Source: Pelagibius marinus (GTDB lineage Bacteria > Pseudomonadota > Alphaproteobacteria > Kiloniellales > Kiloniellaceae). From it: a DNA stretch of 64,000 nucleotides. Of the stretch, positions 1 to 64,000 are shown one piece after another (within the stretch, counting starts at the first letter, position 1; the number at the start of each line of letters is the position of its first letter). The notes beneath the pieces were generated by a model that worked only from the letters and a program-made list of their open reading frames with translations, did not search any database and had not been told where the DNA came from. The position numbers and the translations under genes are program-made. Location: assembly GCF_014925385.1 (NCBI RefSeq), contig NZ_JACSDK010000009.1, positions 248,001 to 312,000 on the forward strand, written 5' to 3'.

Positions 1-261
1 GAGCGAGTAGCTCTGGAAGACGACGCCGCGGTCCGGGCCGGGACCGGCCACCGGCACGCCCTTCAGCAGCACCTCGCCGCTGTCCGGTGTGATGAGCCCC
101 GCCATGGCGGAGATCAGCGTGGTCTTGCCGGAGCCGGAAAAGCCGACGATGGCGACGAACTCGCCCTCCTCCACCGCCAGGTTGATGTCGTTCAGCACCG
201 AGGTCCTGGCGGCGCCGTCGCCGTAGGCCTTGGAGACGTTCTTCAGTTCAAGGAATGCCAT
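1..261 (-). CDS. nrtC: Nitrate/nitrite ABC transporter ATP-binding protein (partial)
   Basis: The 5' end of an ABC ATPase that energises nitrate/nitrite import at the inner membrane; about 87 residues are in the window and the rest lies beyond base 1. It starts [16 protein letters not shown] and carries a Walker A motif GFSGSGKTT near residue 40. It begins 13 bases after the permease stop and is the third gene of a leftward nrtA-nrtB-nrtC operon, which is the basis for the nitrate assignment. The NrtC versus NrtD label cannot be decided from a fragment, because the C-terminal NrtA-like extension of NrtC would be outside. The start codon ATG at 261 agrees with the family N-terminus. Confidence 0.88.
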
Positions 262-274
262 GATCCGCGTCTCC

Positions 275-1369
275 TCACCGGTTGGCCGAGTAGGTGAACA
301 TGGTCTGCAGGGCGTACATCATGCGGTCCAGCAGCACACCGATGAGGCCGATGGTCAGCACCGCCACCATGATCTTGGCCAGCGAGGAGGAGGATCCGTT
401 CTGGAATTCGTCCCAGACGAACTTCCCGAGCCCCGGGTTCTGCGCCAGCATCTCGGCGGCGATCAGCACCATCCAGCCGACGCCCAGCGACAGGCGCAGG
501 CCGGTGAAGATCAGCGGCAGGGCCGAGGGCAGCACCAGCTTCACCACCTTGCTGGGCCAGGACAGCTTCAGCACCCGGCCGACGTTCATCAGGTCCTTGT
601 CGATGGAGGAGACTCCGTGGGCGGTGTTGATGAGGGTCGGCCACAAGGAGCAGAGCGTTACCGTCACCGCGGAGACGATGAAGGACTTGGCGAAGAGGCC
701 ATCGCTGCTGGACATCAGCGCCGAGACCACCATGGTCACCAGCGGCAGCCAGGCCAGCGGCGAGACCGGCTTGAAGATCTGGATCAGCGGATTGAGCGCC
801 GAGCTCACGCTGGGCGAGAGGCCGCAGAGAATGCCCAGCGGCACCGCCACCAGGGTGGCGATGAGAAAGCCCATGGCCACGGTCTGCAGCGAGGTGATGA
901 TCTGGTCCAGGTAGGTCGGATGGCCGGTATAGGTGCGGTGCTTCACCTGGTCGGCCTTGCCGGCGGCGATCAGCTTTTCGTTGCGCAGGTCCTGGCGCTC
1001 GTAGAAGGCGGCCTCCTTCTCGCGCTCGCGCAGATGATCGTCGTAGAGGTTCTCCACCTGCTCCCAGACCTGGACCGGGCCGGGGATGGCGCCGAGGGAA
1101 GTGTCCACCATGGGCGCCGTCTGCGCCCAGAGCGCCAGGAAGAGGCCGATGCCCAGCAGCGGCAGCACCAGGGTGCGCCAGACTTCCTTCAGGTTATGGC
1201 GCGCCGGCTCGCCGGCGGCGATCTTCAGCAGCGGGGTCAGCCAGCCCAGCGCCACCAGGTTCAGGTAGATGTCCGCTTTGGTGATGAGCGCGAAAAGTCT
1301 GGCGCGCCGCTCGGCGGCGGTCTCCTTTTCCGTGATCCCTGCGGCGCTGTCGATGTCGGTGGCCGTCAT
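275..1369 (-). CDS. nrtB: Nitrate/nitrite ABC transporter permease
   Basis: Inner-membrane permease of the NrtABC nitrate importer, 364 aa. The N-terminal ~70 residues are soluble, then a membrane segment follows ([19 protein letters not shown]). The C-terminal half is a binding-protein-dependent transport domain with the EAA-like loop around [21 protein letters not shown] placed the start at ATG 1369 ([11 protein letters not shown]) with an AAGAGAG ribosome site; upstream in-frame codons read through a GC-rich hairpin and are not protein-like. It sits between the binding protein nrtA and the ATPase. Expression is probably governed by the leader upstream of nrtA and tuned by the hairpin at 1410-1432. 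Confidence 0.93.
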
Positions 1370-1409
1370 GTTTCGATCTCTCTTGGAAAAAAGTCCCGGG
1401 GAAGGAAGT

Positions 1410-1432
1410 CCCCGGGGGCCAGGCCCCCGGGG
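1410..1432. promoter_or_regulatory. Stable intercistronic hairpin between nrtA and nrtB
   Basis: Two 11-base arms, CCCCGGGGGCC and GGCCCCCGGGG, flank a single A, so a near-perfect stem of all G:C pairs forms in the mRNA between the nrtA stop and the nrtB start. There is no U-run, so it is more likely an mRNA-stability element that lets the binding protein exceed the permease than a terminator. The same arrangement recurs after two other binding-protein genes in this window. Confidence 0.6.
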
Positions 1433-1457
1433 CAGGGAAGGTCGCGGGAAGAGGGGT

Positions 1458-2852
1458 TCATCCGCCCACAACGACGTTCTGCTCGACTTTCTGGCCGCCC
1501 TTCAGGCCGATCGGAAACTGATCCAGATAGGCGTTGGGCTTGCGGCCGTCGAAGGTGATGCTGTCGATGAATTCGCTCTGCGGGTCGCGGAAGCCGTCGC
1601 TGTCCCACGGAAAGTCCGCCTCTGCGACATGGCCGTCTTCCACCAGCAGGCGCGCGGCCTTCAGGTAGATGTCCGGACGGTAGACCTGCTTGGCGACGTC
1701 GATGTACCAGCCGTCGGCCTTCTGCTCGGCGATCTGCCCCCAGCGGCGCATCTGGGTCAGGTACCAGACGGCGTCCGAGTAGTAGGGGTAGGTCGCGAAG
1801 TAGCGGTAGAAGACGTTGAAGTCCGGCACGTCACGCTTGTCGCCCTTCTCGTACTCGAAGGTGCCGGTCATGGAGTTGGCGATGACCTCTGCGTCAGCGC
1901 CGACGTATTCGGAGCGCGCGAGAATCTCCACCGCCTCCATGCGGTTGGCGTTGTCGTTCTCGTCCAGCCACTTGGCGGCGCGAATCAGCGCCTTGGTGAG
2001 GGCCAGAGTGGTGTTGGGATACTTCTCCGAGAACTCCTTGGTGATGCCGAAGACCTTTTCCGGATTGTCCTTCCAGATCTCGTAGTCGGTGATCACCGGC
2101 ACGCCGATACCCTTGAAGACCGCCTGCTGGTTCCAGGGCTCGCCGACGCAGTAGCCGCTGATGGTGCCGGCCTCCAAAGTGGCGGGCATCTGCGGCGGCG
2201 GCGTCACCGACAGCAGGGCCTCGGCCTGGATCTGCCCGGTGATGTTGTCGGGCGAATAGAAGCCAGGGTGGATGCCGCCGGCCGCCAGCCAGTAGCGCAG
2301 TTCGTAGTTATGGGTGGAGACCGGAAAGACCATGCCCATGTTGAAGGGCTTGCCCTCGGCCCGGAACTGCTCGATCACCGGCTTCAGGTAGTCGGCCTTG
2401 ATCGGGTGGACCGGCTTGCCGTTTTCCATAGGGATATGTTTTTTCATCATCTCCCAGACCTCGTTCGACACGGTGATGCCGTTGCCGTTCAGGTCCATGG
2501 AGAAGGGTGTGATGATGTGGGCCTTGGTGCCGAAGCCGATGGTCGCGGCCAGCGGCTGTCCGGCCAGCATGTGGGCGCCGTCCAGTTCCCCGGTGATGAC
2601 GCCGTCCAGCAGCACCTTCCAGTTGGCCTGGGGCTCCAGGGTGACGAAGAGGCCTTCGTCCTCGAAGTAGCCCTTCTCGTAGGCGATGGCCAAGGGCGCC
2701 ATGTCGGTCAGCTTGATGAAGCCGAACTTCAGCTCGTCCTTCTCGACGTCCAGCATCTCGGCCTGGGCCGGCGCCACGGCGGCGGCCACAGCAGCCACGG
2801 CGGCCACCCCGACCCCGAGAACAATTCCGCGCAATGTGGAAACGATGTGCAT
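1458..2852 (-). CDS. nrtA: Nitrate/nitrite ABC transporter substrate-binding protein
   Basis: Periplasmic nitrate/nitrite-binding protein of the NrtA/CmpA family, 464 aa. A Sec signal peptide (about residues 1-31, ending APAQA) precedes the mature fold, which begins [20 protein letters not shown]. The family stretches [17 protein letters not shown] and [19 protein letters not shown] are present; the latter also occurs in the regulatory paralogue nasS at 5.3-6.6 kb. The start ATG 2852 has an AGGGGA ribosome site and gives a proper signal peptide. It is the first gene of the nrtABC operon and follows a 230-base leader with an ANTAR-type attenuator. Confidence 0.95.
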
Positions 2853-2939
2853 TGATGATCCCCTGTTCTCTTCTGTCTGCGGCGCCCCAAGGCCCTTGGC
2901 TCCGTCTTGCCGCCGGGGCCCGCGGGCCTGTGTGAGGCC

Positions 2940-2996
2940 AAAAAAAAGCCGCCCGACCAATCGCGCCCCGGGTTCGGGTCGCTTGGTCGAGCGGCT
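2940..2996 (-). terminator. Leader (attenuator) intrinsic terminator of the nrt operon
   Basis: On the minus strand the arms AGCCGCTCGACCAA (2996-2983) and TTGGTCGGGCGGCT (2960-2947) pair over 14 positions with one G:U, and are followed by eight Ts (2947-2940). It lies inside the nrtA leader, 88 bases before the nrtA start, so it would stop transcription ahead of the operon unless prevented. Its 5' arm overlaps the loop and 3' arm of hairpin 2 (2988-3003), so the two structures cannot coexist. Confidence 0.88.
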
Positions 2997-3003
2997 GTGC
3001 TCG
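2988..3003 (-). promoter_or_regulatory. ANTAR antiterminator hairpin 2 (hexaloop ACAGCC)
   Basis: Minus-strand CGAGC-ACAGCC-GCTCG: a 5-bp stem closing a six-base loop with A at position 1 and G at position 4, the conserved signature of RNA hairpins bound by ANTAR-domain proteins. Its loop and 3' arm are also the start of the terminator stem at 2940-2996. Stabilising this hairpin (by NasT) would therefore disrupt the terminator and allow nrtABC transcription. Confidence 0.82.
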
Positions 3004-3047
3004 GATGCTCCTGCGGCGGAGCTAAGGCTGTAAATCAGCTATGTGAC

Positions 3048-3073
3048 GGGACCGGCCGCCATTGGCCTGTCCC
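3048..3073 (-). promoter_or_regulatory. ANTAR antiterminator hairpin 1 (hexaloop AATGGC)
   Basis: Minus-strand arms GGGACAGGCC and GGCCGGTCCC pair over ten positions with one mismatch around the loop AATGGC, again a hexaloop with A1 and G4. It is the upstream half of the two-hairpin ANTAR recognition element; hairpin 2 follows 44 bases later. The protein expected to bind is NasT, encoded at 6553-7125. Confidence 0.82.
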
Positions 3074-3088
3074 CGAATGTTGCAGTGC

Positions 3089-3118
3089 ACCCTAAAGCAG
3101 CGCGAAAGAGGCTGTCAA
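3089..3118 (-). promoter_or_regulatory. Candidate promoter of the nrtABC operon
   Basis: On the minus strand a perfect TTGACA (-35, 3118-3113) is followed after 18 bases by TAGGGT (-10, 3094-3089). The -10 is weak (three of six), which is common when an activator is used. The predicted transcript start near 3082 lies just upstream of hairpin 1, giving a leader of about 230 bases. Confidence 0.5.
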
Positions 3119-3139
3119 CGAGAAATGTCTAAAATTTAT

Positions 3140-3169
3140 GCACACCTTATGTGTGCCTATGATTTAGGC
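3140..3169. promoter_or_regulatory. Overlapping inverted repeats upstream of the nrt promoter
   Basis: GCACAC-CTTAT-GTGTGC (3140-3156) is a perfect 6-bp inverted repeat. It runs directly into GCCTA-TGATT-TAGGC (3155-3169), a perfect 5-bp one. They lie just upstream of the TTGACA element in an unusually AT-rich patch, where an activator would bind. The spacing (9 bases between GCAC and GTGC) does not fit the NtrC consensus, so the bound factor is unknown. Confidence 0.4.
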
Positions 3170-3593
3170 AACTCCTCAGACCAGGGAGCGCCGCCGGGTC
3201 GAAATGGGCGAGATTCCTCCCGTTTCTGCCAGTTTTCAGCAGCCTGTCACCCCGGACAAGCGAGCGCGATCCGGGGCCTACGTAGATTCGGTCTCCCAGC
3301 GTTGCATGAAATCTCGGACCCGGGCCATTGCAGAGCAGTACATCGGCTAGAAGCCGATGATCGAACGGCGAGGGGCTAAGGCGTCTCACATGAATGCAGT
3401 TCCGAGACCTGCAGTCTCACGGCAGCAGACCAGCGAGCCCCAGTGAAACCGTCCTCCATTGTCCGGTAGGTACCAGGTAACCGACCTGCCAGCGAGACCA
3501 TGAAAACCGCCGCTGTGTGCCAAGAGGCGTCGTTAGACAAGCGCCCGCTATGTGCACTACGCTTCCGACACCAAGGAAATTCTCGCGCAAACC
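3170..3593. other. Intergenic region upstream of the hydrolase-cyclase gene
   Basis: About 420 bases without a convincing gene. It is less GC-rich than the flanks and contains one inverted repeat, CCCCGGA (3250-3256) with TCCGGGG (3270-3276), separated by 13 bases and without a U-run. No clear promoter could be assigned. Short open frames here lack ribosome sites and protein-like composition. Confidence 0.5.
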
Positions 3594-4913
3594 ATGTCGA
3601 AGGACACAATCCGCTACGCCAAGAGCGACGGCCTAAACATTGCCTATCAAGTCACCGGTCGTGGACCGCGTGAAATGGTGCTGATTTCTGGCTGGGTCTC
3701 ACATCTTCAAATGGACTGGGCCCACCCGGATCATGCCCGATTTCTGGATCGACTGGGCTCTTTTTCTCGGCTCATCCGGTTTGACAAGAGAGGCACCGGA
3801 TTATCAGACCGGCCGGGTGAGCTACCGGACCTTGAAACACGCATGGACGACGTGCGCGCAGTGATGGACGCCACACACGTCCGGCGAGCAACAATCTTCG
3901 GGTATTCGGAAGGCGGGCCGATGGCAATCCTCTTCGCCGCGACATTTCCGGAGCGTGTCGAGGCGCTGGTCATCTACGGGTCCTATGCGCGTCGCATGGC
4001 CGCCCAGGACTATCCGTGGGGCTACACCTCGGAGGAGCGCACTCGCTATGCGGATCAAGTGGAGAGCGAGTGGGGTTGGGAAAACGACATGTACCTCATG
4101 TGTCCAAGCGCAGATGCGGCGATGGCAGAGTGGTGGGGAGCGCGTGCGCGGGCATCAGCCAGTCCTGGATCCGCACGTGCCTTGATCGAAATGAATTCAC
4201 TCGTGGACGTTCGTGAGATCCTGCCGACGATCCAGGTTCCCACTCTGGTCATGCACCGCAGTGGGGATAAAGATTCCCGAGTTGAGGAGGGTCGCTTCAT
4301 CGCAGACCATATTGCTGGATCGACCTTTGTCGAGCTGGAAGGCGAGGATCACTTTGTGGCCATTAACCCGGACCAGATCGTGGATCAAGTGGAACTGTTC
4401 GTTACCGGCGAGCGAGCTACTCAGTCTACCAATCGCAAGCTGGGGACAATTCTGTTCATTGACATCGTTGATTCGACCGGCAGGGCTATCGCCGCCGGTG
4501 ACGAGCAATGGGCTTCAATACTTGGCACGTTCGAGGAAACGGTGCGGAAGGTTCTAGACAGGCATCGTGGGCGCTTCGTCAACACCACCGGTGATGGTGC
4601 CATTGCGGTTTTTGACGGTCCTGCCCGTGCAATTCGGTGCGGATGTGACATACGCGACGCGAGTCACGAGCTTGGTCTTGCGGTACGCTGCGGTGTTCAT
4701 ACCGCCGAAGTCGAGGAGCGCGGCAGCGACATTGCGGGAATCGGTGTTCACGTGGCAGCCCGCATCGCTCAGGTGGCAAGTGAGGACGAAGTCTGGACGT
4801 CGCAAACTGTAAAGGATCTGGTATCTGGATCCGGCATCCGATTTCTTGACCGGGGTGACCACGTGCTAAAGGGTCTTAGTGCACCCATGGCCTTATCGTC
4901 CGCCGTAGGATGA
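3594..4913 (+). CDS. Alpha/beta hydrolase fused to a class III nucleotidyl cyclase domain
   Basis: A 439-residue two-domain protein. The N-terminal ~270 residues are an alpha/beta hydrolase with the nucleophile elbow GYSEGG, an acid in RSGDKDSRV and a histidine in EGEDHFVAI. The C-terminal ~160 residues are a class III adenylate/guanylate cyclase: the metal aspartates are in FIDIVDST and TGDGAIAVFDG. The position usually holding Lys just before TTGDG is Asn here (FVNTTGDG), so nucleotide preference is uncertain. No transmembrane segment is seen. ATG 3594 is chosen by analogy with family starts; an in-frame GTG lies at 3552. It interrupts the nrt-nasST neighbourhood and has visibly lower GC than its neighbours, suggesting later acquisition. 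Confidence 0.85.
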   Translation: MSKDTIRYAKSDGLNIAYQVTGRGPREMVLISGWVSHLQMDWAHPDHARFLDRLGSFSRLIRFDKRGTGLSDRPGELPDLETRMDDVRAVMDATHVRRATIFGYSEGGPMAILFAATFPERVEALVIYGSYARRMAAQDYPWGYTSEERTRYADQVESEWGWENDMYLMCPSADAAMAEWWGARARASASPGSARALIEMNSLVDVREILPTIQVPTLVMHRSGDKDSRVEEGRFIADHIAGSTFVELEGEDHFVAINPDQIVDQVELFVTGERATQSTNRKLGTILFIDIVDSTGRAIAAGDEQWASILGTFEETVRKVLDRHRGRFVNTTGDGAIAVFDGPARAIRCGCDIRDASHELGLAVRCGVHTAEVEERGSDIAGIGVHVAARIAQVASEDEVWTSQTVKDLVSGSGIRFLDRGDHVLKGLSAPMALSSAVG

Positions 4914-5293
4914 AAGACGCCTGGTATTCTCTCGGTCACCTGGTTGTTCCCGCTCATCCACGCGAGAACCGGCGCCTGTGCCACCCCCGAAATACAGACA
5001 CGACGAAGTTGCAGATCATGGATTTCTTAAAGTCGACCTGAAGCAGCAAGCTTTGGGCTTGAAAATGTCGCCCTTGGGTCAGAAGCCGCTGTTGTGTTGT
5101 CAAAGAAATCATTTCAGCTGGGCAGTAAGCAGCAGGCATCCAGCCGCCATCACAGGCCAACCATCGCAAGCTGCCTCTGATCAAACCGCCTTATGCGAGA
5201 GGCCACAAAGGCAAAAGGTCCCGGCAAAAAGCTGGCGGGGACGACGGGCTTGGAGTGGCGAGGGGGAACAAACTGGCGCAGGCCATCTCTTCG
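4914..5293. other. Gene-free stretch between the cyclase gene and nasS
   Basis: About 380 bases of lower-GC sequence between convergent genes. I see no protein-like frame, no strong terminator hairpin with a U-run and no repeat. It looks like a remnant joint around the inserted hydrolase-cyclase gene. Confidence 0.4.
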
Positions 5294-6556
5294 TCACGTC
5301 GCCAGGCGCCCGCGGCCGGTCGGCGCGGCACCGGCGAGGTAGTCCTCCAGGTCGTTGGGATCGAACACAGTTCCATCAAAGAAGGCGTCCGGCCCGAGGA
5401 ACATCTTGCCGCCGCTGGAGGCCACCGGTGTTTCCACCGCCAGCGCCCCTTCGACCTTCTCGCTGGCCCCCGGCAGGTCGACTCCGGCGGGGCCCAGGGC
5501 CTCTCGGTAGAGGTCGGGGCGGAAGGCTGCGCGCACCGCCGCCAGGCGCGCCGGGCTGTGCTCCACCTGGCCGGCGCGCACCATCTGGGCGTAGATCCAC
5601 AAGGCGTAGGACCGCCAGGGAAAGGTCGCGGCCTTGCGCTGCAGGACCAGGAAATCCTCGAAGAGCCCCTGGCGGCCGTCGGGCGCGAGGGTGAGGTGGC
5701 CGTTCAGGGAACGCTCGATGATTTCCGCCGGCAGGTCCAGGTAGGGCTCGCGCGCCAGGATCTCCGAGAGGGTCACATGGTTCTCCGCCCGATCCGCCCA
5801 GAGCGCCGCCTTGTGGAGGGCGCGCAGCAGGGCGAAGAGCGTCTCCTGGTTCGATTCGGCCCACTCCTGGCGCAGGCCCAGGACCTTCTCCGCCCCGAAC
5901 TGCCAGACCCGGGCGGTGGGCAGCACGATCTCCGCCAGTTCGGCGTCAACGGCGACGCTGTTCCAGGGCTCGCCGACGCAGAAGCCGTCCAGCTTGCCGG
6001 CGCGCAGGGCGTCGACCATGAGCGGCGGCGGCACCACGACGATCTCCACCTCGCGGCCGGTCTGCAGGCCCGCGTGGGCCAGGCAGTGACGCAGCTCGTA
6101 GGCGTGGCAGGAAAAGGGAAAGGGCACGCCAAAGGTCAGCGGCGCGCCGCGCTTGCGGTGCAGCTCGCGCAGCCCCGCCGCCATCACCTCCAGCGCCTGC
6201 AGGGCGGCACTGCCGCTCTTGGGCCCGTTCTCCGGCGCGCGCAGGGCCCCCATGATTCCGGCCAGCTCGCGCGAGACCGAGATGGCGTTGCCGTTCACGT
6301 TCAGCACAAAAGGGGCGACGGCCTCGTGCGCCACCGAGCCGAGGCCGAGGCGCATGGCGATGGGCATGGGCGCCAGCATGTGGGCGCCCTCGAAGAGGCC
6401 GAAGGCCACCTTGTCGCGCACGTTCGACCAGGAGGTTTCGCGGCAGAGCTCCAGCTCCACGCCCTCGGCCGCGGCGAAATCCAGCTCGCGGGCGGCCACC
6501 AGCACCGCGGCGTCGACCAGCGGAATGAAGCCGATACGCACGTGATGCCGGCTCAA
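5294..6556 (-). CDS. nasS: Nitrate/nitrite sensor protein, NrtA-like without signal peptide
   Basis: A 420-residue member of the NrtA/CmpA binding fold that begins directly with HVRIGFIPLVDAAVLVAARE and lacks any signal peptide, so it is cytoplasmic. Shared family stretches are GAHMLAPMPIAMRLGLG and DGFCVGEPWNSVAV. NasS is known to hold NasT inactive until nitrate or nitrite binds. It overlaps nasT by four bases (TTGA: TTG start within the nasT stop region), so the two are translationally coupled. A GTG five codons downstream is an alternative start. The local NrtA leader is the obvious target of the pair. Confidence 0.9.
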   Translation of the reverse strand: MSRHHVRIGFIPLVDAAVLVAARELDFAAAEGVELELCRETSWSNVRDKVAFGLFEGAHMLAPMPIAMRLGLGSVAHEAVAPFVLNVNGNAISVSRELAGIMGALRAPENGPKSGSAALQALEVMAAGLRELHRKRGAPLTFGVPFPFSCHAYELRHCLAHAGLQTGREVEIVVVPPPLMVDALRAGKLDGFCVGEPWNSVAVDAELAEIVLPTARVWQFGAEKVLGLRQEWAESNQETLFALLRALHKAALWADRAENHVTLSEILAREPYLDLPAEIIERSLNGHLTLAPDGRQGLFEDFLVLQRKAATFPWRSYALWIYAQMVRAGQVEHSPARLAAVRAAFRPDLYREALGPAGVDLPGASEKVEGALAVETPVASSGGKMFLGPDAFFDGTVFDPNDLEDYLAGAAPTGRGRLAT

Positions 6557-7125
6557 GACAGCAGCTCCGCGGCGGTGACGATGCTCTGGGCGATCTCCGA
6601 GAGCTTCTTGCTCTGGCTCATCGCCGTCTTGCGCATCAGGGCGTAGGCCTCCTCCTCGCTGAGCCCCTTGGCCTTCATGAGGATTCCCTTGGCGCGGTCG
6701 ATGACCTTGCGCTCGGCCAGCGCCGCCTTGGTGGCCTGCAGTTCCGACTGCAGGCGCGAGAAGGTGTTGAAGCGGGTGATGGCCGTGGCGAGGATGTTCT
6801 TGATGCGCTCCTTCTTCATGCCGTCGACCACGTAGGCGCCGACCCCTGCCTCGACCGCCGCCTCGATCATCGACATGTCGCTGTCGTCGACGAACATGGC
6901 GATGGGGCGGCTGACCAGGCGCGAGACCTCGAACATCTGCTCCAGGACGTCGCGGTTGGGATTTTCCAGGTCGATGAGGATGACGTCGGGCGCGAGCTCG
7001 CTCAGCCGCTCGAGCAGCCCGGACATCTCGGAAATGTGGTGGATGTCACGGTAGCCGGCGTCGCGCAGGCCCTCCTCAATGACATCCGCGCGGTCCGACT
7101 GCGGGTCGACCACGGCGATCTTCAT
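6553..7125 (-). CDS. nasT: ANTAR-domain transcription antiterminator
   Basis: A 190-residue protein with an N-terminal receiver-like domain (MKIAVVDPQSDRADVIEEGL; central VILIDLENPNRD) and a C-terminal ANTAR RNA-binding domain (about residues 125-185, KVIDRAKGILMKAKGLSEEE). The receiver is atypical: the second N-terminal acidic residue is not a DD pair and the usual conserved Lys region reads AYVVDGMKKERI. NasT binds paired hexaloop hairpins and prevents leader termination. The exact RNA element is present upstream of nrtA (2940-3073). ATG 7125 matches the family N-terminus. It is followed by coupled nasS. Confidence 0.93.
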   Translation of the reverse strand: MKIAVVDPQSDRADVIEEGLRDAGYRDIHHISEMSGLLERLSELAPDVILIDLENPNRDVLEQMFEVSRLVSRPIAMFVDDSDMSMIEAAVEAGVGAYVVDGMKKERIKNILATAITRFNTFSRLQSELQATKAALAERKVIDRAKGILMKAKGLSEEEAYALMRKTAMSQSKKLSEIAQSIVTAAELLS

Positions 7126-7230
7126 CGTCGATAAACTGTTAGACACCCTGACCCATCCCATGCCGGCTTTGCCTTGCCGGCCTTGTGCTGATGGGCGGCT
7201 CCTCCCCGAGATGCCTTTTTGTTTTGCTAA

Positions 7231-7260
7231 TAACAAGCGCAGGAGAGCGGCAAGGTCAAG
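7231..7260 (-). promoter_or_regulatory. Candidate promoter of nasTS
   Basis: Minus-strand TTGACC (7260-7255) and TGTTAT (7236-7231) are separated by 18 bases, ahead of nasT and after the nnrS stop. The predicted start near 7224 leaves a leader of about 100 bases containing the pair GCCGGC/GCCGGC around an 8-base loop, not an A1/G4 hexaloop. Confidence 0.4.
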
Positions 7261-7327
7261 CGGCAGGACGGTCGGCCCAGCAGACCAGCGCGAAAACGGG
7301 AGCAGGCCGCCGCTTGGCGCCCCGGCG

Positions 7328-8533
7328 TTAACCCTTCGCGCGATGCCCCGATAGGTAGAGCGGCGCGTAGCGCAGCACGAAGAGCCCGAAGGCCGCGGTC
7401 CACAGCGCCCCGGAGGCATGCAGCAGGGGCATGTAGGCCTCCAGCGCCAGCGAGGCCACGACCCGCAGCGCCGCGGCCCCGTTGACCAGCAGATAGACCA
7501 TCGTCGTCCAGCTGTCCGCCGTCAGCGCCCGGCCGCTGTGACCCAGGCTCGCCCGGGTCATCACCGCCAGCGTCATGGCGCCGATGGCCCCGGCGGTCAG
7601 TGCGTGCAGCCCGGCGGTCGTCGCCGGCACCTCCGGCACCACGATGCCCAGCGCCAGCAGCATGAGTCCCAGCGGCACCCAGAGGAAACCCAGGTGCAGG
7701 CTCCACAGCAGCGGCTCCGGCAGGCTGCGCAGCCCCTGCCAGCGGGCCAGGCGCATGGCGTTGAGGACACCGGCCAGCAGCAGCAGGCCGCCCACCACGG
7801 CGTGGTCCGGCAGGGCCACCCAGGCGACCAGCGAGATCGCGGTGACCAGCAGGCAGAGCTTGTCGAAGCTGCCGAAGGGCAGCGGCATCGTTGTCGCGCC
7901 GCGCTTGGCCAGCCAGTTGCGGGTGAAGCTGGGCAGGATGCGCCCGCCGATGAGACAGATGAGCATGATCACCGCGGCCACCCCCAGGCGCTGCCCGGCC
8001 GACCCTGAACTCAGCAGACCCGCCGCCTCCAGGTGGGTCAGGGCATTGGCGGCGAGCAGCACGGCGAGCGCCAGGGGAAGCGGCAGGTTGCGCCAGTTGC
8101 GCCCGGCGACGATCTCGCGCAGCGCCAGGGCCAGCAGCAGTAGGGGAAAAGCCAGGTCGAGCACGGCGGTCGGCAGGGCGCCGAGCAGGCCGGAGACCGC
8201 CATGGCGAGGCGGCCCAGCAGCCAGCAGCCGGCCAGCACCATCAGCGCCGTCCCCTGCACCGGCAGGCGCCCCGTCCAGTTGGGCACGGCCGTCAGCAGG
8301 AAGCCGGCGATGACCGCGCCGGCGAAGCCGAAGATCATCTCGTGGGCGTGCCAGGCCAGAGGGCCGAAGAGCAGCGGCAACTCGAAGGCGCCCAGGAACT
8401 GGCCCAGCCACAGCGGCAGGGCCAGAGCGGCCCACAGACCGGCAGCGAAGAAAAAGGGCCGGAAGCCTTGGCGAAAGAGAGCCGGACCGTTGTAGTCCCG
8501 GCGCCGGTCCAGGCCCGACTCACCGCTGCTCAT
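7328..8533 (-). CDS. nnrS: NnrS family heme-copper membrane protein
   Basis: A 401-residue polytopic membrane protein (about 12 hydrophobic segments) starting near FRQGFRPFFFAAGLWAALAL, the typical NnrS N-terminus, with WHAHEMIFGFAGAVIAGFL and LTAGAIGAMTLAVMTRASLG further on. NnrS proteins bind heme and copper and protect against nitric-oxide stress during nitrate respiration. It is the last gene of the nar operon and overlaps the hemerythrin gene by four bases (ATGA). The conserved histidines of WHAHE and of LHALTAGAIG are visible. Confidence 0.9.
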   Translation of the reverse strand: MSSGESGLDRRRDYNGPALFRQGFRPFFFAAGLWAALALPLWLGQFLGAFELPLLFGPLAWHAHEMIFGFAGAVIAGFLLTAVPNWTGRLPVQGTALMVLAGCWLLGRLAMAVSGLLGALPTAVLDLAFPLLLLALALREIVAGRNWRNLPLPLALAVLLAANALTHLEAAGLLSSGSAGQRLGVAAVIMLICLIGGRILPSFTRNWLAKRGATTMPLPFGSFDKLCLLVTAISLVAWVALPDHAVVGGLLLLAGVLNAMRLARWQGLRSLPEPLLWSLHLGFLWVPLGLMLLALGIVVPEVPATTAGLHALTAGAIGAMTLAVMTRASLGHSGRALTADSWTTMVYLLVNGAAALRVVASLALEAYMPLLHASGALWTAAFGLFVLRYAPLYLSGHRAKG

Positions 8534-9090
8534 GCGTTTTCCTCTCCGGCACCTTCCTGGCGGCGGCGCAGCAGGTTCGCCGAGAGGCGGACCAGGTCGT
8601 CCGGTGAGAGGCGCCGGCGGGCCAGCGGCAGCACCACGGAGTTCTCCAGCGCCAGATGGCGGCGCTCGTTGCGGGCGAAATCGATCATCGCCTCGCGCAG
8701 TCCCGGCAGAGCCGAGGGCGGCTGCGCCGCGGCCAGCGCCTTCTCCAGGCCCTCGATCACAATGTCGGCCAGGTGGCGGTCGCCGGCATGCTCGGCGTTC
8801 AGCGCCGAGAGCACCCGCTCGATCTCGTCCTCCGGCGGGCAGCGCTCGCGCATCAGCGGGAAGAGGTCCTCCTCCTCGTCGCGCACATGCAGCACCGCAT
8901 CGTGGCGCAGGAAATCCAGGACCTCGGCCGTCAGCGCCCAGTCCAGGGTCTCGGCCAGCGCCATTTCCTCGATCAGGTTGCACAGCTTGCGCTGGCGAAA
9001 GTGCTCGGCAAAGAAGAAGTCGAGGGGGTCGCTGAGCAGTGCCGCCGATGCCGGCTCGATCTGCGGCGGAATTCTTAGCGCGGCACTCAT
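8530..9090 (-). CDS. Hemerythrin HHE-domain protein
   Basis: A 186-residue cytoplasmic protein with hemerythrin-like His/Glu motifs: FFAEHFRQRKLCNLIEE, RHDAVLHVRDEEEDLFP, AEHAGDRHLAD and RNERRHLALENSVVLP. These would bind a di-iron centre that senses or scavenges O2 or NO. The start ATG 9090 is chosen because translation upstream is not protein-like. It lies 31 bases after the PPIase and overlaps nnrS, both of which point to a protective role against NO formed during nitrate respiration. Confidence 0.87.
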   Translation of the reverse strand: MSAALRIPPQIEPASAALLSDPLDFFFAEHFRQRKLCNLIEEMALAETLDWALTAEVLDFLRHDAVLHVRDEEEDLFPLMRERCPPEDEIERVLSALNAEHAGDRHLADIVIEGLEKALAAAQPPSALPGLREAMIDFARNERRHLALENSVVLPLARRRLSPDDLVRLSANLLRRRQEGAGEENA

Positions 9091-9121
9091 TGCGGCCTCC
9101 CTTGCTTTCTTTTCTTGTGGA

Positions 9122-9916
9122 CTATTGGACCAGCGGGCTCTCCGCGGCGTCGAGCACGATGCCTTCGATCTGCGCCTGCCCGGCAAGGACCCGGATGTAC
9201 TGGGCGACGGCACGCCGCCAGGACGTCTCCTGCAACTGATCGGCAATGGTTTCCGCCACCGCCTCGAAAGGCAGCTCCCGGCCTTCGATGCGGCGGTCGA
9301 GGCGCAGGACGTGCACGCCGTAGCGCGATTGCACCGGCACCGGGCAGAGCTGTCCTTCTTCCAGGTTCTCCAGGAAGGTCTCGAATTCCGGCACCGTCTC
9401 GCCGCGCGCCACCTGGCCCAAACGTCCCTCGTTCTGCGCCGAAGTGCAGGCGGAGAACTCGGCAGCCAGCTTGGCGAAGCGCTGGGGCTTCTCCTGCAGA
9501 GCGGCGATCAGACGCTCGGCCTCGGCCACCGCCTTGGCATAGGCCGCCGCCTCCTCCGGCGCGGCGGAGAGCAGGATGTGCGCCGCCTCGAAGAGATCCG
9601 GACTGCGAAAGCGCGCCCGGTTGTTGTCGAAATAGCGCCGGCAGGTTTCCGGGTCCGCTTCCGGGATCGTCACCTCGGCCGCGAGGAGGCAGCGGATCAG
9701 CGCGTCCTCTTCGGCCTCTCGCCGTCCCTGGCCGTCGCTCTGCGGTTCGGCCTCGATGCCCCGGCGGCGCGCTTCCTGCAGCAGCAGTTCGCGGATCGCC
9801 AGCGCCGTGGCGGCGGCGGTCAGCGCCTCCTCCGGCGTGTCGGCGGGGTGGTGCTGGGCCTCGGCCAGCACCGCCGCCGGTTCGATGGTCGTCTCGTTGA
9901 TACGGATCTCCTGCAT
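9122..9916 (-). CDS. Parvulin-type peptidyl-prolyl isomerase of the nar operon
   Basis: A 264-residue protein with an N-terminal helical region and a C-terminal rotamase domain (about residues 105-215): AAHILLSA, FAKLAAEFSACTSAQNEGRLG and SRYGVHVLRLDRR. No signal peptide is visible, so it should act in the cytoplasm, where NarGH matures. Parvulin genes directly after narI are known in many nar operons and may assist assembly. It starts four bases after narI ends. NifM is a related protein, but there are no nif genes here. Confidence 0.85.
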   Translation of the reverse strand: MQEIRINETTIEPAAVLAEAQHHPADTPEEALTAAATALAIRELLLQEARRRGIEAEPQSDGQGRREAEEDALIRCLLAAEVTIPEADPETCRRYFDNNRARFRSPDLFEAAHILLSAAPEEAAAYAKAVAEAERLIAALQEKPQRFAKLAAEFSACTSAQNEGRLGQVARGETVPEFETFLENLEEGQLCPVPVQSRYGVHVLRLDRRIEGRELPFEAVAETIADQLQETSWRRAVAQYIRVLAGQAQIEGIVLDAAESPLVQ

Positions 9917-9920
9917 CGCC

Positions 9921-10619
9921 CTACTCCGCGGCTGCCCGCTTGGAGCGCACGATCTGATAGCCCGGGCGCCAGAAGTAGCGCAGCGGCACGCTCAGCATGT
10001 GCACCAGGCGCGTGAAGGGGAAGACCAGGAAGATGGTCAGGCCCAGGAAGAGGTGCGCCTTGAAGATCGGATGCGCCCCGGCGATGTAGCTCGACGCGGC
10101 GAAGTCGAAGGTGAAGATTCCCTGCGCCCAGGACATGAAGGTGACCATCTCGTTGCCGTCCAGGTGCCCCAGCGACAGCGGGATGGTCGCCAGACCCAGG
10201 GCGAGTTGCAGCCACAGCAGCACGATGATGGCGTTGTCGCCGAAGCTGGAGGTAGCGCGGATGCGCGGGTCGAAGAGGCGCCGGTGCGCCAGCATGGTGG
10301 CGCCGATGATCGCGAAGCCGCCGGCCACGCCGCCGACCACGATGGCCATGATCTGCTTGAAGCCGTGGCTGATGCCCACCAGGTCGAACAGCTGGATCGG
10401 CGTCAGCAGGCCGACCAGATGGCCGAAGAAAACGATGAGCACGCCGACGTGGAAGAGCACCGAGCCCATGACGAGCTGGCGCCGGCGCAGCAGCTGGCTC
10501 GACCCCGAGCGCCAGGTGTAGGGCTCGCGGTCGTAGCGGATGATCGAGCCCAGCGCCAGCACGGCCAGCGCGATGTAGGGGTAGATTCCGAAGATCAGCG
10601 TGTTGAGGAAGGAAGCCAT
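9921..10619 (-). CDS. narI: Respiratory nitrate reductase gamma subunit (cytochrome b)
   Basis: Membrane diheme cytochrome b of NarGHI, 232 aa, with five hydrophobic segments. It takes electrons from quinol and passes them to NarH. The likely heme-ligand histidines are in FHVGVLIVFFGHLVG and in KAHLFLGLTIFLVFPFTRLVHM. Typical N-terminal family stretches are FGIYPYIALAVLALGSIIRY and RREPYTWRSGSSQLL-like sequence. The length is normal. It lies 12 bases after narJ. Confidence 0.96.
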   Translation of the reverse strand: MASFLNTLIFGIYPYIALAVLALGSIIRYDREPYTWRSGSSQLLRRRQLVMGSVLFHVGVLIVFFGHLVGLLTPIQLFDLVGISHGFKQIMAIVVGGVAGGFAIIGATMLAHRRLFDPRIRATSSFGDNAIIVLLWLQLALGLATIPLSLGHLDGNEMVTFMSWAQGIFTFDFAASSYIAGAHPIFKAHLFLGLTIFLVFPFTRLVHMLSVPLRYFWRPGYQIVRSKRAAAE

Positions 10620-10631
10620 GACGCGTGCTCC

Positions 10632-11348
10632 TCACAAAGGCTTGGTATCGGCGGGACGATCCATCCGCGCCAGTGTGTCGCGCACCGCCGGGCAGCCGCC
10701 GCCCGGCGAAACGCCGCCGGCGCCCGGGGCCCCGGGGCCAAAGGTGACCGGCTGGTCCTCCCAGGCGCGGTCGAGAGCCTCCAGGTCCTCGGGGTCGTCG
10801 TCCGGCGCGGCGAGCAGTTCATCCAGCACCGCCTGCGACGGCTTTCCCCGGGAGATGCCCTCCAGCGCGAGCAGCACCCAGGCGTAGTCGCTCTTGCGCT
10901 TGCGCAGACGCTCGGCCAAGGCGGCGACGACATCGAGCGGCTGCTCCAGCAGTTCCAGCGCCTCCGGCAGCGGCCGGGTGGCGAGGAATTCCAGAAACAG
11001 AGGCAGGAAGTCCGGCAGTTCCCTGGCACTCAGCACCAGACCGTGGCGCTCGTAGTGTTCGGCCAGGTCGACCATGGCTTGGCCGCGGTCGCGGCTCTCC
11101 CCGTGGATGTGCTCGAAGAGGTGCAGCGACAGCGAACGCGAGCGGTCAAACAGCAGGACGTAGCGTTCCTGCAGGTCGTAGAGATCCCCCTCGGCGATCT
11201 CGTCCAGCAGGCGGGTCAGCCCTTCCAGGCAGTTGGCCGGGACCAGCTTCTCGCTGGCGAGGATCTGTTTCATCTCGCCGGCCGCTTCCTGCAACTCCGC
11301 CTCGGGATAGGTCAGCAGCAGGGAAAGCACCTTGAAAGTCTTGGCCAT
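10632..11348 (-). CDS. narJ: Nitrate reductase molybdenum cofactor assembly chaperone
   Basis: A 238-residue NarJ/TorD-type chaperone that keeps NarGH in an insertion-competent state and is not part of the final enzyme. Recognisable parts are KVLSLLLTYPEAELQ at the N-terminus and DRSRSLSLHLFEHIHGESRDRGQAM-type sequence in the middle (HLFEHIHGESRDRGQAM), the NarJ hallmark. Its ATG overlaps the narH stop by one base, indicating tight coupling. Confidence 0.94.
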   Translation of the reverse strand: MAKTFKVLSLLLTYPEAELQEAAGEMKQILASEKLVPANCLEGLTRLLDEIAEGDLYDLQERYVLLFDRSRSLSLHLFEHIHGESRDRGQAMVDLAEHYERHGLVLSARELPDFLPLFLEFLATRPLPEALELLEQPLDVVAALAERLRKRKSDYAWVLLALEGISRGKPSQAVLDELLAAPDDDPEDLEALDRAWEDQPVTFGPGAPGAGGVSPGGGCPAVRDTLARMDRPADTKPL

Positions 11349-12874
11349 CAGAACACCTCCGTCGGGGTTTGCACCTTCTTCTTGCGCGGGCCGCCGAAGA
11401 GGTTGGTTTCACTGGCCCCGCCCGAGCAGCCGTTGCCGAAGCTGAAGCCGCAGGAGCCGCGCAGGTCGTAGGCGTCCTCACCCAGCTCGCGGTGGGAGGT
11501 CGGGATGACGAAGCGATCCTCGTAGTTGGCGATGGCCATGACGTGGTACATCTCCTCGATGCGCTCCACGCTGAGGCCCACCCGCTCGGCCAGCGAGGCG
11601 TCGATGACGCCGTCGACGGTCTTGGAGCGCATGTAGGCGCGCATGCCCAGCATACGCTGCAGGGCTTCGGCCACCGGCGCCTCGTTGCCGCCGGTCAGCA
11701 GGTTGGCCAGATAGCGCAGGGGGATGCGCAGCGCCGAGACGTCCGGCAGGCCGTCGTCCCAGGCGATCTTGCCGGCCTCCGCCGCCGACTGGATCGGCGA
11801 GAGCGGCGGCACATACCAGACCATTGGCAGGGTGCGGTACTCCGGGTGCAGCGGGAAGGCGACCTTCCAGTCCATCGCCATCTTCCACACCGGCGACTTG
11901 CGCGCCGACTCCAACCAGGCCTCCGGCACGCCGTCGGCGCGGGCCTGCTCGATCACCTTGGGATCGTTGGGGTCGAGGAAGATGTCGAGCTGCGCCTGGT
12001 AGAGGTCGCCCTCGTCCTGGGTCGCCGCGGCCTCGCCGATGCGGTCGGCATCGTAGAGCAGGACGCCCAGATAGCGGATACGCCCGACGCAGGTCTCCGA
12101 GCAGACCGTCGGCTGCCCCGCCTCGATGCGCGGATAGCAGAAGATGCACTTCTCCGACTTGCCCGTCGACCAGTTGTAGTAGATCTTCTTGTAGGGACAG
12201 CCGGAGACGCACATGCGCCAGCCGCGGCACTTCTCCTGGTCGATCAGGACGATGCCGTCCTCCTCGCGCTTGTAGATTGCGCCGGAAGGACAGGCCGCGA
12301 CGCAGGCAGGATTGAGGCAGTGCTCGCAGAGGCGCGGCAGGTACATCATGAAGGTGTTCTCGAAGACGCCGTAGATCTCCTTCTCGACGCCCTCGAAGTT
12401 CACGTCCTTGGAGCGCTTCTCGAACTCGCCGCCCAGGATCTCCTCCCAGTTCGGACCCCATTCGATCTTCTCCATGCGCTCGCCGCTGATCAGCGAGCGC
12501 GGCCTGGCCGTCGGCGAGGCCTCCAATTCCGGCGCCTTCTGCAGGTGCTCGTAGTCGAAGGTGAAAGGCTCGTAGTAGTCGTCGATCTCCGGCAGGTCGG
12601 GGTTGGCGAAGATCTTCGCCAGCACCCGCCACTTGGGGCCCATCTTGGGCCGCAGGCGGCCGTTGCCGGTACGCTCCCAGCCGCCGTTCCAACGCTTCTG
12701 GTTCTCCCACTCCTTGGGATAGCCGATCCCGGGCTTGGTCTCGACGTTGTTGAACCAGGCGTATTCCATGCCTTCACGGTTGGTCCAAACGTTCTTGCAG
12801 GTGACCGAGCAGGTGTGGCACCCGATGCACTTGTCGAGGTTCAGCACCATGCCGATTTGTGCGCGGATTTTCAT
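11348..12874 (-). CDS. narH: Respiratory nitrate reductase beta subunit (Fe-S)
   Basis: A 508-residue iron-sulfur subunit that relays electrons from NarI heme to NarG. Four cysteine groups are present: CIGCHTCSVTC near the N-terminus, then CEHCLNPACVAACPSGA, CRGWRMCVSGCPY and CIFCYP/CSETCVG. The Trp inside CRGWRMC replaces a cysteine and marks the [3Fe-4S] site typical of NarH. The length matches the family. The start ATG 12874 overlaps the narG stop by four bases. Confidence 0.97.
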   Translation of the reverse strand: MKIRAQIGMVLNLDKCIGCHTCSVTCKNVWTNREGMEYAWFNNVETKPGIGYPKEWENQKRWNGGWERTGNGRLRPKMGPKWRVLAKIFANPDLPEIDDYYEPFTFDYEHLQKAPELEASPTARPRSLISGERMEKIEWGPNWEEILGGEFEKRSKDVNFEGVEKEIYGVFENTFMMYLPRLCEHCLNPACVAACPSGAIYKREEDGIVLIDQEKCRGWRMCVSGCPYKKIYYNWSTGKSEKCIFCYPRIEAGQPTVCSETCVGRIRYLGVLLYDADRIGEAAATQDEGDLYQAQLDIFLDPNDPKVIEQARADGVPEAWLESARKSPVWKMAMDWKVAFPLHPEYRTLPMVWYVPPLSPIQSAAEAGKIAWDDGLPDVSALRIPLRYLANLLTGGNEAPVAEALQRMLGMRAYMRSKTVDGVIDASLAERVGLSVERIEEMYHVMAIANYEDRFVIPTSHRELGEDAYDLRGSCGFSFGNGCSGGASETNLFGGPRKKKVQTPTEVF

Positions 12875-15800
12875 TCTGCTGCCTCCCCACTGAAGGAATC
12901 CTGGCCGTCTTGGGCGGGCCGTTCGAGCCAGTCGACCTTGTCCATCTTGCGGACGATGACGAACTCGTCGCGGTTGGAGCCCACCGTGCCGTAGTAGTTG
13001 AAGCCGTAGGACTGCTGGGCATAACCGCCGATCATGTGAGTCGGCTTCAACACCGCGCGGGTCACCGAATTGTGGATGCCGCCGCGCTGGCCCGTCATCT
13101 CCGAGCCCGGCGTGTTCACGATCTTCTCCTGCGCGTGGTACATGAAGATCGTGCCCTCGTGCATGCGCTGGGAAACCACGGCTCGGGCGGTCAGGGCCCC
13201 GTTGGTGTTGTAGGCCTCGACCCAGTCGTTGTCCTTGATGCCCGCCTTCCTGGCGTCCGTCTCGCTGATCCACACCACGGGACCGCCGCGGTTGAGGGTC
13301 AGCATCAGCAGGTTGTCGGTATAGGTGGAGTGGATGCCCCACTTCTGGTGCGGCGTGATGAAGTTCAGCACCACCTGCGGATTGCCGTTGTCCTTCGACT
13401 TGATGACAGGGTTCACGGTCTTGGTGTCGATCGGCGGACGGTAGACACAGAAGCCCTCGCCGAAGGCCCGCATCCAGAGGTGATCCTGGTAGAGCTGCTG
13501 GCGGCCGGTCAGCGTGCGCCAGGGGATCAGCTCGTGGACGTTGGTGTAGCCGGCGTTATAGCAAACCTTCTCCGACTCGATGCCCGACCAGGTCGGCGAG
13601 GAGATGATCTTGCGCGGCTGGGCGACCACGTCGCGGAAGCGGATCTTCTCGTCCTCCTTGGGCACCGCCAGGTGCGTGTGGTCACGCCCCGTGGCCTTGC
13701 CGAGCGCCTCCCAGGCCTTGACCGCGACTTCGCCGTTGGTCTCCGGCGCCAGCATGAGGATGACCTCGGTGGCGTCGATATCGGTTTCGATGCGCGGCAT
13801 GCCCTTGGTGGGGCCTTCCTCGACCACCACGCCGTTCAGCTTGGCGAGGCCATCGACCTCGTGCTCGGTGTTCCAGGAGATGCCCTTGCCGCCGTTGCCC
13901 AGCTTGTTCATCAGCGGGCCCAGCGCGGTGAAGCGCTTGTAGAGGTTCGGGTAGTCGCGCTCGACCACGGCGATCTGCGGCATGGTCCTGCCGGGGATCG
14001 GGTCGATCTCGCCCTTCTTCCAGTCCTTCACGTCCATCGCCTGAGCGATCTCCGCCGGCGTGTCGTGCAGGATCGGCACCGTGACCACGTCCTTCTCCAC
14101 GCCCAGCACCTCGGGCGCCACCTCGGAGAATTTCTTGGCGATGCCCTTGTAGATGTCCCAGTCGCTGCGGCACTCCCAGGCCGGGTCGGCCGCGGAAGTC
14201 AGCGGATGGATGAAGGGATGCATGTCGGAGGTGTTGAGGTCGTTCTTCTCATACCAGGTCGCCGTCGGCAGCACGATGTCCGAGTAGACGCAGGTGGTCG
14301 ACATGCGGAAGTCCAGGGTAACCAGCAGGTCGAGCTTGCCTTGCGGCGCCTCGTCGTGCCACACGGCCTCCTGCGGCTTCTGAGCCCCGTTCTCACTGGC
14401 ATCCTCGCCCAGGTCCTTGCCGAGGACGCCGTGCGAAGTGCCGAGCAGGTGTTTCAGGAAGTACTCGTGGCCCTTGCCCGAAGAACCCAGCAGGTTGGAG
14501 CGCCAGACGAACATGTTGCGCGGCCAGTTGGCCGGATTGTCCGGATCCTCGCAGGACATCTTGAGCTCGCCGGACTTCAGCTGCTCGACCACGTAGTCCT
14601 TAGGGTCCTTGCCGGCCGCCGCGGCCGCCTTGGCGACCTCCAGCGGGTTGGTCTGGAGCTGCGGTGCCGAGGGCAGCCAGCCCATGCGCTCGGCGCGGAT
14701 GTTGTAGTCGATCAGCGCGCCGTCCCAGGGGCCTTCCGGCGCCGTCGGCGAGAGGATCTCCTCCACGCCCAGGCTCTCGTAGCGCCATTGGTCGGTGTGG
14801 GCGTAGAAGAAGGAGGTGGAGTTCATGTGCCGCGGCGGGCGGGCCCAGTCGAGGCCGAAGGCCAGCGGCAGCCAGCCGGTCTGCGGACGCAGCTTCTCCT
14901 GGCCGACGTAGTGTGACCAGCCGCCGCCCGACTGTCCGACGCAGCCGCACATGACCAGGAGATTGATGATCCCCCGGTAGTTCATGTCCATGTGGTACCA
15001 GTGGTTCAGGCCGGCGCCGAGGATGACCATGGAACGGCCGTTGGTCTTCTCGGCGTTGCCGGCGAACTCCCGCGCCACGGTGACGATGTGGTCGGCCGGC
15101 ACGCCGGTGATCGCCTCCGCCCAGGCCGGCGTGTAAGGCACGTTCTCGTCGAAGCTCTTGGCCACGTGCTGGCCGCCGAGCCCGCGGTCGAGGCCGTAGT
15201 TGGCGACGAAGAGGTCGAAGACGGTGGCGACCAGCGCCTCGCCCTCGGTGGTCTTCAACGCCTTCACCGGCACCCGGCGCAGCAGCACGTCGGGATGGTC
15301 GGTGCCCTTGAAGTGGTCGTGCTCGCGGTTGCCGAAGTAGGGGAAGCCGACATCGACCACGTCGTCGTGGTCCTTGTCCAGGATCTGGCTGAGCCGCAGC
15401 TTCACGTCGCGCCCCTCGGCGTCCTTCTCCTCCAGGTTCCACTTGCCCTGCTCGCCCCAGCGGAAGCCGACGGAGCCCTGCGGCGCGACGATGCCGTCAC
15501 TCGTCTCATCGATGGCCAGGGTCTTCCAGTCTGGATTGTTCTCCTGGCCCAGCTTGCCGTCCAGGTCGGAGGCGCGCAGCAGGCGCTCCGGCACGTAGTG
15601 GCCGTCCTTCTTGGTGAGGCGGACCAGCATCGGCATGTCGGTATAGCGCCGGGCGTAGACTTCGAAGTAGTCGGCCTGGCGGTCCAGGTGGAACTCGCGC
15701 AGGATGACGTGGCCCATGGCCATGGCCAGCGCCGCGTCGGTGCCCTGCTTGGGGTGCAGCCAGAGATCGGCGAACTTGGAGGCTTCGGAGTAGTCCGGGC

Positions 15801-16644
15801 TGACCACCACAGACTTGGTGCCCTTGTAGCGCACCTCGGTATAGAAGTGGGCGTCCGGCGTGCGGGTCTGCGGCACGTTGGAGCCCCAGATCATCAGGAA
15901 GCCGGCGTTGTACCAGTCGGCACTCTCCGGCACGTCGGTCTGCTCGCCCCAGGTCTGCGGCGAGGCCGGCGGCAGGTCGCAGTACCAGTCGTAGAACGAC
16001 ATGCAGACGCCGCCCAAGAGGGAGAGGTAGCGCGAACCCGCGGCGTAGGAGACCATGGACATGGCCGGGATCGGCGAAAAGCCGATGACCCGGTCGGGTC
16101 CGTAGGTCTTCGCCGTGTAGGCATTGGCCGCGGCGATGATCTCGTTGACCTCCTCCCACTTGGCGCGCACGAAACCGCCGAGGCCGCGCTTCTTCGTATA
16201 GGCCGCGCGCTTCTTCGGATCCTCGACGATGGAGGCCCAGGCGGCCACCGGCGTACGAACCGCCCGCGCCTCGCGCCACAGCTTCAGCAGGCGCCCGCGC
16301 ACCAGGGGGTACTTCACCCGATTGCCGGAGTAGAGATACCAGCTGTAGCTGGCCCCGCGGCTGCAGCCGCGCGGCTCGTGATTCGGCAGGTCGGGCCGCG
16401 TGCGCGGGTAGTCCGTCTGCTGGGTCTCCCAGGTGACGATGCCACCCTTCACGTAGATCTTCCACGAGCAGGAGCCGGTGCAGTTGGCCCCGTGGGTGGA
16501 GCGCACGATCTTGTCGTGCTGCCAGCGCTTGCGGTAGCTCTCCTCCCAGCTGCGGTCCTCGCCGGTGGTCACGCCGTGACCGTCGGCGAACTCGCCTTGC
16601 GACTTCGAGGAAAAGAAGTTCAGGCGGTCGAGCAGTTGGCTCAT
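12871..16644 (-). CDS. narG: Respiratory nitrate reductase alpha subunit (Mo-bis-MGD)
   Basis: The catalytic subunit of cytoplasm-facing membrane nitrate reductase, 1257 aa, of normal length. His51, Cys55 and Cys59 in THGANCTGSC with Cys94 in RGCSRG form the FS0 cluster site; an Asp of YDWYCDLPP (about 223) is the probable Mo ligand. The N-terminus MSQLLDRLNFF is the vestigial twin-arginine-like start of NarG, not a working Tat signal. ATG 16644 has a GGAGGA ribosome site. It lies 13 bases after narK and reduces nitrate to nitrite with quinol electrons through NarHI. Confidence 0.98.
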   Translation of the reverse strand: MSQLLDRLNFFSSKSQGEFADGHGVTTGEDRSWEESYRKRWQHDKIVRSTHGANCTGSCSWKIYVKGGIVTWETQQTDYPRTRPDLPNHEPRGCSRGASYSWYLYSGNRVKYPLVRGRLLKLWREARAVRTPVAAWASIVEDPKKRAAYTKKRGLGGFVRAKWEEVNEIIAAANAYTAKTYGPDRVIGFSPIPAMSMVSYAAGSRYLSLLGGVCMSFYDWYCDLPPASPQTWGEQTDVPESADWYNAGFLMIWGSNVPQTRTPDAHFYTEVRYKGTKSVVVSPDYSEASKFADLWLHPKQGTDAALAMAMGHVILREFHLDRQADYFEVYARRYTDMPMLVRLTKKDGHYVPERLLRASDLDGKLGQENNPDWKTLAIDETSDGIVAPQGSVGFRWGEQGKWNLEEKDAEGRDVKLRLSQILDKDHDDVVDVGFPYFGNREHDHFKGTDHPDVLLRRVPVKALKTTEGEALVATVFDLFVANYGLDRGLGGQHVAKSFDENVPYTPAWAEAITGVPADHIVTVAREFAGNAEKTNGRSMVILGAGLNHWYHMDMNYRGIINLLVMCGCVGQSGGGWSHYVGQEKLRPQTGWLPLAFGLDWARPPRHMNSTSFFYAHTDQWRYESLGVEEILSPTAPEGPWDGALIDYNIRAERMGWLPSAPQLQTNPLEVAKAAAAAGKDPKDYVVEQLKSGELKMSCEDPDNPANWPRNMFVWRSNLLGSSGKGHEYFLKHLLGTSHGVLGKDLGEDASENGAQKPQEAVWHDEAPQGKLDLLVTLDFRMSTTCVYSDIVLPTATWYEKNDLNTSDMHPFIHPLTSAADPAWECRSDWDIYKGIAKKFSEVAPEVLGVEKDVVTVPILHDTPAEIAQAMDVKDWKKGEIDPIPGRTMPQIAVVERDYPNLYKRFTALGPLMNKLGNGGKGISWNTEHEVDGLAKLNGVVVEEGPTKGMPRIETDIDATEVILMLAPETNGEVAVKAWEALGKATGRDHTHLAVPKEDEKIRFRDVVAQPRKIISSPTWSGIESEKVCYNAGYTNVHELIPWRTLTGRQQLYQDHLWMRAFGEGFCVYRPPIDTKTVNPVIKSKDNGNPQVVLNFITPHQKWGIHSTYTDNLLMLTLNRGGPVVWISETDARKAGIKDNDWVEAYNTNGALTARAVVSQRMHEGTIFMYHAQEKIVNTPGSEMTGQRGGIHNSVTRAVLKPTHMIGGYAQQSYGFNYYGTVGSNRDEFVIVRKMDKVDWLERPAQDGQDSFSGEAAE

Positions 16645-16657
16645 CGTATTCCTCCGG

Positions 16658-19396
16658 TTACTCGGCGGCTGCGTGGGCGGCGGTATCCGTGGCACGACGA
16701 CGTTCGATGTCGTGCAGCAGGCCGCCCCCGCGCGTGTAGAACCACCACGTCAGAAATGCGCAGGTCGCATAGAAGATCGCAAAGCCCCAAAGCGCCGCTT
16801 CCGGGCCGCCGGTCAAGGCGATCGACGAGCCGTAGGACTTCGGAATGAAGAAGGCGCCGTAGGCTGCGATCGCCGAGGTGAAGCCAATGATCGCCGCCGA
16901 CTCCTTCTCCGACTGGCGCTGCCGCGCCGCCGTATCCAGGTTCGGCATCAGACGGCCGATCTCCCGGTGCATGATGACGGGGATCATCTGGAACGTCGAA
17001 GCGTTGCCCACACCGGTTGCGAAGAACAGCAGCATGAACATCGCGAAGAAGCCCCAGAAAGCATAGGACGCGTCCTTGACGGCCAGGAAGTAGAGCACCC
17101 CCATCACCGCCGCGATCATCACGGCGAAGGTCCACAAGGTGACCCGGCCGCCGCCGAACTTGTCGGAGATCCAGCCCGTTGCCGCGCGGCTGAGCGCACC
17201 GACCAGCGGCCCGAGGAAGACGAACTGCAGAGAGTCGACTTCCGGGAACTGGGTCTTGGCGAGCAGCGGGAAACCGGCTGAGTAACCGATGAAGGATCCG
17301 AAGGTACCGGTGTAGAGCCAGCACATGATCCAGTTGTGCTTGCGCTGGAAGATGATCGACTGCTCCTTGAAGGAGGCCCTCGCCGAGGCGATGTCGTTCA
17401 TGCCGAACCAGGCCGCCAGCGTCGCGACGATCAGGAAGGGCACCCAGATGAAGCCCGCATTCTGCAGCCACAGTTGGGTGGTCTCACCCGCCACCTGAGG
17501 CTCCCCGCCGATCGCGCCGAAGACGCCCGCGGTGATGACCAGAGGCACGGTGAACTGCATCACGCTGACGCCCGCGTTGCCGAGGCCGGCGTTGAGCGCC
17601 AAGGCGTTGCCCTTCTGCTTCTTCGGGAAGAAGAAGCTGATATTGGCCATCGAGGAGGCGAAGTTGCCGCCGCCGAAGCCGCAGAGCAGCGCCAGGACCA
17701 GGAAGATCAGATAAGGCGTTTCCGGGTCCTGCACCGCATAGCCGATACCGAAAGCCGGGATCAGCAGGGAAGCGGTTGTCATCGTCGTCCAAAGCCGGCC
17801 GCCGAAGATCGGCACCATGAAGGAGTAGAAGATGCGCAGGGTGGCGCCGGAGAGACCCGGCAGGGCCGCCAGCCAGAACAACTGGTCGGTGGTGTAGTTG
17901 AAGCCGATCGCCGGCAATTTGGCGATCACGACGCTCCAGACCATCCAGACCGAGAAGGCCAGCAGCAGACAGGGGATCGAGATCCAGAGATTGCGGTTGG
18001 CAATCTTGCGGCCCTTGGTGGCCCAGAACTCCTCGTCGTCCGGCCGCCAGTCCTCGATCACCGCGCTTGATGGCCGCACATGCTCAGGCTTGTGGATTTC
18101 CAGCATTTCCGGCAGTTCGGGCAGCTGAGTACCTTGACCGGCGAGGGCCGCCTGTTCCATGCGGCGGATTGCGACGTGCATCCAGACCAGTGCGACCACG
18201 ACGATGCCGAAGAGCAGCGCAAAGCAGCTGGTCCAGATTCCGGTCAGGTCGTTCATCACGCCGAAGGCGATCGGCAGCACAAAACCGCCGAGGCCGCCGA
18301 TCATGCCGACCAGGCCGCCGACGGACCCGACGTTGTCGGGATAGTAGACCGGGATGTGCTTGTAGACCGCCGCCTTGCCCAGCGACATGAAGAAGCCGAG
18401 GACGAAGATCGTCACGACGAAGGGGACCAGGCCCATGCTCGTCGAGAAGACGATCGGCCCCTGGATGCCCTGGATGATGTATTGGGTCTCGGGATAGGAG
18501 AGCATGAAGGTGCAGATCACCGACACGGCGAAGGTCCAGTACATGACCTTGCGCGCACCGTACTTGTCGGACAGGTGGCCGCCATAGGCCCGAAACAGGC
18601 TGGCCGGCACCGCATAGAAGGCGGCAAGCATACCGGCGGTCTTGATATCAAGATCGTAGACGCCGATCAGATAGCGGGGCAGCCACAGCGCGAGGGCGAC
18701 GAAAGCGCCGAAGACGAAGAAGTAATAAAGGGCGAAGCGCCAGACCTGCAGCCGCTTGAGGGGCTCCAGCTCCATAAACATGCTGCGCGGGCGCTGACCG
18801 CTTTTCTTCCGCGCTGCCGTCGCAGGATCGTCACGGGTGAAGAGGAAGAAGAGGACCGCGGTGGCCAGCAACACGGCCGCATAGACCTGGGCGGTCGATT
18901 GCCAGCCGAAGGCCACGAGCAGGAAGGGGGCAACGAAGTTGGTGACGGCAGCGCCGACGTTGCCGACGCCGAAAATGCCGAGCGCCGTGCCCTGGCGATC
19001 CTTCTCGTACCAGCGCGACACGTAGGCGATGCCGACGGCGAAGGAGCCGCCGGCCAGCCCGACGCCGAGCGCCGCGACCAGGAACATCCCGTAGGTGCTC
19101 ACCGTCGACAGCAGGTATACGGCGATAGAGGTCAGCGCCATCACAGCCGTGAATACGGTGCGGCCGCCGTACTGGTCGGTCCAGATCCCCAGGAAGATGC
19201 GGCTCAAGGAGCCGGTGAGAATCGGCGTGGCCACCAGGATGCCGAACTCCGTTTCGGAAAGCCCGAGATCCTGTTTGATCTTCACGCCGATGATCGAGAA
19301 GATCGTCCAAACGGCGAAGCAAACCGAAAAAGAAAAGGTGCTGATGCCCAGCACCTTCGTCTGTTGCCCCGGCGTGACGCCTTGCAGGTCGTGCAT
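16658..19396 (-). CDS. narK: Fused NarK1-NarK2 nitrate/nitrite transporter
   Basis: A 912-residue protein of two complete MFS nitrate/nitrite porter domains (about 12 membrane segments each) joined by a hydrophilic linker near residues 420-455. The first half begins TKVLGISTFSFSVCFAVWTI with GVGLAGGSFAVGIAYVSRW. The second half has FCGFGGGN-type sequence (LCGFGGGNFASSMANISFFF). In Paracoccus such fusions supply nitrate to NarG by proton symport and nitrate/nitrite exchange. ATG 19396 has a GAGGAGGG ribosome site. It heads the nar operon behind two FNR-type boxes. Confidence 0.95.
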   Translation of the reverse strand: MHDLQGVTPGQQTKVLGISTFSFSVCFAVWTIFSIIGVKIKQDLGLSETEFGILVATPILTGSLSRIFLGIWTDQYGGRTVFTAVMALTSIAVYLLSTVSTYGMFLVAALGVGLAGGSFAVGIAYVSRWYEKDRQGTALGIFGVGNVGAAVTNFVAPFLLVAFGWQSTAQVYAAVLLATAVLFFLFTRDDPATAARKKSGQRPRSMFMELEPLKRLQVWRFALYYFFVFGAFVALALWLPRYLIGVYDLDIKTAGMLAAFYAVPASLFRAYGGHLSDKYGARKVMYWTFAVSVICTFMLSYPETQYIIQGIQGPIVFSTSMGLVPFVVTIFVLGFFMSLGKAAVYKHIPVYYPDNVGSVGGLVGMIGGLGGFVLPIAFGVMNDLTGIWTSCFALLFGIVVVALVWMHVAIRRMEQAALAGQGTQLPELPEMLEIHKPEHVRPSSAVIEDWRPDDEEFWATKGRKIANRNLWISIPCLLLAFSVWMVWSVVIAKLPAIGFNYTTDQLFWLAALPGLSGATLRIFYSFMVPIFGGRLWTTMTTASLLIPAFGIGYAVQDPETPYLIFLVLALLCGFGGGNFASSMANISFFFPKKQKGNALALNAGLGNAGVSVMQFTVPLVITAGVFGAIGGEPQVAGETTQLWLQNAGFIWVPFLIVATLAAWFGMNDIASARASFKEQSIIFQRKHNWIMCWLYTGTFGSFIGYSAGFPLLAKTQFPEVDSLQFVFLGPLVGALSRAATGWISDKFGGGRVTLWTFAVMIAAVMGVLYFLAVKDASYAFWGFFAMFMLLFFATGVGNASTFQMIPVIMHREIGRLMPNLDTAARQRQSEKESAAIIGFTSAIAAYGAFFIPKSYGSSIALTGGPEAALWGFAIFYATCAFLTWWFYTRGGGLLHDIERRRATDTAAHAAAE

Positions 19397-19440
19397 GATT
19401 CCCTCCTCTGCCGCAGCCCGACAAAACTGGCTGGAAGGCC

Positions 19441-19455
19441 CCGCCTCCCAGGCGG
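19441..19455 (-). promoter_or_regulatory. Small hairpin in the narK 5' leader
   Basis: The perfect inverted repeat CCGCCT-CCC-AGGCGG lies between the predicted narK transcript start and its ribosome site. It may stabilise the mRNA; no terminator U-run follows. Confidence 0.35.
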
Positions 19456-19487
19456 AGGGATATTCATCAGACCGTGACGAGATTTAT

Positions 19488-19501
19488 TTGATGCAGGTCA
19501 A
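19488..19501. promoter_or_regulatory. FNR-type box upstream of narK
   Basis: TTGAT-GCAG-GTCAA matches the FNR/NarR-type palindrome TTGAT-N4-ATCAA in all but one position. Its centre is about 98 bases before the narK ATG. If it acts at -41.5, transcription would start near 19453, leaving a leader of about 57 bases. Confidence 0.75.
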
Positions 19502-19600
19502 TTTTTGTAGAACCATTGCTGAAACAAGCGCTTGGATATCTTTTTTCTATTCTCTTCCGGATTTTTTGTATTACAGAATTATTATGTTTAAATTGAAATC

Positions 19601-19614
19601 TTGATAATTATCAA
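19601..19614. promoter_or_regulatory. Perfect FNR box upstream of the Crp/Fnr gene
   Basis: TTGAT-AATT-ATCAA is an exact FNR consensus palindrome. At -41.5 it would place the transcript start near 19649, just before the ribosome site and TTG start of the regulator gene at 19666. It is also within reach of the narK promoter on the other strand. Confidence 0.85.
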
Positions 19615-19665
19615 GAATTGGCATTACCTTGCCGCAGAGTGGGCCAGGCGAGTCGGAGAGTTTCC

Positions 19666-20364
19666 TTGAGGTCTATAGATCTACCCTTGGTGCGTGAACT
19701 GGACCTCTTCGCCGAAATGGAAGAGGCCAATTTCGACGAGCTGATGCAGGCCGCCTTCCTGCAACGTTTTCCGCCACAGGTGCAGCTCATCACCGAGGGC
19801 GACCCCGCCGACTTCCTCTACATCATGGTCGAAGGCGGCGTGGAGCTCTTCGCCGCCAACGGCGGGCGCGAGACCTCCATCGAGATCATGCGGCCGGTGA
19901 CCACCTTCATCCTGGCCGCCGTGCTGCGCGACGCCCCCTTCCTGATGTCGGGGCGCACGGTGGAGAGCTCCAAAATCCTGATGGTGCCCTCGGAGAACGT
20001 GCGCGCGATCTTCGCCCGCGACCAGGTCTTTGCCCGCGCCGTGGTGCGCGAACTGGCGGCCCGCTACCGCGGCGTGGTCAAATCCCTGAAAAGCCACAAG
20101 CTGCGCAATGCCGTCGAGCGCCTGGCCAACTACCTGCTGCGCACAGAGACCGAGCAGGGCGGCACCGGCGTCGTCCAGTTGCAGATCGACAAGCGCACCC
20201 TGGCCGCCCTCCTGGGCATGACGCCGGAGAACCTGTCCCGCGCCTTCGTCACCCTGAAGCCCTACGGCGTGGAGGTGAGTGGCCGCGAGATTCGCCTGAC
20301 CAAGATCGACGACCTGCGTAGCCTGGCCAAGCCCAGTCCGTTGATCGACGACCCGACCACCTGA
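19666..20364 (+). CDS. Crp/Fnr family transcriptional regulator without Fe-S cysteines (NarR-like)
   Basis: A 232-residue regulator: a cyclic-nucleotide-binding-type effector domain (about residues 10-125, LITEGDPADFLYIMVEGGVE) and a C-terminal winged HTH (KRTLAALLGMTPENLSRAF). No N-terminal cysteine group is present, so it is not an oxygen-labile FNR but resembles NarR/DNR proteins that respond to nitrite or NO. I chose TTG 19666 because GGAGAG lies five bases upstream and the FNR box at 19601-19614 would start transcription after the earlier in-frame TTG at 19618. Divergent from narK, it probably controls that operon. Confidence 0.88.
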   Translation: MRSIDLPLVRELDLFAEMEEANFDELMQAAFLQRFPPQVQLITEGDPADFLYIMVEGGVELFAANGGRETSIEIMRPVTTFILAAVLRDAPFLMSGRTVESSKILMVPSENVRAIFARDQVFARAVVRELAARYRGVVKSLKSHKLRNAVERLANYLLRTETEQGGTGVVQLQIDKRTLAALLGMTPENLSRAFVTLKPYGVEVSGREIRLTKIDDLRSLAKPSPLIDDPTT

Positions 20365-20444
20365 TCGCGCCGGCAAGCACGGCGAGACCGGCGGCAAGGT
20401 CGAGAGAGAGGCCCGTAAAGAGGCCCCTAGGAGGAGACGACCCC

Positions 20445-22781
20445 GTGACCGACCAGCCGCTCGGCAGTCCCGACGACGCCGCCCTGCCGCCCGCCGCCGG
20501 CGGCCTCGCCAGCACGCCGCAGCGCGGCGCCATACCGGCGCGGGAACTGGGCTCGGTGACCCTGACGCCCGACGGCGACTTCGTGGCCGGCAGCCACCAG
20601 ACCTTCACCCTGGTCTACACCGCCGGCAAGTTCGGCATCGACGACTCCGGCTCGCTGCGTATCTGCTTCCGCTTCGCCAGCGACCAGACCCGCCCGCAGT
20701 TCGAGAACCCGCAAGGGCCGAACTACACCACCATCGTCGCCTCCAACTCCGCCGTGCTGCAGTACCACTACGACCCCAAGGGCAACGTGCGGCCCTGGGA
20801 CCGTACCCTCTATATAAAGGTGGTGCGCGGCTTCCTGCGCGAGGGCGACACCATCACGGTGACCTTCGGCGACCGCTCCCGGGGCTCGCCCGGCATGCGC
20901 CTGCAGACCTTCTGCGAGGACAGCTTCGAGTTCCACACCCTGGTCGACCCCATTGCCACCTACTGCTATCAGCCGCTGCCCGAGCAGCCGACGATCCGCA
21001 TCGTTCCCGGCGCGCCGGAAAGCTTCGTCGCCGTGCTGCCGACGCTTCGGCGCTGCGGGGAGACCTTCGCGCTGAAGGTCAGGGCCGAGGACCTCTGGGG
21101 CAACCCCACGGACAAGTGCGATGCGGTGCTGCGCCTGGAGAGCAACCTGCCCGTCGCCGGCCTGCCGGAGACGCTGCGCCTGGCGCCCGGCGCCTTCGCC
21201 GCCACGATCGAGGGGCTGAGCCTGGCCGAGCCGGGCGAGCTGCGCCTGCGCCTGCTGCAGGAGGATGGCACGGCGGCGGCCGAGGCCAATCCCCTGCGCA
21301 TCGTTGAGGGATCCGCACTGGTGCATTTCTGGGGCGATCTGCACGGCCAGTCCGAGGAGACCATCGGCACCGGCAGCGCCCGGCAGTACTTTGCCTTCGC
21401 CCGCGACCGCGCCTTCCTGGACGCCACCGGCCACCAGGGCAACGACTTCCAGATCACCACCCCCTTCTGGCGCGAGCTCGACGCCCTCTGCGCCGAGTTC
21501 GACCGGCCCGGCAGCTTCGTCGCCATTCCCGGCTATGAATGGTCCGGCAACACCGGCCTGGGTGGCGACCGCAACATCTACTTCCCCGAAGAGGGGCGCA
21601 TCCTCAGGCGTTCCTCCCACGCCCTGGTCGAGGACCGCTCCGACATCGCCAGCGACGCCAACAGCGCCGCCGAGCTGTTCCAGGCCCTGGCCGACAACAA
21701 GGAGTGGGACGTGGTCGGCTACGCCCACTGCGGCGGGCGCTACGCCGACGTGAAGATGGCCCACGACGGCCGCTTCGAGAAATCCATGGAGGTGCACAGC
21801 TCCTGGGGGACCTTCGAATGGCTGGTCCAGGACGCCTTCGAGATGGGCTACCGGGTCGGCATCGTCGCCAACTCCGACGGCCACAAGGGACGCCCCGGGG
21901 CCAGCTACCCCGGCGCCTCGCTGTTCGGCGCCGTCGGCGGGCTGACCTGCTTCCTGACCGAGGAGCTGAGCCGCGCGGCGATCCTCGACTGCCTGCGCAA
22001 GCGCCATCACTACGCCACCACCGGCGGCCACGGCGGGCGTCCCTTCATCGATCTGCGGGCCAGCCTGGGCGGCGCGGCCACGCTCTACCACGACGATCCG
22101 CGCCTCGGCCCCAGCGAAGGGCGGCCGGCAAGCGAGGCGATCATGGGCGACTTCGTCCAGCTGCCCGAGGGCGAGGTGGAATTGCAGGTCGACATCGCCG
22201 CCGCCGCGCCGATCGAGCGCGTCGACCTCTTCAACGGCCTGGAGCACCTGGAAACCCTGCGCCCCTACGGCGCGGAGGACCTGGGCAACCGCATCCGCGT
22301 CGTCTGGGAAGGCGCCGAGTATCGCGGCCGCTTCCGCCAGGTTATCTGGGACGGCAGCGCGCACCTCTCCGACAACAGCGTCGTCGCCGCCCGGCCGATC
22401 AACTTCTTCAACCGCGACAAGACCCTGGACCAGGTCTCGGAGACCGAGCTGGCCTGGCGGGCGCTGACCACCGGCAACATCGGCGGCTTCGACCTCTGGG
22501 TGGCCGATCCCTACGGCGGCACCCTGAAGATCGAGACGCCGCTGGTGAAGTGCGGTCTGCCGCTGGAAGAGATCGGCCTTGAGGACGAGATCTTCGACGA
22601 AAGCGGCGTGCTGCCGCGCTACCTGAAGGTCTTCCGCCTGCCCACGGCGAATCCGCAGCGGACGATGACCTTCACGCGGCGCATCGCGCTGCGCCCTGAA
22701 GGCGACAACCCGATCTTCATTCGCGTGACGCAGGAGGACGGCACGCTGGCCTGGACCAGCCCCATCTACCTCTACCGCTGA
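20445..22781 (+). CDS. DUF3604 (PHP-like) protein
   Basis: A 778-residue protein with a beta-rich N-terminal half and a DUF3604/PHP-type metal-dependent region from about residue 290: HFWGDLHGQSEE (the GDLHxHS-like signature), IPGYEWSGN, MEVHSSWG and NSDGHKGRPG carry likely metal-binding His/Asp. The reaction is not known for this family. No signal peptide is visible. The start is GTG 20445 with AGGAGG 10 bases upstream. It stands alone between the Crp/Fnr gene and the 2-oxoacid dehydrogenase operon. Confidence 0.85.
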   Translation: MTDQPLGSPDDAALPPAAGGLASTPQRGAIPARELGSVTLTPDGDFVAGSHQTFTLVYTAGKFGIDDSGSLRICFRFASDQTRPQFENPQGPNYTTIVASNSAVLQYHYDPKGNVRPWDRTLYIKVVRGFLREGDTITVTFGDRSRGSPGMRLQTFCEDSFEFHTLVDPIATYCYQPLPEQPTIRIVPGAPESFVAVLPTLRRCGETFALKVRAEDLWGNPTDKCDAVLRLESNLPVAGLPETLRLAPGAFAATIEGLSLAEPGELRLRLLQEDGTAAAEANPLRIVEGSALVHFWGDLHGQSEETIGTGSARQYFAFARDRAFLDATGHQGNDFQITTPFWRELDALCAEFDRPGSFVAIPGYEWSGNTGLGGDRNIYFPEEGRILRRSSHALVEDRSDIASDANSAAELFQALADNKEWDVVGYAHCGGRYADVKMAHDGRFEKSMEVHSSWGTFEWLVQDAFEMGYRVGIVANSDGHKGRPGASYPGASLFGAVGGLTCFLTEELSRAAILDCLRKRHHYATTGGHGGRPFIDLRASLGGAATLYHDDPRLGPSEGRPASEAIMGDFVQLPEGEVELQVDIAAAAPIERVDLFNGLEHLETLRPYGAEDLGNRIRVVWEGAEYRGRFRQVIWDGSAHLSDNSVVAARPINFFNRDKTLDQVSETELAWRALTTGNIGGFDLWVADPYGGTLKIETPLVKCGLPLEEIGLEDEIFDESGVLPRYLKVFRLPTANPQRTMTFTRRIALRPEGDNPIFIRVTQEDGTLAWTSPIYLYR

Positions 22782-22789
22782 GCGCGGGC

Positions 22790-22803
22790 TTGACCCACGT
22801 CAA
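22790..22803. promoter_or_regulatory. FNR/NNR-type palindrome heading the 2-oxoacid dehydrogenase operon
   Basis: TTGAC-CCAC-GTCAA is a perfect 5+5 palindrome with the 4-base spacer of Crp/Fnr-family sites. Centred at 22796.5, it would place a class II promoter start near 22838, about 36 bases before the E1 alpha ATG. It implies anaerobic or NO-responsive control of the downstream operon. Confidence 0.72.
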
Positions 22804-22873
22804 TGTGGCGGCGCGACCGCCCGCCTAGCGTCATACTGGGAACGAATTGTCATTAGCGAGAGGCGCCCGCTCC

Positions 22874-23959
22874 ATGTCGCAGGTTGCGTCCTTCAGCATC
22901 GACCACACCGGCTTCCTGGACGCGCAGGGCAAAGTCCAAGGCGAGTTGCCGGCTTTCGCCCGGGACGCCGAGACGCTGACCCGGCTCTACAAGGCCATGG
23001 TGCTGACCCGGACCTTCGATGCCAAGGCGGTGTCGTTGCAGCGCACCGGGCGCCTCGGCACCTTCGCCTCCTCGCTTGGCCAGGAGGCGGTGGCCGTCGG
23101 CGTGGGCGAGGCCCTGCGCCCGGAGGACGTGCTGCTGCCCTCCTTTCGCGAACAGGGCGGACAGTTCCTGCGCGGCGTCACCATGACCGAGCTGCTGCTC
23201 TACTGGGGCGGCGACGAGCGCGGCAGCGACTACGCCGGGCCGCGCGAGGACTTCCCGATCTGCGTGCCGGTCGGAACGCAAGCGCCCCAGGCCGCCGGCG
23301 TTGCCCTGGCGCTGAAGCTGCGCGGCGAGGCGCGGGTGGCGGCCTGCGTCTTCGGCGATGGTGCGACCTCGCGCGGCGACGTCTACGAGGCCATGAACTT
23401 CGCCGCCCTGCAGGCCCTGCCGCTGGTCTTCGTCGTCAACAACAACCAGTGGGCCATTTCCGTGCCGCGCGCCCGGCAGACGGCGGCGGAAACCCTGGCG
23501 CAGAAAGCCGTCGCCGCCGGCATGCCCGGCCTTCAGGTCGACGGCAACGACGTCATCGCCGTGCGCCACGTGGTGGGCGAGGCCGTCGAGCGGGCGCGCC
23601 GCGGCGGCGGGCCGGCGCTGATCGAGGCGCTGACCTACCGCCTCAGCGACCACACCACGGCGGACGATGCCAGCCGCTACCGCGACGACGCCGAGGTCAG
23701 CGCCCGCTGGAAGGAAGACCCCGTCGCGCGCCTGCGGACCTACCTGAGCGAGGCCGGCCACTGGACCAAGGAGGCGGAGGAAGCGCTGATCGCGGACTGC
23801 GCGGCCCGGGTCGAGGCGGCGGTGGAAGAATACCTGGCGACGCCGGCCTTGCCGCCGTCGGCCATGTTCGACCACCTCTACGCTGAACTGCCCGCCGCCC
23901 TCGAGGCGCAGCGCGACGAAGTGACGGCCAACAACGACGCCGAGGGTGACGAGCCATGA
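22874..23959 (+). CDS. 2-oxoacid dehydrogenase E1 component, alpha subunit
   Basis: Thiamine-diphosphate-dependent decarboxylase subunit, 361 aa. The TPP/Mg motif runs from FGDGATSRGD to FVVNNNQ (about residues 155-195). The family stretch RTGRLGTFASSLGQEAVAVG is near residue 55, and RLSDHTTADDASRYR is near 255. Together with the next two genes it oxidatively decarboxylates a 2-oxoacid. The downstream amino-acid dehydrogenase makes a branched-chain 2-oxoacid the likeliest substrate, although pyruvate cannot be excluded. ATG 22874 follows a GAGAGG site; the stop overlaps the E1 beta start by four bases. Confidence 0.92.
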   Translation: MSQVASFSIDHTGFLDAQGKVQGELPAFARDAETLTRLYKAMVLTRTFDAKAVSLQRTGRLGTFASSLGQEAVAVGVGEALRPEDVLLPSFREQGGQFLRGVTMTELLLYWGGDERGSDYAGPREDFPICVPVGTQAPQAAGVALALKLRGEARVAACVFGDGATSRGDVYEAMNFAALQALPLVFVVNNNQWAISVPRARQTAAETLAQKAVAAGMPGLQVDGNDVIAVRHVVGEAVERARRGGGPALIEALTYRLSDHTTADDASRYRDDAEVSARWKEDPVARLRTYLSEAGHWTKEAEEALIADCAARVEAAVEEYLATPALPPSAMFDHLYAELPAALEAQRDEVTANNDAEGDEP

Positions 23960-24936
23960 GCGAGCTGGCTCTCGTCGAGGCGGTGCGACTAGCGCTTGCC
24001 CGCGCCATGAGCGACGACGAGACGGTGTTGCTGCTGGGCGAGGACGTCGGCATCGACGGCGGCGTGTTCCGCGCCACCGACGGCCTGCTCGCGCGCTTCG
24101 GCGAGGCCCGCGTGATCGACACGCCGCTGTCGGAATCGCTTTTTGTTGGCCTCGCCGTCGGGCTCGGCGCCCAGGGTTTCCGCCCGGTAATCGAGTACCA
24201 GTTCATGGGCTTCATGTATCCGGCGATCGACCAGGTGTTGAACCACGCCGGGCGCCTGCGCAACCGCACCCGCGGGCGGCTCTCCTGCCCCATGGTGATC
24301 CGCGCGCCCTACGGCGGCGGCATCCACGCGCCGGAGCATCACTCGGAAAGCATGGAGGCCCTCTTCGCCCACATCCCCGGCCTCCGCGTGGTGATCCCCT
24401 CCTCGCCGGCCAAGGCCTACGGCCTGCTGCTGGCGGCGATCCGCGACCCCGACCCCGTGGTCTTCCTGGAACCCAAGCGCGTCTATCGCGCGACCAAGGA
24501 AGACGTCGCCGACGACGGCGCGGCGCTGCCGCTCGATCAATGCTTCACGCTCCGCGACGGCCGCGACGTGACCCTGGTGTCCTGGGGTGCCATGCTGCAG
24601 GAGACCCTGGCGGCGGCCGAGACCCTGGCCGCCGAGGGCAAGGAGGCCGAAGTGATCGATGTCGCCACCTTGAAGCCTTTGGACATGGAAACCATCCTCG
24701 CCTCGGTGGAACGCACGGGGCGCTGCGTCATCGTCCAGGAAGCGCCCTTGAGCGGCGGGGTCGGCGCCGAGATCGCCGCCGGCCTGGCCGACCGCGGGCT
24801 GGTCAGCCTGCTGGCGCCGGTCGGGCGCGTCGCCGGCTACGACACGGTGATGCCCCTGCCGCGCCTGGAAGCCCACTACATGCCGACGGAGCAGCGGATC
24901 CTGCGCAAGCTGCGCGAGACGCTGGCCTACACATGA
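23956..24936 (+). CDS. 2-oxoacid dehydrogenase E1 component, beta subunit
   Basis: A 326-residue transketolase-like beta subunit that pairs with E1 alpha. Family stretches include VLLLGEDVGIDGGVFRAT, ARVIDTPLSESLFVGLAVGL and RAPYGGGIHAPEHHSESMEA. The C-terminal domain starts near VTLVSWGAMLQETL. It overlaps E1 alpha and E2 by ATGA at both ends, indicating coupled translation at equal amounts. Confidence 0.93.
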   Translation: MSELALVEAVRLALARAMSDDETVLLLGEDVGIDGGVFRATDGLLARFGEARVIDTPLSESLFVGLAVGLGAQGFRPVIEYQFMGFMYPAIDQVLNHAGRLRNRTRGRLSCPMVIRAPYGGGIHAPEHHSESMEALFAHIPGLRVVIPSSPAKAYGLLLAAIRDPDPVVFLEPKRVYRATKEDVADDGAALPLDQCFTLRDGRDVTLVSWGAMLQETLAAAETLAAEGKEAEVIDVATLKPLDMETILASVERTGRCVIVQEAPLSGGVGAEIAAGLADRGLVSLLAPVGRVAGYDTVMPLPRLEAHYMPTEQRILRKLRETLAYT

Positions 24937-26036
24937 CGACCTTCAAACTGCCAGATCTCGGCGAAGGCCTGCAGGACGCGGAAATCGTCTCCTGGCACGT
25001 CGGGCCCGGCGACCACGTGGTGGCCGACCAGCCGCTGGTCTCGGTGGAGACCGACAAGGCGGTGGTGGAGATCCCCTCGCCCCAGGCCGGCCGCATCGCC
25101 AAGGTCTTCGGCGCGCCCGGCGACATCGTCGAGATCGGCGCGCCGCTGGTCGAGTTCGAAAGCGCGGCCGCCGAAGACAAGGGCACCGTGGTCGGCAGTA
25201 TCGCGGCGGCGGAGAAGCCGAAGCCAGCCGCCAAGGAAACCGCCGCAGCTGCCGCCGTGCCCGGGGCGAAGGCCGCGCCCGCCGTACGCGCCCTGGCCAA
25301 GCGCCTGGGGGTCGACCTCTCCCACGTGGCGGCCAGCGGGCCGGAGGGCGCGGTGCTGGCCAGCGACGTGGAACGCGCCGCCGCCGCCATCGGCGCGGCC
25401 GGACCGCTGGAGCCGCTGCGCGGCGTGCGCCGGGCCATGGCGCTCAACATGGCCCGGGCCCATGTCGAGGTGGTCCCGGCCACGGTGACGGAAGAGGCCG
25501 ACATCCACGCCTGGGCGCCGGGCAGCGACGCCACCCTGCGCCTGGTGCGCGCCATCGTCGCCGGCTGCACCGCCGAACCGGCGCTGAATGCTTGGTTCCT
25601 GGGTACGGACAAGGGCCGGCGCCTGCACGACAGGGTTGACCTGGGCATCGCCATGGACACCGAGGACGGCCTCTTCGTGCCGGTGCTGCGCGACGTCGGC
25701 GGGCGTACGGCCGCCGACCTGCGCCAGGGGCTGGAGCGCATGAAGGCCGACGTGCGCGCGCGCCGCGTGCCGCCGGAGGAACTGCGCGGCCAGACCATCA
25801 CGCTCTCCAACTTCGGCATGTTCGGCGGCCGCCACGCCGCCCTGGTGGTGCTGCCGCCGCAGGTGGCGATCCTGGGGGCCGGGCGCATCGCCGAGCGCGC
25901 CGTGGCGCAGGCGGGCCAGCTGGCCGCGCGCCGCGTGCTGCCGCTGTCGTTGACCTTCGACCACCGCGCCATCATGGGCGGCGAGGCCTCGCGCTTCCTC
26001 GCCGCCGTCGTGAAGGATCTCGAGGAACCGGAATGA
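24933..26036 (+). CDS. 2-oxoacid dehydrogenase E2 (lipoamide acyltransferase), atypical active site
   Basis: A 367-residue E2. A lipoyl domain (residues 1-75, lipoyl Lys in VETDKAVVEIP) is followed by an Ala/Pro linker, a peripheral subunit-binding domain (PAVRALAKRLGVDLSHVAAS) and a short catalytic acyltransferase domain. The active site reads DHRAIMGG where the usual motif is DHRxxDG; the catalytic His is kept but Asp is replaced by Met. Similar xGG variants exist in some E2s. No E3 (dihydrolipoamide dehydrogenase) gene follows, so E3 must come from elsewhere. Confidence 0.9.
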   Translation: MTTFKLPDLGEGLQDAEIVSWHVGPGDHVVADQPLVSVETDKAVVEIPSPQAGRIAKVFGAPGDIVEIGAPLVEFESAAAEDKGTVVGSIAAAEKPKPAAKETAAAAAVPGAKAAPAVRALAKRLGVDLSHVAASGPEGAVLASDVERAAAAIGAAGPLEPLRGVRRAMALNMARAHVEVVPATVTEEADIHAWAPGSDATLRLVRAIVAGCTAEPALNAWFLGTDKGRRLHDRVDLGIAMDTEDGLFVPVLRDVGGRTAADLRQGLERMKADVRARRVPPEELRGQTITLSNFGMFGGRHAALVVLPPQVAILGAGRIAERAVAQAGQLAARRVLPLSLTFDHRAIMGGEASRFLAAVVKDLEEPE

Positions 26037-26051
26037 CCTGAGGTAGAGCCG

Positions 26052-27158
26052 ATGGAAGACGCCTTTCGCTTCTGCGACGACCTGGGGCCCGCCAAGGTCA
26101 TCCACATCTACGAGGCGCACAGCGGCCTGAAGGCCGTGCTGGTGGTCGACAACGTGGTGCGCGGCCCGGCCATCGGCGGCGTGCGCATGGCCCCCGATGT
26201 CTCCACCGAGGAATGCTTCCGCCTGGCCCGTGCCATGACCTTCAAGAACGCGGCGGCGGGCCTGCGCCACGGCGGCGGCAAGGCGGTGATCTTCGGCGAC
26301 CCAGGGGCGCCGCGGAAGAAGAAGGAGCCGCTGATCCGCGCCTTCGCCGACGCCATCGCCGATGTGAAGGACTACATCGCCGGCCCGGACATGGGCACCG
26401 ACGAGACCTGCATGGCCTGGGTCTACGACGAGATCGGCCGCTGCGTCGGCCTGCCCGCGGCCCTGGGCGGCATCCCGCTGGACGAGATCGGCGCCACCGG
26501 CTTCGGCCTCAGCGTCGCCGTCGACGTGGCGCGCGATTTCTGCGAGCTGGACCTGCAAGGCGCGCGCGTCGCGGTGCAGGGTTTCGGCTCGGTCGGCAAG
26601 CACGCCGCCCGCTTCCTGGCGGAGAAGGGCGCGGTTCTGGTGGCCGCCGCCGACTCCAAGGCCACGCTCGCCGATCCGGCGGGCCTGGATATCGAGGCGC
26701 TTATCGCCCTCAAGGACGCGGGCAAGAGCCTGGGAGACCACAAGGGCGGAGAGAAGCTGGACCGCGATGCGGTGGTCGGCGTCGACTGCGACATCTGGAT
26801 TCCCGCCGCCCGCCCCGACGTGGTCCGCGCCGACAACGTCGACCAGCTGAAAGCCACGCTGGTGGTCGAAGGCGCCAACATCCCCATCACCGCCGAGGCC
26901 GAGGCGGCACTGCACCAGCGCGGCGTCCTCGTCATCCCCGACTTCATCGCCAATGCCGGCGGCGTCATCTGCGGCGCCGTGGAATTCGCCGGCGGCGGCG
27001 AGCGCCAGGCCTTCGAGACCATCGAAGAAAAGGTGCGCGCCAACACCCGCGCCGTGCTGGAGGCCAGCCGCGACGACAAGGTCGCGCCGCGCGAGGCCGC
27101 CCTCGCCCTGGCCCGCGAGAGGGTCGAGACCGCCATGGCCCTGCGCCGCCGGGCCTAG
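26052..27158 (+). CDS. Glu/Leu/Phe/Val-type NAD(P)-dependent amino-acid dehydrogenase
   Basis: A 368-residue oxidative deaminase. The catalytic Lys region is GGGKAVIFGDP, a second conserved stretch is AGPDMGTDE, and the Rossmann motif is VAVQGFGSVGKHAARFLAEKG. It converts an L-amino acid to its 2-oxoacid. Its position 15 bases after E2 suggests it feeds the same complex, as in Leu/Ile/Val breakdown. The exact substrate (Leu/Val versus Glu) cannot be set by eye. Its stop overlaps the convergent DUF1127 gene by four bases. Confidence 0.9.
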   Translation: MEDAFRFCDDLGPAKVIHIYEAHSGLKAVLVVDNVVRGPAIGGVRMAPDVSTEECFRLARAMTFKNAAAGLRHGGGKAVIFGDPGAPRKKKEPLIRAFADAIADVKDYIAGPDMGTDETCMAWVYDEIGRCVGLPAALGGIPLDEIGATGFGLSVAVDVARDFCELDLQGARVAVQGFGSVGKHAARFLAEKGAVLVAAADSKATLADPAGLDIEALIALKDAGKSLGDHKGGEKLDRDAVVGVDCDIWIPAARPDVVRADNVDQLKATLVVEGANIPITAEAEAALHQRGVLVIPDFIANAGGVICGAVEFAGGGERQAFETIEEKVRANTRAVLEASRDDKVAPREAALALARERVETAMALRRRA

Positions 27159-27418
27159 CGCTGCTGGTCCTGCGCGCCGCGGGCCTCTTCGTAAACCCGC
27201 GCGACAATCTCGTTTCGCTCAAACCCCAGCTGCCTCAGCTCGGCATCGCTGAGCGCCGACAACTGCTCGATACGGCGGCTGACGCTGCACCAGAAGAACA
27301 GGGTAGCGACCCGACGGTCGAGCGCCACCCTCAGGCGAGCGAAGAGACCGCGGGCGGCGCCGGAGATGGCGACGCCGAGGTCCGCGTCCTGGCTCCGGCC
27401 CTTTGATTGAGAGGTCAT
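27155..27418 (-). CDS. DUF1127 small protein
   Basis: An 87-residue protein ending in the DUF1127 (YjiS-like) motif: LSALSDAELRQLGFERNEI. Such Arg-rich small proteins are common in alphaproteobacteria; some bind RNA or affect phosphate and carbon metabolism, but the role here is not known. ATG 27418 has a GGAGGAGGG ribosome site. It is divergent from the LysR gene and convergent with the amino-acid dehydrogenase. Confidence 0.85.
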   Translation of the reverse strand: MTSQSKGRSQDADLGVAISGAARGLFARLRVALDRRVATLFFWCSVSRRIEQLSALSDAELRQLGFERNEIVARVYEEARGAQDQQR

Positions 27419-27588
27419 CTTCCCTCCTCCCGGCCCCGGCGCGCCGCTGCGCCGGAAGACGCCGGAGGTCTGGCCGGGGCAGCGCGGGGCTTAAGGTTTT
27501 GCTGAAAAGGTTCCCCTTCTTCCTACTGGCCCGAGACCCAGATATCCAATATATTGATAAGCCGTTATTCATATCTGAATCATATGGC

Positions 27589-28506
27589 ATGGACCTACGG
27601 CACCTGCGTTATTTCGTCGCCGTGGCCGAGGAAGGCCACGTCACCCGCGCCGCCGAGCGCCTGGGTATCCAGCAGCCGCCGCTGAGCCAGCAGATCAAGG
27701 CGCTGGAGGCGGAACTGGAAGTGCAGCTCTTCCGCCGCAAACCGCGCGGCGTGGAGCTGACCGAGGCGGGCGAGAGCCTGCTGGAGGACGCACGGCGCAT
27801 CCTGGCGGAGGTCGAAGGCGCGCTGGCCCGGGCGCGGCACACGGCACGCGGCGAGCTCGGCCGCCTCGCCGTCGGCTTCACCGCCTCGGCGCCCTTTCAT
27901 CCCTTCGTCACGCGCCTGCTGCGCGACTTCCGCAGCGCCCATCCCCGGGTCACCGTGACCCTGGAGGAGATGGGATCGTCGGAACTGGTCGCCGCGGTGC
28001 AGGCCGAGCGCCTGGACGTCGCCTTCATCCGCCCGGCCATCCCGCCGGCCGAGGGCGTGGCGCTCTACGACCTGCTGGAAGAGGCCATGGTCGCGGCCCT
28101 GCCGGCGGGCCACCGCCTGGCCACCGCGTCGCGCCGCCCGCTGCGCCTCGCGGCCCTGGCGGGCGAGCCCTTCATTCTCTACCGCCGCGCCTCCGGCCCC
28201 GGGCTCTACGACGCCATCGTCAGCGCCTGCCGCGCCGCCGGCTTCACGCCGCGCAACGAGCAGGAAGCCCCGCGCATCACCGCAACCCTGAACCTGGTGG
28301 CGGCGGGCCTGGGCGTCACCCTGGTGCCGCAGTCGCTCAGTGGGCTGCAGGCCGAGTCTATCGTCTACCGCCCGCTGAGCGCGCCTTCGGGCCTGACGGC
28401 GCCGATCCGCCTGGTCGCGCGCAAGAGCGATCACTCAGCCGCCGCCCGGCGTTTTGTCGCGCTGGCTCAGCAGGCCGCGCACAAGCGCGGCACGGCAAAG
28501 GGCTGA
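27589..28506 (+). CDS. LysR family transcriptional regulator
   Basis: A 305-residue LTTR. The N-terminal winged HTH is MDLRHLRYFVAVAEEGHVTR with ERLGIQQPPLSQQIKALE, and the effector domain begins near residue 90 (RLAVGFTASAPFHPFVTRL). The BenM/CatM-like QPPLSQQI helix hints at aromatic-acid regulators but the ligand is unknown. ATG 27589 is the family start; the preceding 60 bases are AT-rich and hold its promoter shared with DUF1127. No target operon is obvious next to it. Confidence 0.9.
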   Translation: MDLRHLRYFVAVAEEGHVTRAAERLGIQQPPLSQQIKALEAELEVQLFRRKPRGVELTEAGESLLEDARRILAEVEGALARARHTARGELGRLAVGFTASAPFHPFVTRLLRDFRSAHPRVTVTLEEMGSSELVAAVQAERLDVAFIRPAIPPAEGVALYDLLEEAMVAALPAGHRLATASRRPLRLAALAGEPFILYRRASGPGLYDAIVSACRAAGFTPRNEQEAPRITATLNLVAAGLGVTLVPQSLSGLQAESIVYRPLSAPSGLTAPIRLVARKSDHSAAARRFVALAQQAAHKRGTAKG

Positions 28507-28532
28507 GCGGCCGAACGCGGCCGCCGCGCACA

Positions 28533-28546
28533 CGTTTCTTATCGTC
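28533..28546. promoter_or_regulatory. TTTCTTAT motif upstream of the DUF1932 oxidoreductase
   Basis: An AT-rich octamer in a GC-rich gap (cgTTTCTTATcgtc), about 90 bases before the oxidoreductase ATG. The same octamer occurs in three intergenic regions of the gallate locus, so it is recorded as a possible member of that set. Confidence 0.25.
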
Positions 28547-28633
28547 TCGGCACAGAATTTCTAAAGCGGCGGCGACTGCCGGCTCGCCCGCCGCCGGCCG
28601 GCCCTATATCCTGGGCCCATCCGGAGGAGCGAC

Positions 28634-29551
28634 ATGAGTGAGCAGCAAGACGGCGCGCCCGGCGCCCTGACCTTCATCGGCTTCGGCGAAGCCGGCCGGG
28701 CCATGGTGACCGGCCTGCGCGAGCAAAACCCCGCGCTGGAAATCCATCTATGGGACATCCGCTTGCAGGGCGAAGACAGCGCGGAACTGCGCGCCGCCGC
28801 CGCGGCCCTGAACGCGGTCTGCCACGACGACCTGGGCCCGGCCGTTGCCGCCGGCGAGATCGTGCTCTCCACCGTGGTCGCCAAACAGGCCGTCGCCGTG
28901 GCCGAGGCCGCGGCGCCGCACCTGAAGCCCGGCCAGATCTACATTGATCTCAACTCCGCGGCGCCGCGCACCAAGCTGGCGGTCGCCGAGGCCTTGAAGC
29001 CCAGCGGCTGCGACGTGCTGGACGGCGCCATCCTCTCGCCGGTGCCCAAGCACCGCCACAAGGTGCCGATCCTGCTGTGCGGCCCCAAGGCGGCGGAAGC
29101 CACGGCGAAGCTGGCGGCCCTCGGCTTCAACGTGGAAGACGGCGGCGTGACCCTGGGCGCGGCCTCGGCCACCAAGATGCTGCGCTCCATCATGATCAAG
29201 GGCGTCGAGGCACTGTTCCTGGAATGCGTGGCGGCGGCCAGCCAGTTCGGCGCCACGCAACGGGTGCTGGAGTCTCTGCAGCCCAGCCTGCCGGGCCTCG
29301 ACTGGCCGGAGCGGGCGCGCTATCTCACCTCCCGCTCGGCGCTGCACGGCACGCGGCGCTCTGCGGAGATGAGCGAGGCGGCGACAATGCTGCGCGACAT
29401 GGGCATCGAGCCGCTGATGGCGGAGGCCGCGGCCAAGCGTATCGCCTGGGCTGTCGAACAGGGCCTCAAAGCCGGCCTCAGCGACGACGCCTTCCCCACG
29501 ATCGAAGCCATGGAAAAGGCCTTCCCCCGCAAGAGCGACAAACCGGCGTGA
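28634..29551 (+). CDS. NAD(P)-dependent oxidoreductase with DUF1932 domain
   Basis: A 305-residue protein of the 6-phosphogluconate/3-hydroxyisobutyrate dehydrogenase superfamily. The Rossmann motif LTFIGFGEAGRAMVTGL is at the N-terminus, the ADN-like turn is IYIDLNSAAPRTK, and the C-terminal helical DUF1932 domain contains SATKMLRSIMIKGVEALFLE with the likely catalytic Lys. The substrate is unknown; relatives act on small hydroxy acids. ATG 28634 has a GGAGGAG site. It is monocistronic. Confidence 0.87.
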   Translation: MSEQQDGAPGALTFIGFGEAGRAMVTGLREQNPALEIHLWDIRLQGEDSAELRAAAAALNAVCHDDLGPAVAAGEIVLSTVVAKQAVAVAEAAAPHLKPGQIYIDLNSAAPRTKLAVAEALKPSGCDVLDGAILSPVPKHRHKVPILLCGPKAAEATAKLAALGFNVEDGGVTLGAASATKMLRSIMIKGVEALFLECVAAASQFGATQRVLESLQPSLPGLDWPERARYLTSRSALHGTRRSAEMSEAATMLRDMGIEPLMAEAAAKRIAWAVEQGLKAGLSDDAFPTIEAMEKAFPRKSDKPA

Positions 29552-29596
29552 GGCCCGGGGGCCGTCGGGCGTGTTCGCTGGAGCCTGACCGACAGA

Positions 29597-30481
29597 TCAG
29601 GACACGTCCTCGCAGCACAGGACCTTCCACGTTTCGATCAGCGGATTGAGAAAACCGACGGTCTGATAGCCCTTTTTGATCAGCCCCCTGTCGCGCAAGA
29701 TCTTCAGGCCGATCTGAACCGCGTCGAATATCTGCTTGGCGTGGGGGGCCCGCTTGGAAATGGCGACATGCCTCGAACCGGGAAGAGCGATCTTTATGCC
29801 CGGCACGGGAACGAACCTGAAGCCGTTGATGTACTGTGACAGGTCGCTTGCGCCGGGAAACTCGCCGACCAGGAAATCTGCTCTGCCCTTTTCCACCATC
29901 CTGCCCATCAGCTCATACCTGGAAACGGTGGAAGTCGTGATATTCATACGCTGCAGGGCGGCCCAGTCGTAGACCCAGGTATCGCTGGAGACGGCCGTGA
30001 ATTTCCTCAGCTCCTCCAGCGTCCTGACCTTCAGCAGCTCCGTGTGGTCCGGCCGCGTGTAGATGCCCTTGACGAAGTCACCGACCCGCAAGACGGCATC
30101 GCTTTGATACAGGTCTTCGTGCTGCGCGAAATCGTTCCACGGCAGGTCGACCATGATCGCGACTCTGCCCGCCAGAAGCTCCCCCCGCGTCCGCGCGGAG
30201 TTCGGGAAGCTGTAGATGGTGTAGGTCGCTTCGAGACCTCCCAGACGGATTGCGCGACAGACCAGGACGAATTCCAAAGACGTACGAAGCCATTGGTCCG
30301 AGAAGAAGTCATCCTGCTCACAGACGTCCGGATGCTCCTCCATGATCCGGGAGATTCTCGGACCGAGATTGTCTGAGACGCCGATGTTCACGTTGACGGG
30401 CTCCGCAGCGACCGGGCCTGCGAACGTCGCGGCGAAGAAGGCGTAGAACAACGACGCAGCGATGAGGAGAGCCTTGCGCAT
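29597..30481 (-). CDS. Periplasmic solute-binding protein (type 2, amino-acid-binding-like)
   Basis: A 294-residue secreted protein with a signal peptide (MRKALLIAASLFYAFFAATF, cleavage near PVAAEP) and a weakly conserved type 2 periplasmic-binding fold: TSLEFVLVCRAIRLGG, GRVAIMVDLPWNDF, KGRADFLVGEFPGAS. No permease or ATPase is adjacent, so it may be an orphan binding or sensor protein. Its GC content looks lower than its neighbours, consistent with transfer. It converges on the oxidoreductase gene. Confidence 0.75.
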   Translation of the reverse strand: MRKALLIAASLFYAFFAATFAGPVAAEPVNVNIGVSDNLGPRISRIMEEHPDVCEQDDFFSDQWLRTSLEFVLVCRAIRLGGLEATYTIYSFPNSARTRGELLAGRVAIMVDLPWNDFAQHEDLYQSDAVLRVGDFVKGIYTRPDHTELLKVRTLEELRKFTAVSSDTWVYDWAALQRMNITTSTVSRYELMGRMVEKGRADFLVGEFPGASDLSQYINGFRFVPVPGIKIALPGSRHVAISKRAPHAKQIFDAVQIGLKILRDRGLIKKGYQTVGFLNPLIETWKVLCCEDVS

Positions 30482-30741
30482 CCGCTTTTACCTGATCCAT
30501 TTGGCCAGTCTGCGAGCCGTGAAATTTTAGCCCATTCCCTGGCCACCAACCGCAAGAAAAGAGAGCCTTGCCGACAAAGGCCGCCGGCTTCGCCAACCCG
30601 ATGATGCAATGCGAGCCGGAGATCAGCCCATGGTTGGCCGAGCGCCGGAACCAAAGAGGATACATCTCCCTCCGTGGTGACCAGGGAAAAGGTCTTCAGC
30701 GGCAAGCTGGGCGCGCCTCGTGAGGCGGCGGGTCCTCGGCC

Positions 30742-31902
30742 CTATTCCTTGTCGCCGCCCGTCAGCCGCTGAATCATGCCAAAAATCGCGCTGACCTGGA
30801 CGCCATCCTTCAGCGCGAAGTGGTCGTCGTAGGCGTAACCCCACCAGTTCCAACAACCCTTCGGGTTGACGGCAAAACCGTTGCGGAACCAGCGGCCGGG
30901 GTAGGCGGCGTCCAGGTCCGCGCGCGTGACGCTGTGCGCCTGGGGATAGAGAATGACAATGCCGTTGCTGTCCGCCCATTCGTTCATGCCGATTCTGCTG
31001 TAGAAGCCATCGCCCAGCACCTCGCGCGCCTGTTGGCAGCCGTGCAGCACCACGTGCAGCCGGCAGGTCTCCCCCGCCGCGCAGGCCGCCGGGACGTAAA
31101 GCGCGCCGGTTTCGTCCAGGCCGTTGATGACGGCCTGACCCGCGGGCACGAACTCGCGCTGGTCGAAGAGAATCGTCTCGCCGGTCAGGTTCGCGGCCTT
31201 GGGCGCCAGGGGGCCGTAGATATGCTTCAGGATCGCACCGGCCTGGTCGTAGTCGCAGTCGTTGATGAAGGGCGGGCCGGTGACCGCGCAGGGCTGGCAG
31301 CAGTCCTCGGTCACCCAGGAATGGCCCGCCTCGCTGCCCGGCGCCGGCGGTTCTGCGCGAAAGCTTTCCAGCGCAATGTTCCCCGGCTCGACCCCAAAAG
31401 CTTCATAGAGCTGGGCACTGCGTTCCACGGTGATGTGGCTCACCGTCTTGTCCGCCCGGCCGGTGAAGAGATAGACCCTGTCGCCGGCCAGGCCGTCCGG
31501 GGGGTCGATCCAGCCGCCCGCGGCAAGCTCCGCCGTGCGCGCACGAAAGGTCTCCGCCGCCGCGACCGGCGGCCGGGCGGCCATGCAGCGGTCGAGGGCG
31601 CGACTGACCGAGCCGGCGAGTTCGCCGCCTTCCGCGTCGACGCTGATGGCGGCGCAGCTGTAGAGGCCGCCGGCAACAAGGCCGACGCCCATGATCAGTT
31701 CGGAATGCGCGATGTGAAGCTGGCTGGCCATGAAGGCGCCCGAGGAAATCCCGGAAACCGAAATCCTGTCCGGGTCGATGTGAAGCCCGGCGAGACTTTC
31801 CTGAGCCCGCGCCTGCGTCGGGGCCGTGGCCAGCAAGGCCGTGAGCAGGGCGATCAGCGTCCAGAGCGCCGCGTGCAGGCGGCGCGAGACAGGCTTCGTC
31901 AT
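30742..31902 (-). CDS. PHB depolymerase-family esterase
   Basis: A 386-residue exported serine esterase. The signal peptide spans about residues 1-32 (AALWTLIALLTALLATAPTQ, then ARAQ). The nucleophile lies in SVSGISSGAFMASQLH, with an oxyanion-type HVVLHGCQQ late in the chain and a candidate His in HSWVTEDCC. NPKGCWNWWGY near the C-terminus is typical of this family of periplasmic poly(3-hydroxybutyrate) depolymerases. Eight cysteines suggest disulfides outside the cytoplasm. ATG 31902 has GGGAGAG upstream. No PHB synthesis genes are nearby. Confidence 0.85.
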   Translation of the reverse strand: MTKPVSRRLHAALWTLIALLTALLATAPTQARAQESLAGLHIDPDRISVSGISSGAFMASQLHIAHSELIMGVGLVAGGLYSCAAISVDAEGGELAGSVSRALDRCMAARPPVAAAETFRARTAELAAGGWIDPPDGLAGDRVYLFTGRADKTVSHITVERSAQLYEAFGVEPGNIALESFRAEPPAPGSEAGHSWVTEDCCQPCAVTGPPFINDCDYDQAGAILKHIYGPLAPKAANLTGETILFDQREFVPAGQAVINGLDETGALYVPAACAAGETCRLHVVLHGCQQAREVLGDGFYSRIGMNEWADSNGIVILYPQAHSVTRADLDAAYPGRWFRNGFAVNPKGCWNWWGYAYDDHFALKDGVQVSAIFGMIQRLTGGDKE

Positions 31903-32022
31903 CGTGGCTCTCCCGTCGGTCTCGAATGGCAGGCAGGCAAACAAGACAGCGCTGAAGCTGTGCGGGGCAACTTGGCGCGCCCCGCGGCCCTTGGCCAGTG
32001 ACAAGCGCCCCTGATCGGGCGG

Positions 32023-32316
32023 CTACCCCTTAAGCTTCAGGGTGGCGATCTCGATGCGCGCGGCGGCACCATAGAGCAGCGAGGGTTCGACAGGTGCCTG
32101 GGCCGGCGGCACCAGCAATGGCCAGGCGGGCTCGATGAGTTCCAGCTGTTCGCGGATGGCCGCGACCTTGTCCGCAGGGGCGCCGGTCGCCTCCAGCTTT
32201 GCCAGCCAGCTTCCCGCCGCCCGCGTGAAGCCCAAGGCGGCCTGATACTCAAAATCCTCCGCGACGCTGCCGTCGTCCTCCACGGCGTCGGCATAGTCTT
32301 CGGCGGCGCGACGCAC
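32023..32316 (-). CDS. Hypothetical protein, start uncertain
   Basis: A frame of about 97 residues from GTG 32316 that is helical and acidic (VRRAAEDYADAVEDDGSVAE) and ends EIATLKLKG. Codon bias resembles a real gene, but no family is recognised and no clear ATG or ribosome site was found; the open frame continues upstream toward the divergent SDR. It may be a small cytoplasmic protein or an unexpressed frame. Confidence 0.4.
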   Translation of the reverse strand: MRRAAEDYADAVEDDGSVAEDFEYQAALGFTRAAGSWLAKLEATGAPADKVAAIREQLELIEPAWPLLVPPAQAPVEPSLLYGAAARIEIATLKLKG

Positions 32317-32587
32317 CAGCCTGGTGATGATCTCACCGATCTCATGCGGCGAGGCGGCGGCGGCGGCCGCCTCCAGGGGCGGGCCGCGGCATCGCGAAAT
32401 TATGCGAACGATTATCAGTATCGCCGCCGCGCAATCTCTTGTCTGGCCCCTGTCCCACAGCCGCCGGGTTGATCGGCGGGAACGGACAGTGGCTTCCCCG
32501 TGTGATGCGGGCAGGCGGCACCATAAGCTAGCATCTCCCCATAAGACGGACCCTGGCACCCGGGGCGAAGCAAAAGGGGAGACAGTC

Positions 32588-33286
32588 ATGACGAAGCGGG
32601 CACTGATTGTCGGCGGCAGCGGCGGGATCGGCCGCGGCATCGCCGTGCGCCTGGCCGGCGCGGGTTGGACGGTGCTGGCCCACGGGCGCAAGGAAGACGC
32701 CTTGGCGCAAACCCTGGCGGCCGTGTCCGCGGCCGGCGGCGCGGGTGAGAGCTTTCAGGCCGAACTGACGGACCCCGAGCAGGTCACCGCCCTGGCGGAC
32801 TGGGCCTCGCGCGGCGGCAGGCTGGACGCGGTGATCTGGACGGCGGCCGGCGGCCGCTCCGTGCCGACGGCGCCCGAAAGCTTCGAGGAGTGGGATCGCA
32901 CCCTCGCGGGCATCCTTCACGCCCCGATGCGCCTGACCGCCCTGACTCTGCCGGCGGTCCGCGCCGCCGAGGGCGCCTACCTCTATCTCTGCGGCATCTA
33001 CGCCAAGATCGGGATGGCGAAGATGGCGGCCCATTGTGCCGGCCGGCACGGCCTGGAAGGCTTCGCCAAGGCGCTTTTCGAAGAGGTCCGCGAGGACGGC
33101 GTGCGCGTGACGCTGCTGCACCCCGGCTTCGTCAATACGCAGATGACCAACCCGGAGCGGCTGGATCCCGCAAAATGTGTCCAGGTCGAGGACATCGCCG
33201 AGATGGCGGCCTTGGCCGTGACCCTGCCGGCCAACGCCTGCGTCACCGAGATGATGGTGCGTCCGCAGCGTTCGCCCTACCGCTAG
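32588..33286 (+). CDS. Short-chain dehydrogenase/reductase family protein lacking the catalytic triad
   Basis: A 232-residue SDR-fold protein. The cofactor motif is kept (RALIVGGSGGIGRGIA) and the C-terminal part looks normal (VTLLHPGFVNTQM). At the active site, however, the usual Tyr-x-x-x-Lys reads HCAGR (AAHCAGRHGLEGFAKAL) and the catalytic Ser position reads LCGIY. The enzyme is therefore unlikely to do standard SDR chemistry; it may bind NAD(P) as a regulator or use another mechanism. ATG 32588 has GGGGAG upstream. It stands alone. Confidence 0.85.
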   Translation: MTKRALIVGGSGGIGRGIAVRLAGAGWTVLAHGRKEDALAQTLAAVSAAGGAGESFQAELTDPEQVTALADWASRGGRLDAVIWTAAGGRSVPTAPESFEEWDRTLAGILHAPMRLTALTLPAVRAAEGAYLYLCGIYAKIGMAKMAAHCAGRHGLEGFAKALFEEVREDGVRVTLLHPGFVNTQMTNPERLDPAKCVQVEDIAEMAALAVTLPANACVTEMMVRPQRSPYR

Positions 33287-33392
33287 GCGGCCCGTCTCAC
33301 ACAGCAAGGAAAACGGGAGAGATCCTTGCGGCCTCTGCCTCGAGTTCGTGAACAGACCCTCATGCCTGAGGGAAACCTCCGTCCTTTGCGCA

Positions 33393-34169
33393 TCAGTCCT
33401 TGTAGGACGGATCAAGACGGTCGAGCTTGCGGCGCAGCGCCGGCCACTCGACCTTGCCGATGGGGCGGTAGCCCTTCTCGGAATTGTTGAACTTGTTGCG
33501 CTCGATGGTGGTGCGCTGCACGTCCTCGGGGATGTAGTTCAGCTCGGCGCCCGACTGCTGAAAGGAGAGCTGCATGTAACAGGCGCGCTCGGCCCGGTAC
33601 ATCCACATGAAGGCCTCGCCCGCCGTGCGCCCGACGGTCAGGAGGCCGTGGTTGCGCAGGATCAGCACGTTGTTGTCGCCCAGGTCGCGCACAATGCTCT
33701 CGCGCTCGGCGACGTCCGTCGCGATGCCCTGGTAGTCGTGATAGCCGGTCTGGGCGATCACCGCCATGGCGTGCTGGGTGATCGGGAGAAGACCGTTCTT
33801 CTGGGTCGCGACGCCGGTGCCGGCACGGGTGTGGGTGTGGATCACGCAGGCGACGTCCGGACGCGCCATGTGGATGGCGCCGTGGATGACGAAGCCGGCC
33901 GGGTTGATGGTGTAGTCGGTCGGCGAGAGGATGTTGCCCTCCTGGTCCACCTTCACCAGGCTTGAGGCGGTGATCTCGTCGAACATCAGCCCAAAGGGGT
34001 TGATGAGGAAATGGTCCTCCGGCCCCGGCACGCGCGCCGAGAGGTGGGTGGCCAGCAGGTCCGACCAGCCGTAGAGATCGACCAGGCGGAAGGCCGCGGC
34101 GAGGTCGACGCGCATCTCCCATTCCTCGGGCGAGCAATCGATCTTGGGAACTTCCTGTGGCCTGGCCAT
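33393..34169 (-). CDS. Class II aldolase/adducin family protein
   Basis: A 258-residue zinc-type aldolase fold. Metal histidines are in CVIHTHTRAGTG and ILRNHGLLTVG, and the substrate-phosphate-type region is THLSARVPG with FLINPFGLMFDEI. Relatives are fuculose-phosphate-type aldolases or decarboxylases; the substrate is unknown. ATG 34169 follows GAAGGA. It is divergent from the TctC transporter gene and probably acts on the solute imported by it. Confidence 0.88.
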   Translation of the reverse strand: MARPQEVPKIDCSPEEWEMRVDLAAAFRLVDLYGWSDLLATHLSARVPGPEDHFLINPFGLMFDEITASSLVKVDQEGNILSPTDYTINPAGFVIHGAIHMARPDVACVIHTHTRAGTGVATQKNGLLPITQHAMAVIAQTGYHDYQGIATDVAERESIVRDLGDNNVLILRNHGLLTVGRTAGEAFMWMYRAERACYMQLSFQQSGAELNYIPEDVQRTTIERNKFNNSEKGYRPIGKVEWPALRRKLDRLDPSYKD

Positions 34170-34274
34170 GGGATGTCGTCCTTCAAGTGAGGCGGTCGGA
34201 AAGCGCAAATGGCCGACGTGCGGCCATCATTAGAACTCAACTCAACATGCTCCCGCCAGGGGCAGGAAGTCATT

Positions 34275-34309
34275 GCACACGAAAGTAATAGTCATCGCAC
34301 ATAAGTAAT
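34275..34309. promoter_or_regulatory. Direct repeats in the aldolase/tctC divergent promoter
   Basis: GCACACGAAAGTAAT (34275-34289) and GCACATAAGTAAT (34297-34309) are near-identical direct repeats in an AT-rich stretch of the 262-base divergent region. They are a candidate operator for control of both genes; the regulator is not known. Confidence 0.4.
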
Positions 34310-34431
34310 CCCTGAGTGCTTGGCGCAAGGAAGAGACCTCAGTAAGGTGATATCAACCGGGCAGCACGCACCGGAAAAATTTAGTGCAGGACAACACCTT
34401 TTTGGGCGGGACTCACTCGAGGGAGGACAAT

Positions 34432-35529
34432 ATGTCTGTTTTTAAGACCACCCGTGGGGTGGCATTTGGCCTTGCCGCCGCCGCGGCCCTTGCAACCCCA
34501 GCAATTTCGAACGCAGCAGAATTCAATCTTGAGGGTAAGACCGTCGAGTTCGTGATTCCCTTCTCGGAATCCGGCGGCTCGGCGCGCTGGGCGAACTTCT
34601 ACGCGCCGCTGCTCAGCGAGGCGCTGCCCGGCAATCCCACCGTCGTGGTGAAATACCGTCCCGGCGCCGGCTCCACCAAGGGCGCCAACTGGTTCCAGGA
34701 GCAGGATACCGCCGACGGCACGCTGATCTTCGGCTCCTCGGGCTCGACCCAGTTCCCCTACCTGCTGGGCGATCCGCGCGTGCGTTACGAGTACAGCGAC
34801 TGGCAGGTCGTGCTGGCCTCCGGCGTGGGCGGCGTGAGCTACCTGCCGCCGGACATCGCCAAGCGCTTCGACGGCGACGCCGACGACCTGGGCGACATCG
34901 ACTTCATCTGGGGCAGCCAGGGCGCCACGCGCCTGGACCTGGTCGCCAACCTGGCCTGGAAGATGCTGGGCATGAACGTCGTGCCGGTCTTCGGCATCGA
35001 GGGTCGCGGTGACGGCCGCCTGATGTTCGAGCGGGGCGAGGCCAACATCGACTACCAGACCTCGCCGGCCTATCTGCGCAGCGTCGTGCCGATGGTCGAG
35101 GAAGGCCTGGCCGTGCCGATGATGACCTGGGGCTCGCTGGACGACGACGGCAACATCGTGCGCGATCCGACCTTCCCGGACATCCCGACCTTCAAGGAGG
35201 TCTGCGAGAAGACGGCGGCCTGCGAGACCAAGGGCGACGCCTGGGACGCCTGGAAGGCTTTCTTCATCGCCGGCTTCCCGGCCCAGAAGATGGTCTTCCT
35301 GCCGAAGACGGCCCCAAAGGAAGTCGTCGACGGCTATGAGGCCGCCTTCAAGAAGATCCATGCCCGTCCCGACTTCGCGCAGATGGCGGAAAAGACCCTG
35401 GGCAAGGATCCGCAGATGACCGGCAAGGCCGCCGACAACGCGAAGAAGCTGGCGACCACTGTCCCACCTTCGGCCAAGCAGTTCGTGCTCGACTGGCTGA
35501 AGACAGACTACGACGTCACGCTGAAATAG
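34432..35529 (+). CDS. Tripartite tricarboxylate transporter substrate-binding protein (TctC family)
   Basis: A 365-residue periplasmic binding protein with a signal peptide (GVAFGLAAAAALATPAISNA, then AEF). The TctC features are VEFVIPFSESGGSARWANF and VVVKYRPGAGSTKGANWF. It delivers a carboxylate to the membrane partner encoded next. ATG 34432 follows GAGGGAGGA. A strong hairpin (35545-35571) sits between it and the permease gene, favouring higher amounts of the binding protein. Confidence 0.93.
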   Translation: MSVFKTTRGVAFGLAAAAALATPAISNAAEFNLEGKTVEFVIPFSESGGSARWANFYAPLLSEALPGNPTVVVKYRPGAGSTKGANWFQEQDTADGTLIFGSSGSTQFPYLLGDPRVRYEYSDWQVVLASGVGGVSYLPPDIAKRFDGDADDLGDIDFIWGSQGATRLDLVANLAWKMLGMNVVPVFGIEGRGDGRLMFERGEANIDYQTSPAYLRSVVPMVEEGLAVPMMTWGSLDDDGNIVRDPTFPDIPTFKEVCEKTAACETKGDAWDAWKAFFIAGFPAQKMVFLPKTAPKEVVDGYEAAFKKIHARPDFAQMAEKTLGKDPQMTGKAADNAKKLATTVPPSAKQFVLDWLKTDYDVTLK

Positions 35530-35544
35530 AAGCGACTTTGGTGA

Positions 35545-35571
35545 CCGGCTCCACCCAATGGGTGGGGCCGG
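35545..35571 (+). promoter_or_regulatory. Intercistronic hairpin after the TctC gene
   Basis: CCGGCTCCACCC pairs with GGGTGGGGCCGG over 12 positions (one G:U) around the loop AAT, followed six bases later by TTTT. It could be a partial terminator or an mRNA stabiliser between the binding-protein and permease genes. Confidence 0.6.
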
Positions 35572-35597
35572 CGCGCCTTTTGCGCTAAGAGTAACCT

Positions 35598-37613
35598 ATG
35601 GACCTGTTCGCGACAGCGCTGCCCGCCCTTGGCGAGGCAGTTTCTCTTATTCTCCAGCCGGAACAGCTGATGTTCCTGTTCGTCGGCGTTCTCCTGGGAC
35701 TCTCGGTCGGGGTCTTCCCGGGACTGGGCGGCATCGCCGGACTGTCGCTGGTCCTGCCTTTCATCTTCGGCATGGATCCGGTGTCCGGGCTGGCCCTCAT
35801 GGTCGGCCTCATCGCCGTGGTGCCGACATCCGATACCTTCGCCTCGGTGCTGCTGGGCATCCCCGGCTCCACCGCCAGCCAGGCGACGGTGCTGGACGGC
35901 TTTCCCCTGGCAAAGAAGGGCGAAGCCGCCCGCGCGCTTTCCGCCGCCTTCATCTCCTCGCTGTTCGGCGGCCTGCTGGGCGCCACCGTCCTGACCTTCT
36001 TCATCCTCATCGCCCGCCCGCTCATCCTCGCCTTCGGCCTGCCGGAGATGCTGATGATCACCATCCTCGGCCTGTCGATGGTCGCGATCCTGGCCGGGCG
36101 CATTCCGCTGAAGGGCGTGGTGGCCGCAGGCCTGGGCCTCATGGTCGGCACCATCGGCGAAGCCGCCGCGGGCGGCAGCCTGCGCATGGCGACCTACGAC
36201 ATTCCCTACCTGATCGACGGCCTCTCCCTGGTCATCGTCGGCCTGGGCATCTTCGCGATTCCCGAGATCGTCTCGCTGCTGCGCCAGGACCGGGCGATTT
36301 CCAAGTCCGGCGGCCTGGGCAAAGGCTGGATCGACGGGGTGCGCGACTGGTGGCGCAACATCTGGCTGTCGATCCGCTGCTCGGCCATCGGCGTCATGGT
36401 CGGCGTCATCCCGGGGCTCGGCGGCTCGGTCGTGGACTGGATCGCCTACGGCTTCACGGTGCAGTCGACCAAAGAGAAGAGCGGCTTCGGCAAGGGCGAG
36501 ATTCGCGGCGTCATCGGCCCGGAATCCTCGAACAACGCCAAGGAAGGCGGCGGCCTGGTGCCGACGCTGATCTTCGGCATCCCGGGTTCGGGCAGCATGG
36601 CCGTCTTCCTGGGTGGCCTCGCCCTGCTGGGCTACGACCCCGGCCCGCACATGGTGCGCCACAACCTGGACATCACCTATACGATCGTCTGGTCGCTGGC
36701 CATCGCCAACGTGCTGGGCGCCGGGCTCTGCATCGCCCTTTCCAACCAGATCGCAAAACTGACGACGATCCGCTTCACCCTGGTCGCCCCCTTCCTCTTC
36801 ATGGTCATCGCCTTCGCCGCCTTCCAGTCGCGCCAGTCGCTGGGCGACCTGGCGGCGCTGATGGCGGTGGGCGTGCTGGGCATCTTCCTGCGCCGCTTCG
36901 AGTTCTCGCGCCCGGCCTTCCTGATCGGATTCGTGCTCTCGGCCCAGGCCGAGTCCTTCTCGAACATGGCCAACCAGATCGCCGGCGCGCGCTTCCGCCA
37001 GGGCCTCATGGACGGGCTGGAGTACGTCGCCTCGCCCATCGTCCTGGTGATCCTGGCGCTGATCATCATTTCGATCATCATCGGCGTTCGCCAGGCCAAG
37101 CACATCCTGGGCTCGGACACGCCGCCGACCGGCGGCAAGCGCGCGCCGCTGATCTTCCTCATCTGCATCCTCGGCTACCTGTCGGTCGCCTGGATCGACG
37201 CGCTCGGCATCCACCGGATGGGGGACAAGATCTTCCCGGTCACGGTCGGCGCGGTGACCCTGGTCTGCGGCTTGGCGCTGTTGATCCAGATGATACGCGC
37301 GCCGGAGAAGCATGCGTTCTTCGCCGATTTCGAGCGCGGCGGCGAGGACGCGAGCGCCCCGCACGGCCTCTGGGCGACGCTGGGATGGTTCGCCTTCCTG
37401 CTGGTGCTGTCCTGCCTCTTGGGCTTCATCCTGGCGGCGACGATCTTCTTCATCACCTTCCTGCGCATCCGCGCAAATGTCTCCTGGCTGCGCAGTGTCA
37501 TCCTGACGGCCATCGCCATCGGCTTCATATGCTTCCTGGCCGGCACGCTGGGACGCGACTTCCCGCCGGGTCTGCTGCAGGAGTTCGTGCGCCTGCCCTG
37601 GCCGCTGACCTAG
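35598..37613 (+). CDS. Fused TctA-TctB tripartite tricarboxylate transporter membrane protein
   Basis: A 671-residue inner-membrane protein. Residues ~1-505 are TctA (FVGVLLGLSVGVFPGLGGIA; FIFGMDPVSGLALMVGLIAV; the second GLGGSVVDWIAYG repeat). Residues ~515-671 form a four-segment TctB/DUF1468 domain (RAPLIFLICILGYLSVAWID; FLLVLSCLLGFILAATIFF). TctA and TctB are usually separate, so this is a gene fusion. It uses an ion gradient to import the solute bound by the preceding TctC protein. Confidence 0.92.
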   Translation: MDLFATALPALGEAVSLILQPEQLMFLFVGVLLGLSVGVFPGLGGIAGLSLVLPFIFGMDPVSGLALMVGLIAVVPTSDTFASVLLGIPGSTASQATVLDGFPLAKKGEAARALSAAFISSLFGGLLGATVLTFFILIARPLILAFGLPEMLMITILGLSMVAILAGRIPLKGVVAAGLGLMVGTIGEAAAGGSLRMATYDIPYLIDGLSLVIVGLGIFAIPEIVSLLRQDRAISKSGGLGKGWIDGVRDWWRNIWLSIRCSAIGVMVGVIPGLGGSVVDWIAYGFTVQSTKEKSGFGKGEIRGVIGPESSNNAKEGGGLVPTLIFGIPGSGSMAVFLGGLALLGYDPGPHMVRHNLDITYTIVWSLAIANVLGAGLCIALSNQIAKLTTIRFTLVAPFLFMVIAFAAFQSRQSLGDLAALMAVGVLGIFLRRFEFSRPAFLIGFVLSAQAESFSNMANQIAGARFRQGLMDGLEYVASPIVLVILALIIISIIIGVRQAKHILGSDTPPTGGKRAPLIFLICILGYLSVAWIDALGIHRMGDKIFPVTVGAVTLVCGLALLIQMIRAPEKHAFFADFERGGEDASAPHGLWATLGWFAFLLVLSCLLGFILAATIFFITFLRIRANVSWLRSVILTAIAIGFICFLAGTLGRDFPPGLLQEFVRLPWPLT

Positions 37614-37653
37614 CGGCCCGGAAGGCGGGCGATCGCCGGGAGGGCGGCGGCGG

Positions 37654-37669
37654 GGAACCCCCGGGTTCC
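37654..37669. terminator. Hairpin between convergent genes
   Basis: GGAACCC-CC-GGGTTCC is a perfect inverted repeat between the ends of the convergent transporter and oxidoreductase genes. The loop is too small for all pairs to form and no U-run follows, so a bidirectional stop is only possible. Confidence 0.35.
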
Positions 37670-37700
37670 GGATGTCCTGCGAGGAACCGCCTTCTTGCGG

Positions 37701-39020
37701 CTAAGCGGCGGCGCGGCCCCTCAGGCGGCGCTCCATCTCCCGCCGGAACTTCACCGCGTCCAGGGTTTTGTCGGCGTCGACATCCTGCCACCTGATCGGC
37801 CGGCCTTCGGGGATATCTGCTTTCAGGACGACCTTGTGGGCGAGGCCGATCGGCAGGCCGCCGAGCCGCAGTGATTTCTCCGCCGGCAAGAGCTTGCCCC
37901 AGACGGTGAAGCCACCTTCGCCGTCCAGCACCTCTCCCGCCTTCAGGCCGCGCTTTGCGGTGGCGACCACGTCCCCGCGAAAGCCCTGAGTGGACCCGGT
38001 CGGCTTCTTGAGCAGCGCCGCCGAGAGGATCGAGATATTCAGTTCCAGGCCAATCAGGTGGAACGGCTTGTACATGGCCGAGTAGCGACCCGACGCATCC
38101 GTGTTCATGCCGTATTGGCGAAAGCAGGCGGCGGCGTAGTCGTTGGGTGCCTCGATGACCACGTAGACTCCCCAGCGCAGGTCCTTGAAGACCGGGCGGC
38201 CGTCGCGCTCCAGCGAGGACACCACCTCAACCTGGCCCTTGTCTTCCAGTTGCCCGCCGTCCGCGAGCGGACGCAGGACATGCGCGAGGTCGTCCATCCC
38301 TGCCGCCGGAAACTGAAGGCCCTCCGATGGCGGTTCCAGGCCGGTGGCGTTGGCGATGGCCGCCATCTCCAAGGCCGACTTGGTGCCGTCAAGGAAGGAG
38401 TTGAACATCTGGCTGTTCATGCCGGCGGCGGCGGCCTGCTCGCGGGTCAGGCCGTAATAGTCCCAGACCGTGTCGGGCGTCGAGGCGTGGTAGCTCGGCA
38501 GGTACTTGGTGCCTTTGCCCGCGGCCACCACCTCGAAGCCGGTGGCGCGCGCCCACTCGACCAGCTCGCAGGTCAGCGCGGGCTGGTCGCCATAGGCCAT
38601 GGAATAGACGACACCGGCGCTCCGCGCCTCCTCGGCCAGCAGCGGGCCGGCGAGGACGTCGGCTTCGACATTCACCATGACGATGTGCAGGCCATTGCGA
38701 ATGGCTTCGCGCGCATGGAGGATGCCGACGATCGGATTGCCCGTCGCTTCGACGACCACGTCGACGCCGCCCGCCCGCATCATGGCGGGCGCGTCATCGG
38801 TGAAGCGAGTTTTCGCCGTCAGCTCGTCCGGCCAGCCGACGTCCTTGCAGGCCTGCCTGGCGCGGTCGGGGGCGAGGTCGGCAATGACCGCGACCTCCAG
38901 CCCCGGCGTCGTCGGGACCTGGGACAGAAACATGCTGCCGAACTTTCCCGCCCCGATGAGGCCGACGCGGACGGGATCCCCGGCGGCGGCCCGGGCCGCA
39001 AGCTCCTGATAGATGTACAT
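37701..39020 (-). CDS. NAD(P)-binding Rossmann oxidoreductase with C-terminal SAF domain
   Basis: A 439-residue protein. The N-terminal Rossmann fold (RVGLIGAGKFGSMFLSQVP) and middle region (VDVVVEATGNPIVG, MVNVEADVLAGPLL) resemble homoserine dehydrogenase. The last ~90 residues form a SAF domain (LKAGEVLDGEGGFTVWGKLL), often mis-labelled FlgA. Such proteins act on sugar acids or related diacids, but the substrate here is unknown. It starts six bases after the PhyH-like gene, so the two are one operon with gntR upstream. Confidence 0.88.
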   Translation of the reverse strand: MYIYQELAARAAAGDPVRVGLIGAGKFGSMFLSQVPTTPGLEVAVIADLAPDRARQACKDVGWPDELTAKTRFTDDAPAMMRAGGVDVVVEATGNPIVGILHAREAIRNGLHIVMVNVEADVLAGPLLAEEARSAGVVYSMAYGDQPALTCELVEWARATGFEVVAAGKGTKYLPSYHASTPDTVWDYYGLTREQAAAAGMNSQMFNSFLDGTKSALEMAAIANATGLEPPSEGLQFPAAGMDDLAHVLRPLADGGQLEDKGQVEVVSSLERDGRPVFKDLRWGVYVVIEAPNDYAAACFRQYGMNTDASGRYSAMYKPFHLIGLELNISILSAALLKKPTGSTQGFRGDVVATAKRGLKAGEVLDGEGGFTVWGKLLPAEKSLRLGGLPIGLAHKVVLKADIPEGRPIRWQDVDADKTLDAVKFRREMERRLRGRAAA

Positions 39021-39026
39021 CCGGCC

Positions 39027-39827
39027 TTACTCCGCGGCCTGGCGCTGCGCGGCGACCAGCTCGTCGAGGCAGTCGTCGTCCAGCGGGGTGATCGGCGTGA
39101 AGTCCCGGTGCGCGATCCAGTCCTCGCGGTTGAAGGCGCGGATATGATTGTCCACGTGGCACAGCGAGAGATAGACGATGGTCCGGCCGAAGGGAGAGAT
39201 GTTCGGCGGGCTGGCGTGCACCAGCAGGGAGGAGAACATCAGCATGCTGCCGGCGGGGCCGGTGGGCGCCACACAGCCGCCCTTCTCGGCCAGCTTCCTG
39301 ACCGTTTCCCGGTCCAGCGTCCACAGCGGATAGGAGGTCGTCTCGAGATCGTGCCCCGCCTCGACGACGCCCTGCTTGTGGCTTCCCGGAATGAACAACA
39401 GCGGACCGTTGGCCGCCGTGACGTCGTCCAGGAAGACGGCGATGTTCATGGCCCGCGGCTCCGGCATGTCGTCGTCCCTTTTCCAGGTGCCGTAGTCCTG
39501 GTGCCATTGCCAGACCTCGCCGTCGAAGGCCGCCTTTGCATTGACCTTGTACTGATGCATGTAGACCGGCCCGCCGAGGACCTGCTGGACCGGCTCGATC
39601 AGCCGGGGATGCGCACCGAGCCGGCGGAAGCCTTCGTTGTAGAGGTGCGCGGCGAAGGCGGTGCGGGCGACGCCGGAGGCTTCGCGCCAGACCTCCTTGC
39701 GCTCCATCGCGTAGACGTTTTCGGCTTCGTGTTTCAGCAGGGCTGCTTCCTCGGGCGAGAACTTGCCGGGAAAGAACAGATAGCCCTGCTCGTCGAACTG
39801 CTCCAGTTCCTCGTCGGTCAAACGCAT
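39027..39827 (-). CDS. Phytanoyl-CoA dioxygenase (PhyH/EctD-like) family protein
   Basis: A 266-residue Fe(II)/2-oxoglutarate oxygenase. The metal triad is His and Asp of WHQDYGTW plus the later His of LLVHASPP; the Arg of GRTIVYLS should bind 2-oxoglutarate. The region around WHQDYGTWKRDDDMPEPRA resembles ectoine hydroxylase and related small-molecule hydroxylases. No ectABC genes are present, so the substrate is probably the compound handled by the neighbouring SAF oxidoreductase. The start has GGAGGAG. Confidence 0.9.
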   Translation of the reverse strand: MRLTDEELEQFDEQGYLFFPGKFSPEEAALLKHEAENVYAMERKEVWREASGVARTAFAAHLYNEGFRRLGAHPRLIEPVQQVLGGPVYMHQYKVNAKAAFDGEVWQWHQDYGTWKRDDDMPEPRAMNIAVFLDDVTAANGPLLFIPGSHKQGVVEAGHDLETTSYPLWTLDRETVRKLAEKGGCVAPTGPAGSMLMFSSLLVHASPPNISPFGRTIVYLSLCHVDNHIRAFNREDWIAHRDFTPITPLDDDCLDELVAAQRQAAE

Positions 39828-39894
39828 GGGACTCTCCTCCGGGAATTAGGTTTGTTTTTGCTGCAAGCCGAGACGCGGCGTACCGGGGCTTCGC

Positions 39895-40563
39895 CTACAG
39901 GTTCTTGAGACGCCGGTAGGTCGCTTCGCCGGCGCTTTCCGCATGTTGGGCCGCAAGCGAGCCAACCAGGTCTTCGTCGCCGGAGACGACCGCTTGGGCG
40001 ATCGCCGCGTGCTCGGCCCAGATGGCGCCCCATGACTCCCGGTCTTCCAGGACGACACGCATGGAGCGCCGCATGTGGGGCCAGAAAACGTTGGCCGTGA
40101 TCGCGATTTCGGGGTTGCCGGACAGCTCGTACATCGCTTGGTGAAAGGCCACATCGGCCTCGACAAGCGCGTCGATGTCCCCGGCTGCGGCCGCCGCTTT
40201 GCCTTCTTCGATCAGGACCCCCAACGTCGAAGCCTGAACTTCCTGCGCCCCTACCCGCCTGGCCGCCAGACGCGCCGCCAAGCGGTCCAGGGCGCCACGC
40301 ACCTGGTAGAGGCCGAGCAGGCGGTCGGCGTCGATCGGCGCGACCATCTGGCCCTTGCGGCCACGGTCGACCACCAGCCCCTCGTACTTCAGCAGGATCA
40401 GCGCATGACTGATGGGTTGCCGGCTGACCCCCAGGCGCGCCGCCAGGTCCTCCTGCGCCAGGGGCGTGCCCGGCGCCAGATCCCCGGACAGGATCGCCGC
40501 CCGGATCGCATCCAGCGTCTGCATGGTGAGATCGGGCTTCGGCGCGAGGGGGGGCATCTGCAT
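39895..40563 (-). CDS. GntR family (FCD) transcriptional regulator
   Basis: A 222-residue repressor with an N-terminal winged HTH (LAQEDLAARLGVSRQPISHA) and a helical FCD ligand domain (about 90-215; FHQAMYELSGNPEI and IWAEHAAIAQAVV carry the metal-binding type His). I chose ATG 40563 with AGGTGG upstream over GTG 40572. It is the first gene of the gntR-phyH-SAF operon and is preceded by a perfect palindrome (40589-40602), so autoregulation is likely. Confidence 0.9.
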   Translation of the reverse strand: MQMPPLAPKPDLTMQTLDAIRAAILSGDLAPGTPLAQEDLAARLGVSRQPISHALILLKYEGLVVDRGRKGQMVAPIDADRLLGLYQVRGALDRLAARLAARRVGAQEVQASTLGVLIEEGKAAAAAGDIDALVEADVAFHQAMYELSGNPEIAITANVFWPHMRRSMRVVLEDRESWGAIWAEHAAIAQAVVSGDEDLVGSLAAQHAESAGEATYRRLKNL

Positions 40564-40588
40564 GCTTGCCACCTGAGTTATTTCTGAA

Positions 40589-40602
40589 TTCTGAATTCAG
40601 AA
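40589..40602. promoter_or_regulatory. Candidate GntR operator
   Basis: TTCTGAATTCAGAA is a perfect 14-base palindrome 26 bases before the gntR start. The CTGAATT half is repeated once more directly upstream (40584-40590). Position and symmetry fit the FCD regulator's own binding site. Confidence 0.6.
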
Positions 40603-40727
40603 CACCGTAGGCCTCAGCGCAGCCGATTGTCAACGCGAAGGGGATCACCGGCCAAGCAACCGGAGATTTTGCGCCCGGCAAGGACGCAGGACCAAAGCGC
40701 CTGCCGGGGCCCTTGTCAGAGACGGGC

Positions 40728-41819
40728 CTAGCCGTCCTCGTGGGGGAAGACGCTGCCGACGAAGAGCTTGCGGGCGGTGCGCAGGAAGGCGGCGCGCTTG
40801 ATCTCCGGCGGCGAGCCGCCTTCGTCGATCTCCATCAGCACGTCGAGCGCGCCGGTCGGGTGCTCAACGGCGAGCTTCTTCGTGGCCCCCTCGGGGATGA
40901 CCGCCACGCCGGCTGCCGGCGAGTCCGGCAGCAGGCAGGCGGTGGCCACGCTGATGGCGCCGAAGACGCCGATGGTCGCGTGGCAGCGGTGCGGGATGAA
41001 GGTGCGGGGCGAGTCGCAGCCGCCGTGGCGCGGGGCCGAGACCATGGTCATCTTGGGAATGGTCTTCTCGGTGACGTCGCCCAGGTTCATCAGCGGGCCG
41101 GCGGCGAGGCGGATCTTCTCCAGGCGCGCCTTCAGCTCGCTGTTGGCGTCCAGCTCTTCGCGCGTTTCCTCGCCGCTGATCCCCATGTCGGAGGCCAGCA
41201 TGACCACCACCGGCATGCCGTTGTCGATCAGCGTGACCTTGGTGCCCGCCACCTCGTCGACCGCGTTGCCGGTCGGCAGCAGGGCGCCGCAGGTGGAGCC
41301 GGCGGCGTCGGTGAAGCTCAAGGGCACCGGCGCCGCGCTGCCCGGCACGCCGTCGATGTGGGCCTCGCCCCTGTAGCTCGGCTTGCCGCCGGGCGTGGCG
41401 ATCTCGGCCACCGCGGTCTGGCCGCTGTTGGACATGTAGATGGTGACGTGGGTGACGGGGTCGCCGGCGGGCACCAGGCCCTGCTCGATGGCGAAGTAGC
41501 CGACGCCGGCCAGGATGTTGCCGCAGTTCTGCGCGTAGCCGACGCGCGCTTCGTCGACGAAGACCTGGGCGAAGAGGTAGTCGACGTCGATGCCCGGGCG
41601 CGCGGAGCGCTCGACGATGGCGACCTTGCTGGTCAGGGGATCGGCGCCGCCGATGCCGTCGATCTGTCGCGGATCGGGTGAACCCATGACCGACAGCAGC
41701 AGGGCGTCGCGCGCGGCCGCGTCCTGCGGCAGATCGCTGGCCAGGAAGTAGGCGCCCTTGGAGGTGCCGCCGCGCATCATCGTGCAGGGGATCCCGGAAC
41801 TTCCTGAATTGCCGGACAA
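40728..41819 (-). CDS. galD: 4-oxalomesaconate tautomerase (PrpF family)
   Basis: A 363-residue PrpF-fold isomerase that interconverts keto and enol forms of 4-oxalomesaconate in gallate breakdown. Family stretches are CTMMRGGTSKGAYFLASDLP, QIDGIGGADPLTSKVAI, AQNCGNILAGVG and HRCHATIGVFGAI. The start is TTG 41819 with GGAAGG upstream, four bases after galC. Gene order galB-galC-galD supports the assignment. A second PrpF paralogue sits at 57.2-58.3 kb. Confidence 0.9.
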   Translation of the reverse strand: MSGNSGSSGIPCTMMRGGTSKGAYFLASDLPQDAAARDALLLSVMGSPDPRQIDGIGGADPLTSKVAIVERSARPGIDVDYLFAQVFVDEARVGYAQNCGNILAGVGYFAIEQGLVPAGDPVTHVTIYMSNSGQTAVAEIATPGGKPSYRGEAHIDGVPGSAAPVPLSFTDAAGSTCGALLPTGNAVDEVAGTKVTLIDNGMPVVVMLASDMGISGEETREELDANSELKARLEKIRLAAGPLMNLGDVTEKTIPKMTMVSAPRHGGCDSPRTFIPHRCHATIGVFGAISVATACLLPDSPAAGVAVIPEGATKKLAVEHPTGALDVLMEIDEGGSPPEIKRAAFLRTARKLFVGSVFPHEDG

Positions 41820-41823
41820 GGGA

Positions 41824-42534
41824 TCAGCCTTCCGTCTTGCCGGCGGCGAGGTCCGCGTGGTCGACGTACCTCAGTCCCTTGTCGGCCAGGCGCTGGCGCA
41901 TGTTGTAGATGTCGAGGCCCAGCTCGCCGGCCTGGAGGCGGGCGCGGGTCGCCTCCTCCTTCTCCTCGCGGGCGCGGGCCGCGGCCAGCACCACCTCGGC
42001 CTCCTCGCGCCTGACGATGCAGACGCCGTCGTCGTCGGCGATGACCACGTCGCCCGGCGCCACCGCGGCGCCGGCGCAGACGATCGGAACGTTCACCGAG
42101 CCGACGGTCTCCTTCACCGTACCCTGGGCCGAGACCGCCTTCGACCACACCGGAAAGCCCAGCTTCGTCAGGTCGGCGGTGTCACGGGTGCCGGCCTCGA
42201 TGATCATGGCGCGCACCTTGCGGGCGATCAGCGACTGCGCCAGCAGCTCGCCGAAGTAGCCCTGGTCGCTGGGCGAGGTCGGGGTGGCGACGACGATGTC
42301 GCCTTCCCGGCACTGCTCGACGGCGACGTGGATCATCCAGTTGTCGGCCGGCGCCATGGAGATTGTCACCGCGCTGCCCGCCACCCGGGCGCCCGGGTAG
42401 ATCGGGCGCATGTAGCTCTGCATCAGGCCCTTGCGGCCCTGGGCCTCGTGCACCGTGGCGACGCCGCAGGCGGCCAGGCCGTCGACGATGGCGCGCTCGG
42501 CGCGCGGGCAGTTGGTGACGACAAGATTGCTCAT
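41824..42534 (-). CDS. galC: 4-carboxy-4-hydroxy-2-oxoadipate aldolase
   Basis: A 236-residue class II HMG/CHA aldolase (LigK/GalC/RraA-like fold) that splits 4-carboxy-4-hydroxy-2-oxoadipate into pyruvate and oxaloacetate. The catalytic Arg and metal Asp lie in [12 protein letters not shown], and [14 protein letters not shown] and [14 protein letters not shown] are typical. ATG 42534 follows GGAGGA. It lies between galB and galD on the same strand, 11 bases after galB. Confidence 0.93.
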
Positions 42535-42545
42535 CACACGTCCTC

Positions 42546-43277
42546 CTACAGCTCGTCTACCGTGCGCGGGAAGATCGACTGGAAGGCCTCGGCGTATTTC
42601 GCCGCGCGGCCGCCCGCCTGGCCGCCGGAGTTGCGGCGGAACTGGTTGGCGCGGTTTTCGCCCACGTTGGTGTAGTAGCTCCAGAGGTGCTCCTGGCCCT
42701 CCATGCATTGAATGGCGGCCCACTTCTGCTCCCAGACATCGGTGATGTCGAGGAGGGTGTCGGGACGCCAGTCACACTGCTCGGTCTGGTGCGGCTCGAA
42801 GAGGTAGAGCTGCGGCGCGCCCAGCACCTTCTCGCCCGGCTTGTGGCCCCAGGCCTGGGCCGTCGAGCGGCACTCCAGCGTCACCTGGGTCGCATAGGGG
42901 TGGTCGCTGTTGTAGGGGTCGGCCTTGGAGTGGCTCAGCAGGAAGGACGGCTGCACGCGGCGCATGGTGTCGACCAGCCGCTCCTTGGCCTCGGGGCCGG
43001 CGACCAGCGGATAGTCGCCCAGGTCGAAGAATTCGATGTCGTGGGCGTTCAGCGCCTTGGCGGCGGCCTCGGCCTCCTTGCGGCGGGCGTCCTTCACCCG
43101 CTCCAGGGTCATGCCGTCCTGCTTCCACAGCTTGGCGGACTCGCCGCGCTCGCCGTAGGACAGGCAGACGATGGTCACCGCGTAGCCCTTGGAAGCATGC
43201 AGGGCGATGGCCCCACCCGCGCGCCAGACGAAATCAGCGGCATGCGCGCTGACGACCAAGGCGGACTGCCCAGCCAT
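42546..43277 (-). CDS. galB: 4-oxalomesaconate hydratase (PIG-L/LmbE fold)
   Basis: A 243-residue zinc-dependent LmbE-like protein. The metal motif is [13 protein letters not shown] near the N-terminus, with [17 protein letters not shown] further on; these match GalB hydratases rather than sugar deacetylases. It hydrates 4-oxalomesaconate to 4-carboxy-4-hydroxy-2-oxoadipate. ATG 43277 follows AGGAGGAG. It is the first gene of galBCD and divergent from the tandem-HTH LysR. Confidence 0.93.
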
Positions 43278-43340
43278 TAACTCCTCCTGCAACTCAGTTC
43301 CGGTGTCGGACGGCAGTATTGCCGCCGGGGTCGGGTTTGT

Positions 43341-43348
43341 ATAAGAAA
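43341..43348. promoter_or_regulatory. ATAAGAAA motif in the galB/LysR divergent promoter
   Basis: ATAAGAAA (TTTCTTAT on the other strand) lies in the 91-base gap between galB and the LysR gene. The same octamer is found before ligI and before galA, so it may be part of the regulator's binding site or a shared -10 region (gTATAAGaaa). Confidence 0.35.
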
Positions 43349-43368
43349 TTCACGGTACGAGGCATTAC

Positions 43369-44664
43369 ATGTTGCTATTCATGGGCAGTCAAAACACACG
43401 CGCGAACCGGCCAAACCTGCGCCATCTGCGGGCTTTCAGCCTGGCGGTCCGCGAGGGAAACATTAGCCGGGCGGCAGAAGCGGCGCGCGTCACGCAATCC
43501 GCCGTCAGCCAGGCCGTGGCCCGGCTGGAGGGTCACTACGGCTGCCGCCTGCTGGAGCGCGGCACCACCGGCGTCTACCCCACCGAGCTGGGCCAGGTGG
43601 CGGTGGAACGCATCAACCGGGCGCTGGAACGGCTGCGCGCGGCGACCCAGCGCGTCTGCACCGGGCGCGGCAATCGCGGTTCCGGCGCTGTCCTGCCCGA
43701 CCGCATGCTGACCCTGTCGCAGCTCGACGCCTTCGTGGCGACGGCGCGCGCCGGCGGTTTCAAGGCCGGCGCGAAACGCCTGGGCATCTCTCAACCTTCC
43801 GTGCACCGCGCCGTGCGCCAGCTGCAGGACGTGCTCGGCGTCGACCTGCTGGAGCAGACCAGCCTGGGCCTGGCGCCGACCCGCAGCGGCGCCGACTTCG
43901 CCGCATCGGTCGGTCTGATCCTGAAGGAAATCGACCTGGTCTCCGACGACCTGGACGAGGCCCGCGGCCGGCACCAGGGCCGTGTCGCCATCGGCGCCCT
44001 GGCCCTGGGACGCACCGAGCTGGTGCCGCGGGCGGTGGCGCGGGCGGCCCGCGCCTTTCCCGACGCCAACTTCCTGGTCCAGGACGGCACCTACGACCAG
44101 CTGCTGCACGGCCTGCGCGCCGGCGACCTGGACCTCATCGTCACCGCCGGACGCCCGCTGGCCACCGACGACGTGGTCGAGGACCTGCTCTTCGAGGACC
44201 GGCTGGCGGTCGTCGCCCGGGCGGATCACCCGCTGATCGTCAAGGGCATGTCCTCGATCTCGGATCTGGCGCGCTACCCCTGGATCCTGCCGCGCGAAGG
44301 CACGCCGACGCGGCGCAGCTGCGATGCCTTGCTGGACCGGATCGGCGTGCAGCACGAGAAGGGCCTCATCGAGACCGGCTCCCAGGCCTCGGTGCGCGGC
44401 CTGCTGCTGGAGAGCGACCGCCTGACCGTGCTGTCGCGCCACCAGATCACCCCGGAGCTGGAGGCCGGACTGCTGGCGGCCGTCGACATCGGCCTGCCCG
44501 AGCTGCGGCGCACCATCGTCGCCACCCTGCGGCGTGACTGGAAACCGACCCAGGTGCAGGCCACCCTGCTGAAGGAAGTGAAGGCCATCACGCAGGAATG
44601 GATCGCCGCCGACGCCAAGGTGCAGGCGGCCTCGGCCAGGCGCAGGGCTGAAAATCCAGCCTGA
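43369..44664 (+). CDS. LysR family regulator with two tandem HTH domains (gallate regulator)
   Basis: A 431-residue regulator, about 130 longer than usual. It has two LysR-type winged HTH domains: residues ~17-75 (HLRAFSLAVREGNISRAAEA, VTQSAVSQAVARLEG) and ~112-172 (SQLDAFVATARAGGFKAGAK, ISQPSVHRAVRQLQDVLG). A single effector domain follows (GRVAIGALALGRTELVPRAV). Divergent from galB, it is the likely activator of the gallate genes. ATG 43369 is used; ATG 43381 is possible. Both domains are in one open frame, so this is not a frameshift artefact. Confidence 0.9.
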   Translation: MLLFMGSQNTRANRPNLRHLRAFSLAVREGNISRAAEAARVTQSAVSQAVARLEGHYGCRLLERGTTGVYPTELGQVAVERINRALERLRAATQRVCTGRGNRGSGAVLPDRMLTLSQLDAFVATARAGGFKAGAKRLGISQPSVHRAVRQLQDVLGVDLLEQTSLGLAPTRSGADFAASVGLILKEIDLVSDDLDEARGRHQGRVAIGALALGRTELVPRAVARAARAFPDANFLVQDGTYDQLLHGLRAGDLDLIVTAGRPLATDDVVEDLLFEDRLAVVARADHPLIVKGMSSISDLARYPWILPREGTPTRRSCDALLDRIGVQHEKGLIETGSQASVRGLLLESDRLTVLSRHQITPELEAGLLAAVDIGLPELRRTIVATLRRDWKPTQVQATLLKEVKAITQEWIAADAKVQAASARRRAENPA

Positions 44665-44679
44665 TCGTCCAGGATCAGG
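44660..44679 (+). terminator. Hairpin at the LysR stop codon
   Basis: CCTGATC and GATCAGG pair around a six-base loop, overlapping the stop codon. No U-run follows, so termination is possible but not shown. Confidence 0.35.
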
Positions 44680-44802
44680 ACCCACGGGCTGACCGAAACC
44701 GTCGGATCCGCGCTTCCAGCCCGGTGTCACATTGAACCGACCCAAATGTTCATGTAATGTTCTTTCTATCTTGGACAGAGTTCGAATCTGCAGAGGTGGG
44801 TG

Positions 44803-45204
44803 ATGATTCCTGGAAGCTGTTGCTGTGGAGCGGTCCGGTTCGAGCTGTTGGCGCAGCCGTCGATGATGGCGACGTGCCACTGCACGAGGTGCCGCAAAGT
44901 CGGGGCGAGCACCCTGGTGTTTGTGAAAAAAGAGGACCTGAGATGGATTCAAGGACGGGATCACGTCCAGCTTTTCGAACCGGTTTCCCCTTACAAGTAC
45001 GGTCGGTGCTTCTGCAGGACCTGCGGCACCTCGCTGGGTGAAATCCTGTCGGAAGCGGAGAGCTTTCCGATTGCTGCCAATGCCCTGGACAGTGAACCGG
45101 GCGTGAAGAACCGCTTCCACGAGTTCGTCGCCGAAAAGCCCTCATGGTACGAAATCTGCGACGGCGCCAAACAGTTCGAAGGGCATCCCGTCACCTCGGA
45201 CTAG
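44803..45204 (+). CDS. GFA (glutathione-dependent formaldehyde-activating-type) protein
   Basis: A 133-residue zinc protein of the GFA/CENP-V fold. Zinc cysteines are in GSCCCGAVRFE, TCHCTRCRKVGAS and CFCRTCGTSLGE. The function beyond metal binding is not clear; relatives act on glutathione adducts. ATG 44803 is preferred over GTG 44800 because AGAGG is correctly spaced. It has lower GC than its neighbours and its end overlaps the convergent dehydrogenase by 14 bases, suggesting insertion. Confidence 0.85.
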   Translation: MIPGSCCCGAVRFELLAQPSMMATCHCTRCRKVGASTLVFVKKEDLRWIQGRDHVQLFEPVSPYKYGRCFCRTCGTSLGEILSEAESFPIAANALDSEPGVKNRFHEFVAEKPSWYEICDGAKQFEGHPVTSD

Positions 45205-46258
45205 GCGTCCCTCGGCCCTTCGCCAGGGCCTCGATCTTGGCCAGCAGGTCGGCGGGCAGGACAATCCCCTTGTCCAGCGCCTCGGCGCGGCGCAGTTGCT
45301 CTCGCTCGCCGGGAATCTGCACCGGCTGCGCGGGATCGGCCGGCGGCGTCTCGCGGATCAGGCGGCAGAAGCGCGTCACGGCGGCTTCGTAGGCCTCCTT
45401 GCCCAGCAGGCGGGCGGGGTCGAGCAGCAGGAAGAAGTGGCCGGTCCCGCAGGGGCGCTCCGGATAGTCGGTCCAGGGCGAGATGTCGGTCAGGAAGCGC
45501 GCGCCGCTCAAGACCCCCGAGAGCAGGTCCACTGCCTGGGACAGGCCCGAGCCCTTGTGCCCGCCGAAGGGCAGGAGGAAGCCTTCCAGAGCCGCCACCG
45601 GGTCGGTGGTCGGCTTGCCGGCGGCGTCCACCGCCCAGCCTTCGGGAATGCCGGCACCTTCGTCCCGCGCCTTGCGGATCTTGCCGCGCGCGGCGACGCT
45701 CATCGCCATGTCGAGGATGAAGTGCGGCGCGTCCGGGCCCGCCGAAGCGGGACGGGGCGCGGCGATGGAGAGGGGGTTGTTGCCGAGGCGCGCCTCACGC
45801 CCGCCCCAGGGCGCGATGGTGGTGGAGGCGTTGGTGCCGCTGATCAGCACCAGACCTCTCTCGCAGGCTTTCAGCGCATAGGGGGCCAGCGCGCCCAGGT
45901 GGTTGGAATTGCGGCAGCCGACGTAGGCGAGGCCGCTTTCCGCCGCCATCTCGCAGCCGGCGTCCAGGGCGGTCATGGCGACCGCGGGCCCCAGGCCGTC
46001 GTCCCCGTCAACCAGGGCGAGCGAAGGCGCCTTGCGTTCCACCTTGATATCGGCGCCGGCCTTGATGCCGCCCAGGCGCAGCCGCTCGCTGTAGAGCAGC
46101 ACGCGCAGCACGCCGTGGGTACCAATTCCCATGAGATCGCCCTCGACGAGGATATCCGCGGACAGGGCGGCGTGGCGCGGAGCGGCCCCGGCGGCGGTCA
46201 GCGCCGCCTCGGCGAGGTGCAGCAAGCGCGCCCGCTCAACAGTCACGGTTTTGGTCAT
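45191..46258 (-). CDS. Ldh family NAD(P)-dependent oxidoreductase
   Basis: A 355-residue malate/L-lactate/sulfolactate-type dehydrogenase with the non-Rossmann Ldh fold: HGVLRVLLYSERLRLGG, VGCRNSNHLGALAPYALKA (catalytic His) and PFGGHKGSGLSQAVDLLSG. It reduces or oxidises a 2-hydroxy/2-oxo acid. In this locus a role on a gallate-pathway 2-oxo diacid is likely but not proven. The start ATG 46258 faces the 432-base divergent region ahead of ligI. Confidence 0.9.
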   Translation of the reverse strand: MTKTVTVERARLLHLAEAALTAAGAAPRHAALSADILVEGDLMGIGTHGVLRVLLYSERLRLGGIKAGADIKVERKAPSLALVDGDDGLGPAVAMTALDAGCEMAAESGLAYVGCRNSNHLGALAPYALKACERGLVLISGTNASTTIAPWGGREARLGNNPLSIAAPRPASAGPDAPHFILDMAMSVAARGKIRKARDEGAGIPEGWAVDAAGKPTTDPVAALEGFLLPFGGHKGSGLSQAVDLLSGVLSGARFLTDISPWTDYPERPCGTGHFFLLLDPARLLGKEAYEAAVTRFCRLIRETPPADPAQPVQIPGEREQLRRAEALDKGIVLPADLLAKIEALAKGRGTPSPR

Positions 46259-46690
46259 AGCTCGGCAGCCTCACAAGGTCCTGGACGATGGGACCAACCA
46301 TAGGCCGGGCCGGCGGCGATTCGCCGTCCAATCTTCCGTTGCCGCCATAAATTCCACGGGCCCCGGCAGCCCTGGCGCCGCCATATCCCCTGCTTATGGC
46401 CGCGCCGCTATTTCTTATTACCTCAGACCGGGCCATGGCATTACGGTTTCACAGGAAATTCGCGCCCGGCACCGGCGTCCGGAAACACCTCCGGATAACG
46501 GCACATAATGACCGGCAAGAGCAAAAACGGCAGGTGGGCCGGGCGCGCGACCATCGATCGAGGACATCGATCCAGGGGAGGAGTCGATGGCGGCGGCGCA
46601 GAAGTCTGCCCCTTATCTCCATGCCGCTACCAGGCGCGTGGCCAGTTCGAGACCCACGACCTCAGCAAGGCTGGGGCCGGAGGAGCGCGG
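46259..46690. other. Divergent regulatory region between the Ldh gene and ligI
   Basis: A 432-base gap with no convincing gene. It becomes AT-rich around 46385-46450 and contains the TTTCTTAT motif (46411-46418) shared with the galB and galA upstream regions. Promoters for both flanking genes should lie here; no clear -35/-10 pair was identified. Confidence 0.5.
46411..46418. promoter_or_regulatory. TTTCTTAT motif upstream of ligI
   Basis: Octamer identical to those upstream of galB (43341-43348, reverse) and galA (52475-52482), inside the 432-base divergent region. It may be a regulator half-site or a -10 element for the leftward Ldh gene. Confidence 0.35.
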
Positions 46691-47581
46691 GTGACCTCCG
46701 ACTACCTGCCGTTCCATCCCAACCCCAAGAAGCCCGATTTCGTCGTGCCGCCCGGCGCCGTCGACGCGCACTGCCACGTCTTCGGCCCGGCGGCGGTCTT
46801 CCCCTTCGCGCCGGAGCGCAAGTACACACCCGTCGACGCCCCCAAGGAGAAGCTCTTCGCGCTGCGCGACCACCTGGGCTTCACCCGCAACGTGATCGTC
46901 CAGGCCTCCTGCCACGGGCGCGACAACCGGGCCCTGGCCGACGCGCTGATCGCGTCCCGGGGGCTGGCCCGCGGCGTCGCCGTACTGGACCCGGAGATCG
47001 GCGACGACGACCTGGCCGCGCTGGACCGCGCCGGCGTGCGTGCCGCCCGCTTCAACTTCGTCAAGCGCCTGGTCGACAACACGCCCAAGGACGTCTTCCG
47101 CAAGGTCGCCGAGCGCGTCACCGCCCTGGGCTGGCACAGCGTCGTCTACTTCGAGGCCGCCGACCTGGACGAGCTGATGCCCTTCCTGGCCGCCCTGCCC
47201 GGCACCGTCGTCATCGACCACATGGGCCGGCCCGACATCGACAAGGGCGTCGAGGCGCCAGCCTTCCAGCAGCTGATCCGCTTTCTCGACGACAATCCGA
47301 ACATTTGGGTCAAGGTCTCCTGCCCGGAGCGCCTGACCGTCGCGGGGCCGCCCTACGACGACGTGGTGCCCTTCGGCCGCGCGCTGGTCGCGCGCTTTCC
47401 CGAGCGCGTGCTGTGGGGCACCGACTGGCCGCATCCCAACATGAAATCGCATATTCCCGACGACGGCGCACTGGTCGACTGGATCCCGCGCATCGCCGGG
47501 ACCGAAGCCCTGCAGCGGGCGCTGCTGGTCGACAATCCCCTGCGCCTCTACTGGCCCGAAGAAGCCGGAGCGGCCTCTTGA
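46691..47581 (+). CDS. ligI: 2-pyrone-4,6-dicarboxylate lactonase
   Basis: A 296-residue amidohydrolase that opens 2-pyrone-4,6-dicarboxylate (PDC) to 4-oxalomesaconate. It needs no metal, and key residues are in VDAHCHVFGPAAVFPFAPER (the LigI hallmark), VIDHMGRPDIDKG and WGTDWPHPN, with the catalytic Asp. The start is GTG 46691 after GGAGGAG; the open frame upstream is not protein-like. Its product enters galD/galB/galC. Its stop overlaps the TRAP permease start (TTGA). Confidence 0.92.
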   Translation: MTSDYLPFHPNPKKPDFVVPPGAVDAHCHVFGPAAVFPFAPERKYTPVDAPKEKLFALRDHLGFTRNVIVQASCHGRDNRALADALIASRGLARGVAVLDPEIGDDDLAALDRAGVRAARFNFVKRLVDNTPKDVFRKVAERVTALGWHSVVYFEAADLDELMPFLAALPGTVVIDHMGRPDIDKGVEAPAFQQLIRFLDDNPNIWVKVSCPERLTVAGPPYDDVVPFGRALVARFPERVLWGTDWPHPNMKSHIPDDGALVDWIPRIAGTEALQRALLVDNPLRLYWPEEAGAAS

Positions 47582-49512
47582 GCGACGCGGCGACAGAGCG
47601 AAGCTGGAGCGAAGGCCTGATCGCGGTGCTGGCCGCGGTGATGTGCGTCGCCTGCATCCTGTGGAACATCGAGACGCCGACCCGCCTGGGCGTTGCCATC
47701 CTGACCGAGCAGTACCTGGCCTTCCAGCTGGGCCTGGCGCTCACCATCGCCTTCCTGCGCTTCGGCCCCTCGGGCGACCGCAAGGCGCGGGTCGGGCTGG
47801 TCGACGGCCTGGCGGCCGTCGTCTGCTTCCTGGTGCTGATGTACGCGGCCTGGGATTTCTCCTACCTGCTGCGCGAGCAGGCCTACCGCCCGCCGGAGAT
47901 CACCGTCATCGGGCTGGTCGTCACCCTGGCGGTTATGGAAGGCATCCGGCGGCGCGCCGGCTGGACGCTCTTCGTCATCGTCGCGATCTTCCTGGTCTAC
48001 GCGCTCTTCGCCGACAAGGTGCCCGGCCAACTGATCGGCAAGGCGCTCACGCCCGTGCGCCTGGTGCAGTACGTCGGCTTCGACCCCAGCGCCGTCTTCT
48101 CGACGCCGCTGGTGGTCGGCACGGTCATCGTGCTGCTCTTCGTCTTCTTCGGCCAGCTGCTCTTCGCCGCGGGCGGCGGCGCCTTCTTCACCGACCTGGC
48201 CATCGCCGCGACCGGGCGTTCGCGCGGCGGCAGCGCCAAGATCTCCGTCGTCGGCTCGGCCCTCTTCGGCACCATCTCGGGCAGCGCGGTCTCCAACGTG
48301 GTCACCACCGGCGTGGTCACCATCCCGCTGATGCAGCGCGGCGGCTATTCCAGGAAGGACTCCGGCGCCATCGAGGCGGTGGCCTCCACCGGCGGCCAGC
48401 TGACCCCGCCGATCATGGGCGCCGCCGCCTTCCTGATGGCCGAGTTCCTCGACATCTCCTACCTGACCGTCGCCGCCGCGGCGCTGATCCCGGCGCTGCT
48501 GTACTACGTCAGCGTCTTCATCCAGGTCGACCTCATCGCCGGGCGCGACCGGATCAGCCACGGCGACGACGAGGTCCTCAGCGCCGCGGAGGTGCTGCGC
48601 GCCGGCTGGCATTTCGCGCTACCCCTGGGGGTGCTGCTCGCCGCGCTCTTCTGGTGGCGCTACGACCCCGAGGACTCGGCGCTCATGGCCTCCATCGCCA
48701 TCGTCCTGGTCGGCTTCCTGCGCGGCTACCGCGGCCAGCGCCTGACCCTGGCCAAGTTGCGCGACGTCTTCATCGATACCGGCACCTCCATGGTGGACCT
48801 GATCCTGGTGGTGGCGGCGGCCGGTTTCGTCATCGGCATCCTCAACATCACCGGCCTCGGCTTCGCCCTCACCCTGGTGCTGGTCAACGCCATCGGCGAG
48901 AACCTCTTCCTGCTGCTGCTGGTCTCGGCGCTGATCTGCACCCTGCTGGGCATGGGCATGCCGACATCCGGCGTCTACGTGCTGCTGGCCGCCCTGGTCG
49001 CGCCCTCGCTGGTGCAGGCCGGCGTGCCGGCGATCGCCGCGCACCTCTTCATTCTCTACTTCGGCATGATGTCGATGATCACGCCGCCGGTGGCCCTGGC
49101 CGCCTTCGCGGCGGCGACCATCACCAAGGCCGACCCCCTGGGCACCGGCTTCGCCGCCATGCGGGTCGGCTGGGCCGCCTACATCATCCCCTTCATCTTC
49201 GTCGGCTCGCCCGCCCTGCTGCTGGAGGGTTCCTGGAGCGCCATCGCCCTCGCCACGGTCCTTTCCATCATCGGGGTTGCCGCCATCTGCGCGGGCATGG
49301 TCGGCTTTTTCCACTGCCGCCTCGGCACACCAACACGCCTGCTCTTCGCGGCGCTGGGGCTGGGCGCCCTGCCGGCCGGCTATCTGCCGGCGGGCTGGGA
49401 CAAGATCCACATCGCCTGCGCCGTGGCGGCCGCCGGCGTTGCCGCCAGCCTCATCTACTTCAGACGCAGCGCCGCCCAAGACGTCCAAGTACCCAGAGAA
49501 TCGACTGACTGA
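47578..49512 (+). CDS. Fused TRAP transporter permease (small plus large subunits)
   Basis: A 644-residue inner-membrane protein of the fused DctQM-type TRAP family partnered with TAXI binding proteins. The N-terminal four segments replace DctQ; the DctM-like part has KISVVGSALFGTISGSAVSN, GQLTPPIMGAAAFLMAEFL and TLLGMGMPTSGVYVLLAALV. The start is TTG 47578, overlapping the ligI stop by four bases (TTGA). It probably imports gallate, PDC or a related aromatic acid using a sodium gradient. Confidence 0.92.
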   Translation: MSDAATERSWSEGLIAVLAAVMCVACILWNIETPTRLGVAILTEQYLAFQLGLALTIAFLRFGPSGDRKARVGLVDGLAAVVCFLVLMYAAWDFSYLLREQAYRPPEITVIGLVVTLAVMEGIRRRAGWTLFVIVAIFLVYALFADKVPGQLIGKALTPVRLVQYVGFDPSAVFSTPLVVGTVIVLLFVFFGQLLFAAGGGAFFTDLAIAATGRSRGGSAKISVVGSALFGTISGSAVSNVVTTGVVTIPLMQRGGYSRKDSGAIEAVASTGGQLTPPIMGAAAFLMAEFLDISYLTVAAAALIPALLYYVSVFIQVDLIAGRDRISHGDDEVLSAAEVLRAGWHFALPLGVLLAALFWWRYDPEDSALMASIAIVLVGFLRGYRGQRLTLAKLRDVFIDTGTSMVDLILVVAAAGFVIGILNITGLGFALTLVLVNAIGENLFLLLLVSALICTLLGMGMPTSGVYVLLAALVAPSLVQAGVPAIAAHLFILYFGMMSMITPPVALAAFAAATITKADPLGTGFAAMRVGWAAYIIPFIFVGSPALLLEGSWSAIALATVLSIIGVAAICAGMVGFFHCRLGTPTRLLFAALGLGALPAGYLPAGWDKIHIACAVAAAGVAASLIYFRRSAAQDVQVPRESTD

Positions 49513-49539
49513 AAGAAATTCAGCACGGGAGGAAGACCA

Positions 49540-50511
49540 ATGAAGACGTTCGCCAAAGCCCTTGCCCTGGGACTGCTCGGCAGTTCCCTCATGGCCGCCG
49601 GCGCCCTGGCCCAGGTCGTGACCGTCGCGACCGGCGCCCAGGGCTCGCTGGCCTACAACTCCGGCCAGGCCGTCGCCAAGGTGGCCAACGACGCCGGCAT
49701 TACCGCCCGCACCCAGCCGCTGGTCGGCTACCTGCCGCTGATCAACACAGGCGAGGTCGACTTCGGCTTCTCCAACGGCGTGGAGGCCGAGTACGCCCAC
49801 GCCGGCACCGGCAACTACGACCGCGCCAACCCGAACATCCGCCTGGTCGGCGTCATGTTCCCGCTGCGCACCGGCCTCATGGTCGTCGCCGACAGCGGCA
49901 TCAAGACCATCGCCGACCTGAAGGCCAAGGCCGGCGAGCTGCGCATCGCCTCGGAGTACACCTCCTCCACCATCATCCCCTATTACATCGCCGGTGCACT
50001 GGCCAACGGCGGCATGACCTATGACGATTTTCAGAAGGTGCCGGTCTCCAGCTTCGTCAAGGGCATCCAGGCCCTGGGCGACGGCCTGGTCGACGTGACC
50101 CTGATCAGCCTCAACTCCGGCGCCGGCAAGCAGGTCGAGGCCAAGATGCAGGACCGCGGCGGGCTGCAGTACGTCTCCCTCGACAACTCGCCGGAGGGCG
50201 TGAAGGCCTTCAAGGATTTCCTGCCGGCCGGCAAGATCGTGTCGCAAGCGCAGAACGACAACATCCCCGGCCTGAAGGAAGCCGCCAACATCATCGAGGT
50301 GCCCTGGATGATGTTGACCCACGCCGGCGCGGACGAGGACCTGGTCTACCGCATGACCAAGGCGGTGGCCGAGAACAACGAGGCGCTGAAGGCCTCCTTC
50401 GGGGCCTTCGGCCGCGCCAAGCTGGCGGAGATGGCGCCGGCCAACGCCGTGCCCTATCACCCCGGCGCCCTGCGCTACTACAAGGAAGCCGGCATCACGG
50501 TCGGCGAATGA
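49540..50511 (+). CDS. TAXI family TRAP transporter solute-binding protein
   Basis: A 323-residue periplasmic protein with a signal peptide (LALGLLGSSLMAAGALA, then QVV). The TAXI fold shows as VTVATGAQGSLAYNSGQAV, GEVDFGFSNGVEAEYAH and VPYHPGALRYYKEAGI. It captures the substrate for the fused TRAP permease. ATG 49540 follows GGGAGGAAG. A large hairpin directly after its stop (50517-50547) should protect or end the transcript. Confidence 0.93.
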   Translation: MKTFAKALALGLLGSSLMAAGALAQVVTVATGAQGSLAYNSGQAVAKVANDAGITARTQPLVGYLPLINTGEVDFGFSNGVEAEYAHAGTGNYDRANPNIRLVGVMFPLRTGLMVVADSGIKTIADLKAKAGELRIASEYTSSTIIPYYIAGALANGGMTYDDFQKVPVSSFVKGIQALGDGLVDVTLISLNSGAGKQVEAKMQDRGGLQYVSLDNSPEGVKAFKDFLPAGKIVSQAQNDNIPGLKEAANIIEVPWMMLTHAGADEDLVYRMTKAVAENNEALKASFGAFGRAKLAEMAPANAVPYHPGALRYYKEAGITVGE

Positions 50512-50516
50512 TCCCT

Positions 50517-50547
50517 GCGGGAGCCGCCCGCCGGCGGCGGCTCCCGC
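50517..50547 (+). promoter_or_regulatory. Strong hairpin after the TAXI gene
   Basis: GCGGGAGCCGCC and GGCGGCTCCCGC form a perfect 12-bp stem with a 7-base loop, six bases after the stop codon. No U-run follows, so it is more likely an mRNA stabiliser at the boundary to the dienelactone hydrolase gene. Confidence 0.6.
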
Positions 50548-50577
50548 AACTTCCATTGCGAAAGGACAGGACCGCCC

Positions 50578-51255
50578 ATGACACAGGATATCCGAGGGGC
50601 GATGACGCGGCTGACCGCCGCCGACGGCCATGAGCTGGACTGCTGGATGGAGCCCGCGAGGGGCGCGCGTCTGGGCGGCCTGGTCATCCTGCAGGAGATC
50701 TTCGGCGTCACCGACCAGTTGAAGGGCGTCGCCGCGCACTACGCCGCCCTCGGCTACGACGTCGCCATCCCGGCGCTCTTCGACCGCAAGCAACGCGGCG
50801 CTGTCTTTCCCTTCGACCAGGGCCCGAAGGGCCGCGACATCATGCTGGCCGCCGACCTCTCCGAGACCATGACCGACGTCGAGGCCGCGGTGCAGGCGCT
50901 CAGCGAGAAGGGGGGCAAGGTCGCGGTCATGGGCTTCTGCTGGGGCGGCGGCCTGGCCCTGCGCGCCGCCCAGGTGCTGGACGTCGCCGGCGGGATCTCC
51001 TTCTACGGCACGCGCCTGCCGCAGTACCTGGACCGGCCGCTGAAGGCGCCGCTGCTGTGCCACTGCGGCACCAGCGACGAGCACGTGCCTCTGGAAATGG
51101 TCGAGCAGATGAAGGACTACCTGCCCGAGGCCGATGTGCAGATCTACGAGGCCGGTCACGCCTTCGCCAACGACGCCCGCCCGAGCTACGTGGCTGCGGC
51201 GGCCGACCTGGCGCACCAGCGCAGCGCGGCCTTCCTCGCCAAGGTCCTGGGCTGA
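50578..51255 (+). CDS. Dienelactone hydrolase family protein
   Basis: A 225-residue alpha/beta hydrolase with the DLH nucleophile Cys in MGFCWGGGLA, the acid in CGTSDEHVPLE and the His in YEAGHAFAND. DLHs open lactones such as dienelactones. In this locus it might process a lactone or pyrone side product of ring cleavage, overlapping with LigI. It has normal length and no signal peptide. Confidence 0.9.
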   Translation: MTQDIRGAMTRLTAADGHELDCWMEPARGARLGGLVILQEIFGVTDQLKGVAAHYAALGYDVAIPALFDRKQRGAVFPFDQGPKGRDIMLAADLSETMTDVEAAVQALSEKGGKVAVMGFCWGGGLALRAAQVLDVAGGISFYGTRLPQYLDRPLKAPLLCHCGTSDEHVPLEMVEQMKDYLPEADVQIYEAGHAFANDARPSYVAAAADLAHQRSAAFLAKVLG

Positions 51256-51269
51256 GCGGCGCCGCGCCC

Positions 51270-52004
51270 ATGGGCGAGGACACCGGCAGGGCGCCGCTGA
51301 GGGCGATTACCTCCGGCGCCTTGGCCGCCGCCCTTGAACGGCTGTTGCCGCTCTACCGCAGCGCCAACGATTGCGCGGTGGAGCTGTCCTTCGGCTCCTC
51401 CCTGGGCACGGCGCACGACTCCATCCCGACCCGCCTGGCCGAGGGCGAGCGCTTCGACGTCTACTTCCTCGCCCGCAAGGCGCTGGATAATCTCACGGCC
51501 CAGGGCTTGATCCGCGCGGACGCCGGCTACGACCTCGTGGAGTCACACATCGGCGCCATGGTGCGCAGCGGAGATCCGGCGCCGGACATCGGCAGCGTCG
51601 AGGCCTTCCGCGCCACCCTGCTGGCCTCCCGCGCCGTGGCGCACGCAGCCAGCGCCAGCGGCATCTATCTCTCCACCGAGGTCTTTCCCGCCCTGGGTAT
51701 CGCAGAGCAGATGAAAGAGACGGCAAGGACCGTCTACAGCGAACGGGTGGGCCGTGTCGTCGCGCGCGGCGAAGCGGATCTCGGCTTCCAGCAGATCAGC
51801 GAGATCCTGCCCATCGAGGGCGTGAAGATCATCGGGCGGCTGCCCGCGGTGTTCCGCCGCCCCTTTGTGTTCTGCGCGGGCATCGGCGCAACCTCGAAGA
51901 AGGTGGCCGAAGCCAAACACCTGCTGCGCTTCCTGGCCTCCGAGGAAGCCGCGCCGGCCATCCGCGAGACCGGCCTCGACCCTCTGTTTCCCGAGATCCC
52001 CTGA
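51270..52004 (+). CDS. ModA-like substrate-binding-domain protein without signal peptide
   Basis: A 244-residue type 2 periplasmic-binding fold similar to molybdate-binding ModA: PLYRSANDCAVELSFGSSLG, ERFDVYFLARKALDNL and GEADLGFQQISEILPIEG. Unlike ModA it begins MGEDTGRAPLRAITSGALAA without any hydrophobic signal, and the upstream frame offers none either, so it should be cytoplasmic. No ABC transporter is adjacent. It follows the dienelactone hydrolase by 14 bases. The role is unknown; a ligand sensor or small-molecule carrier is possible. Confidence 0.82.
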   Translation: MGEDTGRAPLRAITSGALAAALERLLPLYRSANDCAVELSFGSSLGTAHDSIPTRLAEGERFDVYFLARKALDNLTAQGLIRADAGYDLVESHIGAMVRSGDPAPDIGSVEAFRATLLASRAVAHAASASGIYLSTEVFPALGIAEQMKETARTVYSERVGRVVARGEADLGFQQISEILPIEGVKIIGRLPAVFRRPFVFCAGIGATSKKVAEAKHLLRFLASEEAAPAIRETGLDPLFPEIP

Positions 52005-52024
52005 TTGGCCCTGCGGCGCGGCCG

Positions 52025-52396
52025 CTATTCCCCGGCGGCGAAGCCGCTGCCGGCCTGCTTATAAGCCTTGCGCGGCGGCGCGAAGATATCCATGACCACC
52101 ATGCCCGCGTCGCCCGCCACCATGGTGTGCGGCAGGTCGCCGGGGGTGCGCCAGAAATCGCCAGGCTTCACCGCCACCTCTTCGTCGCCCTGGTAGCGCA
52201 CACCACCGCCGGAAAGACAGTGGCCCCACTGCTCCTCGGGGTGGTGATGCAGCGTACCCTTGGCGCCTGCTTCGAAGCGGACGATCGAGATTTGCGCGTG
52301 CTCGCCGGAGAAGACCGTGGTCGTGATTCCCGGCGCGAGCTCGCGGGGCACCCCGCCTTCGGCGCTGTCGATGTTGAAGAAAAGCTGCTCCTGCAT
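52025..52396 (-). CDS. Cupin domain protein
   Basis: A 123-residue single cupin. Motif 1 histidines and Glu are in GTLHHHPEEQWGHCLSGG, and motif 2 is PGDFWRTPGDLPHTMVAG. It is probably a metal-binding protein, perhaps acting on an aromatic intermediate. ATG 52396 is divergent from galA; both share the 168-base promoter region with the TTTCTTAT motif. Confidence 0.88.
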   Translation of the reverse strand: MQEQLFFNIDSAEGGVPRELAPGITTTVFSGEHAQISIVRFEAGAKGTLHHHPEEQWGHCLSGGGVRYQGDEEVAVKPGDFWRTPGDLPHTMVAGDAGMVVMDIFAPPRKAYKQAGSGFAAGE

Positions 52397-52474
52397 GTAA
52401 TGCCTTCTCCTCCCCAGATTCTTTTCTTTGAGGATAGCCGTCCGATCACCGTCAGGCAAAGAGCGCAATAGGCG

Positions 52475-52482
52475 TTTCTTAT
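52475..52482. promoter_or_regulatory. TTTCTTAT motif in the galA/cupin divergent promoter
   Basis: The octamer lies 83-90 bases before the galA start. On the opposite strand it reads gTATAAGaaa, so it could instead be the -10 of the cupin gene. It is the third gallate-locus copy. Confidence 0.35.
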
Positions 52483-52564
52483 ACCGCCGACCCAGATTGA
52501 AGTGGCCGCTGCCCGATGGCCCCGGCGATAGTGTCCGGGCGGACTTAAAGGGAGGAATGCCGGC

Positions 52565-53860
52565 ATGGCCAGACTCGTCGGAGGGATCGGCGCCTCGCAC
52601 TCGCCGACCATCGGTTTCGCCAAGGACGCCGACAAGGCCGCCGACCCGGCCTGGGCGCCGATCTTCGTGGGCTTCGAGGAAATCAAGCGCTGGGTCAAGG
52701 CGCGGGACATCGACGTCCTCTTCATGATCTACAACGATCACATCTCCTCCTTCTTCTTCGACCACTACTCCGCCTTCGCGCTGGGCGTGGACGACAGCTA
52801 CGCGCCCGCCGACGAAGGCGGCGGCCCGCGCGACCTGCCGCCGCTGAAGGGACATGCGGCGCTGGCCCGCCACATCGCCTCGGCCCTGGTGGCCGACGAG
52901 TTCGACATGTCGTTCTTCCAGCACAAACCGCTGGACCACGGCTGCTTCTCGCCGCTGTCGATGATCGCCGACGCCGAAGACGGCTGGTCGGGCAGCATCG
53001 TGCCGCTGCAGGTCGGCGTGCTGCAGTTCCCCATCCCCAGCGCCAAACGCTGCTACCGGCTGGGACAGTCCCTGCGCAAGGCGGTGGAGAGCTTCCCCGA
53101 CGACGACCTGCCCGACGAATTGAAGGTCGCGGTCATGGCCACCGGCGGCCTGTCGCACCAGGTCCACGGCGAGCGCTGCGGCTTCAACAACGAAGACTGG
53201 GACGAGAAGTTCCTCGACCTGCTGGAGAACGACCCTGAGAAACTCGCCGGGATGCGCCTGGCGGACTATGCGGAGCTGGGCGGCCTGGAGGGCGCCGAGG
53301 TCATCATGTGGCTGATCATGCGCGGCGCGCTGTCGGACAGGGTGACGCGTGTGCACCGCACGACCTACCTGCCCTCCATGACCAACATCGCCACGGTGAT
53401 CTACGAGGACCAGGGCGACCGGCCCTCACTGCAGGAGGTAGAGGCCTATCGCCGGCACATGAACCACGAGCTGGCCGGCGTCGAGAAGCTGGAAGGCACC
53501 TACCCCTTCACCCTGGAACGCAGCCACAAGGCCTTCCGCGTGAACGACTTCCTGCACCGGCTCACGGAACCGGAGCACCGCAAGCGCTTTGTCGAGAATC
53601 CCGAGGCATTGTTCGAGGACTTCGGCCTCAGCGAGGAGGAACGCGACCTCATCCGCGAACGCAAGTGGATCGAGATGATCCGCTACGGGGTCAGCTTTTT
53701 CGTCATCGAGAAGATGGCCGCCGTCCTCGGCCGCTCCAACCCCGAGATCTACGCCGCCTTCCGCGGCAAGGACCTCGCGACCTTCCAGAAGTCGCGCAAG
53801 GTGGCGATGCAGTATTCGGTGGTCGGCGGCGACAAGGCCAGGGAGCTGGGCAAGCGCTAG
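52565..53860 (+). CDS. galA: Gallate dioxygenase (fused LigB-LigA type)
   Basis: A 431-residue extradiol dioxygenase that opens gallate to 4-oxalomesaconate with O2. The N-terminal LigB-type catalytic domain carries iron His12 (GIGASHSP) and His59 (IYNDHISSFFFDH); ATGGLSHQVHGERCG is also typical. The C-terminal ~130 residues are LigA-like (LHRLTEPEHRKRFVENPEAL), a fusion characteristic of GalA. ATG 52565 follows GGGAGG. It provides the input to galD, galB and galC. Confidence 0.93.
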   Translation: MARLVGGIGASHSPTIGFAKDADKAADPAWAPIFVGFEEIKRWVKARDIDVLFMIYNDHISSFFFDHYSAFALGVDDSYAPADEGGGPRDLPPLKGHAALARHIASALVADEFDMSFFQHKPLDHGCFSPLSMIADAEDGWSGSIVPLQVGVLQFPIPSAKRCYRLGQSLRKAVESFPDDDLPDELKVAVMATGGLSHQVHGERCGFNNEDWDEKFLDLLENDPEKLAGMRLADYAELGGLEGAEVIMWLIMRGALSDRVTRVHRTTYLPSMTNIATVIYEDQGDRPSLQEVEAYRRHMNHELAGVEKLEGTYPFTLERSHKAFRVNDFLHRLTEPEHRKRFVENPEALFEDFGLSEEERDLIRERKWIEMIRYGVSFFVIEKMAAVLGRSNPEIYAAFRGKDLATFQKSRKVAMQYSVVGGDKARELGKR

Positions 53861-54990
53861 GGCTTTGCTTCGCGCTGCTGGGCCTCGCGCGCCAGCGCCG
53901 CCAGGCGGTAGAAGCCGTGCGCCATCTTCGAATAGGGCGTCAGCAGGAAGAAGGCGAGCACCGATCCCAGGTGCAGCGCCAGCAGCCAGGACACCGCCCC
54001 AGTGCCGATAGCCGTGCCGCTGGCCGCGTAGAGCACCAGGCCCGACAGGCTGACGAAGAACAGCAGCAGCACGAAAGCCATCTCGCCGCCCCAGACACGC
54101 GGGGCGCCTAGGTCGCGCTCGCCCCTGGCCTTCAGCATGGCGAGACGCAGGGTGCCGAGACACAGCAGCAGGCCGCCTGACAGGCCGAGCAGCTTGGGCA
54201 GGCTGAAGAGGCCGTAAGGTGCCGGCATATCGAAGAGATAGTGCATCAGCGTCGCGACACTGGTCGCGGCAAAGCACAGCAGGAAACCGTAGAGCGTCGC
54301 CTGGTGGGCGAAGCGCCGCTCGTTGGAATAGCGGTCGCCCTTCTCGAAATTACAGCCCTGCCCCTGGCCGCCGTCGAGGTTGCGCAGCACCGCCGCGTCC
54401 TTGAAGGCCGCGACCAGGTGGCGTCCGCGCAAGGGGCTGCCGCCGACTTCGCGCCAGTAGCGCCGGAGCCCCACGGCCAGCGCGGCCAGCGGCAGCAGGA
54501 AGGCCGGCAGGAAGACCGCCACCATGGCGTTGTGCGACAGGAAGGCGTAGAAGCCCTGCCCCGCCTCCGGGCGCAGCGACTGGATGAGCAGCAGCAGGAA
54601 GGCAAAGCCGGTGACCAGGGCGGCCGCGACCGCCACGCCGTGGCGGTGGAAGACGCGGCCCAGCGCCGCCGGCCAGGCGCAGCGGGACCAGCTGTCCTGG
54701 CGGACCTCGGCCAGGATGCCGGGCACGTTGAGGTCGAACTCGTGGGGCGCTGTGTACTGGCAGGAATAGTAGCAGCCCCGGCAGTTGTGGCAGAGGTTGG
54801 CGAGCTGGGTCATGTCGCCGTCGCTGAAGGCCTTCTGCCGCGTCATCGCCGGAAAGACGGCGCAGAAGCCCTCGCAGTAGCGGCAGGCGTTGCAGATCTC
54901 GATCTGGCGGCGCGCCTCGGCAAGGGCCGCTTCGCCTTCGGCATCGCCGGCGAACTGCAGGAGAGATGGAGTGGCTGCGTCAGAGGACAT
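53857..54990 (-). CDS. tcuB: Tricarballylate utilization protein B (Fe-S/heme membrane protein)
   Basis: A 377-residue membrane protein with two N-terminal Fe-S cysteine groups (ICNACRYCEGFCAVFPA and LCHNCRGCYYSCQYTAPHEF) and about six hydrophobic segments after residue 110. TcuB reoxidises the FADH2 of TcuA and passes electrons to the quinone pool. It overlaps tcuA by 11 bases and converges with galA (4-base overlap). Confidence 0.92.
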   Translation of the reverse strand: MSSDAATPSLLQFAGDAEGEAALAEARRQIEICNACRYCEGFCAVFPAMTRQKAFSDGDMTQLANLCHNCRGCYYSCQYTAPHEFDLNVPGILAEVRQDSWSRCAWPAALGRVFHRHGVAVAAALVTGFAFLLLLIQSLRPEAGQGFYAFLSHNAMVAVFLPAFLLPLAALAVGLRRYWREVGGSPLRGRHLVAAFKDAAVLRNLDGGQGQGCNFEKGDRYSNERRFAHQATLYGFLLCFAATSVATLMHYLFDMPAPYGLFSLPKLLGLSGGLLLCLGTLRLAMLKARGERDLGAPRVWGGEMAFVLLLFFVSLSGLVLYAASGTAIGTGAVSWLLALHLGSVLAFFLLTPYSKMAHGFYRLAALAREAQQREAKP

Positions 54991-56392
54991 GATCGGCCGC
55001 CTCCCTGCCGGCGATGCGCCCGAAGACGGTGCCGATGGTCATGCCGAAGCCGGCGAGATAACCCTCGCCCAGCACGTTGCCCGCCATGATCTCGCCGGCC
55101 GCCCAGATATTGGCGTAGCGGCCGTTCTGGCCGGTGACCCGCGCCGTCTCGTCGACCTTGAGGCCCAGGTAGGTGAAGGTGACGCCGGGGCGCAGCAGGT
55201 AGCCGTAGTAGGGCGGCGTATCGAGGGGCCGCGCCCAGTTCGTCTTCTCCGGCGAGACCCCCTCGGTCGCCAGCCCGTCCAGTTCGGTGGGATGGAACGT
55301 CCCTTCCCGGCAGGCCCGGTTGAAGCCCTCGACCGTCTCCTTCAGCGCCGGCGCCGGCAGGCCCAGGCGCTGGGCCAGCCCCTCGATGGTCTCCGCCTTG
55401 ACCGGCGGGAAGACCGTGGGCATGAAGAGGTCGATGCTCTTGTGGTCGATGATCGCGTAAGCCATCTGGTCGGGCTGCGCCGCCACCAGCCGCCCCCAGA
55501 TGGCGTAGCGCTTCGGCCAGACGTCCTCGCCTTCGTCGTAGAAGCGCTGGCCGTCCCTGTTCACGACGATGGAGAAGGGCACGCAGTCGATGCGCGTGGC
55601 GATGCCGCCGTCGTACTTCGGCGCGCGCCCGTCGATGGCGACCGCGTGGCACTGGGTCGGATCGCCGATGCTCTCCGCGCCCTGGTCCAGAAGGTCCTTC
55701 AAGACCACGCCCCTGTTGTAGGGCGTGCCGCGGATCAGGAAGTTGCGCGCCGAGGGTCCCCAGGCGCGCGCCAGCCAGTCGATGTCGGCCTGGAAGCCGC
55801 CGGCGGCCAGGACCACCGCCTTGCCTTCGACCCGCAGCGTCTCGCCGCCCAGCTCGACCTCCACATGGGTGAAGCGGCCGTCCTCGAGTCCGACATGGAC
55901 GACCTGGGCCTCGTAGACGGCGCGCACGCCCAGGTCCTCGGCCGTGTTGTAGTAGGCGTTGACCAGGGCCTTGCCGCCACCCAGGAAAAAGGCGTTGGTC
56001 CGCGACAGGGAGAGGGTGCCGGAAAGCGAGGGCTGGAAGCGCACGCCGTGGGCCTCCATCCAGGGCAGGCAGGCCTCGGACTCGCGGATGGCCATGCGCG
56101 CGAGGCCCTCGTCGGTCTTGCCCTTGGTCACCACCAGCAGATCCTGGAAGTACTCCTCTTCCTCGTAGGTATCGGTCAGCACCGAGAGCGGGCCGCGGTG
56201 CATGCAGCGGAAGTTGCGGGTATGGCGGCTGTTGCCGCCGCGGTAGGGCTTCGGCGCGCCTTCGAGGATCAGCACGGAAGCACCCTTCTCCGCCGCCGTG
56301 ATGGCGGCGCAGAGCGCCGCGTTGCCGCCGCCCACCACCACCACATCCCAGGTGGTCTCAACTAGGGATCTTCCGACCATCTCACCGTCCAT
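54980..56392 (-). CDS. tcuA: FAD-dependent tricarballylate dehydrogenase
   Basis: A 470-residue flavoprotein of the fumarate reductase/succinate dehydrogenase family. The FAD motif VVVVGGGNAALCAAITAAEK is at the N-terminus, GGGKALVNAYYNTAEDLGV is in the middle, and IWAAGEIMAGNVLGEGYLAG is near the C-terminus. TcuA oxidises tricarballylate to cis-aconitate. The adjoining tcuB supports this over other KSDD-like flavoproteins. The start ATG 56392 lies 39 bases after the gntR stop. Confidence 0.9.
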   Translation of the reverse strand: MDGEMVGRSLVETTWDVVVVGGGNAALCAAITAAEKGASVLILEGAPKPYRGGNSRHTRNFRCMHRGPLSVLTDTYEEEEYFQDLLVVTKGKTDEGLARMAIRESEACLPWMEAHGVRFQPSLSGTLSLSRTNAFFLGGGKALVNAYYNTAEDLGVRAVYEAQVVHVGLEDGRFTHVEVELGGETLRVEGKAVVLAAGGFQADIDWLARAWGPSARNFLIRGTPYNRGVVLKDLLDQGAESIGDPTQCHAVAIDGRAPKYDGGIATRIDCVPFSIVVNRDGQRFYDEGEDVWPKRYAIWGRLVAAQPDQMAYAIIDHKSIDLFMPTVFPPVKAETIEGLAQRLGLPAPALKETVEGFNRACREGTFHPTELDGLATEGVSPEKTNWARPLDTPPYYGYLLRPGVTFTYLGLKVDETARVTGQNGRYANIWAAGEIMAGNVLGEGYLAGFGMTIGTVFGRIAGREAADHVL

Positions 56393-56431
56393 GAAGGGCA
56401 GGTCAGCGCAGCGCGGGCCGTCGCCGGATCG

Positions 56432-57121
56432 TCAGCCGTGCGGGAGCACGACGGTGCGCAGCTGGCGCAGGCGCGCACGGTGCGCCGCCTCGATGTGCCG
56501 GCGCATGACCTCTTCGGCCTTGGCGGCGTCACGGGCGCGCAGGGCGTCCAGAACCTCCGCATGCTCGGCCACGGCCTCGCGCACGCGGTCCGACTCGGAG
56601 AGGGTCGAGCGCCCGAGGATCAGCAGCGTCTTCTCCAGGCTGTTCACCGACCGGGTGAGGTAGCGGTTGCGGGCCGCGTCCAGGAGCGTGCGGTGGAACT
56701 GCTTGTTGAGCGCGTAGCTGCGCAGTCCGTCGCGCTCGGCCGCGCGCAGCTCCTCGTTCAGGGCTTCCAGCTCGGCGATCTCGACGTCCGAGGCGGCACG
56801 CGCCGCCAGCCGCGCGGCCGTGCCTTCCAGCACCGCGCGCATCTCGTAGAGCTCCATCACCTCCGCGTAGTCGAGGGTGCGGATGGTCGCGCCGACCCGC
56901 GGCACGTGGACAACCAGGCCGTCCGCCTCCAGCTGCCGGATGGCGTCGCGCACCGGCGTGCGGCTGATGCCCAGGCGGTTGGCCAGCTCGACCTCGCGCA
57001 GCCGGGTGCCCGGCAGCAGGGCGCCGGAGGCGATCTCGTCGAGCAGCCGCTGGTAGGCGGTCTTCCCCTGCAGCGCCTCGGGCGCGGGGGCGGCGATCTT
57101 GTTGGCGCGTGGCGCGGCCAA
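56432..57121 (-). CDS. GntR family (FCD) regulator of the tcu/prpF module
   Basis: A 229-residue FCD regulator. HTH: LREVELANRLGISRTPVRDA; ligand domain residues ~85-215 with LNKQFHRTLLDAARNRYL and AEHAEVLDALRARD. I chose TTG 57121, which has GGAGAGG upstream; the open frame continues to TTG 57169, but those codons include the operator TTGTATACAA and look non-coding. It lies between prpF and tcuA and probably represses both through the 18-base sites at 57140-57157 and 58382-58399. Confidence 0.88.
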   Translation of the reverse strand: MAAPRANKIAAPAPEALQGKTAYQRLLDEIASGALLPGTRLREVELANRLGISRTPVRDAIRQLEADGLVVHVPRVGATIRTLDYAEVMELYEMRAVLEGTAARLAARAASDVEIAELEALNEELRAAERDGLRSYALNKQFHRTLLDAARNRYLTRSVNSLEKTLLILGRSTLSESDRVREAVAEHAEVLDALRARDAAKAEEVMRRHIEAAHRARLRQLRTVVLPHG

Positions 57122-57139
57122 GGTTACCTCTCCTACTTT

Positions 57140-57157
57140 TTGTATTCTCTTGTATAC
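57140..57157 (-). promoter_or_regulatory. GntR operator upstream of gntR-tcuAB
   Basis: On the minus strand GTATACAAGAGAATACAA agrees in 16 of 18 bases with the site before prpF (58382-58399). Both repeat ATACAA with 9-base periodicity, and here it also forms the palindrome TTGTATACAA (57150-57159). It lies 19 bases before the gntR start. Confidence 0.72.
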
Positions 57158-57223
57158 AATATTAGGCAACGCGGTTCAAGGCTTCCAGGGCCCTGAAATA
57201 GCGCAATTTTTTCCGAAGCTGGC

Positions 57224-58312
57224 TCAGCCCGCCCAGACGGCGCCGGGCACATAGATCTCGCCGCGCGCCAGCAGCCGCGCCGTGCGCAGCAGCCCGGCCG
57301 AGCGCAGCTCGAAGGCCCCGTCCTTCATCTCGTAGTCGACGGTGACGTCGATCCTGCCGGAGGCATGCTCGATGGTGACCACGGCGGGCTGGCCCTGCGC
57401 CGGCTCGGCCAGCCCCTCGGCCACGGTGCCGGGGGTGAGCGTGCAGGAGGCCAGGCACTGGGAGCCTGTCACCGCCATGCTGGGGTGGCAGTTCCAGGGC
57501 ATGAAGTAGCGCGCCGAGATGGTGCCGCCCTCGCGCGCCTTGGAGAGGATGCCGAACTTCGGGGTCACCGACTTGGAGACGTCGCCCAGGCCCATCATCT
57601 CGCCGGCCTTGCGGCGGATCGGCTCCATGCGCGCGTAGAAATCCTTGTTGGCGTCCAGCTCCTCGCGGGTCTCATAGCCGGTGAGGCCGAAGTCCGCCGC
57701 CCGCGCGATGACCATGGGCATGGCGACGTCCATGCAGGTCACCTCGATGCCGTCGATTTCCTCGCGCAGCTTGCCGGTGGGCAGGAGGGCCCCGCAGCTC
57801 GAGCCCACCACGTCCATGAAGTTCAGCAGCACCGGCGCCGCGGTGCCGGGCACGCCGTCGATCGCCGCCTCGCCCTCGTACTGCACCTTACCGCCCGGCG
57901 TCTGCACCACGGCCTCGACCAGGGCGCCGGTGTTGACGGCGTGGATACGGATGCGGGTCTCGCCGTCGGCGGGCTCGAAGAGGCCCAGCTCGATCGAGGC
58001 CGGGCCGACGCCGGAGAGCATGTTCCCGCAGGTCGGCTTGTAGTCGACGAGGCGCTCCTCCACCGCCACCTGGCCAAAGAAGTAGTCGATGTCGGCGTCC
58101 TCGCGCTCCGACCTGCTCAGCATGACGACCTTGGTGGTCACCGCGGCACCGCCGCCGATGCCGTCGATGTTCAGCGGGTGGCCGGCGCCCACGGCAGCGA
58201 TCAGCACCTGCGAGAGGTCGTCGAGGTCCTGCGGCAGGTCGGCGCGCTTGAAATAGGGGCCGCGCGAGGTGCCGCCGCGCATGAAGAGGAACGGGATAGC
58301 CGTTTGGGTCAT
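57224..58312 (-). CDS. PrpF family isomerase (aconitate or 4-oxalomesaconate type)
   Basis: A 362-residue PrpF-fold protein paralogous to galD: FLFMRGGTSRGPYFKRADLP, NIDGIGGGAAVTTKVVMLS, KPTCGNMLSGVGPASIELG and NCHPSMAVTGSQCLA. In this setting with tcuAB it could interconvert cis- and trans-aconitate or a related tricarboxylate rather than serve gallate. The substrate is not provable by sequence reading. It is flanked by two copies of the same operator and follows gltS by 113 bases. Confidence 0.87.
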   Translation of the reverse strand: MTQTAIPFLFMRGGTSRGPYFKRADLPQDLDDLSQVLIAAVGAGHPLNIDGIGGGAAVTTKVVMLSRSEREDADIDYFFGQVAVEERLVDYKPTCGNMLSGVGPASIELGLFEPADGETRIRIHAVNTGALVEAVVQTPGGKVQYEGEAAIDGVPGTAAPVLLNFMDVVGSSCGALLPTGKLREEIDGIEVTCMDVAMPMVIARAADFGLTGYETREELDANKDFYARMEPIRRKAGEMMGLGDVSKSVTPKFGILSKAREGGTISARYFMPWNCHPSMAVTGSQCLASCTLTPGTVAEGLAEPAQGQPAVVTIEHASGRIDVTVDYEMKDGAFELRSAGLLRTARLLARGEIYVPGAVWAG

Positions 58313-58381
58313 GAAGCGAGGTTTCCCATTGAGACCGCAGAAGCCGCCGGCGCCCGGCGCCGAGGCCTGGTGTTATTGTCG

Positions 58382-58399
58382 GTATACAAGCGGATACAA
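58382..58399 (+). promoter_or_regulatory. GntR operator upstream of prpF
   Basis: GTATACAAGCGGATACAA, in the 113-base gap between the gltS stop and the prpF start. It differs from the gntR-proximal site in only two bases, which links prpF and gntR-tcuAB to one regulator. Confidence 0.72.
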
Positions 58400-58425
58400 T
58401 AAGGGGCGTCAAGGCGCGGATCGGC

Positions 58426-59637
58426 TCAAAATGCCTGCATGAACTCCATGCCGAGGAAGGTCTTGATGACAAGGGCGTTCAAGAGGTCGAGAAAGAAGGC
58501 GCCGACCAGGGGCACCACCAGGAAAGCCTTCGGAGAAGGGCCGTATTTCGAGGTCACGGCGTTCATATTGGCAATGCCGACGGGCGTCGCCCCCATGCCC
58601 AGACCCGAGAAGCCGGCGGCCATGACGGCGGCGTCGTAGGTCCGACCCATCACCCGGAAGACGATGAAGACGGCAAAGAGGGTGATCACGGCCATCTGGG
58701 CGAAAAGGATCAGCAGGATCGGCCCCACGGCCCCGGCCAGGACCCAGAGCTGCATGCTCATCAGGCTCATGGCGAGGAAGAGCTGCAGGCTCAACTCGGC
58801 GACGCGGTCGCGCGTAACCGGTTCGAGCCTGATCTTCAGCAGGTCGGCGCCGTTGACGATGACGATGCCCACCAGCATGGCGGTCAGGAAGCCCGGCAAG
58901 GTGACGCCGCGCGAGAAGAGGAACTGGTTCACTAGGTCGCCCGCCTCCACGCAGACGGCGAGCAGCATCAACGTGCCCAGTGTCGAGGAGATCGGCGGCA
59001 GGCTCTGCGTCGCCGCCGGTTCTGCCGCCGCGGCCGGGCCGCCCCGGGGCTCTTGCCGGCAGGCCGCCTGCAGCTTGTTCTGCTTGATCAGGCGCTCGGC
59101 GATGGGGCCGCCGATGAGCCCGCCGGCGATGAGCCCGAAGGTGGCGAAGGCGATGCCGATCTCCCTGGCGTTCCGCAGCCCCGCCTCCTCCGCCACGGCG
59201 CCCCAGGCGATCGCGGTGCCGTGCCCGCCGGCCAGGGAGACGCTGCCGCCGAAGAGGCCGTAGCCCGGAGGCGCGCTGAAGGCCAGGGCGAGGAGGACGC
59301 CGGTCGTGTTCTGCAGGATCAGCAGGACGGCCGCCGCGAGCAGCAGGATCACCAGCGCCGCACCACCCTGCTTCAAGAGGCTCATCCGGGCCGAGAGGCC
59401 GATGGTCGAGAAGAAGGTCAGCAGCAACAGATCGCGCAGGCGGGTGTCGAAGTGGATGGTGACGTCAAAGACGTAGTAGATGACCGTGACCGTCAGGCTG
59501 CACAGCAGCCCCCCGGTGACGGCGACCGGAATGCTGTAGCGCTCCAGGAAGGCGACTTTCCTGTTGATGAAGGTTCCGGCAAACCAGACGGCGACGGCCA
59601 GGACGACGATGTTCGCGCCGCCGATCGTGTACTCCAT
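58426..59637 (-). CDS. gltS: Sodium/glutamate-type symporter
   Basis: A 403-residue polytopic membrane protein of the GltS family with about ten segments and the two glycine-rich re-entrant loops (GGHGTAIAWGAVAEE and GLGMGATPVGIANMNAV). The family transports glutamate with sodium. Next to prpF and tcuAB it may instead, or also, carry a tricarboxylate, because the usual TcuC carrier is absent. A poorly conserved Ala/Pro/Glu-rich cytoplasmic loop lies near residues 190-215. Confidence 0.9.
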   Translation of the reverse strand: MEYTIGGANIVVLAVAVWFAGTFINRKVAFLERYSIPVAVTGGLLCSLTVTVIYYVFDVTIHFDTRLRDLLLLTFFSTIGLSARMSLLKQGGAALVILLLAAAVLLILQNTTGVLLALAFSAPPGYGLFGGSVSLAGGHGTAIAWGAVAEEAGLRNAREIGIAFATFGLIAGGLIGGPIAERLIKQNKLQAACRQEPRGGPAAAAEPAATQSLPPISSTLGTLMLLAVCVEAGDLVNQFLFSRGVTLPGFLTAMLVGIVIVNGADLLKIRLEPVTRDRVAELSLQLFLAMSLMSMQLWVLAGAVGPILLILFAQMAVITLFAVFIVFRVMGRTYDAAVMAAGFSGLGMGATPVGIANMNAVTSKYGPSPKAFLVVPLVGAFFLDLLNALVIKTFLGMEFMQAF

Positions 59638-59934
59638 CCACCACCGCTCCGTGCGATCGGATCCCGCGCCTAGAATGCAGCAGGCGCCATAGCGGTGCCA
59701 GGGTCATCTGCGAAGGAGCATCGAACACCGGCGCGCTTCGGCGGCGTCAGTCGATTGGATGCCCCGCCGCCGTTCTGCCCCGACTGCCGACATTCCAAAG
59801 CCGCCCAGAAGGGCACCAAGACGGCACAAAAGCAGTCTTTTCCCCGAAATTGGCGCATTTTTGGATTTAGGTTCAGGCTCGTTTCGTCGACAATAGGGGC
59901 CTGATTTCAAAGCTGGGCCTTCGAGGGGTTTACG

Positions 59935-60693
59935 GTGAGCAGCGCAGACGATCACAGGGGCGACGATCACAGGGGCGACGACCGCAGGGGAAACGGCAGC
60001 GGCCCCCTGACCACCCGCGTCCAGGCGGCGATCGAGAACATGATCATGAACGGCGAGCTGCGCGGCGGGGACAGGGTGAACGAGATCGCCCTGTCCGAGA
60101 AGTTCGGCACCAGCCGGGGTCCCCTGCGCGAAGCCTGCCGGGCCCTGGCCCAGGAAGGCCTGCTGGTCGCCATCCCCAACCGCGGCGTCTTCGTGCGCGA
60201 GCTCGACCTGCGCGAAGCCCTGGAGGTCTACGATATCCGCTCCGCCCTCGACGAGCTGATGGGCCGCCTGATCGCCGACCAGGCAACGGACGCACAGATC
60301 ACCTCACTTTTCGAGCTGGTGGACAAGATGGACCGCGCCGCCGCCGAGCGCGACCTGGAGAGCTACTATCCGGCGAACCTGGAATTCCACAACGCCCTGC
60401 TGGCCTACGCCAACAACCGTCGCCTGGAGCGTCTCTACAAGAGCCTGATCAAGGAGCTGCACCTCTTCCGGCGCAAGGGCCTGCTGCAGTCCGGCTCCAT
60501 GCGGATCTCCAACGAGGAGCACCGCCAGATCGTCGAGGCCATCGCCTCGCGCGACCCCATCGCCGCGGGCGTTTCGATGAAAAGTCACGTGCTGGCCGCC
60601 AAGCACCGCCTGCTGGCCGCCATGGAGGCCGAACGCGCCCAGGAACTTGCCGCGGCGCGCCAGACCTCCGCCTCCCAGCGGCGCGGCGTTTAG
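59935..60693 (+). CDS. GntR family (FCD) transcriptional regulator with repeat N-terminus
   Basis: A 252-residue regulator. The N-terminus contains three tandem five-residue units (DDHRG, DDHRG, DDRRG) from a 15-base DNA repeat. An HTH follows (residues ~30-90, VNEIALSEKFGTSRGPLREA) and then an FCD domain with NLEFHNALLAYANNRRLERL. GTG 59935 is the only plausible start. It is divergent from gltS and converges with the crotonase gene (4-base overlap). Its target is probably gltS or the CoA module. Confidence 0.88.
   Translation: MSSADDHRGDDHRGDDRRGNGSGPLTTRVQAAIENMIMNGELRGGDRVNEIALSEKFGTSRGPLREACRALAQEGLLVAIPNRGVFVRELDLREALEVYDIRSALDELMGRLIADQATDAQITSLFELVDKMDRAAAERDLESYYPANLEFHNALLAYANNRRLERLYKSLIKELHLFRRKGLLQSGSMRISNEEHRQIVEAIASRDPIAAGVSMKSHVLAAKHRLLAAMEAERAQELAAARQTSASQRRGV
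59946..59990 (+). repeat. Three tandem 15-bp repeats inside gntR
   Basis: Units 59946-59960, 59961-59975 and 59976-59990 share the pattern CGACGATCACAGGGG; the first differs at its first base and the third at two positions. They are in frame and encode the hydrophilic N-terminal extension. Copy number may vary by slippage. Confidence 0.8.
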
Positions 60694-61502
60694 CGTCCTT
60701 TGAAATCCGGGTCGCGCTTTTCCATGAATGCGCGGCGGCCTTCCTTGTAGTCCTCGCTGGCAAAGCAGTCGGCGACCAGGCGGTCGCAGAGCGCGAGGTC
60801 GGTGTCCTCGGGATCCTTCAGCACCTCGTTGGTGATCGCCTTCATGGCCTTGACCGTCAGCGGCGCGTTGCCGGCAATGCGCCCGGCAACGCCGGCCACG
60901 AAGCTCTCCAGTTCCTCCTCCGGCAGCACCTTCTGCACGAGGCCGAGGCGGAAAGCCTCCTCGGCGTCGATGCGCTCGGCCGAAAACATCAGGTACTTGG
61001 CCGCCGAGGGTCCGACGGCGTTAATCAGCCGGCGGATCGCGTGATAGGGATACCCGAGCGCCAGGCGCGCGGCAGGCATGCCGAACTTCGACTTGGCCGA
61101 GCAGAAGCGCAGGTCGCAGGCGGCGGCGAGGTTCAGCCCGCCACCCAGGCAGTAGCCGTTGACCATGGCGATGGTCGGCTTGGCGAAGAGCTCGACCCGC
61201 CCGTAGACGCCCTTGATGCGCTCGTTGTAGTGGTGCACGGCATCCTCGGAGCCGCGTTCCTTCTCGAACTTCGAGATGTCGGCGCCGGAGACGAAGGACT
61301 TGCCGCCCGCACCCGACAGCACCACGACGCGCACCTCTGCGTCGGCGGCGAAGTCGTCGAGGATGCGGTCCGCCGCATCCCACATCTCCAGGGAGACCGC
61401 GTTGTGCTTTTCCGGGTTGTTGAAGATCAGATGACCGATCGCGCCGTCCTTGCGGCCGAGCATCTTGTCGCTCTGCTGATCCGTCGCTGACTCGCTCGCC
61501 AT
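60690..61502 (-). CDS. Crotonase-fold (enoyl-CoA hydratase-like) protein lacking both catalytic Glu
   Basis: A 270-residue crotonase-fold protein. The oxyanion-hole regions are kept (SFVSGADISKFEK and GYCLGGGLNLAAACD). The two hydratase glutamates are replaced, by Asn in GGGLNLA (usually GGGxEL) and by Ala in FGMPAARLAL (usually FGQPEI). It therefore should not be a normal hydratase; relatives lacking these act as decarboxylases, hydrolases or isomerases. ATG 61502 follows AGGAGAAGAGG. It is the third gene of a PrpD-CoA-transferase-crotonase operon. Confidence 0.87.
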   Translation of the reverse strand: MASESATDQQSDKMLGRKDGAIGHLIFNNPEKHNAVSLEMWDAADRILDDFAADAEVRVVVLSGAGGKSFVSGADISKFEKERGSEDAVHHYNERIKGVYGRVELFAKPTIAMVNGYCLGGGLNLAAACDLRFCSAKSKFGMPAARLALGYPYHAIRRLINAVGPSAAKYLMFSAERIDAEEAFRLGLVQKVLPEEELESFVAGVAGRIAGNAPLTVKAMKAITNEVLKDPEDTDLALCDRLVADCFASEDYKEGRRAFMEKRDPDFKGR

Positions 61503-61525
61503 AAACCTCTTCTCCTTTTCGCCGG

Positions 61526-62719
61526 CTAAATCACCTGGCGTTGCCGCAGATCGCTGACACGCTCGCCGTCATAGCCGATCTCCGCAAGAATTTCCTGGGT
61601 GTGCTCGCCGCGTTCCGGCGGGTGCTGCACGATGCGGCTGGGGGTGCCGGTCAGAATGACCGGCTGGCCGACCAGCTGCGTCTTGCCGAAGGGCAGGGTG
61701 TCGGCGTTCTGGGCGATGCCCAGATGCTGAACCTGCGGATCGGCGAAGACCTCGTCGATGCGGTTGATCTCGCCGCAGGGCACGCCCTTGTCCAGCAGCA
61801 TGGTCACCAGGTCGCCGCTCTTCCAGGCCCGGGTGATTTCCTCGATCTCTTCGTTCAGCTCGTCACGGCGCGCCAGGCGCGCGGCATTGTCCTTGTACTC
61901 TTCGCTGTCGATCCATTCGGGCCTGCCCACGGCCTTGGCAAAGCGCTGCCAGATGGTCTCGCCGGCCACCGCGATGTTGATCGCGCCGTCCTGGGTCTTG
62001 AACACGCCGGTGGGCACGCTGGTGGGATGGTTGTTGCCGGCCTGGGTCGGCACCTCGCCCTTGGCCAGCCAGCGCGCGGCCTGGAAATCCAGCATGAAGA
62101 TCTGCGACTGCAGCAGCGAGGTGTGCAGCCACTGGCCCTCGCCCGTCTTCTCGCGGCTGATCAGGGCGACCAGGATACCGTGGGCGCAGAACAGCCCCGC
62201 CGTCAGGTCGGCCAGCGGGATGCCGACGCGGTAGGGCCCGCGCCCCGGCTCGCCGGTGATCGACATCAGGCCGCCCATGCCTTGGGCGATCTGGTCGAAG
62301 CCCGGGCGCTTGGAATAGGGCCCGTCCTGGCCGAAGCCGGAGATACTGGCCAGAATGATGCGCGGGTTGATCGCCTTCAGCGCCGGATAGTCGATCTTCA
62401 GCCGCTCCTTCACGTCGGGGCGGAAGTTCTCGATCACCACGTCGGCCTTCTCGGCCAGCTTGTAGAAGATCGCCAGGCCCTCGGGGTCCTTCAGGTTGAG
62501 GGTCAGGCTGCGCTTGTTGCGCTGCAGGTTCTGAAAGTCCGGCGTGTTGCGGCCGGCGCCCAGCGCCCCGTCCGGCTCCAGGCTCTCCGGGGGCTCGATC
62601 TTGATGACGTCCGCCCCCCAGTCGGCGAGCTGGCGGGCCGCCGTCGGGCCCGAACGCACGCGCGTCACATCCAGCACCCGGATGTGCGAGAGGGCTTCAG
62701 AGGCCGGAACATGGGTCAT
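61526..62719 (-). CDS. Family III (CaiB/BaiF) CoA-transferase
   Basis: A 397-residue CoA-transferase. The N-terminal stretch RSGPTAARQLADWGADVIKI and the catalytic Asp region VGIPLADLTAGLFCAHGI are typical, as is IENFRPDVKERLKIDYPALK. It moves CoA between carboxylic acids, probably activating the acid that the PrpD-like and crotonase-like neighbours act on. It lies 22 bases after the MmgE/PrpD gene. Confidence 0.92.
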   Translation of the reverse strand: MTHVPASEALSHIRVLDVTRVRSGPTAARQLADWGADVIKIEPPESLEPDGALGAGRNTPDFQNLQRNKRSLTLNLKDPEGLAIFYKLAEKADVVIENFRPDVKERLKIDYPALKAINPRIILASISGFGQDGPYSKRPGFDQIAQGMGGLMSITGEPGRGPYRVGIPLADLTAGLFCAHGILVALISREKTGEGQWLHTSLLQSQIFMLDFQAARWLAKGEVPTQAGNNHPTSVPTGVFKTQDGAINIAVAGETIWQRFAKAVGRPEWIDSEEYKDNAARLARRDELNEEIEEITRAWKSGDLVTMLLDKGVPCGEINRIDEVFADPQVQHLGIAQNADTLPFGKTQLVGQPVILTGTPSRIVQHPPERGEHTQEILAEIGYDGERVSDLRQRQVI

Positions 62720-62741
62720 ACCTGTCTCCTCATTCCCGGTT

Positions 62742-64000
62742 TTAGCTGTGCCGCGCGACTTGCTTCAGGCCACCGGCATCCGCGGCGGTGAAGGCGTCGC
62801 GGGCGAAGGCGGCCAGCGCCTCGGCCTGGTCGTCGCTCCAGCCGCCGAAGCGCAGGTTGCCGCGGAACTTTTCCCACAGCTCGGCCTCCTCCAGCGGCGC
62901 GCCGCGGCCGCCGCGCAGGCAGGGCTGGTTCGCTGCCAGCCGCCGGCCGTCCTTCAGCGTCACCACCAGGTCGCCGGTGTAGTTCCGGGGATATTCGTTC
63001 GCCGGGTCGATCTCATAGGTCACCTTGGCCGCCTGGGCCAGCACCGCCGGGTCGGCGATGCGCGCCTCGGTGAACTGCTCCAGGCCCGCGCCGCCGTCGA
63101 GCAGCGCCACCGCGACGCAGTAGGGCACCGAGAACTTGGCGCCGTAGGGCGTCGAGGGGCGGGCCTTCTCGGCGCGCGGCTCCCAGAGGCGGTGCACCGT
63201 CCCCTCGCCGACCTTGGCGACGATGGTCTCGATCTCCGAGAGGTCGTCGATCTCATCGCGCAGCTTCAGGGCGCAGTCGATGAAGGGCTGCGCCATGGTC
63301 CCGCAGGCATAGGGCTTGAAGGCCAGGTTGGCGACTTCCCAGCGGCTGCCCCAGCCTTCGCCCAGGTGCGAGAAGTCGCGCGGGATGCCCGGCACGGCAA
63401 AGGCATGGAAGGCGCCGTGCTCGCCCTCGAAGACCGTGCGCGGCCCGATGAAGCCGCTTTCCGCCAGCCGCGCCGCGCGCCAGCCGGCACCGGCCGCCCA
63501 GCCGGGATGCAGCCGCTTTGTCCAGGTGCCCTCGGCCAGGTACTCGATGATGCCCGAGGCCAGGGAGCCGACAATGCCCAGCGCCGAGGCGATCTGCGCG
63601 GGCGGCAGGCGCAGGGCGGTCGCCACCCCCGCCGCCGCGCCGAAGGCGCCGCAGACCGCGGTGGGATGGAAGCCCTGGCGGTGCATGGCCGTGGGCGCGA
63701 CCAGGGCGAGCCGGCAGATCAGCTCGGCGCCGACGGCCAGACCCCGCAGCAGGTCCTCACCCGAAAGGTTGCGCTGCTCCCCCGCCGCCAGGATGGCCGG
63801 CACCATGACCGCGCCGACGTGAACCGGCGTGCCCTCGAAGGTGTCGTCGTAGTCCTCGCCGTGAACCGCCGTGCCGTTGGCCAGCGCCGCGGTCATCACG
63901 TCGAAGCCGCCGGGGCGACCGACGATGCTGCAGGGCCCGTTGCCGTCGGCTGCCTGGACGATGGACTCGATGTAGGTTTCGCGCCGCGCCGCCACCATGA
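62742..64000 (-). CDS. MmgE/PrpD family protein (partial, 5' end outside)
   Basis: At least 418 residues of the MmgE/PrpD (2-methylcitrate dehydratase / aconitate decarboxylase-like) fold; the start lies beyond base 64000 and roughly 40 N-terminal residues are probably missing. Typical stretches are ANGTAVHGEDYDDTFEGTP, HRQGFHPTAVCGAFGAAAG and FKPYACGTMAQPFIDCALKL. It dehydrates or decarboxylates a tri- or dicarboxylate. It is upstream of the CoA-transferase and crotonase-like genes, suggesting a dedicated acid-degradation route. Confidence 0.9.
   Translation of the reverse strand, partial: MVAARRETYIESIVQAADGNGPCSIVGRPGGFDVMTAALANGTAVHGEDYDDTFEGTPVHVGAVMVPAILAAGEQRNLSGEDLLRGLAVGAELICRLALVAPTAMHRQGFHPTAVCGAFGAAAGVATALRLPPAQIASALGIVGSLASGIIEYLAEGTWTKRLHPGWAAGAGWRAARLAESGFIGPRTVFEGEHGAFHAFAVPGIPRDFSHLGEGWGSRWEVANLAFKPYACGTMAQPFIDCALKLRDEIDDLSEIETIVAKVGEGTVHRLWEPRAEKARPSTPYGAKFSVPYCVAVALLDGGAGLEQFTEARIADPAVLAQAAKVTYEIDPANEYPRNYTGDLVVTLKDGRRLAANQPCLRGGRGAPLEEAELWEKFRGNLRFGGWSDDQAEALAAFARDAFTAADAGGLKQVARHS

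Follow-up and report, generated by a model that had tools for sequence, protein, structure and literature searches.

The region in front of nrtA in Pelagibius marinus can be regarded with high confidence as a NasT-responsive antitermination leader of the nitrate assimilation operon nrtABC-nirBD-nasA-cysG. It lies on the minus strand of a stretch of 64,000 nucleotides, here called the window, and its architecture is that of three hexaloop hairpins, the last of which overlaps an intrinsic terminator. That it belongs to the NasT (ANTAR) antitermination leaders is almost certain. The mechanism is a known one, and the layout with three hexaloops looks, as far as the sequence goes, like an undescribed variant.

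In the order of transcription, the leader presents first hairpin P0 (3073-3048; GGGACaGGCC-AATGGC-GGCCgGTCCC; predicted -16.8 kcal/mol), whose A1/G4 hexaloop AATGGC (3063-3058) sits on a C:G closing pair. Hairpin M occupies the P1 slot between P0 and P2 (3022-3007; GCTCC-GCCGCA-GGAGC; predicted -8.1 kcal/mol) and carries the G1/G4 hexaloop GCCGCA (3017-3012), again on a C:G pair; G1 and C5 of this loop could pair with each other. The third hairpin is the antiterminator P2 (2988..3003; CGAGC-ACAGCC-GCTCG; predicted -6.4 kcal/mol) with the A1/G4 hexaloop ACAGCC (2998-2993). From loop to loop, P2 is 19 nt away from M and 65 nt from P0, and the respective linkers measure 3 and 44 nt. The terminator stem-loop (2995-2948; predicted -36.3 kcal/mol) takes its 5′ arm from P2, namely the final three bases of the loop plus the 3′ arm, and ends in a tract of eight U (2947-2940; eight A on the plus strand). 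As they share these bases, P2 and the terminator are mutually exclusive, and their predicted energies imply that P2 needs help to win. P0 and P2 (at 3073-3048 and 3003-2988), as well as the terminator with its 5′ arm taken from P2, had all been named in the original prediction and were recovered on the minus strand. Its description as a dual A1/G4 layout was correct for these elements but overlooked hairpin M. Our first scan for dual hairpins demanded A1/G4 in both partners and thus likewise paired P0 with P2; M emerged once this demand was dropped.

The leader terminator was not listed by the promoter and terminator scan, probably owing to the interruption of its long stem. A possible sigma-70-type promoter, TTGACA-17-TTAGGG (3118-3090), was recognized by reading the sequence and by alignment with L042, the corresponding locus of another species of the genus (G005); TTGACA is kept there, the -10 element is weak, and the consensus promoter scan missed the element. 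About 21 bp before TTGACA, the region 3140-3169 contains the palindrome GCACACATAAGGTGTGC (3140-3156), overlapped by a second palindrome, GCCTAAATCATAGGC. Mainly the first half of GCACACATAAGGTGTGC is kept in L042, and the palindrome is a possible activator site.

The two A1/G4 hairpins, the overlapping terminator and the U tract exist as described and exceed what chance would produce. None of 200 dinucleotide shuffles folds as well as the leader RNA (z -3.0). In 300 single-strand dinucleotide shuffles of the window, strong anchors, i.e. A1/G4 hairpins with an overlapping terminator, occurred at a mean of 0.03 per strand, and none of them had a companion hairpin in the P1 or P0 position. In the real window, the minus strand holds one strong anchor with hairpins both in the P1 slot and at P0, and the plus strand holds no strong anchor. 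A looser scan returned one more candidate in the window, on the plus strand at 39779 (P2 of 3 bp, terminator of -14.5 kcal/mol), which was dropped as it fails the energy limit applied afterwards. Stems form easily in this GC-rich region, and hairpins might have arisen accidentally around an ordinary terminator. Given the outcome of the shuffles, the conservation of the leader in L042 and the leaders of the same kind in relatives, where the four inspected in the same family each have one, this explanation is extremely improbable.

At E 1e-40, NasT was found in six of 61 genomes of the order: the window's own, G005 as the single carrier among seven further species of the genus, G010, G013 and G015 as three of four in a sister genus, and G048. 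NasT of G005 is 92% identical to that of the window. In G005, G010, G013 and G015 the order is nasT-nasS-leader-nrtA, with NrtA proteins behind these leaders that are 81-90% identical; in G048 (L127) nasT and nasS are present, and a scan of the 17 kb fetched revealed no leader. A leader of this kind in relatives, which had been proposed as a check, is found in the former four genomes and was not detected in the G048 region. Alignment with L042 showed that the P0 loop, M, P2 and the overlapping terminator are all kept. The P0 loop and upper stem are identical, and pairing the arms of the lower stem by hand gives two double changes and one wobble, all of which keep the stem, as well as one broken pair. 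P2 is identical, and so are stem and loop of M, which leaves no covariation by which to judge that hairpin. The terminator of L042 reaches -38.6 kcal/mol and contains substitutions. As the genus is represented by two sequences alone, support for the stems within it is thin. The leaders of the sister genus are short-spaced dual leaders in which P0 is absent. They are preceded by a sigma-54-like promoter before the nrtA leader (L043, L044 and L045; TTGGCACGGATCCTGCTGA in L043), and no such promoter is visible before the leader in the window's genus, so that the same genes appear to have changed promoter class between the two genera.

The regulatory proteins expected for such a leader are encoded close to it, as originally noted. 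The nasT gene (7125-6553, minus strand) codes for a receiver and ANTAR RNA-binding protein (PF03861, 75.4 bits); the genome yielded no other ANTAR match. The adjoining nasS gene (6556-5294, minus strand) codes for an NrtA-like nitrate sensor (PF13379, 223 bits; 158 bits to the NrtA structure 2g29). Aligned to EutV (6wsh) with an inferred numbering offset, NasT is identical at five of the nine RNA-contact residues listed in the accessible part of PMC8934654 (R142, K143, E160, Y164 and M172 of EutV), conservatively replaced at two (K147 and R177) and changed at two (N173 and R175, both to serine). An ANTAR protein with contact residues thus stands beside an NrtA-like sensor, as in a NasS-NasT system. 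A gene for a protein with alpha/beta hydrolase and adenylate-cyclase domains (3594-4913, plus strand, 439 aa; best NCBIfam match the LipJ model, below its cut-off) separates nasS from the leader. It resembles an insertion, since nasS and nrtA are neighbours in G005.

With Rfam 15 no match at the gathering score was obtained in the window, and a search of the leader up to E 10 returned seven matches far below gathering, all to unrelated families. A leave-out model built from 44 leaders without any sequence of the window's genus (R2) found its best window match at 2988-3023, i.e. M plus P2, with 26.1 bits (next 17.4), and scored 27.4 bits on L042 (next 12.0). The P1 and P2 stems of 46 leaders covary, with both sides changed in 84 cells compared to 26.8 after shuffling (0/500), a count that leans towards structure because the hairpins had been chosen for pairing. 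The underlying alignment A2 left out four of 50 core sequences (L092, L188 and one each of L184 and L185). Model match, covariation, leaders in four relatives and regulator together strongly support the ANTAR antitermination layout assumed in the original prediction as far as NasT antitermination is concerned, but not its P0-P2 pair, which is 44 nt apart.

Spacing is the point at which the leader departs from the published definition. As far as the available text of PMC3369931 and PMC8164766 goes, the strict dual motif consists of two A1/G4 hexaloop hairpins with stems of at least 3 bp, joined by a short linker, the second of which overlaps an intrinsic terminator. P0 and P2 have the loops and stems, and P2 has the overlap; the linker between P0 and P2 is 44 nt long, and the loop of M starts with G, so that no single pair of hairpins in the leader combines all features of the motif. 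Linkers given in these sources range from 5-12 nt in eut (PMC3369931) to 2-25 nt in actinobacteria (PMC8164766). Since the P0-P2 linker falls outside this range and the pair at usual spacing, M and P2, includes a G1 loop, we describe the leader as a three-hairpin structure. Among 79 leaders of the first set, the loops of P1 and P2 are 17-23 nt apart in 59, with a mode of 19 nt (22 leaders), and no P1 hairpin was found in the other 20. As M lies at the usual 19 nt and R2 picks M plus P2, P0 and P2 are not the pair defined by family spacing. Strict hexaloop hairpins in the P1 slot (n=56) are A1/G4 in 39 cases and G1/G4 in 11. The G1/G4 class occupies this slot in 12 of the 79 leaders, window and L042 included, and in none of the 62 held-out leaders described below, which counts against treating G1/G4 as general.

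The genes behind the leader are those of nitrate assimilation. The first is nrtA (2855-1458, minus strand; nitrate-binding protein, PF13379, 320 bits), followed by the permease gene nrtB (1369-275, minus strand; best NCBIfam match TIGR01183 ntrB with 168.8 bits, below the cut-off of 209) and the start of nrtC (261-1, minus strand), which continues past the window (G000:C9:248261-246537). Because the left edge of the window cuts nrtC, it had seemed that no assimilatory reductase was adjacent and that nitrate uptake was regulated without one. Both claims are refuted by the genes just outside: nrtC is directly followed, on its own strand, by nirB (TIGR02374, 912 bits), nirD, the gene for a NasA-type reductase and cysG (518 bits). 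Here, nirD, between nirB and the reductase gene, was identified by reading its translation alone, and the reductase is a molybdopterin protein of 900 aa for which the Fdh-alpha and NasC models scored best, both below cut-off. Judged by sequence, the gene content of the operon is assimilatory.

Upstream of nasT and on the same strand lie nnrS and the respiratory narGHJI genes (7328-16695), which places respiratory nitrate genes next to the assimilatory ones. NasT might control an uptake that is uncoupled from assimilation and perhaps feeds the nearby NarGHJI, and NasT does control nap and nos in Bradyrhizobium (PMC6759348, partial text). With nirB, nirD, the reductase gene and cysG directly behind nrtC, such an uncoupling is very unlikely. 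Moreover, anchor scans of the window revealed no further strong ANTAR leader, whether at narG or at another site, and there was no second ANTAR leader among the genome's 21 best matches (up to E 10) to a 46-leader model, of which the window leader alone has an overlapping terminator; the first look of this whole-genome search scored 150 of 6,476 candidates and would miss a target with other spacing.

For the operon we infer joint transcription, a response to nitrate, binding of NasT and a division of labour among the hairpins, along the following lines. When nitrate is absent, NasS would hold NasT, P2 would lose to the stronger terminator, and transcription would stop at the U8 tract. Nitrate or nitrite would make NasS release NasT. 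Free NasT would dock on the hexaloop hairpins of the nascent leader, which offers P0 (AATGGC), M (GCCGCA) and P2 (ACAGCC), and would stabilize P2; the terminator could then not form, and the polymerase would read into nrtA and on through cysG. P0, transcribed first and equipped with a consensus loop, may serve as the loader of NasT, and the pair of M and P2 at usual spacing as the switch. Dissociation of NasS and NasT by nitrate or nitrite and binding of NasT to the nasA leader have been reported for Paracoccus denitrificans (PMC3795266, partial text).

Our preferred reading is that P0 loads NasT and M/P2 does the switching. The main rival is a long-range pairing in which NasT acts on P0 and P2, bridging the linker of 44 nt, and M is a compact structural spacer and not a binding site. 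The consensus loop is indeed found in P0 and not in M. According to the accessible part of PMC8934654, G4 is bound and A1 has no specific contact; by this reasoning the cross-loop pair between G1 and C5 might harm binding to M. Replacement of hairpin HI in P. denitrificans abolished growth on nitrate (PMC5424462, partial text), and P0 may stand in for P1, as the P1 slot lacks a hexaloop hairpin in 19 of the 45 P0-bearing leaders. The association of P0 with a noncanonical P1 is weak, however (p 0.07 over all leaders, 0.04 by cluster), the spacing-based model picks M and P2, and EutV antitermination was ruined when its linker was lengthened to 14 nt or by 20 nt (PMC3369931 and PMC8934654, partial texts). 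On balance, a P0-P2 pair is a serious contender that falls short of being probable. Rather unlikely is a third view, in which M and P2 form an ordinary dual leader with a divergent P1 and P0 is a passive 5′ stabilizing hairpin or a relic. It would account for the sister genus (G010, G013 and G015), whose leaders do without P0, and for the absence of P0 from 96 of 141 leaders. Yet the A1/G4 signature and the preference for A2 and C6 go with ANTAR recognition and not with mere stability, P0 is clustered on the NasT tree, and its loop is kept in L042 while the lower stem changes. Both rivals to the loader model contest the division of labour and not antitermination itself.

The survey of P0 started from 134 sources (the window, the 84 loci L042-L125, L127 and the 48 loci L156-L203), which were scanned for A1/G4 hairpins overlapping a terminator. 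Anchors with a terminator energy above -19.9 kcal/mol or a P2 loop ending in GG were excluded, and eight were removed by hand as coding or atypical (L095, L097, L109, two of L113, L122, L125 and L200). This left 79 leaders from 73 sources; the remaining 61, among them G048 (L127), yielded no leader that was kept. The removed anchors of L095 and one of L113, which lie beside nasTS, are probably true but odd leaders, and removal of this L113 anchor worked against P0, since an A1/G4 hairpin lies at -49 in it. The region from -75 to -29 holds 52 strict hexaloop hairpins, of which 23 are A1/G4, followed by G1/G4 with eight. P0 is present in 22 of the 79 leaders; 200 shuffles gave 1.0 on average and never more than 4.

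The same excess was seen in a held-out set of 60 new loci whose leaders were unseen when they were chosen; they were taken from 105 genomes with a match and represent new genomes, not new clades. Here, 45 loci gave 62 leaders, none of them at the 85% copy level of any first-set leader, and P0 occurred in 18 (shuffle mean 0.63, maximum 3, 200 shuffles); this set was filtered by rule only and still includes a few anchors resembling coding sequence. With a looser stem rule, P0 is found in 45 of all 141 leaders. Positions of its loop that had not been selected follow P1 and P2, with A2 in 37 and C6 in 28 of the 45. On the NasT tree, P0 is clustered and has changed several times (44 of 118 loci, 19 changes versus 35.7 after shuffling, with long-branch warnings). 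Three A1/G4 hairpins occur in leaders including L110, L114, L196-L198, L303 and L304. The idea that P0 complements a degenerate P1 was not upheld: it was suggestive by cluster (Fisher test) and lost this over all leaders, and it was not significant in phylogenetically independent pairs. At least two ANTAR-type leaders within about 20 kb were noticed at L118, L168, L175, L182, L184, L185, L286, L287, L292 and other loci, from which multi-operon NasT regulons may be common in other lineages.

These data allow the tentative proposal, to which we give somewhat less than an even chance, that many NasT leaders of Pseudomonadota are three-site switches in which P0, 40-70 nt before P2, acts as the main loader together with or instead of P1. 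If true, ANTAR antitermination would not need a fixed spacing of dual hairpins. By accepted definition, ANTAR targets are tightly spaced two-hairpin motifs, and ANTAR regulons are predicted on this basis. If a distant hexaloop works as a NasT site, recognition and search models would need revision, and regulons would have been missed. At stake is a quarter to a third of the leaders, whether counted in the first set, in the held-out set or by the looser rule. The window leader, with its degenerate P1 and strong P0, is a natural test case that separates the ideas, because the hairpin at short spacing is the one with the poor loop, and the good loop lies at long spacing.

Published work on ANTAR describes two-hairpin motifs, as far as the accessible texts go, and no description of a third hexaloop in leaders of NasT or of other ANTAR proteins was recognized in the open-licence literature among the matches listed. 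ANTAR RNAs have already been reported upstream of genes for nitrate and nitrite transporters (PMC3369931, partial text). In P. denitrificans, HI was placed 137 bp upstream of nasA (PMC5424462, partial text). The leader of P. denitrificans HAMBI_2443 (L312 5861-5931), a strain different from that studied by experiment, has the hexaloops AACGGC, AATGAT and GACGAT, 25 and 23 nt apart, at -155, -130 and -107 from nasA. HI thus lies among these three hexaloops; it could not be assigned to a particular one from the accessible part of PMC5424462. By reading, the HAMBI_2443 hexaloops are followed by a stem that resembles a terminator but has no clear U tract.

Among known systems, the NasS-NasT controlled nas leaders, such as P. 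denitrificans nasA, share with the window the nasT-nasS pair and the position before nitrate assimilation genes, and by analogy nitrate-responsive antitermination would be expected in the window, too. Azotobacter nasAB has another leader of this kind. Unlike in P. denitrificans nasA, the first genes in the window are nrtABC, an arrangement also present behind nasTS in Paracoccus marcusii and Rhodobacter sp. CZR27. The window further differs from these systems by the hydrolase/cyclase gene of 439 codons between nasS and leader, and from its sister genus in that no sigma-54 promoter is seen before the leader. The Bradyrhizobium NasT regulon, with leaders at nap, nos and nirA, employs the same regulator pair and is also alphaproteobacterial, whereas one leader, before assimilatory genes only, was detected in the window's genome among the 21 best model matches. 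With the eut, nasF and amiE leaders, the leader presented here has in common the G4 hexaloops with a C:G closing pair, a last hairpin that excludes an intrinsic terminator and an ANTAR protein encoded nearby. Those leaders have two hexaloop hairpins, whereas that of P. marinus has three, with G1 in the middle loop and the originally predicted pair 44 nt apart.
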